A stretch of DNA of 44,526 nucleotides, taken from assembly GCA_945830575.1 (NCBI GenBank), contig CALZZE010000022.1:1-44526 (forward strand), read 5' to 3'. The first letter of the stretch is position 1. The number at the start of each line of letters is the position of its first letter. The notes below the pieces were generated by a model that saw only the letters and a program-made list of their open reading frames with translations, was not told the origin of the DNA and did not search any database. Source of the DNA: an uncultured Subdoligranulum sp. Its GTDB lineage: Bacteria > Bacillota > Clostridia > Oscillospirales > Ruminococcaceae. The position numbers and the translations under genes were made by a program. Of the stretch, positions 1 through 44,526 are shown in pieces.

Positions 1-53
1 TTCCTCTATTATACAGGAATCGGGGGCGTTTGAATAGGTTTTTTGACAAGCTG

Positions 54-83
54 AGCCGCCGGATACGAATGTATCTGGCGGCT
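54..83 (-). terminator. hairpin just downstream of the pectinesterase gene
   Basis: AGCCGCC (54-60) and GATAC (62-66) pair with GTATC (71-75) and GGCGGCT (77-83) around a GAAT loop, ten bases after the pectinesterase stop. The position suits a 3'-end stabiliser or terminator of the pectin operon. No U-run follows on the minus strand, so intrinsic termination is uncertain. Confidence 0.35.
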
Positions 84-92
84 GTTGCGCTC

Positions 93-1052
93 TTATAATC
101 CCTCGAATTCGGCCCGGAAAGCCGCCAGCATGGCGCGGGCAGCCTCGGCCTGCACGGCATCGTCTACGGCTCCAAAAGTCCGCTGCGGGGCCGCTCCGGG
201 GCCGTGAGAGCCTGCCTCACCAAAGCGGGCGGTACGCTCGTTGGCGGCATCGTTCCAGTTGTCCCAGCCGGCGGGGGAGATTTCCCCACTCAGGGCACAG
301 TCCAGCCAGAATACGCTGGCATTCGCACGCCATGGCCGCCCCAGATAGACGCTGCCTGCGGGGCAGTCGCCCTGTACCGTGCAGTCTGCAAACAGATACC
401 CGGGCTTGCCGGCGGGCGTGTTGGCGGCGGTAATGTAGCTGACACCGCTGCGATGCCGCACCGGCACAATGCGGCATCCATCAAACACCGCATTGGCGCC
501 GCCAAAAATAAAATCAATGTTGCCTGCAATGGTGCAGTCCTGATAGTATTGCCGGGTGTCCAGGCGAGGCGCATTCTCCCGCGGGCCTCGGAACCCGTTT
601 TTTTCCCGCTCCCGCAGGGGCAGGGGAGCGGTGAACAGCGTGTCCTGATTGCCATACAGGTTCACACCGCGCATACACACCCGCGCTGCATCGGCATAAA
701 CGGCCAATGCCTGTCCCGCGTCCGCGCCGTCCCCGGCGGTGTTGCGCACCGTCAGATTCTGCACCCGCGCCAGCCTGCCCCCCAAAAACAGCGTGGCAGT
801 GCGGAAAGTCCCGGTTTTGGCCTCGCCGGGCCACGGGTCGCGGCCGCCCACGGCGGCGGTGAGGATGGTCTCCTCGCGGCTCTCGCCCTCGATGAGATAC
901 TCCTCCAACTCCAGAAAGGGCCGCTCCTCATAGACGCCCTTGCGCAGATAAAACCGGACAGGCTCCTCCGGGCAGGCGGCGCAGGCGGCCACGGCGGCGG
1001 TCAGCGAAGGGAAATCCCCGCTGCCGTCCTTGGCAATTACCAGTGTTTTCAC
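93..1052 (-). CDS. pectinesterase (carbohydrate esterase family 8)
   Basis: A 319-residue pectin methylesterase that removes methyl esters from homogalacturonan so polygalacturonases can cut it. The CE8 motifs are all visible: GQALAVY near residue 113, GNQDTLF (134-140, first catalytic Asp), NIDFIFG (179-184, second catalytic Asp) and LGRPWR (237-242, substrate Arg). No signal peptide is visible, so it probably acts in the cytoplasm on imported oligosaccharides, or leaves by another route. The start is GTG at 1052 and overlaps the stop of the preceding gene as GTGA, indicating translational coupling. It is the last gene of the leftward pectin operon. Confidence 0.93.
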   Translation of the reverse strand: MKTLVIAKDGSGDFPSLTAAVAACAACPEEPVRFYLRKGVYEERPFLELEEYLIEGESREETILTAAVGGRDPWPGEAKTGTFRTATLFLGGRLARVQNLTVRNTAGDGADAGQALAVYADAARVCMRGVNLYGNQDTLFTAPLPLREREKNGFRGPRENAPRLDTRQYYQDCTIAGNIDFIFGGANAVFDGCRIVPVRHRSGVSYITAANTPAGKPGYLFADCTVQGDCPAGSVYLGRPWRANASVFWLDCALSGEISPAGWDNWNDAANERTARFGEAGSHGPGAAPQRTFGAVDDAVQAEAARAMLAAFRAEFEGL

Positions 1053-1876
1053 GCAAAAAATCCTCTCATAAACGCCTGATCCGACGCCGCACGGGAAGGG
1101 ACCGCTTCCTCACGCAACACCGGCAGCGTCTGGGGCAGCGAGCGCAGCATGGCGAAAGCACCGGCGTAGTCGGTACGGGAATCCTCCAGCGAGGTGGACA
1201 GCAGAGAACCGTCCTCCCGGAAGGACTGCCCCTTGAAATGCAATGCCGCGATGTCCGGCCCCAGCAGGGAGCCGACCTTGTCCCAGATTTCCGCCTGTCG
1301 GTCCACGTTTCCCGCATCTACCAGATTGCTCATGTCAATGATGACTTTCAGGTTCGGGCTTTGCATTGTGTCTAAAATCCGCCGTGCCGCCTCGGGGCTG
1401 TTCATGCTGTGGTAGGTCACCGGCTCGATGGCCACCGTCACGCCCAGCCGCTCCGCCTCGGGCAGGACGGTCTCCAGACTTTTGCAAAGGAGGTACTGCG
1501 CCCGCTCCCGGCTGGTACCGGCGGGTTGTTTGGCCATGCTGGTGGTCTCGGTGCCCATGCATCCGGCGCCCAGCGCCTTGCACACGGCCAGCTGGCTCTT
1601 GAAATCCGCCGCGTTGGCAAGGCGGCTGTCATCGTCAATGGCAAGCTCCACATAGGTGCCCAGCACCGCCACCGACACCTGATGCTTTTGGATGGCGGCC
1701 ACCGTGTCGGCCACCACCGCATCGGTCACGTCGGCGTAGCTTTTGATGCCTGCAATGCTTTTTTTGTAGGCCAGCTGAGTACATTTCCAGCCGTCCGCCG
1801 CCAGTTTGCCGAACATTTCATCGGGAGTGCCCTTGCCGTAATCGTGCATCCGCGCACCCAGAATAAACTGTGCCAT
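1049..1876 (-). CDS. sugar phosphate isomerase/epimerase-like TIM-barrel protein
   Basis: A 275-residue AP-endonuclease-2/xylose-isomerase-like TIM barrel. Candidate metal ligands lie in conserved strand ends: a Glu in VTVAIEP, an Asp in VIIDMSN, a His in ALHFKG and a Glu in LREEAVP. Family members isomerise or epimerise keto-sugars. Its place between GH105 and pectinesterase genes suggests processing of a galacturonate- or rhamnose-derived sugar, but the substrate cannot be read from sequence. It starts two bases before the GH105 stop region and overlaps the pectinesterase start by four bases, so translation is coupled along the operon. Confidence 0.82.
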   Translation of the reverse strand: MAQFILGARMHDYGKGTPDEMFGKLAADGWKCTQLAYKKSIAGIKSYADVTDAVVADTVAAIQKHQVSVAVLGTYVELAIDDDSRLANAADFKSQLAVCKALGAGCMGTETTSMAKQPAGTSRERAQYLLCKSLETVLPEAERLGVTVAIEPVTYHSMNSPEAARRILDTMQSPNLKVIIDMSNLVDAGNVDRQAEIWDKVGSLLGPDIAALHFKGQSFREDGSLLSTSLEDSRTDYAGAFAMLRSLPQTLPVLREEAVPSRAASDQAFMRGFFA

Positions 1877-1877
1877 C

Positions 1878-3035
1878 TCAGCCCTCCGCTTTCTGAGCCG
1901 CGAGAATCTCGGTGTAGGCCAGCAGCAGGGGGCCTACGCCCTTGGCATCATTTTCCACAATGGGCTCGCTGAAATAGTATTCCAGACTGCCGTCCCGGCG
2001 GGTCGCACCGCCGAGTCCCGCCACCAGACAGATGCCGGACAGCTGCAAAGCGCCGTCCGCACCCACGCCCAGATGCCGCTCGCAGGTGCCGTAGAACGCC
2101 TTTTCGCCATAGGCGGCGTAGCGCTTGGGCAGGTATCCCAGCCGCACGCCTTTGAGCACCGCGTAGGCGAACAGGGCGGAACCGGAGGTCTCCAGATAGT
2201 TGCCGGGCACACCTGCCTTGTCGATGACCTGCCAGAACATGCCGCTTTCCTCGTCCTGGAACCGGATCATGGCATCCACGGCGTCCTTGAGCATCTTCTG
2301 GATGGCGCGGTACTCAAAATACAGCTGCTCATCCATGCGCTCCAGCACGTCCACCATGGCCACAAGGAACCAGCCCATGGCCCGCAGCCAGAAGTTGGCG
2401 CTGCATCCGGTGGCGGGGTCGGCCCAGTACATCTCCCGGCTCTCATCGTAGCCGTGATAATACAGCCCGGTGGCAGGGTCCTTCATGTACTTCTGGATGT
2501 TCATGAACTGCTTGTAACTGTCGATGCAGCCCTTCATGCCGTTGTAGCGGGTCTCGTATTCCATGTAGAAGGGCTGTGCCATGTAGGTTCCATCCAGCCA
2601 GACTTGCCACGGATAGATTTTTTTGTGCCAGAAATTGCCCTCCTTGGTGCGGGGATGGGTCTCCAGCTGGCCGCGGACGGTCTCGATGGCGTCCCGGTAC
2701 CGCTGTTCGCCGGTGAGGTCATACAGAATGAACAGGTTTTTGCCCTGATTCACGTTGTCCAGATTGTACTCGGCGGGGTCGTAGGTTTCGATAACGCCGC
2801 CGTCCTTCACAAAGTAGTCCAGAAACTCCCGGGAGAAGGTCAGGTATTTCTCGTCCCCGGTGGTCTGGTACAGGCTCAGGCAGGCGGTGATCATGCAGCC
2901 GTCAATGTAGTTCCATTTGTTGGGCTTGCCGCTGCGCACTTTCTCGATGTTCCAGAGCGGCGCCTCGGCGGTGCTGCCTTTAATAAGGTAGTCCACATAG
3001 CTGCCCAGCGTGGAGAGAATCTCGTCATGGGTCAT
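1878..3035 (-). CDS. glycoside hydrolase family 105 unsaturated (rhamno)galacturonyl hydrolase
   Basis: A 385-residue protein of the YteR/YesR type, which hydrolyses the unsaturated galacturonyl end left by pectate or rhamnogalacturonan lyases, releasing 4-deoxy-5-keto-uronate. The (alpha/alpha)6 barrel signatures are clear: WLDGTYMAQPF near residue 147 holds the expected catalytic Asp, then YYHGYDES, and FWLRAMGWF near 215. No signal peptide, consistent with cytoplasmic action on imported oligomers. AGGAGG lies upstream of the ATG at 3035. Three bases separate it from the GH28 stop, so the two are co-transcribed. Confidence 0.92.
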   Translation of the reverse strand: MTHDEILSTLGSYVDYLIKGSTAEAPLWNIEKVRSGKPNKWNYIDGCMITACLSLYQTTGDEKYLTFSREFLDYFVKDGGVIETYDPAEYNLDNVNQGKNLFILYDLTGEQRYRDAIETVRGQLETHPRTKEGNFWHKKIYPWQVWLDGTYMAQPFYMEYETRYNGMKGCIDSYKQFMNIQKYMKDPATGLYYHGYDESREMYWADPATGCSANFWLRAMGWFLVAMVDVLERMDEQLYFEYRAIQKMLKDAVDAMIRFQDEESGMFWQVIDKAGVPGNYLETSGSALFAYAVLKGVRLGYLPKRYAAYGEKAFYGTCERHLGVGADGALQLSGICLVAGLGGATRRDGSLEYYFSEPIVENDAKGVGPLLLAYTEILAAQKAEG

Positions 3036-3038
3036 GGT

Positions 3039-4592
3039 TCAGTCCTCCTCAAAATCCGTCACGTTGATAAATTGCAGGCGTTCGCCCTCATAGCCGGTGA
3101 TCTTGACATCGTGCAGCTCGATGCGGCGCACGTTCTCCGCCCAGATGCCCCGCTTGCAGCTCTGCTCGGCACCGCGCATCATGGCGGCCTCGCCGGGTTT
3201 GGCGTCCGGGTCAAAGGCAATCTGCACATCCCGCATGCAGATGCGGCCGATGGGCTGCTCCGGCAGGCCGCTGAACCAGCAGCCCGCATACTGGGCGTTG
3301 GCGGCAGTGATGTGCTCCATCTCCAGACTGCCCAGCGTGGGGGTCATGTCGTCCACCGGCAGCGGGTCGTGGGTCTGCACGTAGTCGCTCTTGCCGTCCG
3401 GGTCGCAGAAATAGAACATATTGATGACGAAGGGGGTCAGTACGCCGTCCATCGTCACATTGCGGAACACCAGCCCGTCAATGATGGCGTTTTTGCCGCG
3501 CCCGCGGCGGGTCTTGACCCGCAGGCCGCGGTCGGTGTGGTCCATCAGGCATTGGGTCACCGTCACGTTACGCACGCCGCCGCTCATTTCGCTGCCGATG
3601 ACCAGACCGCCGTGGCCGCGGCTCAGGCAGCAGTTGCGGATGACCACATTCTCGCAGGGGGTGTGCATAAAGGTGCCCAAAAACAGCTTGCCGGATTTCA
3701 GCGCGATGCAGTCATCGCCCACATGAATGTGGTCGCCGATGATGTTCACGTTCTTGCAGCTCTCCGGGTCGATGCCGTCGGTGTTGGGGCTGTGGGAATC
3801 GTTGCGGATGCGAATGTTTAGGATATCCACGTTTTCCGAGTAGGTGGGGTGGATCGTCCAGGAATAGCTGTTGCACACCGAAACGCCGTGGAGCACCACA
3901 TTTTTGGCGTTGGCGGTGAAGAACAGCCGGGGCCGCCAGGCAATGTTTTTCTTTTTGGCGTTCACATACCAGTCGCCGTTCTGGGCGTTGGCGTCCACGA
4001 TGCCCTCGCCGGTGATGGTGACGTTCTCGCTGTGAATCACGTTGAGCAGCGCCGCAAAGCTGTCCAGCGGGTTGCCCTCCCAGCCGGCCAGATAGGTCTC
4101 ATGCACCTCGTCATGGCAGGGGAGCACACCGGGCAGGATGGGGTAGCGTTTGCGGTCGGTGCCGCCCAGCAGGGTGCAGCCCTTTTCCAGATACAGCGTG
4201 GTGTTGGACTGTAAAAACAGGCTCTGGGTGCGGTAGGTGCCCGCCGGCACATAAACGGTGCCGCCCGGAGGGCAGGTGGACAGCGCCGCCTGCAGCTGGG
4301 GCGTGTTGTCGGTCTCGCCGTCCGCCACCAGACCATACCGGGAGGCATCCACAAAGGCGGTCTCCTCCGGCGTGGTGAAATCCAGATCGCCCACGTCCTC
4401 TCCGGCGCGCACGGTCAGGCAGTAATGACGGTGCGGTTCCAGTCCGAACAGGGAGAACACGTTGGTATCGCCCTGCCGCAAAGGACGACCATCCAGCTCC
4501 AGCGTGTAGACGGCGGGAGCGCGGTAGCAGCTGTCATTTTGCAGCTCAAACACCGCGCTGCGTGTCATGGCGCGCAACAGCAAAATTTTCAT
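3039..4592 (-). CDS. glycoside hydrolase family 28 polygalacturonase
   Basis: A 517-residue GH28 enzyme that hydrolyses alpha-1,4-galacturonan links. The right-handed beta-helix motifs appear in order: NTDGID (about 269), GDDCIA (about 291), GHGGLVIGSE (about 324) and the RIK-type motif RGLRVKT (about 354). The N-terminal 80 residues form a fibronectin-like fold followed by a DGxTDN segment (here DGETDN), as in intracellular clostridial GH28 enzymes; no secretion signal is seen. ATG 4592 is chosen because GGAGG lies seven bases upstream; the reading frame stays open to 4688 but that extension has no ribosome site and covers the promoter. It is the first gene of the pectin operon. Confidence 0.93.
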   Translation of the reverse strand: MKILLLRAMTRSAVFELQNDSCYRAPAVYTLELDGRPLRQGDTNVFSLFGLEPHRHYCLTVRAGEDVGDLDFTTPEETAFVDASRYGLVADGETDNTPQLQAALSTCPPGGTVYVPAGTYRTQSLFLQSNTTLYLEKGCTLLGGTDRKRYPILPGVLPCHDEVHETYLAGWEGNPLDSFAALLNVIHSENVTITGEGIVDANAQNGDWYVNAKKKNIAWRPRLFFTANAKNVVLHGVSVCNSYSWTIHPTYSENVDILNIRIRNDSHSPNTDGIDPESCKNVNIIGDHIHVGDDCIALKSGKLFLGTFMHTPCENVVIRNCCLSRGHGGLVIGSEMSGGVRNVTVTQCLMDHTDRGLRVKTRRGRGKNAIIDGLVFRNVTMDGVLTPFVINMFYFCDPDGKSDYVQTHDPLPVDDMTPTLGSLEMEHITAANAQYAGCWFSGLPEQPIGRICMRDVQIAFDPDAKPGEAAMMRGAEQSCKRGIWAENVRRIELHDVKITGYEGERLQFINVTDFEED

Positions 4593-4629
4593 ACGAAATT
4601 CCTCCAAAAGTTCAAAAAAGGTTTGATAT

Positions 4630-4657
4630 TTGACAAAAAATGTGCTATTCTTATTTA
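4630..4657 (+). promoter_or_regulatory. putative promoter of the AraC-type regulator in the divergent region
   Basis: TTGACA at 4630-4635 and TATTTA at 4652-4657 are 16 bp apart, just upstream of the AraC gene. The 128-bp AT-rich gap holds the control regions of both the pectin operon and the regulator, so the AraC-family operator is most likely here. No clear leftward -35/-10 pair was identified. Confidence 0.4.
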
Positions 4658-4720
4658 CATGACAAAATATTATCTCTGTGAGGAACAAAGAGAATCATTT
4701 CAGAAAAAGGAGTGGAGTTT

Positions 4721-5584
4721 GTGGTGCGGGAATATACCTATTCATCCCATGTGGATTTTTACATCGAAAAGGTGGACCGTCAGAACGCGTACAATATGGA
4801 TACCTTCCACATTCATCATAAATTTGAGATTTATTATGAGGTGGAGGGGACACGGCGGTATTTTATCGAGGACGCCGCCTACATTGTCAATGCGGGCAAT
4901 GTGGTGCTCATCGGAGAAAACCAGATCCACAAGACCAACGCGGTGGGGGACGGCCCTTCCAGCCGCATCGTGGTGAATTTCAGCCACGAGTATCTGGATG
5001 AGATCAGCAAGGCGTTCCCGGAGCTGGATTTCTGCACCTTCCTCAATGAGGAGGATAACCACCTGCTGTCCGGCCTGAGCGTCAAGCAGCAAAACCACAT
5101 CCAGTCGGTGCTGCAGCAGATCCTTGCCCTGCAGGAGGAGCAGTCCCCTGAGAGAGAGGCCGCCTGCAAGATGCTGCTGGCCACGCTGCTGCTGGACCTG
5201 AAACGGATGTGCGAGGACCAGCGCCGTCTGGGCGGCGAAAACGGCCGCGTCACCAACCGCATCGTGGACCAGATCCAGGCGTATATCTCGGAGCATTACG
5301 CGGAAAAGCTCACCCTCACCGACATCGCCAACCATTTCTATATCAGCCCGTACTATCTCAGCCGGCTGTTCAAGAAATCCATCAATCTGAGCCTCATCGA
5401 GTACATCAACGGCGTGCGCATCAAGGCGGCGCAGAACCTCATCGAAAAGACCAACGACAGCATCTCGGAGGTGGCGGAAAAGACCGGATTTATGACCACC
5501 GCCCATTTCCGTCGCGTGTTCAAGGATGCCACCGGCCTGTCTCCCCAGCAGTACCGCCAGTATTTCAAGCGGGTCAATAAGTGA
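4721..5584 (+). CDS. AraC-family transcriptional regulator of the pectin locus
   Basis: About 287 residues. The N-terminal half is a cupin-like sensor (HIHHKFEIYYEVEG, then IVNAGNVVLIGENQIH) as in sugar-responsive AraC proteins. The C-terminal 100 residues hold two helix-turn-helix motifs, with LTDIANHFYISPYYLSRLFKK followed by ISEVAEKTGFMTTAHFRRVFK and the typical GLSPQQYRQ ending. The start is taken as GTG 4721, eight bases after AAGGAG; an in-frame GTG at 4712 overlaps the ribosome site. Divergent orientation from GH28 makes it the likely activator of the pectin operon and perhaps the adjacent ABC transporter. Confidence 0.9.
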   Translation: MVREYTYSSHVDFYIEKVDRQNAYNMDTFHIHHKFEIYYEVEGTRRYFIEDAAYIVNAGNVVLIGENQIHKTNAVGDGPSSRIVVNFSHEYLDEISKAFPELDFCTFLNEEDNHLLSGLSVKQQNHIQSVLQQILALQEEQSPEREAACKMLLATLLLDLKRMCEDQRRLGGENGRVTNRIVDQIQAYISEHYAEKLTLTDIANHFYISPYYLSRLFKKSINLSLIEYINGVRIKAAQNLIEKTNDSISEVAEKTGFMTTAHFRRVFKDATGLSPQQYRQYFKRVNK

Positions 5585-5625
5585 ATGTATCAAAAAGCTG
5601 TTTCAGCTGTTGTTTTCAAAAGGAA

Positions 5626-5671
5626 AGCTGCCCCGTACCCCGTGATCCGGCGGTACGGGGCAGCTGTTTTT
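5626..5671. terminator. bidirectional terminator between araC-type gene and ABC permease gene
   Basis: AGCTGCCCCGTACC (5626-5639) pairs perfectly with GGTACGGGGCAGCT (5652-5665) as a 14-bp stem. GTTTTT follows on the plus strand and TTTCCTTTT follows on the minus strand. It sits between convergent genes, so it probably ends both transcripts. Confidence 0.88.
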
Positions 5672-5706
5672 GGGAAAGCTACCTTATATAAAATAAGGAA
5701 AAGGCA

Positions 5707-6567
5707 TCAGCCCTTCACAGCACCGGCGGCGATGCCGTCAATGAAGGAATCCTGCGCGCAGAAGAAAACGATCAGCTGCGGGATGATGGAAATCAGGGAC
5801 AGAGCCAGAATGCGGTTCCAGCTGAAGCCGGCGTCTGCGTCCATGGACAGCTTGACGAAGATGGCCATGGGGTACTTGGAGGGGGTCTGCACGTAGAGCA
5901 ACGGGCCCATGAAGTCGTTGCAGCTCCACATGAACTGGAACAGCGCGACAGCCACCAGAGAGGGGCTCAGCATGGGGCAGATGATCTTGTACAGGATCTT
6001 GAACGGGCCGCAGCCGTCGATGGCGGCCGCCTCGTCCAGATCTTTGGGGATGGAACGCATGAACTGCACTAGCTGGTAGACGAAGTAGGTCTCGGTGCCG
6101 AACAGGGTGGGTACCCACAGGGGCAGGTACAGGGGGCTGTTGATCCAGCCGAAGGTGTTGTACATCAGGTACTGGGGAACGTTCAGAACGACCTGGGGCA
6201 GGAACAGGGTGGAGATCATGATGCTGAACATCAGATCACGGCCCTTGAATTTGAACCGGCTGAACCCGTAAGCGGCGACCACCGAGGAGATCACCGTGAA
6301 GATGACCTTGGGGATCACGTAGCTGTAGGTGTTGATAAACGCACGCCAGATGTTGATGTTGCCGCCGTAGTTCTGGGTGACAGCGGCCTTGTAGCCTTCC
6401 AGCGTGGGATGCATGGGGATGAAGCCAATGCCGGAGAACACCTCGGCATTGTTCTTGAAGGTAGCGCCGATCATCCAGATCAGGGGATAGATCATGATGA
6501 TGCCGACGGCGATCAGCACGAAATACTGGAGGAATTTGCCGATCTTGTTGGCAGTTGACATTTTCAT
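5707..6567 (-). CDS. carbohydrate ABC transporter permease, MalG/LacG type
   Basis: A 286-residue inner-membrane permease with six predicted membrane spans, the first at about residues 13-32. The EAA loop that docks the ATPase is visible as DEAAAIDGCGPFKILYKIICPMLSP (read in two parts) near residue 180. It belongs to the CUT1 sugar transporter family. It lies 15 bases after the partner permease with a strong GGAGGAA site. No ATPase gene is present, so the transporter likely uses a shared MsmK-type ATPase encoded elsewhere. Location suggests import of pectin oligogalacturonides. Confidence 0.92.
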   Translation of the reverse strand: MKMSTANKIGKFLQYFVLIAVGIIMIYPLIWMIGATFKNNAEVFSGIGFIPMHPTLEGYKAAVTQNYGGNINIWRAFINTYSYVIPKVIFTVISSVVAAYGFSRFKFKGRDLMFSIMISTLFLPQVVLNVPQYLMYNTFGWINSPLYLPLWVPTLFGTETYFVYQLVQFMRSIPKDLDEAAAIDGCGPFKILYKIICPMLSPSLVAVALFQFMWSCNDFMGPLLYVQTPSKYPMAIFVKLSMDADAGFSWNRILALSLISIIPQLIVFFCAQDSFIDGIAAGAVKG

Positions 6568-6582
6568 AGCTCTTCCTCCTCC

Positions 6583-7497
6583 TTAATCCGAATAGTAGAC
6601 CCAGTGCTTCTGGCTGGTGAAAGCGATGATGGTCAGGATCATCACGATGACGAACATGACCCACGCCAGCGCACACGCCATGCCCATTTCGTTGGACTGG
6701 AAGGCGTAGTTGTAAACCAGCAGAGCGACCAGAGTGGTGGCATTACGGGGACCGCCCTGGGTGATGATGTAGGGGCCGTTGAATTCCTGGAAAGCCTGGG
6801 CAATCTGAGTAACCAGGTTGTAGAAAATAACGGGGGTGATCATCGGGACGGTGATGGAGAAGAACTGCTTGGTCTTGGAGGCGCCGTCGATGGTGGCGGC
6901 CTCATACAGGTCGGCGGGAACGCCCTTCAGAGCGGCCAGGAACAGCACCATGGCGGAGCCGAACTGCCACACACGGAGCAGGCAGATGACGAACAGCGCC
7001 CAGTTGCGGTCAGCCAGCCAGTTGGGGCCCTGAATGCCAAAGAAACCGAGCAGGGTGTTGATGATGCCGGTGTCCTTGAACAGGGCGCGCCACAGAACGG
7101 CGATGGCCACGGAACCGCCCAGAATGGACGGGATGTAGTAGACGGTACGGAACAGGTTGACGAACTTGATCTTGAAGTTGAGGATGTAGGCGATGAACAG
7201 CGCGAAAACCAACTTCAGTGGAACGGTGATGAAGGCGTACTTAAAGGTGATCATCAGTGCGGTGGTGGTTTTCCGATCGGTGAAGATGGAAATATAGTTC
7301 ATAATGCCGTACTGATGGATGCCCTTGAAGAAGTTCATATCCGTGAAGCTGTAGAACAGCGAGCTGGCGAACGGATACGCCTTAAAAACAAGGAAACCGA
7401 TGATCCACGGGATCAGGAAGAACAGACCGGTGTTTTCATCGCACCATCTTTTAAAAGGGGTGCGGGTGACCGGCTGCGATTTGGCAGGAGCACTCAT
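6583..7497 (-). CDS. carbohydrate ABC transporter permease, MalF/UgpA type
   Basis: A 304-residue permease with six membrane segments. The first begins after a charged N-terminus near residue 25 (LFFLIPWIIGFLVF), and the EAA loop reads YEAATIDGASKTKQFFSITVP near residue 200. It pairs with the downstream MalG-type permease. It follows the solute-binding protein gene after a 103-bp gap holding a strong hairpin, which should lower permease expression relative to the binding protein. Confidence 0.92.
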   Translation of the reverse strand: MSAPAKSQPVTRTPFKRWCDENTGLFFLIPWIIGFLVFKAYPFASSLFYSFTDMNFFKGIHQYGIMNYISIFTDRKTTTALMITFKYAFITVPLKLVFALFIAYILNFKIKFVNLFRTVYYIPSILGGSVAIAVLWRALFKDTGIINTLLGFFGIQGPNWLADRNWALFVICLLRVWQFGSAMVLFLAALKGVPADLYEAATIDGASKTKQFFSITVPMITPVIFYNLVTQIAQAFQEFNGPYIITQGGPRNATTLVALLVYNYAFQSNEMGMACALAWVMFVIVMILTIIAFTSQKHWVYYSD

Positions 7498-7529
7498 CCA
7501 ATAACCTCCTTGCGAAATGGTTTCTCAAA

Positions 7530-7564
7530 AAGAAAGAGGGCCGACCCGGCTTGGGCCGGCCCTC
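7530..7564 (-). terminator. intercistronic hairpin/attenuator between binding-protein and permease genes
   Basis: On the minus strand GAGGGCCGGCC pairs with GGTCGGCCCTC around a short loop (7536-7564, one mismatch), followed by TTTCTTTTTG. It follows the binding-protein stop and precedes the permeases. A partial terminator or 3'-stabilising structure here is a usual way to make excess binding protein. Confidence 0.75.
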
Positions 7565-7600
7565 GCTGCTATTTGCAGGGATACGGGGAAGGAGACGGGA

Positions 7601-8932
7601 TCAGGCGGAAGCCAGAACGCCGTTCACGCCATCCAGCAGGATCTCGGCAGCCTCCTCGGCGGTGTAGTCGCCGTAGCTGAAGCCGTCGAACGCGTCGGTG
7701 TAGATGCCGTCAGAGCCCTTCAGCTTGCTGCTCTCGTAGTCGGGATCCAGCTGGAAGTCCACAAAGCCCATGACGATGTCGTTGGCCTGCTTGACCAGCG
7801 GCTTGACCTTGCCGGCAGCCTCAGCGGCAGCCTGGCCGGCGGCGGAAGAAACCATGCCGCACTCGGTGCCCATGATGGAGGCGCCCTTTTCCTCATTCAG
7901 CAGGAAGTTGATGAGCTTGGCAGCGGACTCCTTGTCCTTGCAGGTCTCGGTGATGGCCAGACCCATGGAAACCTTGGCAAAACCGCCGTTGGCCTTGTCG
8001 CCCCACTTGATTTCCTCGCCCACGGTGAAGCCGGAGTTGTCAGCCAGAGCGTCGTTGTACTTGTTGGCGGAAGAATCCCACTCGAAGATGCCGGCGTACT
8101 GGCCGTCGATCCACTGGGTGGACTTGTCGATGGAGTCAAAGCCCGCGCCGTAGTAGTTCTCCATGGTGGGGATGACGTGGTTGTCCTCGAGAGACTTGAT
8201 GAAGTTCATGCCCTCGGTGATTTCCTCAACGGTGTAGTTGCAGGTCTTGTTCTCGACCCACGCCTTGCCGTAGTTGGACTCCAGCCAGAAGGTCATCATG
8301 ATCATGCGGTCGTAGGGACCAACGCACAGGGGGTAGTACTCATCGCCCAGCTTCTCCTGGAAGGCCTTGCCGGCGGCGATCAGATCTTCATAGGAAGCGG
8401 GAGCGGTCTCGATGCCGGCGGCCTTGTAGGTGTTCATGTTCCAGTAGAAGGTACGGCCGGTCATGGCGACGGGGATGGCCTGAAGCTCACCGGCAACGGT
8501 GCAGGCGTCCAGAGCGCTCTGGGGGAACTGGGACAGGTCAATGATATCGGCGAACTCGTTCAGGTCGGCAAAGCTCTGGCCCTCACCGGAATACTGGTAC
8601 AGCCAGTTCCAGTTGACCTGCATCACGTCTTCGCCCTGACCGGCAGCCAGAGCAGTGCTCTTGGCCTCTTCCCAGCCGGACCATGCGCCGTAGCTGGGTT
8701 CCACAGTGACACCGGTCTCCTCAGTGAAAGCCTTGATGGCCTCCTGATAAGCGGCGTGGCGGGAGTCACCGCCCCACCAGCTGATGGTCAGGCTGCCGGA
8801 ACCGCCGGAAGAACCGGTGCTGGCGGCCTCGCTGGCGGCACCGGCCGTGCTGGACGCGGCACCGCCGCCGCAGCCAGCAAGCATGCCAACGCTCATCGCA
8901 GCAGCCAGAGCAAGAGCAATTTGCTTTTTCAT
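7601..8932 (-). CDS. sugar ABC transporter substrate-binding lipoprotein
   Basis: A 443-residue extracellular binding protein. The start is ATG 8932, giving KKQ followed by a hydrophobic stretch and lipobox LAGC (Cys near residue 20); an AGGAGGA site lies upstream. After a Ser/Ala/Gly-rich linker the mature protein begins LTISWWGGDSRH, typical of CUT1 binding proteins. Other family segments include YPLCVGPYDRM and FEWDSSANKYN. With the two following permeases it forms a complete import unit minus ATPase. Neighbouring pectinases suggest galacturonan or rhamnogalacturonan oligomers as ligand. It is clearly paralogous to the lipoprotein at 9430-10674. Confidence 0.92.
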   Translation of the reverse strand: MKKQIALALAAAMSVGMLAGCGGGAASSTAGAASEAASTGSSGGSGSLTISWWGGDSRHAAYQEAIKAFTEETGVTVEPSYGAWSGWEEAKSTALAAGQGEDVMQVNWNWLYQYSGEGQSFADLNEFADIIDLSQFPQSALDACTVAGELQAIPVAMTGRTFYWNMNTYKAAGIETAPASYEDLIAAGKAFQEKLGDEYYPLCVGPYDRMIMMTFWLESNYGKAWVENKTCNYTVEEITEGMNFIKSLEDNHVIPTMENYYGAGFDSIDKSTQWIDGQYAGIFEWDSSANKYNDALADNSGFTVGEEIKWGDKANGGFAKVSMGLAITETCKDKESAAKLINFLLNEEKGASIMGTECGMVSSAAGQAAAEAAGKVKPLVKQANDIVMGFVDFQLDPDYESSKLKGSDGIYTDAFDGFSYGDYTAEEAAEILLDGVNGVLASA

Positions 8933-9358
8933 GGTTTTTGTCCTCCTAAATGTACAGAATATTGAAAGACACACGCCTTTCCTTTCCCTACTATTCTAAC
9001 AAATTATGAACAATAAATAAACAGTAAAAACTGTTCGATTTTGAAAATAACGTGCATTTTTTGCCTTGCTTTTAGGAAGCAAATTGACGGCATCGTCAGA
9101 ATTACTGATAATAGACAGTTGAAGTTGTGCAATCTGACAGATTCGAAAAAGCGGATTTTTGCCCGCTAAAAACCAAAAACGACAAACTTTCCAAAAACTT
9201 TCTCCAAAATTCAAAGAAAACCGGCAAATAGCACACAAAACCATGCCACATTGCAAAAAATGTGCATAATCGCAATCTGTTGACAAGATTTGCGCAAAAT
9301 CGGGTAGCTGAGAGGACGTTGAAACGCATATTTATTGCGAAAAAACACGAAAACGCAT
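8933..9358 (-). promoter_or_regulatory. AT-rich upstream region of the ABC transporter operon with a palindrome
   Basis: There is no convincing gene in this 425-bp gap. TAGAAT on the minus strand (8993-8998) is a possible -10 without a good -35. AACAGT (9020-9025) and ACTGTT (9030-9035) form a perfect 16-bp palindrome just upstream of it, suitable for a dimeric regulator. The rest is AT-rich leader sequence with no function I can assign. Confidence 0.4.
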
Positions 9359-9415
9359 AAAAACAGTGCGGTATGACCTGGAAGTGGGCGCAAAGCCCGC
9401 AAAGTCATACCGCAC
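9359..9415 (-). terminator. terminator of the rex-tdk-lipoprotein operon
   Basis: GTGCGGTATGAC (9366-9377) pairs perfectly with GTCATACCGCAC (9404-9415), enclosing a smaller GGGC/GCCC hairpin. On the minus strand the stem is followed by TGTTTTTATG. It starts 15 bases after the lipoprotein stop. Confidence 0.85.
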
Positions 9416-9429
9416 GGAAGGAAGGCCCA

Positions 9430-10674
9430 TCAGGCTCCGCCGATGGCCCGTTGGATATCGGTGAGAAGCCACTCCGCCGCCTCCGGGAGGGAGTATTCCC
9501 CGTAGTCGATGCCGCTGAGCAGCTGCTCGAAGGTGCCGCCGGTGCCGGTCAGATCAGGATGCAGCAGGCGGGGCTCCCAAGGAAAGTCCGCAAAACCGGC
9601 GGCAGTCTCATGGGCGGCCAGCAGGCGGGCACTGCCGGAAAAATCCCCGGCGGGCAGCACCGGCACACCGCAGGCGCCGCCCAGCAGCGCTGCGCCGTCC
9701 CCGTTGGTCAGCCACGCCAGCACCTGAGCGGCCTCGTCCGGGTGGGGGCTGACGGCGGGAATGCCCAGTGCCAGCAGCACTCTCGTGGAGCCGCCCAGAG
9801 CGGCCTCCCCGAATTGCAGGCAGGGGCCGGCCTGCCAGACGGATTCCTCATAGCAAACCAAATCGGTTTCAAGAACCCAGCGCCCCGCAGCGGTCAGGCT
9901 GTCCGGTTCCGCGGTTTCCAGCGCGGGGTAGTCCGCGATAACGTGGGCCTCCTCCAGCTGCCGCAGAAATGCCAGTCCCTCGGCCAGCTGCCCGGCGGTG
10001 CAGTTTACGGTTCCGTTTTCCGCAAAAGGCTGTCCGTACACGCTTTGCAGCCAGCAGATGACCAGCTCCATCCGCTCGACCGCGGTGAGGGACAGAGGAT
10101 AGACCTTCTCCCCGAAGCGCTCCCGGAACACCCGCCCGGCGGCCAGCAGGTCATCGGCGGTCTGCGGAATGTCCAGTCCGGCAGCCTGCCAGACCTCGGC
10201 GTCCCACAGCCAGACCCGCCCGCCAAGGGACAGCGGCACGGCGGTCAGCCTGCCGTCCACGGTGCAGGCGTCCAGCGCCTCCTGCGGATAGCGGTCCAGC
10301 CCCAGCAGTTCGCTGTACTGGTTCAGGTCCATCAGCCAATCGGCGTACAGAACCGCCCAGCTGCCGTCCAGCTGCACCACGTCCCCGGCGCTGCCGGAGG
10401 GGAGGGCGGCGGTGGTCCACTCCGCCCAGCCCCGCTCCTCGCCGTAATAGGGCGTCACCGTGAAGTCCGCCCCCTGCCCGGCAAAGCCGTCCAATGCCGA
10501 AAGCCAGGAGTTGATACGGGTCTCTTCCTGAAAGTAAAAGCTGACGCGCAGATTTACGGTCTCCTGCACGGGGGCGGTCTCCTGCTGTGCAGGCGTGCTG
10601 CCCGCCCCGCCGCAGCCGGCCAAAAGGCCGCCGCACAGCAATGCGGCGGCCAGCGCCGCAAAACGCGTTTTCAT
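9430..10674 (-). CDS. diverged sugar-binding-protein-like lipoprotein, coupled to tdk
   Basis: A 414-residue lipoprotein starting at ATG 10674 (KTRFAALAAALL, lipobox LAGC). It is a diverged paralog of the binding protein at 7601-8932: both share a segment YPQ(E/S)ALDACTV, then GR, then a YPL block and a CWLQS/FWLES block. Its start overlaps the tdk stop as ATGA, so it is translated with tdk and not with any permease. It may be an alternative receptor for the nearby permeases or a sensor; the ligand is unknown. It is shorter and lacks the aromatic-rich FEWDSSANKY segment of its paralog, suggesting altered binding. Confidence 0.85.
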   Translation of the reverse strand: MKTRFAALAAALLCGGLLAGCGGAGSTPAQQETAPVQETVNLRVSFYFQEETRINSWLSALDGFAGQGADFTVTPYYGEERGWAEWTTAALPSGSAGDVVQLDGSWAVLYADWLMDLNQYSELLGLDRYPQEALDACTVDGRLTAVPLSLGGRVWLWDAEVWQAAGLDIPQTADDLLAAGRVFRERFGEKVYPLSLTAVERMELVICWLQSVYGQPFAENGTVNCTAGQLAEGLAFLRQLEEAHVIADYPALETAEPDSLTAAGRWVLETDLVCYEESVWQAGPCLQFGEAALGGSTRVLLALGIPAVSPHPDEAAQVLAWLTNGDGAALLGGACGVPVLPAGDFSGSARLLAAHETAAGFADFPWEPRLLHPDLTGTGGTFEQLLSGIDYGEYSLPEAAEWLLTDIQRAIGGA

Positions 10675-11285
10675 GGCTTCACCTTGGGGTGCCGTGCCAG
10701 AAAGGCCCGGTACTCCCGGTACCAGCACTGGGGGCACAGGCTCTGGTACTCCACATCGTCCACCGTGTCGATGGCGACCTGTGCACCCTCAAACACATAT
10801 TCGCCGTTCACCTTGCGGCCGTTGCAGGTGGCCTTGCGCCCGCACTCGCAGATGGTCTTCATCTCCTCGATGGTGTGGGCCAGCTCCAAGAGGCGGGTGG
10901 AGCCGGGGAATCCCCGCGTCATAAAATCCGCCCGCAGGCCGTAGCAGATCACAGGGATGCCCAGATCCACCGTCACAAGAAACAGCTGATCCACCTGTTC
11001 GGGGGTGAAAAACTGGCTCTCGTCGCACAGCACACAGGCGGGCGCACCGTGCTCCGCCATGTCCCGGCGCACAATGTCCAGCACGTCCATGTCGGGGGCG
11101 ACCAGCACATCCACCGGGCGGCGCACCCCCAGACGGGACACCACCTCGCCCTGCCCTTTGGTGTCAATGGAGGGCTTGAGCAGCAGCACCCGCATCCCCC
11201 GTTCCTTATAATTAAAGGCCACCTGCAGCAGCGCCGTGGTCTTGCCGCTGTTCATTGCGCCGTAACGGAAATACAGCTTTGCCAT
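10671..11285 (-). CDS. tdk: thymidine kinase (type II)
   Basis: A 204-residue enzyme that phosphorylates thymidine for the dTTP salvage pathway in the cytoplasm. The P-loop GAMNSGKT is at residues 9-16, the Walker B-like CDESQF near 88, and the structural zinc site is given by CECGRKATC and CPQCW. Length matches the usual 190-205. AAGGAG precedes the ATG at 11285, six bases after the rex stop. The stop overlaps the next start as ATGA. Confidence 0.96.
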   Translation of the reverse strand: MAKLYFRYGAMNSGKTTALLQVAFNYKERGMRVLLLKPSIDTKGQGEVVSRLGVRRPVDVLVAPDMDVLDIVRRDMAEHGAPACVLCDESQFFTPEQVDQLFLVTVDLGIPVICYGLRADFMTRGFPGSTRLLELAHTIEEMKTICECGRKATCNGRKVNGEYVFEGAQVAIDTVDDVEYQSLCPQCWYREYRAFLARHPKVKP

Positions 11286-11291
11286 GATCGT

Positions 11292-11930
11292 TTACTCCTT
11301 GTTCCGCAGACGGTAGCCCAGACTCATCAGGCTGTCTCCCAAATGTACGTTTTCCACCGTCAGGCCGGGATATTCCACCGACAGGTCGTAATGGCTGAAA
11401 TTCCACACGCCGGTGAACCCGTACTTGACCAGATCTCCCGCCAGATCAATGGCGCTCTGGCGGGGCACGCACAGCACGGCCACCTGCGGCTGATGCTCGG
11501 CGCAGAACGCCGCCAGATCCTCCAGCGGCTGGATGGGCACACCGCCCATCTCACGGCCCATCAGAGCCGGGTCGATGTCGAACACGCCGATGAGCCGGTA
11601 GCCGTTGGCGTCCCGGCAGATGAAGCTGGACACCGCACTGCCCAGACGCCCCGCGCCGATGAGCACGGTGGGGAGCAGCTCACCGTCGCCGAAAAGCAGC
11701 TTGCCGATCTCGGTGCGCAGCACCTCCACTTTGTAGCCGATGCCCTGCTGACCGAACCCGCCGAAACAGTTGAAGTCCTGCCGCACCTGACTGGCGGTGG
11801 TACCCATCATGTGGGCCAGCTCACTGGAGGAGACTTTGTCCCGCCCTTCCGCAGACAGATTTGCCAGGTACCGGTAATACTTGGGCAGTCGTTTGATGAC
11901 TGGCAGCGACGCTTTTCCCTGGACAGACAT
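11292..11930 (-). CDS. rex: redox-sensing transcriptional repressor Rex
   Basis: A 212-residue NADH/NAD+ sensor that represses fermentation genes in many Gram-positive anaerobes. The winged helix is at residues 1-80 (LPKYYRYLANL, then SSSELAHMMGTTASQVRQDFN) and the Rossmann motif GAGRLGSAV near 92. ATG 11930 is chosen because MSVQGKASLPVIKRLPKYYRYL matches the family N-terminus; an upstream in-frame ATG at 11993 would lengthen it by 21 unusual residues. First gene of the rex-tdk-lipoprotein operon. No clear Rex operator was found in its own promoter. Confidence 0.95.
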   Translation of the reverse strand: MSVQGKASLPVIKRLPKYYRYLANLSAEGRDKVSSSELAHMMGTTASQVRQDFNCFGGFGQQGIGYKVEVLRTEIGKLLFGDGELLPTVLIGAGRLGSAVSSFICRDANGYRLIGVFDIDPALMGREMGGVPIQPLEDLAAFCAEHQPQVAVLCVPRQSAIDLAGDLVKYGFTGVWNFSHYDLSVEYPGLTVENVHLGDSLMSLGYRLRNKE

Positions 11931-12002
11931 AGGAAAATCACACCTTCCCCTTGCAACGGCGGAAACCCCGTCGTCTTGATATTTTCTTAACATCTTGTCT
12001 CT

Positions 12003-12031
12003 ATTATAGTTTCCTGCACACAGTTTGTCAA
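12003..12031 (-). promoter_or_regulatory. consensus sigma-A promoter of the rex operon
   Basis: On the minus strand TTGACA (12026-12031) and TATAAT (12003-12008) are separated by exactly 17 bp, a perfect vegetative promoter. The start site would be near 11996, about 65 bases ahead of the rex ATG. Confidence 0.9.
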
Positions 12032-12127
12032 TTTTTTATCCAAGTTTCGGTCAAAATGCCGAATATTTGACTTTCTTCACGGGCAAACTGACGAAAAACA
12101 ACTGGATAGGCGGGGGAGGAACCGGCA

Positions 12128-12817
12128 ATGGCAGAGTCAAAGCGTAAAAAAGAGGATGTGGAAGAAAAGCGCTTCCGGCAGGAGAGCATCACCGAACGGG
12201 GCAGCGTGCCCGCCACCACAGGGCGGCATGCCATCCACTGCCTCACCGTCATCGGCACCATCGAGGGGCACACCCTTTCGCCGGACAACCAAAAGACCAC
12301 CAAATACGAGCATGTCATTCCGCAGCTGGTGGACATCGAGGAAGACCCGGAAATCGAAGGTCTGCTGGTCATTCTCAATACGGTGGGCGGCGATGTGGAG
12401 GCCGGGCTGGCGCTGGCGGAGCTGATCGCGGGGGTGAGCAAGCCCACCGCCACGCTGGTGCTGGGCGGGGGACACTCCATCGGCATCCCGCTGGCGGTGT
12501 CCGCCCGGCGGAGCTTTATCGTCCCCACCGCCACCATGACGGTGCATCCGGTGCGGCACTCCGGCATGGTGCTGGGGGTGCCCCAGACGCTGCGGTACTT
12601 TGAACAGATGCAGGAGCGCATCGTGAATTTTGTGGCGGGTCATTCCCGCATCACGCCCCGGCGGTTCACCCAGCTGATGCACAACACCGGCGAGCTGGTG
12701 ATGGACATGGGCACGGTTCTGGACGGCAAACAGGCCGTGGAGGAGGGGCTGATCGACACGCTGGGCGGTCTGGGGGACGCGCTGAGCTATCTGTACGGAG
12801 AAATTGAAGGGAAATAA
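12128..12817 (+). CDS. tepA: ClpP-family serine protease, TepA-like
   Basis: A 229-residue member of the ClpP/crotonase fold, close to Bacillus TepA/YmfB. The nucleophile motif GGHSIG puts Ser near residue 117 and the His is in VHPVRH near 140. The first 35 residues are charged and low complexity. GGGGGAGG lies before ATG 12128. In Bacillus tepA is directly upstream of spoIIIE; the same order here supports the call. Its substrate is not established. A strong terminator follows, so ftsK has its own promoter. Confidence 0.88.
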
Positions 12818-12836
12818 TTTTAGGAAGTCTTTCACA

Positions 12837-12866
12837 GGGGAGTGCGCCGCACTCTCCTGATTTTTT
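12837..12866 (+). terminator. terminator after tepA
   Basis: GGGGAGTGCG (12837-12846) pairs with CGCACTCTCC (12848-12857), followed by TGATTTTTT. It lies 20 bases after the tepA stop. Confidence 0.85.
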
Positions 12867-12974
12867 GGAGAAAAACAACGAAAAAATGGGAAATAACAAA
12901 CTGTAATATCGCATCAAACTGTATAATATACAAAACGTAAATATTACAAAACGGATTATATCTGCAAAAACCAT

Positions 12975-13003
12975 TTTACAAGCCTGCCATTTCGTGATAC
13001 AAT
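12975..13003 (+). promoter_or_regulatory. promoter of ftsK
   Basis: TTTACA (12975-12980), 17 bp, TACAAT (12998-13003) with a TG just ahead of the -10. GATACAATAGG is repeated about 19 bases downstream (near 13014), which could be a second start or a binding site. Another TATAAT at 12922-12927 has no good -35. Confidence 0.65.
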
Positions 13004-13086
13004 AGGAAACTACGATACAATAGGGTCACCAGCCCCTTTCGTGATAGAGTGTACTTTCAAATGTGGTAAGGGAGAGAATTGGATTC

Positions 13087-16000
13087 ATGGCACAAACTCG
13101 TTCCGGCGGCTCCGGCAAAAGCAGGAGCACCAAAAACACCGGCAAAAAAAATACCGCCGCATCCCGGAGCAGAGCGTCCTCCTCGGGGCGCTCCGGCTCC
13201 TCCGGGAGCAAAAAACAGATGTCCGGCCGGGCAAGACGGCGGGCACAAAGCAACAATCTGGTAGCCAGCGTGGTGCTGACCGCCCTTGGCCTGCTCTGCG
13301 TGGCGCTGGTGCTGGTGCCCGGCGCGGCCTTCTGGCACACGCTGCGGGGATGGATGTTCGGTGTGTTCGGCATCATCACCTATCTCCTTGGGCCGTTCCT
13401 GCTGTATCTGGCCTATCTGCTGGCTGCCGGCTATAAAGTGGAATTGTTCGCCGCCAAGACAGTGCTGCTGGCGACCCTCATTGCCAGTGTGCCGGTGGTG
13501 TTCTCCAAGGTCACGCTGGGGGAGGGCAGCACCGTCTGGGATGTGGTGAAAATGCTGTTCAACCGCGGCCAGCAGAATTTCTGGGAGGGCGGCGTCCTCG
13601 GTGCGCCGGTGGGCGCCGCGCTGCTGGCGCTGTGCGGCCGTCCCGGGGCCAACATCATCATGCTGCTGATCCTTGCCGCCGGTCTGATGGTCTTTTTTGC
13701 CCTCACTCCGGCGGATGTGGTGCAGTTTGCCTCCTATTACTGGCAGCAGGCAAAGGACGCCCGCGAAGCCCGTCTGGAGGAGGAGCGCGCCTACGATACC
13801 CAGCTGTTTCAGGCGGGGCCGGATGAGGAGCCCCTGGAAAATCTCACCGGCGCGCTGCCTGTCCAGCAGCACCCGGTCTACGATGTGGAAAAGGAGATTC
13901 CCCGCCCCGCTCCGGCGGCGGCTCCCGCCGCGCCGGTACCGCCCCGCCGCAGCTCCGGCTTTGCCTATGATGTGGACCTTGGCCCCACGGCAGGGGATAA
14001 GTCCCTGCAGGAGGCCGTGCAGAACGACCCCCTGCAGCCGGTGGTCATCGGCCCCGGCGGCACCTTCGGGCTGGACCCGCTGAAAAACCTGGCCGCCCCC
14101 GCGGAACAGGCCTACGCCGCTCCATCGAAAGAGGAATTTGAACAGCACATCGAGTCGGTGGACCCGGTGGCCGAGGATGCCGACGAACTGGACGCGCTCA
14201 TTGGCCGCGCCATGTACGATTATCCCCGGCAGGAGGTTTCCTCCGAGGTGCAGCTGGCGCTGCCGGAGGAGGACGGCTTTGACACGCCGCTGACCCCCGT
14301 CCCGCCGGAGGAACCCACCCTGACGGATTTTGACACCCGCATTCCCGGGGACACGGTGGCCATTCCCCGGCAGGCAGTGCAGGCCGCTGCGCCTATTCCC
14401 ACCATCGGCGGCAGCTTTGACGAGGAGGACTTTGACCCCGCCGCGGCCGCATGGAACGCCGGTGTGCCCATGGCCTCGGTGCTGTCCGGCATGGCGGCTC
14501 CCGCCGCTCCGGCCCGGACGCCCGCCCCCGCGCCCCGGCGCCGGGAGGATCCCTTTGCCCCGCCGCCCCGCGGCGGGGAGGCCGCCCGCCTGCAGGTGAG
14601 CGACCAGGTGGGCAACTCCGCCGCGCCGCCCGTTTCCAGCCCGCCCAGCGCCGCCAAAATGAGCGCCGAGGCCGCCGCGCTGGCCGCGGCCCTCAAAGCG
14701 CCGCCCAAGCCCTACTGCTATCCTTCTCTGAACCTGTTCAACGCCTCCCGCCCGGAGGACGAGGCCGGGGCCGTGAAGGAGATGAAGAAAAACGCTGACA
14801 TTCTGGTGAACACGCTGGACAGTTTTGGCGTCAAGACCAAAATTCTGGACATCTGCCGCGGCCCCTCGGTGACCCGGTATGAGCTGCAGCCGCAGGCGGG
14901 CATCAAGGTCAGCCGCATCACCTCGCTGGCGGATGACATCGCCCTCAACCTTGCCACCGCCGGTGTTCGCATCGAGGCGCCCATCCCCGGCAAGCCCGCG
15001 GTGGGCATCGAGGTGCCCAATAAAATACGTTCCACCGTCAGTATCCGCAATGTGTTCGAGTCCCAGAACTACATCAACATGCGTTCGCCCCTCACCATGG
15101 CTCTCGGCAAGGACATTGCCGGTGCGGCGCAGGTGGCGGACCTGTGCAAGATGCCCCACCTGCTCATCGCCGGCTCCACCGGCAGCGGCAAGTCGGTGTG
15201 CGTCAACTCCATCATCATCAGCTTCCTGTTCCGTTCCAGCCCCGAGGATGTGAAGCTCATCCTCATCGACCCCAAGGTGGTGGAGCTGGCGGAATACAAC
15301 GGCATCCCGCACCTGCTCATGCCGGTGGTCACCGAACCCCGCAAGGCCGCGGGTGCGCTGGGAGCCTCGGTGGCGGAGATGGAGCGCCGCTACAAGCTGT
15401 TTGCGGAGAACAACGTCCGCGAGATCAAGGCCTACAACAAGCTGGCCGCCCAGAACCCGGCGCTGGAGCACATGCCCTACATCGCCATCGTTATTGATGA
15501 GCTGGCCGACCTGATGATGGTGGCCGGCAAGGAGGTGGAGGACTACATCTGCCGCATTGCGCAGAAGGCCCGTGCCGCAGGCATCCACCTCATTGTCGCC
15601 ACCCAGCGTCCCAGCGTGGATGTTATCACCGGCCTGATCAAGGCCAATATTCCCAGCCGCATCGCCTTTGCGGTGTCCAGCCAGATCGACTCCCGCACCA
15701 TTCTGGACACAGCGGGCGCCGAAAAGCTGCTGGGCTACGGCGATATGCTGTTCCTGCCGGTGGGGGCCGCCAAGCCCACCCGTGTGCAGGGCACCTTTGT
15801 CACCGATGAGGAGATCGGCGCGGTGCTGGACTTCATCAAATCCACCTCGGACGCCCAGTATGATGAGGAGATGATCGCTGAGATGGAGCGCCGTGCCGTG
15901 GCCGAAAAGGGCAGCAAGAAGGGCGGCGATGAGGAGGAGTCCGGCGGAACGCTGGATCCCATGTTTGAACAGGCTGTTGAATGTGTTATCGAGGCGGGAC

Positions 16001-16185
16001 AGGCGTCCACCAGTCTGCTGCAGCGCCGCTGCAAGCTGGGTTATGCCCGTGCCGCCCGTATCATGGACCAGATGGAACAGGAAAAGATCATCGGACCCTA
16101 CGAGGGCGCTAAGCCCCGCAGCGTGCTGCTGACGCTGTCCCAGTGGCAGGAGCGCAAGCTGAGTGCAAACCATGAAGAAAACTGA
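13087..16185 (+). CDS. ftsK: DNA translocase FtsK/SpoIIIE
   Basis: A 1032-residue membrane-anchored DNA pump that moves chromosome arms through the division or sporulation septum. A Lys/Arg/Ser-rich cytoplasmic tail is followed by about four membrane segments (residues 55-220), a long Pro/Ala-rich linker to about 540, then the motor with Walker A GSTGSGKS near 696 and Walker B IVIDELAD near 800. The C-terminal gamma winged helix (TSLLQRRCKLGYARAARIMD) reads chromosome orientation sequences. ATG 13087 is preferred over GTG 13063 because GGGAG lies about ten bases ahead. The linker is much richer in Pro/Ala than in Bacillus SpoIIIE. Confidence 0.95.
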   Translation: MAQTRSGGSGKSRSTKNTGKKNTAASRSRASSSGRSGSSGSKKQMSGRARRRAQSNNLVASVVLTALGLLCVALVLVPGAAFWHTLRGWMFGVFGIITYLLGPFLLYLAYLLAAGYKVELFAAKTVLLATLIASVPVVFSKVTLGEGSTVWDVVKMLFNRGQQNFWEGGVLGAPVGAALLALCGRPGANIIMLLILAAGLMVFFALTPADVVQFASYYWQQAKDAREARLEEERAYDTQLFQAGPDEEPLENLTGALPVQQHPVYDVEKEIPRPAPAAAPAAPVPPRRSSGFAYDVDLGPTAGDKSLQEAVQNDPLQPVVIGPGGTFGLDPLKNLAAPAEQAYAAPSKEEFEQHIESVDPVAEDADELDALIGRAMYDYPRQEVSSEVQLALPEEDGFDTPLTPVPPEEPTLTDFDTRIPGDTVAIPRQAVQAAAPIPTIGGSFDEEDFDPAAAAWNAGVPMASVLSGMAAPAAPARTPAPAPRRREDPFAPPPRGGEAARLQVSDQVGNSAAPPVSSPPSAAKMSAEAAALAAALKAPPKPYCYPSLNLFNASRPEDEAGAVKEMKKNADILVNTLDSFGVKTKILDICRGPSVTRYELQPQAGIKVSRITSLADDIALNLATAGVRIEAPIPGKPAVGIEVPNKIRSTVSIRNVFESQNYINMRSPLTMALGKDIAGAAQVADLCKMPHLLIAGSTGSGKSVCVNSIIISFLFRSSPEDVKLILIDPKVVELAEYNGIPHLLMPVVTEPRKAAGALGASVAEMERRYKLFAENNVREIKAYNKLAAQNPALEHMPYIAIVIDELADLMMVAGKEVEDYICRIAQKARAAGIHLIVATQRPSVDVITGLIKANIPSRIAFAVSSQIDSRTILDTAGAEKLLGYGDMLFLPVGAAKPTRVQGTFVTDEEIGAVLDFIKSTSDAQYDEEMIAEMERRAVAEKGSKKGGDEEESGGTLDPMFEQAVECVIEAGQASTSLLQRRCKLGYARAARIMDQMEQEKIIGPYEGAKPRSVLLTLSQWQERKLSANHEEN

Positions 16186-17134
16186 GCATAAATTCCGTCC
16201 GTGGATGGCCGCCGCGGTGCTGCTGGCTCTGCTGGCGGGGCTGGGCTGGTTCACCCAGACGGGAACGCTGTGGACGTGGGATGACCTGCACCGGCTGCTT
16301 GACCTGCCCATGGAGACCGCCGCCCTTCCCGCAGGGGAGGAGCCCTCCGCCGCCGTGACCTTTCTGGATGTGGGGCAGGGGGATGCGGTGCTGCTGCAAA
16401 GCGGCGGGCAGAGCTGTCTGGTGGATACCGGGCACGTGACCGCCGCGCAGGATCTGCTGCGGGAGATGCATCAACAGGACGTACAGGCGCTGGATTATCT
16501 GGTGCTGACCCACCCGGATGCCGACCATATCGGCGGCGCGCTGTCGGTGCTGCGGCAGTTTCCTGTGGGAGAGATTCTGGTTTCCTCCGCCGACATCGAC
16601 CCGGAGGCCTCCGGCTGGCAGGACGATATCCTGTGGGAGGCGCAAAGTCAGGGCATTCCCGTCACCGCCGTACAGGCGGGGGAGACCTTCCCGCTGGGGG
16701 AGGGCACCATCACCATTCTGCTGGCAGATTATCCGTCTGGCGGCGGCACCAACGACCGCTCGGTCTGTCTGCGGTTTGCAGCCGGGTCGTTCAGCTTTCT
16801 GGATACCGGCGATGCGGAACAGAAGGCGGAGGCCGAGCTGGTGCGGCTGTACGGGGAGCAGCTGCGCTCCACCGTGATGAAGGCGGGCCACCATGGCTCC
16901 AGCACCTCCAACAGCCGGGCGCTGCTGCAAGCGGTACAGCCGCAGGCGGTGGGCATCAGCTGCGGGGCCGGCAACGATTACGGCCATCCGCACCGGGAAA
17001 CGCTGGAAACTCTGGAGGCTGTCGGCGCGCAGGTGTTCCGCACCGACCAGCTGGGAACCTTTACCATCACGTGGGACGCTGAGGGGCTGCACCTGCCCGA
17101 TGAGGAGGCATATGATGAACCTGCCGCTGCCTGA
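16163..17134 (+). CDS. ComEC/Rec2-related metallo-beta-lactamase-fold hydrolase
   Basis: A 323-residue protein with one N-terminal membrane segment (residues 15-30) and a metallo-beta-lactamase domain: FLDVGQGDAVLL, then the metal motif THPDADHIGG near residue 115 and KAGHHGSSTSNS near 240. This equals the soluble C-terminal domain of the DNA-uptake protein ComEC. Stand-alone versions are common in Firmicutes and are likely extracellular nucleases or phosphodiesterases; no ComEC channel is present here. GTG 16163 has AGGAG ten bases upstream and overlaps the ftsK end; ATG 16172 is an alternative. Confidence 0.85.
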   Translation: MQTMKKTEHKFRPWMAAAVLLALLAGLGWFTQTGTLWTWDDLHRLLDLPMETAALPAGEEPSAAVTFLDVGQGDAVLLQSGGQSCLVDTGHVTAAQDLLREMHQQDVQALDYLVLTHPDADHIGGALSVLRQFPVGEILVSSADIDPEASGWQDDILWEAQSQGIPVTAVQAGETFPLGEGTITILLADYPSGGGTNDRSVCLRFAAGSFSFLDTGDAEQKAEAELVRLYGEQLRSTVMKAGHHGSSTSNSRALLQAVQPQAVGISCGAGNDYGHPHRETLETLEAVGAQVFRTDQLGTFTITWDAEGLHLPDEEAYDEPAAA

Positions 17135-17774
17135 TACGATTTCCCATGAGGAAACGCTGCGCTATCTGGGGGCCTCCGGCTGGCAGCCGGACGGAGCCAC
17201 CCGGGCGCTGCTGCAAAAGGCCGAGGAGCTGCTGCGCGCCAGCGCCCAGCCCCGAGCCGTCTGGCGGGAACTGCCCTTGGAGGCGCTGCCGCTGGCAGAG
17301 TCCGGGCAGGATCTGGCCCGCCATTTGCAGGGCTGCGATGCCATGCTGCTGCTGGCGGCCACGCTGGGCAGCGGTGTGGACAGCCTGCTGCGTCGGCTGG
17401 AACTGTCTGACATTGCGCTGGCCACGGCGGCGGACGCCATGGCCGCCGTGCTGCTGGAAACCGTCTGCGACACGTTGGAATCTCAATTGCGGGCGGACTA
17501 CCGTCAAAAAGACCGCTGGCTCACCAGCCGCTACGCTCCCGGCTACGGGGACTGCCCGTTGACGCTCAACGAGGATTTGTGCCTGATGCTGGACACGGTG
17601 CGGGGCTGCGGGTTGGCGGTAACGCCCCAGCATCTTCTGACGCCCCGCAAAAGCACCACCGCCATTCTGGGGCTGGCGGATCACCCTGTCACCGGGGCGC
17701 GAGCGGGCTGCGCCCACTGTCTGTTAAAGGAAACCTGCATTTATCGAAAAAGGGGAATGACCTGTGCGGATTGA
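17115..17774 (+). CDS. B12-dependent methionine synthase reactivation-domain protein
   Basis: A 219-residue stand-alone version of the MetH activation domain, which binds S-adenosylmethionine and re-methylates oxidised cobalamin. Family features are SRYAPGYGDCPL near residue 135, LLTPRKSTTAILGL near 175 and the C-terminal CAHC...C cysteines. It replaces the domain missing from the MetH encoded next. GGAGG is six bases before ATG 17115; ATG 17112 directly precedes it. The end overlaps the metH start by 11 bases, so the two are coupled. Confidence 0.9.
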   Translation: MNLPLPDTISHEETLRYLGASGWQPDGATRALLQKAEELLRASAQPRAVWRELPLEALPLAESGQDLARHLQGCDAMLLLAATLGSGVDSLLRRLELSDIALATAADAMAAVLLETVCDTLESQLRADYRQKDRWLTSRYAPGYGDCPLTLNEDLCLMLDTVRGCGLAVTPQHLLTPRKSTTAILGLADHPVTGARAGCAHCLLKETCIYRKRGMTCAD

Positions 17775-20151
17775 CACTGTTTTTCAGCGCAAAGAATACG
17801 TTTTTCTGGACGGCGGTATGGGCACCGAGCTGCAAAAACGGGGGCTGCGTCCCGGCCAGATGCCGGAGCTGGCGGCACTCACCATGCCGGAAACGCTCAC
17901 TGCCATCCACCGGGATTATGTGCGCGCAGGCGCGCAGATTTTGAACGCCAACACCTTTGGGGCCAACCCCAAAAAGCTGGCCCGCACCGGATATTCGCTG
18001 GAACAGGTGGTGTCCGCCTCCATCGCCTGTGCACGGCAGGCCGCCGCTGAGACGGGCGCGCTTGTGGCGCTGGACATCGGCCCTCTGGGAGAACTGCTGG
18101 CCCCGGCGGGGACTCTCGCCTTTGAGGATGCCTGTACCCAGTTCGCACAGATCATCCGGGCCGGTGCGGCGGCGGGGGCTGATCTGGTCATGCTGGAGAC
18201 CATGACCGACCTGTATGAACTGAAAGCCGCCATTCTGGCCGCCAAGGAAAACTGCACCCTGCCGGTGTTCACCTCCATGAGCTTCGAGGCCCGGGGCCGC
18301 ACCTTCACCGGCTGCACGGTGGAAAGCTACGCCGTCACAGCGGCGGGCCTTGGCGCGGACGCGGTGGGCATCAACTGCTCTCTCGGCCCCGCCGAGATTT
18401 TGCCCTTTGCCAGACGGCTCTGCCGCAGCGTGCCCGCCGGTATGCCGGTGTTCGTCAAGCCCAACGCGGGCCTGCCCGACCCGGACGGCTCCTACCGCCT
18501 GGACGCTGCCGGCTTTGTGGAGCAGATGAAAGAATACCAGAGCATTGGTATTTCCATGGTAGGCGGCTGCTGCGGCACCACGCCGGAATATATCCAACGC
18601 CTGCACGAGGAATTTTCCGGAAAAACTCCCGCGCAGAAGGTGCCCCTGCGGCACAGTACGCTTTGTACTCCTGTCCGATTTGTAGAGGTTGACGGCATCA
18701 CGGTGGTGGGCGAGCGCATCAACCCCACCGGCAAAAAGCGGCTGCAGGAGGCCCTGCGGCAGGGCGATACCGCCTATCCCTGCGGGCAGGCGGTGTCTCA
18801 GGCGGAGGCCGGCGCCGAGGTACTGGATGTGAACGCCGGCCTGCCGGGCATTGACGAGGCCGCCGTGCTGGAAACGCTGGTGCGGGAACTGCAGGCTGTC
18901 ACCGATCTGCCTTTGCAGCTGGATTCCTCCGATGCCGCCGCGCTGGAACGCGCCCTGCGCATTTATAACGGAAAGCCCATCGTCAACTCGGTGAACGGCA
19001 AACAGGAAACGCTGGACGCCATCCTGCCGCTGTGCAAAAAGTACGGCGCGGCAGTGGTGGGCCTTGCGCTGGACGAAAACGGCATCCCGCCCACAGCGGA
19101 GGGCCGTTTTGCGGTGGCGCAGCGCATCGTGGCCGCCACCGATGCCATCGGCATCCCCCGGGAAGATGTGTACATTGACTGCCTGACTCTCACGGCCAGC
19201 GCCCAGCAGGAGGGAGCCGCCGAAACGCTGAAAGCGCTCTCCCGCTGCAAGCAGGAATTGGGGGTGCGCACCGTGCTGGGCGTGTCCAACATCAGCTTTG
19301 GCCTGCCCTGCCGGGGCTATCTCAACACCACCTTTTTGACGATGGCCATGGCGGCGGGACTGGACCTTGCCATTATGAACCCCAACACCCCCGAAATGAT
19401 GGCGGCGGTGCGGGCCTTCCGGGTGCTCACCGCGCAGGACGTTCAGAGCGCCGATTATGTGGCTGCCTACGCCAACGTGCAGCTGCAGGCCACCCAGACA
19501 GTCACGGCGGCTGCCGCCGTGACGCAAAGCGGGGATGCGCTGTTTGAGGCGGTTCGCCGCGGCCTGAAAGCCGAGGCCCGTGCCGCCGCTGACGCCGCCC
19601 TGCAAAGCCGGGAACCGCTGGAGGTGGTGAACACCTCGCTGATTCCCGCGCTGGACGCGGTGGGGGATGGCTTTGAAAAGGGCACTGTGTTCCTGCCCCA
19701 GCTGCTGCAGTCCGCCACCGCCGCGCAGGCGGCGTTTGAGGCGGTCAAGGCCGCCATTGCCCGCACCGGGCAGACCTCCGGCGGCAAGGGCCGCATCGTC
19801 ATCGCCACCGTGGAGGGCGATGTGCACGACATCGGTAAGAACATCGTGCGGGTCATTCTGGAAAACTACGGTTATGATGTGCTGGACCTTGGCCGGGATG
19901 TGCCCCCTGCAAAAGTGGTGGAGGCGGTGCGCGCCACCGGCGCACGGCTGGTGGGCCTGTCCGCGCTGATGACCACCACCGTCCCCGCCATGCAGGCCAC
20001 CATCGAGGCGCTGCACGCCGAGGGCCTGCCCTGCAAGGTGATGGTGGGCGGCGCGGTGCTCACACCGAATTACGCAAAACAAATCGGTGCGGATTTCTAT
20101 GCAAAGGACGCCAAGGCCAGCGCCGATATTGCCAAGGAAGTGCTGGGATAA
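17764..20151 (+). CDS. metH: cobalamin-dependent methionine synthase lacking the activation domain
   Basis: A 795-residue enzyme transferring methyl from methyltetrahydrofolate to homocysteine. Domains in order: homocysteine S-methyltransferase (1-290, zinc cysteines in VGINCS near 203 and GGCCG near 267), pterin-binding domain (about 310-560, starting VGERINPTG), cobalamin cap (about 590-670) and cobalamin-binding Rossmann domain with the axial-His motif DVHDIGKN near 686. The reactivation domain of the long form (about 1200 residues) is absent and encoded by the gene just upstream. GTG start at 17764. Confidence 0.95.
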   Translation: MRIDTVFQRKEYVFLDGGMGTELQKRGLRPGQMPELAALTMPETLTAIHRDYVRAGAQILNANTFGANPKKLARTGYSLEQVVSASIACARQAAAETGALVALDIGPLGELLAPAGTLAFEDACTQFAQIIRAGAAAGADLVMLETMTDLYELKAAILAAKENCTLPVFTSMSFEARGRTFTGCTVESYAVTAAGLGADAVGINCSLGPAEILPFARRLCRSVPAGMPVFVKPNAGLPDPDGSYRLDAAGFVEQMKEYQSIGISMVGGCCGTTPEYIQRLHEEFSGKTPAQKVPLRHSTLCTPVRFVEVDGITVVGERINPTGKKRLQEALRQGDTAYPCGQAVSQAEAGAEVLDVNAGLPGIDEAAVLETLVRELQAVTDLPLQLDSSDAAALERALRIYNGKPIVNSVNGKQETLDAILPLCKKYGAAVVGLALDENGIPPTAEGRFAVAQRIVAATDAIGIPREDVYIDCLTLTASAQQEGAAETLKALSRCKQELGVRTVLGVSNISFGLPCRGYLNTTFLTMAMAAGLDLAIMNPNTPEMMAAVRAFRVLTAQDVQSADYVAAYANVQLQATQTVTAAAAVTQSGDALFEAVRRGLKAEARAAADAALQSREPLEVVNTSLIPALDAVGDGFEKGTVFLPQLLQSATAAQAAFEAVKAAIARTGQTSGGKGRIVIATVEGDVHDIGKNIVRVILENYGYDVLDLGRDVPPAKVVEAVRATGARLVGLSALMTTTVPAMQATIEALHAEGLPCKVMVGGAVLTPNYAKQIGADFYAKDAKASADIAKEVLG

Positions 20152-20181
20152 CGGGGAACTCCTGTATTTTCCTTTACCCTC

Positions 20182-20210
20182 TTGCATTTTTCTTTCGTCT
20201 ATTGTATAAT
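20182..20210 (+). promoter_or_regulatory. promoter of the SRP RNA gene
   Basis: TTGCAT (20182-20187), 17 bp, TATAAT (20205-20210). The predicted start is at 20217-20220, exactly where the SRP RNA terminal helix begins. Confidence 0.85.
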
Positions 20211-20219
20211 ACTATCTAC

Positions 20220-20380
20220 GGACAGATGCCTGTTGCGCTGTTTTGCATACAGATGTGGGCCCCGTGCGTGGGGAGCCCGTGAACCATGTCAGGCGGGGAA
20301 CCGAGCAGCATTAAGCGGCGTTTTCCCAGTGCTGCGGCAAGCCTGCATCTGTATGCAAAGCAGCGCAGCGCACTGTCCGT
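20220..20380 (+). ncRNA. ffs: signal recognition particle RNA
   Basis: The universal SRP domain IV core is recognisable near 20283-20315: CCATGTCAGG, then an asymmetric loop GGGGAACCGAGCAGCA, then TTAAG. Long outer helices support it: TGCGCTG plus TTTTGCATACAGATG (20234-20255) pair with CATCTGTATGCAAA plus GCAGCGCA (20346-20367), and the ends close as GGACAG (20220-20225) with CTGTCC (20373-20378). Length is about 160 nt. Linkage to dnaX and recR is usual in Firmicutes. Exact ends are estimated from the promoter and the terminal helix. Confidence 0.88.
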
Positions 20381-20408
20381 TTTGCTGCAAAAAGGGGAGG
20401 TGTGTGCC

Positions 20409-22043
20409 ATGTACCGTGCGCTGTACCGCAAATGGCGGCCGCGCCGGTTTGCCGACGTGGTGGGGCAGACGGCCATCGTCACGGCGCTGCAAAACCAGAT
20501 CGCGGCGGGACGCATCGGCCACGCCTACCTGTTCACCGGCACCCGCGGCACCGGCAAAACCACTTGTGCCAAGATTTTTGCCAAAGCGGTCAACTGTCTG
20601 GACACCGCCAGCCCCGACCCCTGCGGCGAATGTGAGGTCTGCAAAGGGCTGGATTCCGGCGCCATCATGGACATTGTGGAGATGGACGCCGCTTCCAACA
20701 ACAGCGTGGACGATATCCGTGACCTGCGGGACGAGGTGGCCTATCTGCCCTCGGTGTGCCGCTATAAGGTGTATATCATCGACGAGGTTCACATGCTGTC
20801 CAATCAGGCGTTCAACGCCCTGCTCAAGACCATGGAGGAGCCGCCGGAGCATGTTATTTTCATCCTCGCCACCACCGAGGTGCAAAAGGTGCCCGTCACC
20901 ATCCTGAGCCGCTGCCAGCGCTACGATTTCACCCGCATCACGCCGGAGGATATCGCCGGCCGGCTGACCTACGTGGCGGAGCAGGAGAGCATTGCACTGG
21001 ACCCCGGCGCGGCCAAGCTCATCGGCCGGCTGGCGGACGGCGCCATGCGCGATGCGCTTTCCATTCTGGACACCTGCGCGGGCGTTTCCAACACGGTGGA
21101 CGAGGCGCTTGTCCGCCGCATGGCGGGCGTCACCGACCGGGGCTATCTCTTTGAGATCAGCGATGCCATCGCTGCCCGGGATTCCGTGACGGCACTGGAA
21201 AAAATCGCGGAGCTTCGCCAGAAATCTGTGGACATGCGCCGCCTTTGCATGGAGCTTGCAGGGCATTACCGCAACCTGATGCTGTCCGGCCTGCCCGGCG
21301 GCACGGCACTGCTCACCGGCACCTCGCCGGAGGAGGAGGCCGCCTACGCCGCCCGCAAGGATTTTCCCCAGCAGGAGGCCATCCGTGCGGTGGATGCCTT
21401 CGGCACCGCACTGGATAAAATGAGCCGCGGCACCGATCAGCGCATTGAACTGGAACTGGCGGTGTTCGCTCTCACCCAGCCCATGGCCGCGCCCGCAGTG
21501 GTGCAGAGCGTACCGGTGCAGGCCGCGCCCCAGCCCTTTGCGGCAGCGGCTCCAGTGTATTCCGCGCCGCCGCCTGCGTACACAGCGCCGCCCCCGGTGG
21601 CGTCTGCTCCCGTCATCGTGCCCCCGCCGGAACCGGCTCCGCAGCCGGAACCGCCGCAGGTCTCCCGGCCTGTGCAGCCCGCGGCCGCACAGGCCCGCAA
21701 AACTGCCGGCCCGGTGCAGCCCTTCGTCCAATGGCCCATCGTGTTGGCGGAGATCGAAAATCAGGATCCCATGCTGATCTCCTTTCTGCGGGGCTCCAAG
21801 GCGTACTATGACGGCGTGCGTGTGCTCATCGAGTGCAGCGACGCCTTCCGGGATTATATGCGCCAGAACAAGGAAACCGCCAAGTCCATCAAGGACTATA
21901 TTTATAAGGTAACAAAAATCAAGTGCGGCATCGGCCCCTATCAGGCGCCCAAAACCGACGGCGGTGCGTCCGCCGTCTCGGTGGACGAAACGCTGCAGGC
22001 CATGCAGTCCCTTGGTGTGGATGTCGTCGTTACGGAAAAATAA
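20409..22043 (+). CDS. dnaX: DNA polymerase III subunit gamma/tau
   Basis: A 544-residue clamp-loader subunit. Walker A is GTRGTGKTT near residue 45, the zinc site CGECEVCKG near 77, Walker B IIDEVHML near 125, and the sensor region ILSRCQRYDF near 168. A Pro/Ala-rich linker spans about 360-450 before a tau-like C-terminal domain. The start is ATG 20409 (MYRALYRKWRPRRFADVVGQ matches the family), with AAAGGGGAGG eight bases upstream; the frame is open farther up through the SRP RNA but that is non-coding. No A-rich frameshift site for a separate gamma product was seen. Confidence 0.96.
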   Translation: MYRALYRKWRPRRFADVVGQTAIVTALQNQIAAGRIGHAYLFTGTRGTGKTTCAKIFAKAVNCLDTASPDPCGECEVCKGLDSGAIMDIVEMDAASNNSVDDIRDLRDEVAYLPSVCRYKVYIIDEVHMLSNQAFNALLKTMEEPPEHVIFILATTEVQKVPVTILSRCQRYDFTRITPEDIAGRLTYVAEQESIALDPGAAKLIGRLADGAMRDALSILDTCAGVSNTVDEALVRRMAGVTDRGYLFEISDAIAARDSVTALEKIAELRQKSVDMRRLCMELAGHYRNLMLSGLPGGTALLTGTSPEEEAAYAARKDFPQQEAIRAVDAFGTALDKMSRGTDQRIELELAVFALTQPMAAPAVVQSVPVQAAPQPFAAAAPVYSAPPPAYTAPPPVASAPVIVPPPEPAPQPEPPQVSRPVQPAAAQARKTAGPVQPFVQWPIVLAEIENQDPMLISFLRGSKAYYDGVRVLIECSDAFRDYMRQNKETAKSIKDYIYKVTKIKCGIGPYQAPKTDGGASAVSVDETLQAMQSLGVDVVVTEK

Positions 22044-22055
22044 GGAGGAACACCC

Positions 22056-22397
22056 ATGAAAGCAAGAATGCCCAAAGGCTATGGCCGCCCCGACCCGCAG
22101 GCTATGATGCGCCAGGTCCAGAAAATGCAGGAGGAGATCCGCGCCAAGCAGGAGGAACTGGAAAACCGTGAGTACACCGGCACCGCCAGCGGCGAGATGG
22201 TCACCGTCACCATGACCGGCAAGCATGCCATCACCTCTGTGAAGATCAAGCCGGAGGCTGTGGACCCCGATGACATCGAGATGCTGGAGGATCTCATCGC
22301 TGCTGCTGTCAACAGCGCCGTGGCCGCGGTGGATAAAGACTCCGATGAGGAAATGGCCAGAATGACCGGCGGCATGAACATTCCCGGCATCGGCTGA
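22056..22397 (+). CDS. YbaB/EbfC-family nucleoid-associated protein
   Basis: A 113-residue DNA-binding protein. MMRQVQKMQEEIRAKQEEL forms the N-terminal helix and GMVTVT-like strands (GEMVTVTMTGKHAITSVKI) the beta-sheet, with a Met/Gly-rich tail. Conserved between dnaX and recR across Bacteria, as here. AAGGAGG precedes ATG 22056. It binds DNA as a dimer; its precise role is unsettled. Confidence 0.94.
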   Translation: MKARMPKGYGRPDPQAMMRQVQKMQEEIRAKQEELENREYTGTASGEMVTVTMTGKHAITSVKIKPEAVDPDDIEMLEDLIAAAVNSAVAAVDKDSDEEMARMTGGMNIPGIG

Positions 22398-22410
22398 AAC
22401 GGGGGACACC

Positions 22411-23010
22411 ATGCCGCAGAACATTGCTGAACCGCTGGAAGAACTCATCGACCAGTTTGCCCGTTTCCCCGGCGTGGGCCGCAAGGGGGCAACCCGCATG
22501 GCCTACGAGGTCATGGGCATGTCCAATGAGCAGGCGATGGCCCTGTCCAAGGCCATCGAACAAGCCAAGACCGGCCTGCACCGCTGCCGCTTGTGCCAGG
22601 ATTATACCCCCGGCGAGGTGTGCAAGATCTGCGCCTCCGCCAAGCGGGACCGCAGCGTCATCTGTGTGGTGGAAAGCCCGCGGGACATCAAGGCCATCGA
22701 GCGCACCCACGAATACCACGGCCTGTACCACGTGCTGCACGGCCTGATCTCTCCCATGGACGGCATCGGCGCGGAGCAGCTCTGCGTCAAGGAACTGCTG
22801 GCCCGTCTGAACGACACGGTCAAGGAGGTCATCATGGCCACCAGTCCCACCGTGGAAGGGGAGGCCACCGCGATGTATCTGGCCAAGCTCATCAAGCCCA
22901 TGGGCATCAAGACCACCCGGCTGGCCTATGGTCTGCCGGTGGGGTCCAGTCTGGAATTTGCCGATGAGACCACCCTGTACCGCGCCATGCAGGGCCGGGG
23001 AGAGCTGTGA
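22411..23010 (+). CDS. recR: recombination mediator protein RecR
   Basis: A 199-residue protein that works with RecO to load RecA at gaps. Helix-hairpin-helix FPGVGRKGATRMAYEVM lies at residues 18-34, the zinc finger CRLCQDYTPGEVCKIC near 56-71, and the Toprim domain starts at VICVVESPRD near 84. Length is standard. Its stop is 14 bases after the ybaB-type gene's neighbour spacing, so dnaX-ybaB-recR read as one operon. Confidence 0.96.
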   Translation: MPQNIAEPLEELIDQFARFPGVGRKGATRMAYEVMGMSNEQAMALSKAIEQAKTGLHRCRLCQDYTPGEVCKICASAKRDRSVICVVESPRDIKAIERTHEYHGLYHVLHGLISPMDGIGAEQLCVKELLARLNDTVKEVIMATSPTVEGEATAMYLAKLIKPMGIKTTRLAYGLPVGSSLEFADETTLYRAMQGRGEL

Positions 23011-23020
23011 CAGGTTTTTC

Positions 23021-23049
23021 TTGACAAATGCATCGGAACGCGGTATAAT
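23021..23049 (+). promoter_or_regulatory. consensus promoter of smpB (and possibly ssrA)
   Basis: TTGACA (23021-23026), 17 bp, TATAAT (23044-23049): a perfect vegetative promoter. It begins 11 bases after the recR stop, and its transcript would start about 20 bases before the smpB ATG. Confidence 0.92.
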
Positions 23050-23076
23050 CAATTCCCTGCAAAGGAGGTGAGCCTG

Positions 23077-23544
23077 ATGGCTGCGGACAAAAGCGGAAAA
23101 AAGTATATTGCCCAAAACCGTGAGGCCCGCCACGAATACTTTGTCATCGAAGCGCTGGAGACCGGCATCGAGCTGGTGGGCACCGAGGTGAAAAGCCTAC
23201 GAGCAGGGGGTGTCAACCTGAAGGACGCATGGGTGGATGTGGATGACGGCGAACTCATCGCCAAGGGAATGCACATCAGCCCTTATGAGCACGGCGGTTA
23301 TTTCAACCGTGACCCGGTGCGTCCCCGGCGGCTGCTGGCTCACAAGGCCGAGATCCGCCGTCTGGCCCAGCAGATCAAACTGCAGGGGTACACGCTCATT
23401 CCACTGTCGCTGTATTTCAAAAACGGACGTGTTAAAGTGGAATTGGGCCTTTGCAAGGGCAAAAAGCTCTACGATAAGCGCGCCACCGCCGCTGCGCGGG
23501 ACGCCAAGCGCGACATTGACCGCGCCATGAAATCACAGCGCTGA
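23077..23544 (+). CDS. smpB: SsrA-binding protein SmpB
   Basis: A 155-residue partner of tmRNA in trans-translation. Family signatures include YFVIEALETGIELVGTEVKS, GGVNLKDAW, HISPYEHG and the basic C-terminal tail DKRATAAARDAKRDIDRAMK that enters the mRNA channel. ATG 23077 has GGAGGTG six bases ahead; an upstream in-frame start at 23068 overlaps that site. It is directly followed by ssrA. Confidence 0.96.
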   Translation: MAADKSGKKYIAQNREARHEYFVIEALETGIELVGTEVKSLRAGGVNLKDAWVDVDDGELIAKGMHISPYEHGGYFNRDPVRPRRLLAHKAEIRRLAQQIKLQGYTLIPLSLYFKNGRVKVELGLCKGKKLYDKRATAAARDAKRDIDRAMKSQR

Positions 23545-23583
23545 CGCACAAACCTTCCCGCCGCAGCAATGCGGCGAAATCAT

Positions 23584-23937
23584 GGGGATGTAATGGTTTC
23601 GACGGGGGGAGAGAGGCGTGAGCAGCGGGCCGTGGCGGTGCACCACGATAAAAGCGCCAACTTAAAATGAACTGACAACAATTATTCTGTTGCCGTCGCT
23701 GCCTGATTAGGCGCGACCGTTCTGCCCACCACAGTACCGAGTGGGGCCAGAGCGTCGATTAGGTACTGAACATGCACGGGCCTAAGCTTTGCAGCCCGTC
23801 AGGTATTGATGAAGCTACCGACGTGTAGTGCGTGTCTGTCCGCCCGCACTGAGGGAATCCCAATAGACTGACTGCGCCCGGAGATACTCTAACCGCTTTC
23901 TTTTCGGACAGGGGTTCGATTCCCCTCATCTCCACCA
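23584..23937 (+). ncRNA. ssrA: transfer-messenger RNA
   Basis: The 5' end GGGGATG (23584-23590) pairs with CATCTCC (23927-23933), followed by A and the encoded CCA (to 23937). TAATGGTTTCGACGGGG after the 5' arm and GGTTCGATTCCCCTC near the 3' end are standard tmRNA landmarks. The tag frame ends DNNYSVAVAA followed by TGA at 23704. An in-frame TGA at 23668 forces the resume codon to be ACT 23671 or GAC 23674, giving (T)DNNYSVAVAA. The tmRNA rescues stalled ribosomes together with SmpB. Confidence 0.96.
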
Positions 23938-23940
23938 CCA

Positions 23941-23982
23941 AAAAGCACGAAGAAACGTTTGTTTCTTCGTGCTTTTTCCTTC
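23941..23982. terminator. terminator shared by ssrA and the island integrase
   Basis: AAAAGCACGAAGAAAC (23941-23956) pairs perfectly with GTTTCTTCGTGCTTTT (23961-23976) around GTTT. The A- and T-rich flanks make it work in both directions, for ssrA from the left and the integrase from the right. Confidence 0.9.
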
Positions 23983-24044
23983 CTTTACCGCATGGTTTCC
24001 CGCACTTTGTGATGATGTACAAAGATGCTTCGCACGGTACTCTC

Positions 24045-25094
24045 TTATTCATTGCCCAGCAGCTTTTGGAAAATATCGTTGATTGCATTGGCGGTGCGTT
24101 CTCCTTCGCCGGCCAGCGCATGGGCGTAGACCCCAAAAGTATCCATGTCCTGACTGTGCCCTACCAGCGGCTTGACCGTACCAGCCGGCAGCGTCTTGAT
24201 GACAGAAACAAAGGTGTGGCGAAGTTCATACAGGCTGATGGGCGTGAGATTGTGAGTCTTACAGTAGGCCTTCCAGCGAGAGTAATAATTGCTTTCCTTC
24301 GGAATCCCGAATACGCTGTCTTCCTTGCCGGTCAGTTTCCGCTGCTCCTCCAAAACTTGTTGAGCCATCTGAGTTAATACAAAGGAGCGAACCGCGTTAT
24401 GATTCTTGCCCCTGGTTTCCTGCCCCAGCGTGTTGACGGAGCGTTGAATATACAGAATGTTCCCGTGAATGTCGCCCCAGCGAAGACCAATCAATTCTCC
24501 CGGACGGAGCCCCGTCAGAACCTGAAACCGGTAGGCATTGATGTACGCATCTTCCACCTCTTTGCCGCGCCACATGGTAGTGCTTTCGCGGAAGAGAACT
24601 GCCAATTCATCGGGCTGCAAAATCTTTTTGCCAACCAGACGCGCACCGCTGGGAATCGTGAGGTCCTCCGGGACATAACTCGTCAACTTGCGTTTGCGGC
24701 AGTATTTGCAGAAGGCCCTCAGATTGGACGCAAGATTTTGAAGCGTCTTGCGGCTGCGTCCCTGTGAGTACATTTTGTTGACGATGTCCTGCAAGTCCTG
24801 GTCATTCAAGGCAACCAACCTCTTTTTGCCAATCATGGGTTGAATCCAGATGCGCCACTGACTTTCCGCCTTGTTGTAGTTTGGCAGGCTGGTGGTGAGT
24901 CGAACGGTTTCCAGCCATTGAGGATAGACAGCCTCCACGCGGAGCGTTGTCGTTTCAATACCGTCCTCCAACCATTGGTCAGCCTTGCTGTTGGCCTCCC
25001 TCTGCCCCTTGCGGCCGGGCGCGGAGGAGTAGAAGCTCCTCCGTTGGCCGTCGCGCTGCACATCAATCAAGGCAACATCGAAGTATGAATCCAA
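24045..25094 (-). CDS. tyrosine-type site-specific integrase, island integrase next to ssrA
   Basis: About 349 residues if it starts at TTG 25094, which is preceded by an in-frame TAG. An N-terminal arm-binding segment (RRSFYSSAPGRKGQREANSK) and SAM-like core-binding domain precede the catalytic domain: Arg in TGLRPGELIGLRWGD, YELRHTFVS with the second Arg, GHSQ, and nucleophile Tyr in FGVYAHAL. Its stop points toward the tmRNA 3' end, the usual arrangement of islands inserted in ssrA. The N-terminus has no good ribosome site and looks shortened; a GTG or TTG slightly downstream could also start it. Confidence 0.88.
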   Translation of the reverse strand: MDSYFDVALIDVQRDGQRRSFYSSAPGRKGQREANSKADQWLEDGIETTTLRVEAVYPQWLETVRLTTSLPNYNKAESQWRIWIQPMIGKKRLVALNDQDLQDIVNKMYSQGRSRKTLQNLASNLRAFCKYCRKRKLTSYVPEDLTIPSGARLVGKKILQPDELAVLFRESTTMWRGKEVEDAYINAYRFQVLTGLRPGELIGLRWGDIHGNILYIQRSVNTLGQETRGKNHNAVRSFVLTQMAQQVLEEQRKLTGKEDSVFGIPKESNYYSRWKAYCKTHNLTPISLYELRHTFVSVIKTLPAGTVKPLVGHSQDMDTFGVYAHALAGEGERTANAINDIFQKLLGNE

Positions 25095-25239
25095 AAACTA
25101 TGATAAAATCCTATTGCGATTGCCCAAAGGTAAGCGTGAACTTGTCCGGGCCGCTGCGGGAAGAACAGGTGAGTCGTTAAATGGATATATCACAAAAGCA
25201 ATCGATGAAAGAATGAGGAAGGAAGAATCGGCGGAATAG
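25072..25239 (+). pseudogene. start-less ribbon-helix-helix (Arc-type) protein remnant
   Basis: Codons from 25072 read ATSKYESKNYDKILLRLPKG, then KRELVRAAAGRTGESLNGYI and a charged end to TAG 25237. This is the pattern of small RHH proteins of mobile elements (basic strand LLRLPKG, helix with GESLNGYITKAID). The codon before it is AAG where ATG would be expected, and no start exists back to the TAG at 25030. It overlaps the integrase 5' end on the opposite strand, suggesting that a recombination junction or mutation removed the start. Confidence 0.6.
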
Positions 25240-25685
25240 GATTCTCCATAAAGCAGAAACATCAAAGGCTGATTTTTGGAGAAACTGTATCTTGTAATCA
25301 AAGAATTGGATTTCCTATCTTTGATTCATCGCAACGTGGCGGTGGCTTTTTATAAGGGCCTTGGGGCGCCGCCCCAATCATAGAGGCAACGCCGATTGCG
25401 CCCTGCGCAACTCTTTTTCACACATTCACACAGTCATGCCTGCGAAAAAGAGCTGCTGGGGTCATAGGGGCTTGGCCCCTGAAACGCCTCCTGCCAGTTT
25501 TCACAACTGGCGGGAGGCAGTGCTTGCTCCCGTTGATTTTGCGCAAAAACTTGGGTACACAGGCTGCAACTTGGAACGGCATCATGTTTCACAGTTGTGG
25601 ACTTACCATGGTTCGTGAAAACGGATTGTCAGCCTAAGATAATAAAGAATAAAGAGAAAAAGAAACGAAACACACGTTTGTTGAA
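25240..25685. other. non-coding stretch with strong hairpins, possible transfer-origin remnant
   Basis: There is no believable gene in 446 bp. Inverted repeats are TTGGGGC/GCCCCAA (25361-25377), AGGGG/CCCCT (25466-25480) and GCCTCCTGCCAGTT (25486-25499) with AACTGGCGGGAGGC (25505-25518), a 14-bp stem with one wobble. Their clustering beside an RHH remnant resembles the origin-of-transfer region of mobilisable elements, but no relaxase gene is present, so this stays a guess. Confidence 0.35.
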
Positions 25686-25961
25686 TCACCGGCCATCTCT
25701 TGTGAGGGATGGCCGATGTTTTTGTTGTGCGATGCCATCAGACGAAATCGAGACGAAATCGAAAAAGTACAGATAATATTCTTCTGGCGGGATATGCAGC
25801 ATTTGCCCGATGGTCTCCATCTCGTCCGCATGAAACGGCTTCTTACCATTCATACGCGCGGACATGGCAGCGGCGGACAATCCGGCCTGCCGGGCAAGCT
25901 CGAATTGTGTGACCTCCATCTCGATCATGCGAATTCGCAAACGTTTATGCTTTGATTGCAT
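25686..25961 (-). CDS. XRE-family helix-turn-helix regulator
   Basis: A 91-residue DNA-binding protein. The HTH is MEVTQFELARQAGLSAAAMSARMNGKKPF at residues 13-41 (read in two parts), followed by ETIGQMLHIPPEEYYLYFF, the typical end of small phage-like repressors. ATG 25961 has GGAAG eight bases upstream; the frame is open farther up but without a ribosome site. It stands alone on the minus strand between mobile-element debris and a small-RNA candidate. Targets are unknown. Confidence 0.85.
   Translation of the reverse strand: MQSKHKRLRIRMIEMEVTQFELARQAGLSAAAMSARMNGKKPFHADEMETIGQMLHIPPEEYYLYFFDFVSISSDGIAQQKHRPSLTRDGR
25690..25722 (+). terminator. possible plus-strand terminator inside the XRE gene 3' end
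   Basis: CGGCCATC (25690-25697) pairs with GATGGCCG (25708-25715), followed by ATGTTTTTG on the plus strand. It would end transcription from the hairpin-rich region on its left. It overlaps coding sequence of the opposite strand. Confidence 0.35.
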
Positions 25962-26018
25962 TGTCAAAACTTCCTTTCTGTTGAAAGATTGTACAGAAAG
26001 CTGAGTATCAACGCGGAC

Positions 26019-26153
26019 AAAATAAAACACCCGTCCGCATCAAAATGCAGACGGGCGAGCATCTACGCCACATCACATCCCACGCACAATGCGTGGGTTC
26101 AAAGGTTCAAACACAAAACAATTTGTAAATCTGCAGTCAGCTTATCACTTCTA
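26019..26153 (-). ncRNA. candidate small RNA of about 130 nt
   Basis: A minus-strand promoter (TTGATG, 17 bp, TATAAT) predicts a start near 26153. An intrinsic terminator follows at once: CCCGTCTGCA pairs with TGCGGACGGG (26030-26055), then TGTTTTATTTT. Between them lies a perfect hairpin CCCACGCA/TGCGTGGG (26078-26098 region) and no open reading frame. It could instead be an attenuated leader of the XRE gene, which begins about 60 bases beyond the terminator. Confidence 0.5.
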
Positions 26154-26159
26154 ATTGTG

Positions 26160-26188
26160 ATTATATCACACAAACGATGGTACATCAA
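26160..26188 (-). promoter_or_regulatory. promoter with -10 inside a palindrome
   Basis: TTGATG (26183-26188), 17 bp, TATAAT (26160-26165) on the minus strand. The -10 is embedded in the palindrome TGTGATTATATCACA (26156-26170), a likely operator for a dimeric repressor such as the adjacent XRE protein. Confidence 0.65.
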
Positions 26189-26227
26189 GAGGATCTGCAA
26201 AATAATTTGTTGGATTGGCACGGAAGT

Positions 26228-26659
26228 TCATGCAGGGTCGCCATACTCCCGTTTCATGGCATCCATGGATACCACCCACTGCTTGCCAAATTTGCATACA
26301 TCCACACCATTGACCAGTTTGCCGTAAGCAATCGCTTTGCGCAGTGTGCTTTCGTTAAGATCCCAAAGCTCAGTGGCATCACTGAACGCCATCAAGCCAT
26401 CAAACGCGGTGCTGACACGGACACCGTGTTCCCACAACTCATCGCAGGATAGGTCCAACGCATCGTTCCAGACGATGCCATATCCGCCCACATCTACGCA
26501 GACGCAGCCGAATTCTTCCGGGTGGTCACGCAAATAGGAGAAGGCAGGGAGTTTCTCAAATAACGGCTTGACATCGTAGAGTTTGACAACGCCTTCGCTG
26601 AATTGTACGCTGAGACGGAAATCCGGCAGGGGTGATACAGATTTGATCTTGTGAAACAT
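26228..26659 (-). CDS. DUF2442 protein with C-terminal helix-turn-helix, likely antitoxin
   Basis: A 143-residue protein. The N-terminal 80 residues are a DUF2442 domain (LPDFRLSVQFSEGVVKLYDV, then YGIVWNDALDLSCDELW). The C-terminal part, STLRKAIAYGKLVNGVDVCKFGKQWVV, resembles a helix-turn-helix of the kind that recognises an operator. It lies ten bases after the DUF4160 gene. DUF4160-DUF2442 gene pairs are listed as putative type II toxin-antitoxin systems; I recall this from family knowledge and cannot verify toxicity here. Confidence 0.82.
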   Translation of the reverse strand: MFHKIKSVSPLPDFRLSVQFSEGVVKLYDVKPLFEKLPAFSYLRDHPEEFGCVCVDVGGYGIVWNDALDLSCDELWEHGVRVSTAFDGLMAFSDATELWDLNESTLRKAIAYGKLVNGVDVCKFGKQWVVSMDAMKREYGDPA

Positions 26660-26669
26660 AACAGTCTCC

Positions 26670-26924
26670 TTACTCCAACGGCGGAATTTTTCGGAATTCC
26701 TTCGTTTCCCAGATTTCCTGCAGTGTATCCCTGTGCATCCCGATCCATTCTCTCACCAATGCCAACGCTTTGGGCGGAAGGTACCCTTCCAGCACGTCGC
26801 CGGTCATAAAGTCGATTGCTGCCACATCATCGTTGTAAATGGCGTGAATATGCGGCGGATTATGTTCGCTTTGCAGAAAGTACATACGAATGATGATTCC
26901 ATAAAACCTTGCCAACACAGGCAT
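26670..26924 (-). CDS. DUF4160 protein, likely toxin partner of the DUF2442 gene
   Basis: An 84-residue protein starting at ATG 26924 (MPVLARFYGIIIRMYF) with GGAGGTG seven bases upstream. The family core EHNPPHIHAIYNDDVAAIDF is intact, followed by LEGYLPPKALALVREWIGMH. It is the first gene of a two-gene operon with the DUF2442 protein. Small size, gene order and an operator-type promoter fit a toxin-antitoxin module, probably stabilising the island. The biochemical activity is unknown. Confidence 0.83.
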   Translation of the reverse strand: MPVLARFYGIIIRMYFLQSEHNPPHIHAIYNDDVAAIDFMTGDVLEGYLPPKALALVREWIGMHRDTLQEIWETKEFRKIPPLE

Positions 26925-26944
26925 ATACAACACCTCCTGTATAT

Positions 26945-26973
26945 ATAGTATCACGGTATCGTGATTCCGTCAA
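26945..26973 (-). promoter_or_regulatory. promoter/operator of the DUF4160-DUF2442 pair
   Basis: On the minus strand TTGACG (26968-26973) and TACTAT (26945-26950) are 17 bp apart. A 16-bp perfect palindrome, ATCACG-GTAT-CGTGAT (26950-26965), fills the spacer exactly. This is the layout expected for autorepression by an antitoxin. Confidence 0.75.
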
Positions 26974-27116
26974 GCGGGTTGAGGATGTTGGATTTCAGCC
27001 AGATGCCCCGGAACTCACGCTCAGAAACAACGGCCCTATTAGGAACACCGGGTGGAAGACTGAATGGCGTTTTTTGTTGTGTAAGACCATCGGCAAAAAT
27101 CGAATAAGGAATTGCT

Positions 27117-27144
27117 GCCCAGCGCATTTGCGCTGGCTTTTTTT
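27117..27144 (+). terminator. plus-strand intrinsic terminator left of the invertible segment
   Basis: AGCGC-ATTT-GCGCT (27121-27134), extended by outer GCC/GGC pairs, is followed by seven T. The 130 bp before it (26985-27116) has no gene I can support. It isolates the invertible segment from transcription arriving from the left. Confidence 0.75.
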
Positions 27145-27212
27145 GTTTTGTCTTGGTTTTTCATCATCAGGGAATGTAAATATATAGTAGAGGAGACATT
27201 GTAGAACAAAAA

Positions 27213-27241
27213 GTATCCTCCATAGGGAAAATGGAGGATAC
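27213..27241 (+). repeat. inverted crossover site A (left)
   Basis: Arms GTATCCTCCAT (27213-27223) and ATGGAGGATAC (27231-27241) are perfect inverted repeats around the asymmetric 7-bp spacer AGGGAAA. This is the classic form of a tyrosine-recombinase core site. An inverted copy with the same spacer lies at 28657-28685. Read on the minus strand the site is an 11-bp hairpin followed by TTTTTG, so it also works as an intrinsic terminator. Confidence 0.85.
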
Positions 27242-27277
27242 CAATAGTTTGCTTTTTATATATAACTTTTCATGATT

Positions 27278-27306
27278 ATTATAGCACGACAAGTGTCTAT
27301 TTTCAA
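27278..27306 (-). promoter_or_regulatory. invertible promoter, currently pointing left
   Basis: On the minus strand TTGAAA (27301-27306), 17 bp, TATAAT (27278-27283): a near-consensus promoter. The start would be near 27271, about 30 bases before site A, where the transcript meets a hairpin plus U-run. There is no gene for it to serve in this orientation. A weaker plus-strand signal for the recombinase is TTGAAG (27395-27400) with TATAAC (27416-27421), only 15 bp apart. Confidence 0.75.
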
Positions 27307-27465
27307 CATGGGTGATGGAAAATCATCTGAAAATAGCTGGATTTGTCGGATAAGATAAAACAGGAGCCCTTAATTCAATGAAAAAAGACTGCTATTGAAG
27401 GGAATTTTATCAGTCTATAACACAAAAGTGGTCGGAAACGGGTCAAATAAAGGAGGAACGCTACC

Positions 27466-28596
27466 ATGGCAAAAAAGGGAGAGAACATCCGCCGCCGCAG
27501 GGATGGACGCTGGGAGGGGAGGTATATCAAGGGCCGCCGTGCAGATGGCAAGGCTGTTTGGGGATATGTGTATGGACACAGCTATCAGGAGGTAAAGCAG
27601 GAACTCATCCGCCGCAAGGCAAAGTGCGCTTTTTATTCTTTGTCTGTGGACAACCCCACATTCGAGGAACTTGCGCAAATGTGGCTTTGCTCTGTGAAAC
27701 CGGGCATCAAGGAATCCACAGTTTCACACTATCGCTATACGTTGGAGCGATATATTCTGCCAGTTTTGGGGCGCCTCAACGTAAAATCTCTGAATGAGCA
27801 GATTTTGGAGTCCGGCTTGCAGCAAATTGTTTCCCCGGTGGACGGCAGTCACAAGCCGTTGGGACACTCCGCCGCAAAGGAGTGCCTGACCATGATACGC
27901 CGTATTTGCAAATACGCCCACCATCTGCGGCTGATCCGGGCTATGGAAATTGAAATCACTCTGCCGAAACCTCCAGTCAATCAGACGGAGCCGCTCTCCA
28001 AAACTGAGCAGGAACAGGTTGTATCCTTTGTCACAGAGAACCCCACGCCACGGAAAATCGGCTTGCTGCTGGCAGTACAGATGGGACTTCGTATTGGAGA
28101 AATCTGCGGCTTGCAGTGGGGAGATTTTGACTTGGCACAAGGGACTTTGACGATTCAGAGAACCGTCCAGCGCATCAGCAGCGGCAACGGGCATACCAAG
28201 GTCGTTATTCAGTCTCCCAAAACCAGAACGTCCGCCCGTCAAATCCCAATCCCCCAAAATCTTCTTGTTCTGCTCCGTCAAGTGCGCGGGATGGCCACCG
28301 ATGATGCCTGGTTTTTGTCCGGGAGCAGTGAAAAACCGGTGGAGCCGCGCTGTTTCCGCAAGAGCCTGCATACATACCTGAAACAGGCGCAGGTGCGCTC
28401 TGTCCGACCCCATGCCCTGCGCCACACCTTTGCGTCTACCTGCCTGCAAGCGGGCTGCGACATCAAGACTATCAGCGAAATCATGGGCCACGCGGATGCA
28501 TCTATTACACTCCAGCGATATGTGCATTCTGACCTGGAACGAATGCGCTTTGAAATCAACCGCATCTATGCAAACGCCTTCCAGCAAACAGCATAG
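27466..28596 (+). CDS. tyrosine recombinase, presumed invertase of the flanking sites
   Basis: A 376-residue recombinase. An N-terminal AP2-like segment (RRRRDGRWEGRYIKGR, then WGYVYGHSYQEV) and a core-binding SAM-like domain (TFEELAQMWL, then STVSHYRYTLERYI) precede the catalytic domain: Arg 209 in MGLRIGEICGLQWGD, His-x-x-Arg in HALRHTFAS (316-319), GHAD near 342 and nucleophile Tyr 352 in LQRYVHS. All catalytic residues are intact. AAAGGAGG precedes ATG 27466. It lies wholly between two inverted crossover sites, so it is best explained as a DNA invertase; it could also be a former element integrase. Confidence 0.9.
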   Translation: MAKKGENIRRRRDGRWEGRYIKGRRADGKAVWGYVYGHSYQEVKQELIRRKAKCAFYSLSVDNPTFEELAQMWLCSVKPGIKESTVSHYRYTLERYILPVLGRLNVKSLNEQILESGLQQIVSPVDGSHKPLGHSAAKECLTMIRRICKYAHHLRLIRAMEIEITLPKPPVNQTEPLSKTEQEQVVSFVTENPTPRKIGLLLAVQMGLRIGEICGLQWGDFDLAQGTLTIQRTVQRISSGNGHTKVVIQSPKTRTSARQIPIPQNLLVLLRQVRGMATDDAWFLSGSSEKPVEPRCFRKSLHTYLKQAQVRSVRPHALRHTFASTCLQAGCDIKTISEIMGHADASITLQRYVHSDLERMRFEINRIYANAFQQTA

Positions 28597-28656
28597 AGGG
28601 TCTTTGAGTGGTACAAGCATAACAAAAACAATTGTATTGCCGACGAAAAACACAAA

Positions 28657-28685
28657 TCGTCCTCCATTTTCCCTATGGAAGATAC
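28657..28685 (-). repeat. inverted crossover site B (right)
   Basis: In reverse complement this site reads GTATCTTCCAT, spacer AGGGAAA, ATGGAGGA. Against site A it differs at one base in the first arm and only in the last three bases of the second arm, with an identical spacer. It lies between the recombinase stop and the helicase ribosome site. The arm nearest the helicase has a mismatch and no T-run follows, so a hybrid site formed by inversion should not terminate transcription toward the helicase. Confidence 0.82.
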
Positions 28686-28704
28686 CCGCGGACGGGAGGA
28701 CAGC

Positions 28705-31008
28705 ATGGCGATTCAATTGTTTGCGCACAACGAAAAAGCATACCGGCAGGCGATGGCTATGCTGGAGAACTGCGGCAAAGCGGCCATTGTCCATCCCACC
28801 GGCACCGGCAAAAGCTATATTGCCTTCAAACTCATTGAGGATCATCCCGATGAGAGGGTGGTCTGGCTGTCTCCCAGCGAATATATCTTCAAAACCCAGA
28901 CCGAAAACGTGCGGAAAGAAAACCCGGACTTCCCTCTGCAAAATGTGACGTTTCTGACCTATGCCCGGCTCATGCAGATGGACGAAGATGAAATCGCCTC
29001 GCTGCATCCCGCTTACCTTATTATAGATGAATTTCATCGCTGCGGGGCAGAGCACTGGGGCGATGGTCTCAAGCGATTGCTGGCGCAATACCCCGACACA
29101 AAGATGCTGGGGCTGTCTGCCACGCATATCCGGTATCTGGACAACCAGCGCAATATGGCTGACGAGTTGTTTGAAGGCAACATTGCCAGCGAAATGACCC
29201 TGGGCGAGGCAGTCGTCCGGGGCATTCTGCCTGCCCCGACCTACGTGACCACCGTGTTCCGCTACCAGAACGAACTGGCCAGATACCAAAAGCGGGTGGA
29301 CAGCCTGAAAAGCCCCGGCATTCAGGATATCAACCAGCGGTATCTGGATGCCTTGCGCCGCGCACTGGAGCAGGCAGAAGGATTAGATGTGGTCTTTCAG
29401 AAATACATCACCAATACAAGCGGTAGGTATATCGTTTTCTGTTCCGACTACGAAAATCTCAAGGAAATGCGCAGTCACACCAAAGAGTGGTTTGGTGCGG
29501 TGAATGAAACCATTCACACCTATTCGGCGTATTCCTCCGACCCCGCCACCAGCAAAGCCTTTGCAAAGTTCAAGAAAGACGATTCCGGCGCACTCAAGCT
29601 GTTGTTTTGTATTGACATGCTCAACGAAGGGATCCATGTTAAAGGAATTTCCGGCGTGATTCTGTTCCGTCCCACCGTCAGCCCCATTGTGTATAAGCAG
29701 CAGATCGGCCGCGCCTTAACGGCAGGGGAGGGCGGCACGCCGCTGATTCTGGATATTGTCAATAACTTTGAGGGGCTGAGCAGCATTTCCACCTTGCAGC
29801 AGGAGATGACGCTGGCGGCTTGCAACATGGTGCGTCTGGGGGAACAGGACAAAATCGTCACCGACCACTTTACCGTCATCGAGCAGGCCCGCGACTGCCG
29901 CAAGCTGTTTGAGCAGTTGGATCAGAGTCTGTCCGGCACATGGGATCAGTATTTCCATGCGGCCAGCATCTACTATGCGGAACACAACAATCTGGAAGTG
30001 CCCATGCGCTACACCACCTCCACAGGCCTGAGCCTTGGCCGGTGGATCGCTACGCAGCGCAGAGTGCGTTCCGGCCTGATTCCCGGCAGCCTTACAGAAC
30101 AGCAGATTGCCCGATTGGACAGCATTGGGATGGTGTGGGGAAACCGGCTGGAACTGGCATGGGAACGCGGGTTTGAACATGCCAGAGCCTATTATGAGCA
30201 ATACGGTAATCTGGAGGTTCCTGCCCGGTACGAGTGCGAGGACGGGTTCAAGCTGGGAAGTTGGATTACGAACCAGCGTACCGACCGCATCAATGGGGAA
30301 CGTCAGCAGCTTTTGAATCGGGAGAGAGTGGAAAGGCTGGATTCCATTGGCATGGTCTGGGATGTTCTCAACCTGAAATGGGAACGCAATTACCTCGCGG
30401 CAGCCCAGTATTATCAGGACAACGGCGATCTGCTTGTGCCCAGCCAGTACGTCACCAAAGAAGGCATCAAGCTGGGAACATGGGTCGCCAGCCTGCGCAA
30501 AATGAAGGAAAGCGGCAAGCTGACAGAGGCACAAATCCAGCGGCTGGAGGTCGTTGGCATGCAGTGGCGGTCCCGTTCTGACTATGGATGGCAGCGAGGC
30601 TTTCAAGCGGCAAAAGCCTATCGCAGACAGTATGGTGACCTGAACGTATCTTCCACTTTTATTACGCCAGACGGATACCCATTAGGAAAATGGGTGGAGC
30701 GACAGAGGTTCGCCTTTCAGTGCCCGGAAAAAGCCAACAATATATTGACGCCTGAACGAAAAAAACTGCTGGACAGTATTGGTATGGTGTGGACGAAACA
30801 AGATCCGTGGGAATACCGCTTTGAACTGGCGCGTCAGTACAAAGAGGAGCACGGCGACTTGACCATCCCAGCCAAGTACAAAACAAGCGATGGCATTTGG
30901 CTTGGGAATTGGCTGTATCATCAAAAGAAATTGCTGGCAGGAAAAGAGCGCGGCCAGCAATTGAGTGAAGCACAGAAAATGAAACTGATGGAGTTGGGAA
31001 TTGCGTAG
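28705..31008 (+). CDS. superfamily 2 helicase with five helicase-associated repeats
   Basis: A 767-residue protein. Motor motifs: Walker A HPTGTGKS (about 30-37), DEAD/DEAH-box variant DEFH near 108, motif III SATH near 141, motif VI QQIGRALTAG near 333. From about residue 412 to the end are five tandem helicase-associated repeats of about 70 residues, each with a pattern W..Y...A..YY..(N/G)D/NL.VP..Y....G..LG.W....R and ending LDSIGMVW or similar. ATG 28705 has GGGAGG six bases upstream; the in-frame ATG 28675 lies within crossover site B. The HA repeats probably bind nucleic acid; the biological role is unknown. Confidence 0.85.
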   Translation: MAIQLFAHNEKAYRQAMAMLENCGKAAIVHPTGTGKSYIAFKLIEDHPDERVVWLSPSEYIFKTQTENVRKENPDFPLQNVTFLTYARLMQMDEDEIASLHPAYLIIDEFHRCGAEHWGDGLKRLLAQYPDTKMLGLSATHIRYLDNQRNMADELFEGNIASEMTLGEAVVRGILPAPTYVTTVFRYQNELARYQKRVDSLKSPGIQDINQRYLDALRRALEQAEGLDVVFQKYITNTSGRYIVFCSDYENLKEMRSHTKEWFGAVNETIHTYSAYSSDPATSKAFAKFKKDDSGALKLLFCIDMLNEGIHVKGISGVILFRPTVSPIVYKQQIGRALTAGEGGTPLILDIVNNFEGLSSISTLQQEMTLAACNMVRLGEQDKIVTDHFTVIEQARDCRKLFEQLDQSLSGTWDQYFHAASIYYAEHNNLEVPMRYTTSTGLSLGRWIATQRRVRSGLIPGSLTEQQIARLDSIGMVWGNRLELAWERGFEHARAYYEQYGNLEVPARYECEDGFKLGSWITNQRTDRINGERQQLLNRERVERLDSIGMVWDVLNLKWERNYLAAAQYYQDNGDLLVPSQYVTKEGIKLGTWVASLRKMKESGKLTEAQIQRLEVVGMQWRSRSDYGWQRGFQAAKAYRRQYGDLNVSSTFITPDGYPLGKWVERQRFAFQCPEKANNILTPERKKLLDSIGMVWTKQDPWEYRFELARQYKEEHGDLTIPAKYKTSDGIWLGNWLYHQKKLLAGKERGQQLSEAQKMKLMELGIA

Positions 31009-31459
31009 GTTATTAGAATTCGTTAGCACAAAATGTGTTTACTTGTTGCAGCCAATATCCTTGTCATTATTGACTAAGACTTGCAAATGACGTTCGTCCG
31101 AATATCAAACGGAAGTGTCTGTTTTGGACGTAGGCGCAGTGATTCGGGGTTCATGCAATCACATAACAACATTCCTCTTCGTCTCATTAGGAACTTAAAG
31201 GAAATGAACGTAGTTATGTAGAAAAAAGAGGCTGAAAATAAGGCCAAAAATGAAGAAAAATAAGAGAAAATAGCAGAAAAATGCGATACAGCGCAGAAAA
31301 TAGAGAAAAAATCCGAATGAGTCGTAGAAGTAGGTTACAGTTTAATTAGGCGTTCCTGGTGAGAACGCTTTTTTAATATATAAGGTCCTTGGAGAGGGAC
31401 CGAAGAAGAAAAGATGACACGCCGTGAAGGTGTGGGGGAATAAAAGAAGAAATTGAGGG
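31009..31459. other. intergenic region with degraded coding remnant and operon leader
   Basis: There is no intact gene in 451 bp. From about 31192 to 31320 one plus-strand frame reads as a charged, coiled-coil-like peptide (KKEAENKAKNEEK, then EKIAEKCDTAQKIEKKSE) broken by TAG and TAA, possibly a decayed gene. Two hairpins follow, the terminator at 31350 and GGTCC/GGACC near 31384-31401, which form the leader of the polysaccharide operon. No good promoter was found. Confidence 0.4.
31350..31374 (+). terminator. terminator or attenuator ahead of the polysaccharide operon
   Basis: GCGTTC (31350-31355) pairs with GAACGC (31363-31368), followed by six T. It lies about 95 bases before the first polysaccharide gene. 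It either ends the helicase transcript or acts as a leader attenuator that needs antitermination. Confidence 0.7.
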
Positions 31460-31468
31460 ATGAAGAAA

Positions 31469-32508
31469 ATGGAACACATTGAATTACAGGGAAAAACAAT
31501 ATTTGTCACTGGTGTGGCCGGGTTCATTGGATCCAATCTCGCCGCAAGACTATTAAAGGACTTTGACTGTAAGGTAGTCGGGCTTGATAACATGAACGAC
31601 TATTACGATGTGAACATCAAAGAGTGGAGACTAGAGCAGCTGAAGAATGACAGGTTTACTTTCATCAAGGGTGACTTGAGTGATAAGGGAACCATCGAGG
31701 AAATCTTCGAGAAATACAACCCGGCGGTTGTGGTCAATCTTGGAGCACAAGCTGGAGTGCGCTATTCCATCACAAATCCTGATGCGTATATCCAATCCAA
31801 CATGATAGGCTTCTATAACATTTTGGAAGCATGTAGGCATTACCCGGTTGAGCATTTGGTTTATGCTTCTTCCTCTTCTGTCTATGGTTCCAATAAAAAG
31901 GTTCCGTACAGCACGGACGATAAAGTAGACAATCCCGTGAGCCTCTACGCGGCTACAAAAAATCTAACGAGCTTATGGCACATGCAGATTCAAAGCTTTA
32001 TAACATTCCTTCCACTGGCTTGCGCTTTTTTACTGTTTATGGACCAGCTGGTAGGCCCGATATGGCTTATTTTGGTTTCACAAATAAGTTAAGAGCTGGT
32101 GAAGATATTCAAATCTTCAACTACGGTAATTGCAAGAGGGATTTTACATACATCGATGACATTGTTGAAGGTGTAGTCCGCGTTATGCAGGGTGCACCTG
32201 AGAAGAAAAATGGTGAGGATGGACTTCCTATCCCGCCGTATGCTGTTTACAACATCAGCAATAACAATCCAGAGAACCTTCTGGATTTCGTACAAATACT
32301 CAGTGAGGAATTAGTAAGAACTGGCATCTTGCCTGCTGATTACGATTTTGAAGCTCACAAGAAGCTAGTTCCAATGCAACCTGGTGATGTTCCTGTGACC
32401 TATGCGGACACAAGTGCATTAGAGAGGGACTTTGGGTTTAAGCCGAGTACGGACTTGAGAACGGGTCTGCGGAAGTTTGCTGAGTGGTATAAAGAGTTTT
32501 ATATGTAA
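31469..32508 (+). pseudogene. UDP-glucuronate 4-epimerase, frameshifted at an A6 run
   Basis: An NAD-dependent SDR epimerase that makes UDP-galacturonate for surface polysaccharide. The first part has the GVAGFIGSNLA NAD motif near residue 15, NDYYDVNIKEWRL typical of UDP-glucuronate epimerases, and YAATK. After SLYAATK the frame slips: in the +1 frame the protein continues as SNELMAHADSKLYNIPSTGL through GPAGRPDM to the end at 32508. Seven instead of six A at 31957-31962 would restore about 346 residues. The cause may be slippage, decay or a sequencing error. ATG 31469 has GAGGG nine bases upstream. Confidence 0.88.
31957..31962 (+). repeat. A6 homopolymer at the epimerase frameshift
   Basis: ACA followed by six A, then TCTAAC. 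Gain of one A joins the two halves of the epimerase. Such runs slip during replication and are also prone to sequencing errors. Confidence 0.7.
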
Positions 32509-32559
32509 AAGAGTGGGGAAGAGAAAACCCACGAAGAAGAATAGAGGAGTAGAAGCACG

Positions 32560-32868
32560 ATGAAAGAAATAAAGATTGTAGTTGCTGGTACTGGTTATGT
32601 TGGCCTTTCTATTGCAACCCTATTAGCTCAAAACCACCATGTAGTAGCGGTAGATATTGTGCATGAGAAGGTGGAATTGATAAATAAGAGAAAGAGCCAA
32701 ATTCAGGATGAGTATATCGAAAAGTACTTGGCAGAGAAGGACTTGGATTTAGTAGCAACAACGGATGGAGCTAATGCATACAAGGATGCTGATTATGTTG
32801 TCATTGCCGCTCCGACCAATGTCTACCCTAAATTTTCAGTCGAGTTTTCGTGGGCTATGATAACCTGA
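32560..32868 (+). pseudogene. UDP-glucose 6-dehydrogenase, 3'-truncated copy
   Basis: The first 87 codons (to 32820) encode a normal UGD N-terminus: [20 protein letters not shown] (Rossmann NAD motif), VDIVHEKVELINKRKSQIQD, ending VIAAPTN. Homology stops abruptly there and the frame runs 15 codons into unrelated DNA. It is similar to but clearly diverged from the full copy at 33628, so it is not a recent duplicate. A short UGD-like C-terminus occurs at 39024-39088, suggesting both are ends of one older gene. Confidence 0.85.
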
Positions 32869-33131
32869 AAAATCATCCGTTATTGCCGAAAAATGAGGCT
32901 TTAGGGTACAGGTCTTGGGATAGTGATAAGTACATTTTCAAATGAAATGGAGAATGGTTTCTCGTGGGCTATGGAGTGTATGAGAGCATTTTGACATGAA
33001 ATAGGTGAGGCGAAAAACATGGATTTTTCGTTTCGGGTAGAGGTGAGTGAAAAGTGATGAGTACATTCTGAACGTGAAATAGGGCTGCAATAAGTTTAGA
33101 ACGGTTTTGAAAAATGCCGTAATATCAAGGA

Positions 33132-33172
33132 TTTTCAATAGATGATATAGAGAGCGAAAGGGGTCTACCCTA
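33132..33172 (+). repeat. direct repeat copy 1
   Basis: TTTTCAATAGATGATATAGA, then GCGAAA and GGGGTCTACCCTA. It shares most bases with 33258-33296; copies begin 126 bases apart. The end contains the inverted pair AGGGG/CCCT around TCTA. Confidence 0.6.
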
Positions 33173-33257
33173 AAGAATCATAGTAAGGAATTAAAGGGAT
33201 GGAAGCCCGGAAAACGCTCATTAGCAGATTAAGAGCTATGGAAGAACCGAATTGTTG

Positions 33258-33296
33258 TTTTCAATAAATGATAAACAGACCTAGGGGTCTACCCTA
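33258..33296 (+). repeat. direct repeat copy 2
   Basis: TTTTCAATAAATGATAAACA, then GACCTA and GGGGTCTACCCTA. Within it AGACC-TAGG-GGTCT and TAGGG/CCCTA are inverted repeats, so the sequence can fold or bind a dimer. Confidence 0.6.
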
Positions 33297-33627
33297 TGAA
33301 CTTTAGTTGATGGTTTTTCGGGAAAAGATGAACATTTCAGGTGCTGATTTATATTGATGGGTTTTGGATAGACCTATGGAGATACGGATAAGCCCAACTG
33401 AAATGAACATGAGCATTTTCGGATAGACCTGTCCTTCAAGTGATAAGGACACTTCGTGAAGTGATAAACACATTGATGGCACAAGAAAGTTAGTGGATTC
33501 CGCGCTGTGAGAATCATTCTGGTTAACATATCGGCAAGATGATAACCACAGCGATTAAACATAGATAAATACATTCCCGGTTTGACCGATGCTCTCGGTT
33601 ACGCTAGGACAGACAAGGAGAAGAATG

Positions 33628-34875
33628 ATGAAGAATTACACGATTGCAGTTGCCGGTACTGGCTATGTTGGCTTGAGTATTGCCACACTGCTGTCTCAGC
33701 ACCATAAAGTATACGCTGTGGATATTGTCCCAGAGAAGGTTGAGTTGATAAACAACCGAAAGTCTCCGATTCAGGATGAGTATATTGAAAAGTATCTGGC
33801 TGAAAAGGAGCTGGATCTGACCGCAACGCTGGACGCCAAACTCGCCTACAGCAATGCGGACTTTGTTGTTATTGCGGCTCCGACGAATTACGACAGCCAG
33901 AAGAACTTCTTTGACACATCCGCAGTCGAGACTGTGATCAAACTGGTCATGGAATATAACCCGAATGCGATTATGGTCATTAAGTCCACCATTCCGGTCG
34001 GCTATACCAAGAGCATCCGGGAAAAGACCGGCAGCAAGAACATCATCTTCAGCCCTGAGTTTTTAAGAGAGTCCAAGGCTTTATATGACAACTTGTATCC
34101 CAGCAGAATCATCGTGGGCACGGATATGGAGGATGAGCGCCTGGTTAAAGCTGCGCATGAGTTCGCTTCGCTCTTACAGGAAGGTGCAATTAAAGAGAAC
34201 ATCGACATGCTGTACATGGGCTTCACTGAGGCAGAAGCAGTGAAACTGTTCGCCAATACATATCTGGCTCTGCGTGTCTCCTATTTCAACGAGCTGGATA
34301 CCTATGCCGAAATGAAGGGACTGAATACCCAGCAGATTATCAACGGCGTGTGTCTCGATCCGCGCATTGGTACGCACTATAATAATCCGTCCTTCGGATA
34401 CGGCGGCTATTGCCTGCCCAAAGACACGAAGCAGCTGCTGGCCAACTACGAGGATGTGCCGGAGAATCTGATTGAGGCTATTGTAGAAAGCAATAGAACG
34501 AGAAAAGACTTTATCGCCGATCGAGTTCTGAAAATGGCGGGGTACTACGGGTACGAGGAAGATAACCAGTACAGCAAGAGCAAAGAGAAGCCTGCGACGG
34601 TTGGTGTTTACCGACTAACTATGAAGTCCAACAGCGATAACTTCCGCCAGAGCAGTATCCAGGGTGTCATGAAGCGCATCAAGGCGAAGGGCGCTACTGT
34701 GGTCATCTATGAGCCGACGCTGAAAAATGGTGAGACTTTCTTTGGCAGTCTGGTGGTGAATGATCTGGAGAAGTTCAAGAGCATGAGCGATGCGATTATT
34801 GCTAACAGGTACGATGAGTGTCTGGATGATGTGAAAGAGAAGGTTTATACAAGGGATCTGTTCGGCAGGGACTGA
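33628..34875 (+). CDS. ugd: UDP-glucose 6-dehydrogenase
   Basis: A 415-residue enzyme oxidising UDP-glucose to UDP-glucuronate, the substrate of the epimerase at 31469. The NAD site is [15 protein letters not shown], the middle has ESTIPVGYT-like [12 protein letters not shown], substrate residues in [18 protein letters not shown], and the catalytic Cys lies in [15 protein letters not shown] near residue 260. The end is [13 protein letters not shown] 33628 has AAGGAG seven bases ahead; ATG 33625 is adjacent. It starts the mannose/uronate cassette running to 38952. Confidence 0.95.
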
Positions 34876-34929
34876 AACACGATTTGTGATTAGATTCACT
34901 GTTTGGGAAAATGGTAGAGGTTTGGATTT

Positions 34930-36627
34930 ATGTACTATAAAGAAAGATATGAACAGTGGCTGAATGATGAGTTTTTCGATGAGGCAACTCATAAGGAACT
35001 TGAAGCCATTAAAGATGAAAAAGAAATCGAGGATCGATTCTATCGCGACCTTGAGTTTGGCACGGGTGGACTGCGCGGTGTAATGGGAGTTGGTACCAAC
35101 CGCATGAACAAGTACACCGTAGGTAAAGCGACAATGGGTCTTGGCAGATATCTGCTGCATACCTATGGCGCAGTAGCCTGCAAAAACCGTGGCGTGGTTA
35201 TTGGATATGACACCCGGAACAATAGTGAATTCTTCTCCCGCACAGCAGCGAATGTACTGAGCGGTATGGGCATCCGTGTGTATCTTCACGCACATGCCCG
35301 TCCTACTCCTCAACTCTCTTTTTCAGTGAAATTCTGGAACGCGCTGGCGGGTGTTGTTGTGACTGCCAGCCACAATCCGAAAGAGTATAACGGTTACAAA
35401 GTATATGACGAGTTTGGCTGCCAACTCGTTCCTAGGCAGGCGAAACAAGTTATAAGCTATGTTGATGCCATCACGGATTATCACACCATCAACTTTACTG
35501 GCGATGATTCGCTGATTTTCATGGCGGATGTAACGGACAACTTTGTTATGGCTGTTCTCAAGCAGAGCAGGTACGCTGACCTCACCGCCAAGCAGAATCT
35601 GAAGATTGTATATACGCCTCTCCACGGCACGGGTAATGTTCCTGTCCAGAAGGTACTCCGAATGGATGGATTCACACAGATCGATGCTGTTGCGGACCAG
35701 GTGAATCCGGATGGTGATTTCCCGACAGTTGTATCTCCGAATCCGGAAGACCGTCGCGCACTGGAGCTTGGTATTGCACAGGCAAAACGTACTGGCGGGG
35801 ATATTGTGCTGGGCACAGACCCGGACAGCGACCGTGTGGGTATTGCGGTTAGAACAGATGACAGTTATCAGCTGATGACCGGGAATCAGGTTGGTGCGCT
35901 GCTGATGAACTTTATCCTGACGCACACCGATATGAGCAAATATCAGCATCCGGCTGTGGTAAAGACAGTTGTTACTTCGGAGCTGGGAGCAGACATTGCA
36001 CGTAAACATGGTATCGCCGTGTTCTCCACGCTGACCGGTTTCAAGTTCATCGGTGAGAAGATCACTCAGTTTGAACAGGCAAAACTGAATGGCAATAAAG
36101 AGCAGGACTACGATTTCCTGTTCGGATATGAAGAGTCCTACGGCTATCTTGCTGGCACTCATGCCCGCGATAAGGATGCTGTGGTGAGTTCTCTTTTGAT
36201 CTGCGAGATGGCGGCGGAAGCAAAGGCAAATGGTAAGACGCTTCTGGATGAGATGAATGCAATCTATGCCGAGTACGGTTATTACCGTGATGCGCTGGAT
36301 AGCTTTACTTTAAAAGGTAAGGACGGTCTGGAAAAAATCGCTTCCATGATGACGGAACTGCGGGTTTCTGTTTCACCGTTCGAGGATACTGCGTCCGTGA
36401 CGGACTACAGCAAACCTGTGGATGCTGAGGAAGGCTTCGGAACTCTGCCGACTTCCAATGTTTTGAAGTACGTTCTGAATGATGGATCTTGGATCGCGGT
36501 TCGTCCGTCCGGGACAGAGCCGAAGATCAAGATTTACTACAGCATCAAGGGTACAGATAAGGCAACAGCAGAAAAGAAACTGGTAGAGATTCAGGATACG
36601 ATTCAGACAAAACTTGGGTTGAAATAA
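34930..36627 (+). CDS. phosphomannomutase/phosphoglucomutase
   Basis: A 565-residue alpha-D-phosphohexomutase that interconverts hexose 6- and 1-phosphates, feeding GDP-mannose or UDP-glucose synthesis. The phosphoserine loop is TASHNPKEYNGYKVY near residue 147, the metal loop GTDPDSDRVG near 297, the sugar loop GYEESYGY near 400 and the phosphate-binding loop RPSGTEPKIKIY near 525. Length fits the PgcA/phosphomannomutase group of Firmicutes. It sits between ugd and manC, and an AGAGG site precedes ATG 34930. Confidence 0.94.
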   Translation: MYYKERYEQWLNDEFFDEATHKELEAIKDEKEIEDRFYRDLEFGTGGLRGVMGVGTNRMNKYTVGKATMGLGRYLLHTYGAVACKNRGVVIGYDTRNNSEFFSRTAANVLSGMGIRVYLHAHARPTPQLSFSVKFWNALAGVVVTASHNPKEYNGYKVYDEFGCQLVPRQAKQVISYVDAITDYHTINFTGDDSLIFMADVTDNFVMAVLKQSRYADLTAKQNLKIVYTPLHGTGNVPVQKVLRMDGFTQIDAVADQVNPDGDFPTVVSPNPEDRRALELGIAQAKRTGGDIVLGTDPDSDRVGIAVRTDDSYQLMTGNQVGALLMNFILTHTDMSKYQHPAVVKTVVTSELGADIARKHGIAVFSTLTGFKFIGEKITQFEQAKLNGNKEQDYDFLFGYEESYGYLAGTHARDKDAVVSSLLICEMAAEAKANGKTLLDEMNAIYAEYGYYRDALDSFTLKGKDGLEKIASMMTELRVSVSPFEDTASVTDYSKPVDAEEGFGTLPTSNVLKYVLNDGSWIAVRPSGTEPKIKIYYSIKGTDKATAEKKLVEIQDTIQTKLGLK

Positions 36628-36643
36628 CGGAGGACAAAGACAA

Positions 36644-37972
36644 ATGAATATCATTTTACTTTCTGGTGGAAGCGGCAAGCGTCTTTGGCCTCTTTCGAAT
36701 GATGTGCGTAGCAAACAGTTTATCAAGCTATTCAAGGATGGCGAGAACTACGAATCGATGGTACAGCGTGTCTATCGGCAGATTACAACGGTAGATCCTA
36801 ACGCAAAGATCACCATTGCCACATCGAAATCGCAGGCGAGCGCCATCAAGAATCAGCTTGGCGAAAAAGCTTCTATCTGTGTAGAGCCTTGTCGCCGTGA
36901 CACATTCCCGGCAATTGCTCTGGCTGCGACTTATCTGCATGATGAGCTTGGTGTTGGAGTAGATGAGGCTGTTGTAGTTTGCCCGGTTGACCCTTATGTG
37001 GACAACACTTACTACGAAGCAGTTATGACTTTGCAAGAATTGGCAGCGCAGGGTGGCGCGAACCTTACATTGATGGGTATTGAGCCGACATATCCCTCTG
37101 AGAAGTATGGCTACATCATTCCGGAGAGTGGCGATAGCGTTAGCAGAGTGAAGGAATTCAAGGAAAAGCCGGATCCTGAGACTGCTAAGAAGTATCTTGC
37201 TCAGAGTGCTCTTTGGAACGCTGGCATCTTTGCTTTTAAGCTTGGCTATTTGCTGGATAAAGCTCACAGTATGATCGACTTTGAGGACTACCGTGACCTT
37301 TTCAATAAATATGACACCCTGCAGAAGATTAGCTTTGACTATGCGGTCGTCGAGAAGGAACCGAGCATTCAGGTGCTGCGCTACAGCGGCGACTGGAAAG
37401 ATGTCGGTACCTGGAACATGATGGCCGAAGTCATGGCAGATAAGACCAAGGGTAAGGCTATTATGGATGAGACCTGCGTGAATACCAACGTGGTCAACGA
37501 GCTGAACATCCCAATCCTCTGCATGGGTTGCAAGGATCTCATCGTTGCCGCCAGTGGTGACGGTATCCTGATTTCCGATAAGGAACGCAGCGGCAAGATG
37601 AAGCCCTACGTCGAGAAGATTGAAACCGAGGCCATGTATGTCGAGAAGTCATGGGGTACATACACAGTTATTGATGTCCAGCCGGGTTCTATAACGGTCA
37701 AGGTTTCCATGAAAGCCGGCCAGCACATGACCTACCATATGCACAACTACCGCGAGGAAGTCTGGACCATCGTTTCCGGTAAAGGCAAGGCTGTTGTGGA
37801 CGGCATGGAGCAGATTCTCCGCACCGGCGATGTCATCACGATAGCCGCTGGCTGCAAGCACACGGTGGAGGCGATTACGGCACTGGATATCGTTGAAGTC
37901 CAGCTTGGCGATGAGATCAGCGTGGCGGACAAGATAAAATTTTCTGATGAAATCCGGTTCCCGCTGGATTAA
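36644..37972 (+). CDS. manC: mannose-1-phosphate guanylyltransferase with C-terminal cupin
   Basis: A 442-residue enzyme making GDP-mannose. The nucleotidyltransferase motif LLSGGSGKRLWPLS is at residues 4-18, VCPVDPY near 105 and FKEKPD near 170. The C-terminal 110 residues are a cupin of the type II mannose-6-phosphate isomerase family (GQHMTYHMHNYREEVWTIVSG). A separate ManA follows, so the cupin may be redundant or regulatory. CGGAGG lies 16 bases after the preceding stop region and before ATG 36644. Confidence 0.94.
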   Translation: MNIILLSGGSGKRLWPLSNDVRSKQFIKLFKDGENYESMVQRVYRQITTVDPNAKITIATSKSQASAIKNQLGEKASICVEPCRRDTFPAIALAATYLHDELGVGVDEAVVVCPVDPYVDNTYYEAVMTLQELAAQGGANLTLMGIEPTYPSEKYGYIIPESGDSVSRVKEFKEKPDPETAKKYLAQSALWNAGIFAFKLGYLLDKAHSMIDFEDYRDLFNKYDTLQKISFDYAVVEKEPSIQVLRYSGDWKDVGTWNMMAEVMADKTKGKAIMDETCVNTNVVNELNIPILCMGCKDLIVAASGDGILISDKERSGKMKPYVEKIETEAMYVEKSWGTYTVIDVQPGSITVKVSMKAGQHMTYHMHNYREEVWTIVSGKGKAVVDGMEQILRTGDVITIAAGCKHTVEAITALDIVEVQLGDEISVADKIKFSDEIRFPLD

Positions 37973-37986
37973 GCGGTGGCAGAGCA

Positions 37987-38952
37987 ATGGAGATATTGAA
38001 ATTACAACCTTGCGGAAAAGATTATCTCTGGGGCGGCACACGGCTGCGGGATGAATATGGGAAGAGAATAGACCTGACGCCGCTGGCGGAAACTTGGGAG
38101 TGCTCCGTTCATCCGGATGGCCCCAGCGTGATCGCAACCGGCGAGTTCAAGGGTCAGACGCTGGCGGAAGTTCTGAAGCGGCACCCGGAGTATTTGGGAA
38201 CGAAAGTTCAAAACTGTGATCTTCCGGTACTGGTAAAATTCATTGATGCAAAACAGGATCTTTCCGTTCAGGTCCACCCGGATGATGAATACGCTCAAGA
38301 ACACGAAGGCGACAATGGCAAGACCGAGATGTGGTATGTCATTGATGCAGAGGAAGGTGCAAGTCTGATCTATGGTTTCAAGCATAAGGTGACAGAAGAA
38401 ATCCTTCGTCGTGCTCTTGAAACTGGGACACTGGACAAGCATTTGCAGAAAGCTGAAGTTCACAAGGGCGATACTTATTTTGTCCCAGCTGGAACCATAC
38501 ACGGTATAGGCAGGGGAATCTTAATTGCAGAAATCCAGGAAAGCTCCAACGTGACCTATCGTGTTTATGACTATGACCGAGTGGATAAGAACGGTAAGAA
38601 GAGAGATTTGAATTTCGATAAGGCCGTTCAGGTCATGGACATGAACGTGGCACCGGATGTGAAGCAGAATCCTCGATTGATTAAGCATTATCCAGGATGT
38701 TCGAGAGAACTCCTGTGCCGCTGTAAGTACTTTGAAACTGAGCGGATCCAAGTGAGTAAAGGATTTTCATTCTCGATCCGAGAGGAATCCTTCCAAGTGT
38801 TGATGTGTCTGGATGGTTACGGACAGGTAGAAACGATGGATGCCGAGCAAAAACCAATGAGATTCAGCAAGGGAGAAACGATGTTTTTGCCTGCTGGAAT
38901 TGGAAGATGTCTGGTCATTGGGGATGCAACAGTGCTGAAGATAAGGTGCTAA
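37987..38952 (+). CDS. manA: mannose-6-phosphate isomerase, class I
   Basis: A 321-residue zinc enzyme converting fructose-6-phosphate to mannose-6-phosphate, the entry to GDP-mannose. Motifs: KDYLWGGTRLRDEYGK at the start, VKFIDAKQDLSVQVHPDDEYA near residue 95 (zinc ligands Gln/His), GKTEMWYV and VPAGTIHGIGRG near 165. It is 14 bases after manC in the same operon. The ribosome site is weak, suggesting dependence on manC translation. Confidence 0.94.
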   Translation: MEILKLQPCGKDYLWGGTRLRDEYGKRIDLTPLAETWECSVHPDGPSVIATGEFKGQTLAEVLKRHPEYLGTKVQNCDLPVLVKFIDAKQDLSVQVHPDDEYAQEHEGDNGKTEMWYVIDAEEGASLIYGFKHKVTEEILRRALETGTLDKHLQKAEVHKGDTYFVPAGTIHGIGRGILIAEIQESSNVTYRVYDYDRVDKNGKKRDLNFDKAVQVMDMNVAPDVKQNPRLIKHYPGCSRELLCRCKYFETERIQVSKGFSFSIREESFQVLMCLDGYGQVETMDAEQKPMRFSKGETMFLPAGIGRCLVIGDATVLKIRC

Positions 38953-38977
38953 ATACCGGTGGTTCGGGGAAAGGAAA

Positions 38978-39088
38978 ATGGCAAGGATGTTTTTTGAAGG
39001 TACAAGATTGAATAATATCATGATAAAGAAAGCATTAGATTATGCAAAAGAAGAGGTTTATGTACATGACCTGTTCGGCAGGGATTGA
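38978..39088 (+). pseudogene. short remnant ending like UDP-glucose dehydrogenase
   Basis: A 36-codon frame from ATG 38978. Its end, ALDYAKEEVYVHDLFGRD, matches the C-terminus of the intact UGD ([18 protein letters not shown]). The first 15 residues have no recognisable homology. Together with the 5' fragment at 32560 it looks like the other end of an older ugd whose middle was replaced by the ugd-pmm-manC-manA cassette. Confidence 0.55.
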
Positions 39089-39138
39089 CCAGTATGACTG
39101 ACATGAAAATGAAATTACCACAGAGGGGAGATGCAGAG

Positions 39139-40434
39139 ATGGAAAAGAAGAAACTGCTCATATATGCACACTATTACATACCGGATACTGCATCGACTGG
39201 TCAGATTCTCCGTGAGCTTGCGGAAGGAATGCTGGACAAGTTTGATATTACCGTGATCTGCGTGGTTCCATCTTATCTTGGAACCATTGAGGATAAATAT
39301 AAAACTCAAAAATACTACGAAGAAAACATCAACGGGGTAAAGGTGCTTCGCATCCGAGTGCCGGAATTCAGCAAAACCAATAAGAAGAGCCGCATTAAGA
39401 ATATCGTGTCCTATTTCTTCGGAGCGATGGCGGCGACTTTTAAGGTTGGGAAGATGGATTATGTTTTTTCAATTTCGCAGCCGCCCATATTAGGCGGCTT
39501 GCTTGGTGTATGGGGAAAATGGGTGAAGCACGCCAAGTATATCTACAATATCCAGGACTTTAACCCGGAGCAGGTTCTTGCGGTCGGATACAGTAAAAGC
39601 AAGCTCATCACAGATGTGATGATGTGGTTTGATAAGTTCAGCTGTAAGCGGAGTGACTTGATTATCACGGTTGGCCGCGATCTGGTGGAGACTGTTGAGA
39701 AACGTTTTTCAGGCAAGAAGGTTCCCAAGACTGTGATGATCAACAACTGGATCGACGAAAAGGAAATCTATCCGCTTGATGCTGACAATGAAAAGGTGCT
39801 GGAGTTCAAGAAGAAGTATGGGCTGGATGGCAAGTTCGTCATCATGTATTCCGGCAACATCGGTTTGTATTACGACTTGGAAAAGCTCATCAAGGTAATG
39901 AAGCAGTTCCGCAAGGGTTACACGCTCACAGGTGTGTATGAGGAAGGACCCAAGACCAAAGATGGGCGAGAGGTTGTATTTGCGTTCGTAGGTGCTGGTT
40001 CGGTTCTGGATAAACTGGTGTTGTACAGCAAAAAGCACCACTTTGAAAACATTGTGTTTATTCCGTATCAGGACAAAGCAGACCTTATCTATAGTCTGAA
40101 CGCTGGTGATGTCCACTGGTGTGTCAATGCCAAGGGCATTAAAGGAGTTTCTTGCCCATCGAAAGCATACGGCATTATGGCAGCCGGGAAAGCAATCATT
40201 GGTGTTCTGGAAAGCGGAACTGAGGTCAGAGGATTGATCGAGGAGTGCAGCTGCGGTAGATGCTGTGAGCCGGGAGATTATGTTGAAGTGGCGGATATTA
40301 TCCGTTGGTACATAGAGAACGCCGATAGTACTGAAATAAAGCAGATGGGCATGAACGGACGCAAGTATTTGGAAGAAAAACTGACCAGAGATGTGAGCGT
40401 TCAGAGGTATGCCGAGGAGATTCTGAAGCTATAA
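39139..40434 (+). CDS. glycosyltransferase family 4, WbuB type
   Basis: A 431-residue GT-B transferase. It opens KKLLIYAHYYIPDTASTGQI with the acceptor-side loop of WbuB-like enzymes; the C-terminal half has FVIMYSGNIGLYYDLEKLI near residue 240 and the nucleotide-sugar region ending PSKAYGIMAAGKAIIGV near 345. It probably adds an amino sugar to a lipid-linked repeat unit; the exact sugar is unknown. ATG 39139 has GGGGAG nine bases upstream; an in-frame upstream start at 39085 overlaps the ugd remnant. Confidence 0.88.
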   Translation: MEKKKLLIYAHYYIPDTASTGQILRELAEGMLDKFDITVICVVPSYLGTIEDKYKTQKYYEENINGVKVLRIRVPEFSKTNKKSRIKNIVSYFFGAMAATFKVGKMDYVFSISQPPILGGLLGVWGKWVKHAKYIYNIQDFNPEQVLAVGYSKSKLITDVMMWFDKFSCKRSDLIITVGRDLVETVEKRFSGKKVPKTVMINNWIDEKEIYPLDADNEKVLEFKKKYGLDGKFVIMYSGNIGLYYDLEKLIKVMKQFRKGYTLTGVYEEGPKTKDGREVVFAFVGAGSVLDKLVLYSKKHHFENIVFIPYQDKADLIYSLNAGDVHWCVNAKGIKGVSCPSKAYGIMAAGKAIIGVLESGTEVRGLIEECSCGRCCEPGDYVEVADIIRWYIENADSTEIKQMGMNGRKYLEEKLTRDVSVQRYAEEILKL

Positions 40435-40445
40435 AGGAGTAAATA

Positions 40446-41415
40446 ATGAAGAATCTGCTGATCTTTATGTTTATATGGTTTGCCATTTATGTAATTGGAT
40501 TTTTGACTTCGCTAAAGGACAATAAATATTTTGATTTTATGTCAATCACACACACCAATATTTGTCGTGGCATTGCGGCAATCATAATCATTTTGCAGCA
40601 CGTTGCAGGCCGGTTTGGTGTAAGGTATTTGACGCCGTTAGGTGGAATCGGCGTAGCGGTTTTCCTTATCTTATCCGGTTATGGCTTGAACGAATCATTC
40701 AAGCACAAAGGAATCGGGGGGGTATTGGAAACATAAAATTATTAGAGTGTTACTCCCATATATATTGATTTGTGTTGTGGTAGTTACCTATGATGTTTTA
40801 ACACAGAATGAGGTTGCAATTCCATATTACTGGTATTTGGATTTTATGTTGCTCTGGTATTTGGTTTTTTTTGTAGTAATAAGAATTCCCAATTTGTATA
40901 GTCACAGATACTCAATTCTTGGAATTGCAAGTTTAGTGGTATTTATTGTGGGATGTGCTTTTAACAATGGCGTCCGAGCTGAACAAGCAGTATCTTTTTT
41001 CATAGGAGTGTGGATTTCCGATAACTATGAGAAAGCAAAGGAGAAAATCACAGATAGTCGAATGATTGCAGTCCTTTTGATTATAGGTATTGTACTACTG
41101 GGATGCAAACAGATGCCAGCAATTCGTGCAATGGAAAACACTGCTGTGTGGAAGGAAATTCAGCTTGTGATGAAAGTTTCTATTGCCCTTGCGACAATTG
41201 GATTAATCTATAAAATCAAATCGATTTTTAATAACAGATTTATAAGTGTATTAGGACTTATTTCTTACGAAATCTATTTAGTACATTATCAGCTTCTTGA
41301 ACTCCCACTAAAGGGATTCGTAGGGATGTTGATATTTGTCACAGTAAGTATTTTTGGGGCATGGCTTATTCATCAAATTGCAAGTTTTGCTAGTAGTAAA
41401 CTAAATAATTATTAG
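40446..41415 (+). pseudogene. acyltransferase-3 family membrane protein, frame broken at a G7 tract
   Basis: A multi-pass membrane acyltransferase, likely O-acetylating the polysaccharide. The N-terminal part holds the family motif NICRGIAAIIIILQHVAGRF near residue 38 and GGIGVAVFLILSGYGL near 66. After KHKGIGG the frame ends at TAA 40734. With one G fewer in the run at 40716-40722 it would continue GYWKHKIIRVLLPYILICVV and join the second part, which ends at 41415, for about 322 residues and ten membrane spans. The gene is therefore OFF here, either by phase variation or by error. Confidence 0.85.
40716..40722 (+). repeat. G7 homopolymer within the acyltransferase gene
   Basis: Seven G in a locally AT-rich gene. 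Six (or nine) would give a full-length product. Poly-G runs are classic slipped-strand phase-variation sites for surface-glycan modifying genes. Confidence 0.75.
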
Positions 41416-41501
41416 CAGATTAGAAGGGAGTAGTAACTGGTGCCAATCCGGTTACGAAAAGGAGAATACGGAAAATTGGATTGGAATATGAGAGGTAAAA
41501 A

Positions 41502-42365
41502 ATGGCAGCAGATCTGACAGCGATTATTCTAACAAAAGATGAAGAGATAAACATACGGGGATGTATTGAGTCTATATTTCCAGTGGCTAAGAGAATTGTA
41601 GTTGTTGATTCTTATAGTAAAGACCGAACTGTTGAAATAGCGAGAGAAATGGGAGCTGAAATCTTGAGCCATGAATTTGAAACACATGCTAGACAGTATA
41701 AATACGCTGTGGAAAATTCAGCCATAGAAACAAAATGGATATTACGTATAGATGCAGATGAACGGTTGACATCGCAGTCAGCTAAGGAATTAGAGGATAT
41801 CTGTAATGAAAATATGGAATCTGATGTTACTGGTATAATAGTTCGTTTCAAAAAGAATTTTCTTGGAAAGGATCTATATCACGGCGGCGTATATCCTTGG
41901 AAAAAACTAATCTGTTATAAAACAGGTAAAGGTGACATAGAAGACCGTGCAATGGATGAACACATTGTTGTATTTGAAGGAAGAACTGTTGAGCTGATAC
42001 ATGATTCTCTTCATTTTGATTTCAAAAGTATAGAAGCCTGGATAGCAAAGCATAATTGGTATTCGTCAAAGGAAGCTGCAGATTATGCGGCAAAGAAAAA
42101 AAACTCTGGCGGCTTTGAAGAAAGAAACTTAAAAACATGGATAAAAATGAACCTTTATTATAAACTTCCACTTGGTGTAAGGGCGCATATATATTATCTC
42201 TACAGATATTATTTTAAACTGGGCTTTTTGGACGGTAAAGAAGGGAAAATATACGCATTTTTGCAAGCATACTGGTATAGGTATCTGGTGGATGTGAAGA
42301 TTTTTGAGAGTAAAAAACTTGGCACTGTATATACAGAATCGGGAAGTTTAGAGAAAAAGAAGTAA
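41502..42365 (+). CDS. glycosyltransferase family 2
   Basis: A 287-residue GT-A transferase of the WaaE/KdtX-like group. It starts TAIILTKDEEINIRGCIESI, followed by VVDSYSKDRTVEIA and the metal-binding DADE motif (LRIDADERL) near residue 85. Near the C-terminus DGKEGKIYAFLQAYWYRYLV suggests membrane association. GAGAGG lies before ATG 41502. The 86-bp gap upstream holds a small TAAC-GG/CC-GTTA inverted repeat and nothing else. Confidence 0.9.
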   Translation: MAADLTAIILTKDEEINIRGCIESIFPVAKRIVVVDSYSKDRTVEIAREMGAEILSHEFETHARQYKYAVENSAIETKWILRIDADERLTSQSAKELEDICNENMESDVTGIIVRFKKNFLGKDLYHGGVYPWKKLICYKTGKGDIEDRAMDEHIVVFEGRTVELIHDSLHFDFKSIEAWIAKHNWYSSKEAADYAAKKKNSGGFEERNLKTWIKMNLYYKLPLGVRAHIYYLYRYYFKLGFLDGKEGKIYAFLQAYWYRYLVDVKIFESKKLGTVYTESGSLEKKK

Positions 42366-42380
42366 TGGGAGAAAATTATC

Positions 42381-43001
42381 GTGAGAATTACAATAATAAC
42401 TGGGCCGTTTATGTGTCTTCCGCCGGATTCAATTGGAGCGGTGGAAAAACTGTGGAATGCAGTAGGAAATGCATGGCTGCAACGGGGCGAAGAAGTCCGC
42501 TTTATATGTAAGAATCCTAAAAGTGGAACAAATGACCCGAAGAGAATTTATATAAAGGGGTACGAGCGTACAGGAAGCTGGTTGAAAGACTTCCTTTTGG
42601 ATTTTGTGTATTCTTTCAAGGCACTTTGTGTTGTTAAAGATACGGATATCCTTATTCTTAACTCTCAATGGTCTCCCATTCTTATTCGGCTTTTTGCAGG
42701 AAGGTATAAAAAGGCCATTTACAGTGTGGAGCGATATCCAAAGAATCAAATGGGAAGTTATAAAAAAATAGGAAAAGTTGATGCATTTAGATGTTGCTCT
42801 ACAGATGTATATAATGCATTGATTAAACAAAATCCAGAGTTAAAGTCATGTTCATGGATTATTCCTAATTTTATAGATACGACAGTTTTCACTGGAGAAG
42901 AAAGACACCTTTCAAAAACACCTTCTATTACAATATATTTGGACAAGGAAGCCGGGCTGCCAGTCCGGCTTCCTTTCCATCTCGTGCCTAAGCTACAATA
43001 A
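42381..43001 (+). pseudogene. glycosyltransferase family 4, 3'-truncated by an IS110-family element
   Basis: The first 185 or so codons encode the N-terminal domain of a GT-B transferase: MRITIITGPFMCLPPDSIGA, then AVEKLWNAVGNAWLQRGEEV. At KTPSITI, where a YTGR-type strand of the catalytic domain should follow, homology ends and the frame enters insertion-sequence DNA, stopping at 42999-43001. GTG 42381 is the start. The rest of the gene should lie beyond the window on the far side of the element. Confidence 0.85.
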
Positions 43002-43090
43002 GAGGAGCAACTGGCTAACCTTTTGCCCCTTGGGATTTCAAGCCCGTAATCAAGACTGTTAGCCATCCTCTTATTGCAGCGTTCGATTTG
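42941..43090 (+). ncRNA. candidate IS110 bridge RNA
   Basis: The non-coding left end folds strongly. GGAAGCCGG (42947-42955) pairs with CCGGCTTCC (42965-42973). CAATAAGAGGA (42996-43006) pairs with TCCTCTTATTG (43066-43076), and inside it GGCTAAC (43013-43019) with GTTAGCC (43058-43064), leaving an inner loop with CTTG/CAAG. In IS110-group elements a bridge RNA from this position guides the recombinase by base pairing of its loops to target and donor DNA. Exact ends are inferred. Confidence 0.6.
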
Positions 43091-43190
43091 AGCAGGTTGA
43101 GCCATAGAGTTCGTGTCACCCAATAGATTGAATCGGCAATGAGAAAAAGATGGATTCCGGTTGCGGATCATTTGTATTGGAGGAATGTGA

Positions 43191-44399
43191 ATGAACTCTG
43201 TCGGCATTGATGTCTCGAAAGGAAAGAGCATGATAGCGGTCATGCGCCCCTTTGGAGAGGTGGTCTGCTCGCCCTTTGAGGTGCCTCACACGTCCAGTGA
43301 ACTCAGTGCGCTGGCAAGGCGGCTGAAAAGCCTGGACGGCGAGACCCGCGTGGTCATGGAGGCAACAGGTAACTACCATTTACCCATCGCAATAGTGCTC
43401 CACAAAGCGGGGATCTATGTTTCTGTAGTCAACGCTATGCTGGTGCATGACTACGGGAACAACACATTACGTCGCGCCAAAACCGATAAAAAGGATGCCA
43501 TAAAACTGGCAAACTACGGACTTGACCGCTGGCTTTCGCTTCCGAAATTCACCCCTGAAGATGAAATTCGGATGCTGTTAAAGACCTGCTATCGGCAGTA
43601 TCAGCAGTATTCCAAGGTTCAGACCATGCTGAGAAATAATTTAATTTCTCTGCTGGATACCGTGTTCCCCGGAGTAAATCGACTGTTTTCCAGCCCCGTA
43701 CGAGCCGATGGCAGCGAGAAATGGGTAGATTTTGTTGAAACTTTCTGGCACTGTGAATGCGTCAGTGGGCTGTCTCAAAAGGCATTTGAAAAGAAATACC
43801 AGAAATGGTGTCAGAAGCACGGCTATCACTTCCGTGAAGCCAAGGCATTGGAAATCTATACATCCGCCTGTGGAACTGTCGGTGTGATGCCAAAAGCTGA
43901 AACAACACATCTGCTGATTTCACAGGCTGTATCGCAGCTGATAGCTACTTCTACATCTCTGGCAGAGCTTAAGAAGGAGATGCTGCGTTTGGCTGAGTCT
44001 CTGCCGGAATATCCTATCGTGCAGAGGATGTACGGCACTGGACCAACGCTGGGGCCGCAACTCATGGCTGAAATCGGCGATGTGCGGCGATTCCACTCAA
44101 AGAAAGCACTGGTTGCTTTTGCCGGTATTGATGCCCCGCCAAATGATTCCGGACAGATTGCCGGCAACCACAAGGCTATGAGTAAAATCGGGTCGTCTGC
44201 ACTTCGCAGGACATTGTTCCTGGTTATGGGTGTGTATCTTCAGAACGCTCCTGTGAATGAACCAGTGTACCAGTTCATGGACAGAAAGCGAGCGGAGGGC
44301 AAGCCTTACAGGGTCTACATGATGGCTTCCGCAAATAAGTTTCTGCGCATCTATTACGCCACAGTGAAAGCCTACCTCGACTCGTTGGAAGCAACGTAA
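43191..44399 (+). CDS. IS110-family DEDD recombinase
   Basis: A 402-residue RNA-guided recombinase. The RuvC-like DEDD residues lie in VGIDVSKGKSMIAV (Asp 7), VVMEATGNYH (Glu near 59) and KTDKKDAIKLANY (near 100). The C-terminal Tnp_IS110/IS116 domain starts MYGTGPTLGPQLMAEIGD and holds the catalytic Ser region KIGSSALRRTLFLV near 340. TGGAGG precedes ATG 43191. It is full length and uninterrupted, so the element may be active. Confidence 0.95.
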   Translation: MNSVGIDVSKGKSMIAVMRPFGEVVCSPFEVPHTSSELSALARRLKSLDGETRVVMEATGNYHLPIAIVLHKAGIYVSVVNAMLVHDYGNNTLRRAKTDKKDAIKLANYGLDRWLSLPKFTPEDEIRMLLKTCYRQYQQYSKVQTMLRNNLISLLDTVFPGVNRLFSSPVRADGSEKWVDFVETFWHCECVSGLSQKAFEKKYQKWCQKHGYHFREAKALEIYTSACGTVGVMPKAETTHLLISQAVSQLIATSTSLAELKKEMLRLAESLPEYPIVQRMYGTGPTLGPQLMAEIGDVRRFHSKKALVAFAGIDAPPNDSGQIAGNHKAMSKIGSSALRRTLFLVMGVYLQNAPVNEPVYQFMDRKRAEGKPYRVYMMASANKFLRIYYATVKAYLDSLEAT

Positions 44400-44526
44400 G
44401 CCTTCATACATACTTTACTGGCTGGCCGCCGTTTCAAAAAAGGAACGCAAAGCGGCTTAGATTGGTGTGCTCATTTTTTGCTGTTAAAATTTCTGAAATT
44501 TCTACTTGACTTTTGTTAGCAGGTCT
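44400..44526 (+). other. right-end sequence of the IS110 element
   Basis: No gene. GCCGC (44426-44430 region) and GCGGC (near 44451) form a possible hairpin after the recombinase stop, and an AT-rich stretch follows to the window edge. The element boundary cannot be placed. Confidence 0.4.

Follow-up and report, generated by a model that had tools for sequence, protein, structure and literature searches.

What is switched when a DNA segment that encodes a tyrosine recombinase, and carries a strong promoter pointing outwards, lies between inverted crossover sites beside a helicase gene? The question is raised by a locus of an uncultured Subdoligranulum sp. (contig CALZZE010000022.1), from which a stretch of 44,526 nucleotides, here called the window, was analysed. 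Our answer is that the segment is very probably a self-contained invertible promoter cassette that would phase-vary surface polysaccharide. Comparison between loci shows the anatomy of the segment, its two orientations among relatives, the conservation of its promoter, an asymmetric run of T beside its crossover sites and its linkage to sugar genes.

The mechanism that we propose begins with the encoded tyrosine recombinase, which would recombine the two inverted sites within an identical 7-bp spacer. The resulting flip of about 1.47 kb would move the recombinase's own gene together with the strong outward promoter. In the ON state, the promoter would read across the site into a helicase with HA repeats and probably onward into exopolysaccharide genes; in the OFF state, as in the window, the transcript would end at the hairpin of the crossover palindrome, followed by a T-run that the non-helicase flank provides. 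The outcome would be phase variation of surface polysaccharide, with the genes probably on in only part of the population. Transcription, its termination and the control of genes beyond the helicase are steps that we infer from sequence.

Anatomy of the invertible segment

The site beside the promoter and the 5′ end of the recombinase gene is termed the P site, and that beside the 3′ end of the recombinase gene the D site. The features of the segment and its immediate neighbour are as follows.

27213..27241, no strand: P site, crossover palindrome with the 7-bp spacer AGGGAAA (repeat and spacer analysis)
27278..27306, minus strand: outward promoter TTGAAA-17-TATAAT with TG extension (sequence score; conserved in relatives)
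27466..28596, plus strand: tyrosine recombinase of 376 aa, inside the invertible segment (PF00589, catalytic residues)
28657..28685 (conserved 28660-28685), no strand: D site, inverted copy, just 5′ of the helicase ribosome-binding site
28706..31008 (frame open from 28675), plus strand: HA-repeat SF2-type helicase, first gene facing the D site

As is expected of an inverton, the segment is flanked by short inverted repeats. The initial annotation had described inverted sites bracketing the recombinase, and these are borne out by a 26-nt inverted pair (27213-27238 and 28660-28685) that is 96% complementary, with the 7-bp spacer AGGGAAA the same in the left and right copies. In the left copy, arms of 11 bp form a palindrome that reaches 27241. 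The right copy has a degenerate inner arm (TCGTCCTCCAT versus GTATCCTCCAT), so that the extent first given to this site holds for 28660-28685 and the bases at 28657-28659 are not conserved. A comparable inverted pair occurs at 2 of 199 random points in helicase loci, and the pair in the window exceeds chance expectation. Within its own genome, exact matches to the site pattern are confined to two switch loci, on contigs C14 and C22. Use of the sites in trans was considered and rejected, exact matches in the genome lying only at these switch loci; allowing up to one mismatch gives 56 matches.

The recombinase gene sits within its own invertible segment and looks intact, in line with the initial annotation. 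Its product has a PF00589 domain (E 9.8e-28) and the full catalytic set R209, K252, H316, R319, H342 and Y352, each residue of which is kept in 58-60 of 60 aligned relatives, a set that includes the window protein. Together, the domain and the R-K-H-R-H-Y set identify a tyrosine recombinase and not a serine recombinase of the Hin type. This enzyme presumably catalyses inversion at both sites. Phage or plasmid copies of the recombinase were sought, and every match fell below 60% identity.

Beside the switch, at 26228-26954, lie a DUF4160 gene (resembling the DhiT toxin, with a score below the curated cut-off) and DUF2442/HTH genes, a possible toxin-antitoxin pair.

The outward promoter

The minus-strand promoter noted at the outset matches the consensus at 11 of 12 positions, has TG ahead of its second hexamer and is kept in relatives. 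It is the best of four promoter-like sites between 26200 and 28900, a count within chance expectation (mean 3.3 in shuffles, sd 1.5). Among 60 site-flanked segments, scored with a simple sigma-70 score and a cut-off of 10, an outward promoter reaches at least 10 in 50, mostly 25-60 bp from the P site, and fails to do so in the other 10; an inward promoter reaches it in one. Against mononucleotide shuffles, the mean promoter z is 3.1 outward and 0.4 inward. By sequence, therefore, the segment has the internal outward promoter of an inverton, and not a promoter outside the segment as in the cwpV type. The same scoring found no clear promoter of the recombinase's own, and no terminator was found between recombinase and helicase in the window, so OFF cells may leak.

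A family of related cassettes

A scan of genome contigs yielded 36 recombinase relatives, and a search of 396 family genomes gave matches at E<=1e-60 in 66 genomes, some of them without a derived locus. A check of homologous loci, of the kind suggested in the initial annotation, finds 60 of 72 recombinase matches flanked on both sides by inverted repeats scoring at least 14 (53 at 16 or more); at least four of the 60 are single loci represented twice (L012/L081, L018/L047, L020/L084 and L057/L082). Seven of the 12 matches without a site pair are cut by a contig end (L021, L030, L037, L038, L039, L041 and L097), L003 is a distant Xer-like match, and L040, L085, L087 and L092 are genuine misses. 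The arms are of the CCTCCAT type in close relatives (57-68% identical), L018/L047 having a variant form, and of the TCGC/TTTCG type in many distant ones (about 30-41%). In the close clade, each of the 15 loci that could be parsed, of 17 tried, has one spacer in its two sites, and 10 different spacers occur. Identity within a locus and variety between loci are expected if crossover falls in the spacer. By these counts, the window cassette is a member of a family and not an isolated locus.

Other cassettes face CpsB, LytR-CpsA-Psr, NusG, S-layer, TadZ or winged-helix regulator genes, and among ten cassettes scanned the non-helicase cargo appears to consist mostly of surface structures. In Enterococcus, like cassettes (L034, L035 and L036) face winged-helix regulator-like genes, with Trans_reg_C in L034 and L035 and L036 assigned by BLAST clustering. 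The genome of the window holds a second cassette (L141:7980-17141, on C14), with a recombinase 62% identical and the spacer TTGGATA. The genes that it faces encode FHA, AAA, FtsK/SpoIIIE (EssC-like) and WXG100 proteins, and a conjugative coupling protein lies nearby; this may be an operon akin to type VII secretion, subject to phase variation and borne on a mobile element. In two loci (L022:6001-7102 and L023:1912-2872), the recombinase match is split into two overlapping pieces, which suggests a frameshift and perhaps a locked switch.

Orientation of the segment

Self-inverting loci with a helicase homologue number 15. The helicase lies at the D site (OFF) in six (the window, L013, L014, L019, L065/L137 and L079/L139) and at the P site (ON) in nine (L011, L015, L016, L022, L033, L057/L082/L134, L080/L140, L086/L138 and L162). 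L038, whose helicase is 1540 bp off, with no site pair and a contig end, is excluded from the count. Two comparisons show both flanks in common around a reversed segment: L019 and L022 match over 3074 bp at 90.9% and 2120 bp at 86.9%, the P-side match starting some hundred bases out, and L015 and L019 over 387 bp at 91% and 2912 bp at 86%. L134, from another genus, has a UDP-glucose dehydrogenase (UGD) and a ManC that are 88% and 92% identical to those of the window, its PMM being only 41% identical, and its segment points in the ON direction, opposite to that of the window. L022 and L014 lie on a complete chromosome. Both orientations thus occur, as comparisons between species, and such comparisons strongly support inversion of the segment. 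The earlier proposal that inversion would aim the promoter at the helicase, with the window OFF, is supported by these relatives.

The same comparisons bear on two other explanations. The recombinase might be the integrase of a mobile element and the sites its attachment sites, their inverted layout being incidental; the protein is a member of the phage-integrase family, and phage and plasmid records contain distant relatives of it. This explanation is very hard to credit, as the sites lie in inverted rather than direct orientation in 60 of 72 matches, in like geometry with an outward promoter, and loci have common flanks around a reversed segment. Alternatively, the cassette could be frozen, with sites and recombinase the remnants of a switch that has lost flipping in the window strain. 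One arm mismatch, the degenerate inner arm of the D site and the two-piece recombinase matches of L022 and L023, by which some relatives may be broken, fit such decay. The window spacer is nevertheless identical, the catalytic residues are intact and relatives with equally degenerate D inner arms are found in both orientations, which leaves a frozen cassette improbable.

The crossover site as a predicted terminator

On the favoured reading of a working switch, the OFF transcript would leave the segment through the P site.

27203..27242, minus strand: predicted OFF-state terminator, the P-site hairpin plus the T-run from the non-helicase flank

Read on the minus strand, the P palindrome forms a hairpin of 12 bp (-18.3 kcal/mol, z -4.9), with TTTTTGTT after it. 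In all nine close helicase loci, the first 8 nt past the site on the non-helicase flank contain 7 T, whereas on the helicase flank they start with CC and contain 0-4 T; this asymmetry holds in either orientation of the segment. The nine flanks represent four unrelated sets, and the background frequency of a comparable T-rich stretch is 0.017. With the T-run confined to the non-helicase flank, the palindrome should stop the OFF transcript, and the crossover site accordingly looks like an OFF-state intrinsic terminator, a prediction that goes beyond the initial annotation. Pairing with either outer arm spans 11-16 bp for the P inner arm and 8-10 bp for the D inner arm, the pattern expected of a long palindrome that is retained for termination.

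The contrast rests on the first bases (T-run versus CC), since counting after the folded stem blurs it: the helicase flanks of L013, L015 and L016 then also have 5 of 8 T and the non-helicase flank of L011 only 4. Among eight other CCTCCAT-type loci, at least 5 T occur on the other flank only in L002, L023 and L024; after-stem counts in L012, L017, L020 and L083 do not show the T-run pattern, and L018, judged by eye, is contrary in that its T-run lies towards the cargo. For L002 the cargo came from a separate, later scan; L101 was skipped in this comparison. A second candidate for silencing, in which OFF read-through RNA masks the helicase ribosome-binding site, was hinted at by the window fold and rejected, the unpaired means differing little (0.39 ON, 0.24 OFF).

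The helicase and the exopolysaccharide genes

The helicase just outside the segment has ResIII and Helicase_C domains and five HA stretches, in agreement with its first description. Its start is likely to be the ATG at 28706, after GGGAGG, rather than 28675. Further downstream lie two features.

31348..31370, plus strand: terminator-like hairpin between helicase and sugar genes (against simple co-transcription)
31460..42365, plus strand: exopolysaccharide cluster (domain content)

The cluster comprises an epimerase, UDP-glucose dehydrogenase, PMM/PGM, ManC-like, PMI, glycosyltransferase and acyltransferase genes. The epimerase is split over two frames (31460-32508 and 32551-32868), and a UDP-glucose dehydrogenase fragment lies ahead of the full copy at 33589.

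The helicase had been taken as the target of the switch. It would indeed face the promoter after inversion; it is also usually the first gene of an exopolysaccharide cluster: of 36 loci, 27 have a sugar marker on the same strand within 3 kb downstream, and in many the gap is about 1-106 bp. The count covers helicase loci with some 1.5 kb or more of sequence past the helicase, five loci cut by contig ends being excluded; the markers were drawn from the window, L012, L013, L015, L016, L024 and L025, so that a few loci match themselves. By identity, the count divides into 24 of 25 helicase loci at 46% or more and 3 of 11 below. L147 is the lone locus of the former group without a downstream marker, and has UGD just upstream. 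As the helicase usually heads such a cluster, surface sugar is a likely target.

The switch might instead act on no gene but the helicase, perhaps a defence or nucleic-acid helicase subject to phase variation, with the sugar genes controlled separately. The hairpin at 31348-31370 would suit such an arrangement, as would the weak partial helicase matches (PbeA, type IV restriction) that are all a PADLOC scan of four window proteins returned; a defence function was considered, and these partial matches are all that the scan gave for it. Against it, no plus-strand promoter-like site was found between helicase and epimerase in the window, the matching gap of L134 has no forward terminator-like site, and the sugar markers follow the helicase as counted above. 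Control of the helicase alone is in our judgement unlikely, if the strongest of the alternatives.

Inverted pairs scoring at least 16 and ending within 200 bp of the helicase occur in 17 of 34 helicase loci, against the 2 of 199 random points. Five self-inverting loci fall below this cut (L016, L022, L033, L139 and L140). Seven of the 17 pairs are short, spanning 250-391 bp without such a recombinase inside (L136, L146, L148, L150, L152, L153 and L154), and those at L136, L146, L148, L152, L153 and L154 are likely to be promoter-only invertons driven in trans. Most of the short pairs resemble ACATAAT in type; inverted repeats of other kinds thus seem to have reached the helicase independently.

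UpxY proteins act in antitermination, and the position of the helicase resembles that of UpxY, an analogy that suggests a regulator role. In L025 (7355-8434), a NusG-family gene takes the first-gene place between switch and sugar transferase. Under a broader proposal, these cassettes would form an undescribed, widespread family of tyrosine-recombinase invertons in gut Clostridia, whose crossover site doubles as a wrong-direction terminator; the UpxY-placed HA-repeat helicase would be a phase-variable lead gene, perhaps a regulator of the exopolysaccharide operon, joined independently by unrelated repeat types. We put this forward tentatively, as somewhat likelier to fail in part than to hold whole.

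Comparison with known systems

An on/off DNA switch readable from sequence would be tied to surface-sugar genes in Faecalibacterium and relatives. Each cassette bears enzyme, promoter and sites, so that long reads already available can reveal its orientation. The proposed terminator role of the site and the rule of a helicase before sugar genes are specific and cheap to test, and they give context to the HA-repeat helicase family.

The Hin segment of Salmonella has an outward promoter inside; Hin is a serine recombinase, with a different target, and to our knowledge the Hin switch has no crossover-site terminator. An excerpt of a published account places the Hin recombinase gene within the invertible segment (PMC5903667). 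On that partial account, Hin/fljBA is like the window in having the recombinase inside and unlike it in that Hin is a serine enzyme and that of the window a tyrosine enzyme. The initial annotation knew of no system in which a recombinase lies inside its own invertible promoter segment and controls a helicase; Hin is a precedent for the layout, not for the enzyme class.

The FimB and FimE recombinase genes lie outside the fimS segment. In E. coli, fimS is a promoter-bearing segment that inverts, as given in an excerpt of its source (PMC8844915). It is to that extent like the window, in which the recombinase gene lies inside. For cwpV of Clostridioides difficile, an excerpt describes inversion with an OFF-state intrinsic terminator at the repeat junction (PMC2784873), and another names RecV as a tyrosine recombinase. 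As far as these excerpts go, cwpV shares with the window a terminator-based OFF state (predicted in the window) and a tyrosine recombinase. The cwpV promoter is outside a 195-bp inverted segment, whereas the window has promoter and recombinase within the segment and draws the T-run from the flank.

In Bacteroides, UpxY genes lie beside invertons in the right orientation (PMC11892184, in part), and Mpi is a single serine master enzyme for many regions. On these partial sources, the Bacteroides capsule promoters are like the window in that an invertible promoter precedes surface genes of a gut bacterium. They differ in the enzyme, here a tyrosine recombinase encoded within each segment, and in the first gene, here a helicase, or a NusG-family gene in L025.

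In the open-access literature, with most subscription papers outside its bounds, we found no description of a tyrosine version with the recombinase inside, of a site terminator using a flank T-run or of a helicase-capsule link; nor did the open-access literature yield a description of such switches in Faecalibacterium and relatives. The invertible promoter and the recombinase inside its own segment are thus known, the latter from Hin, and what appears to be new is the tyrosine version, the site as terminator and the link from helicase to capsule.
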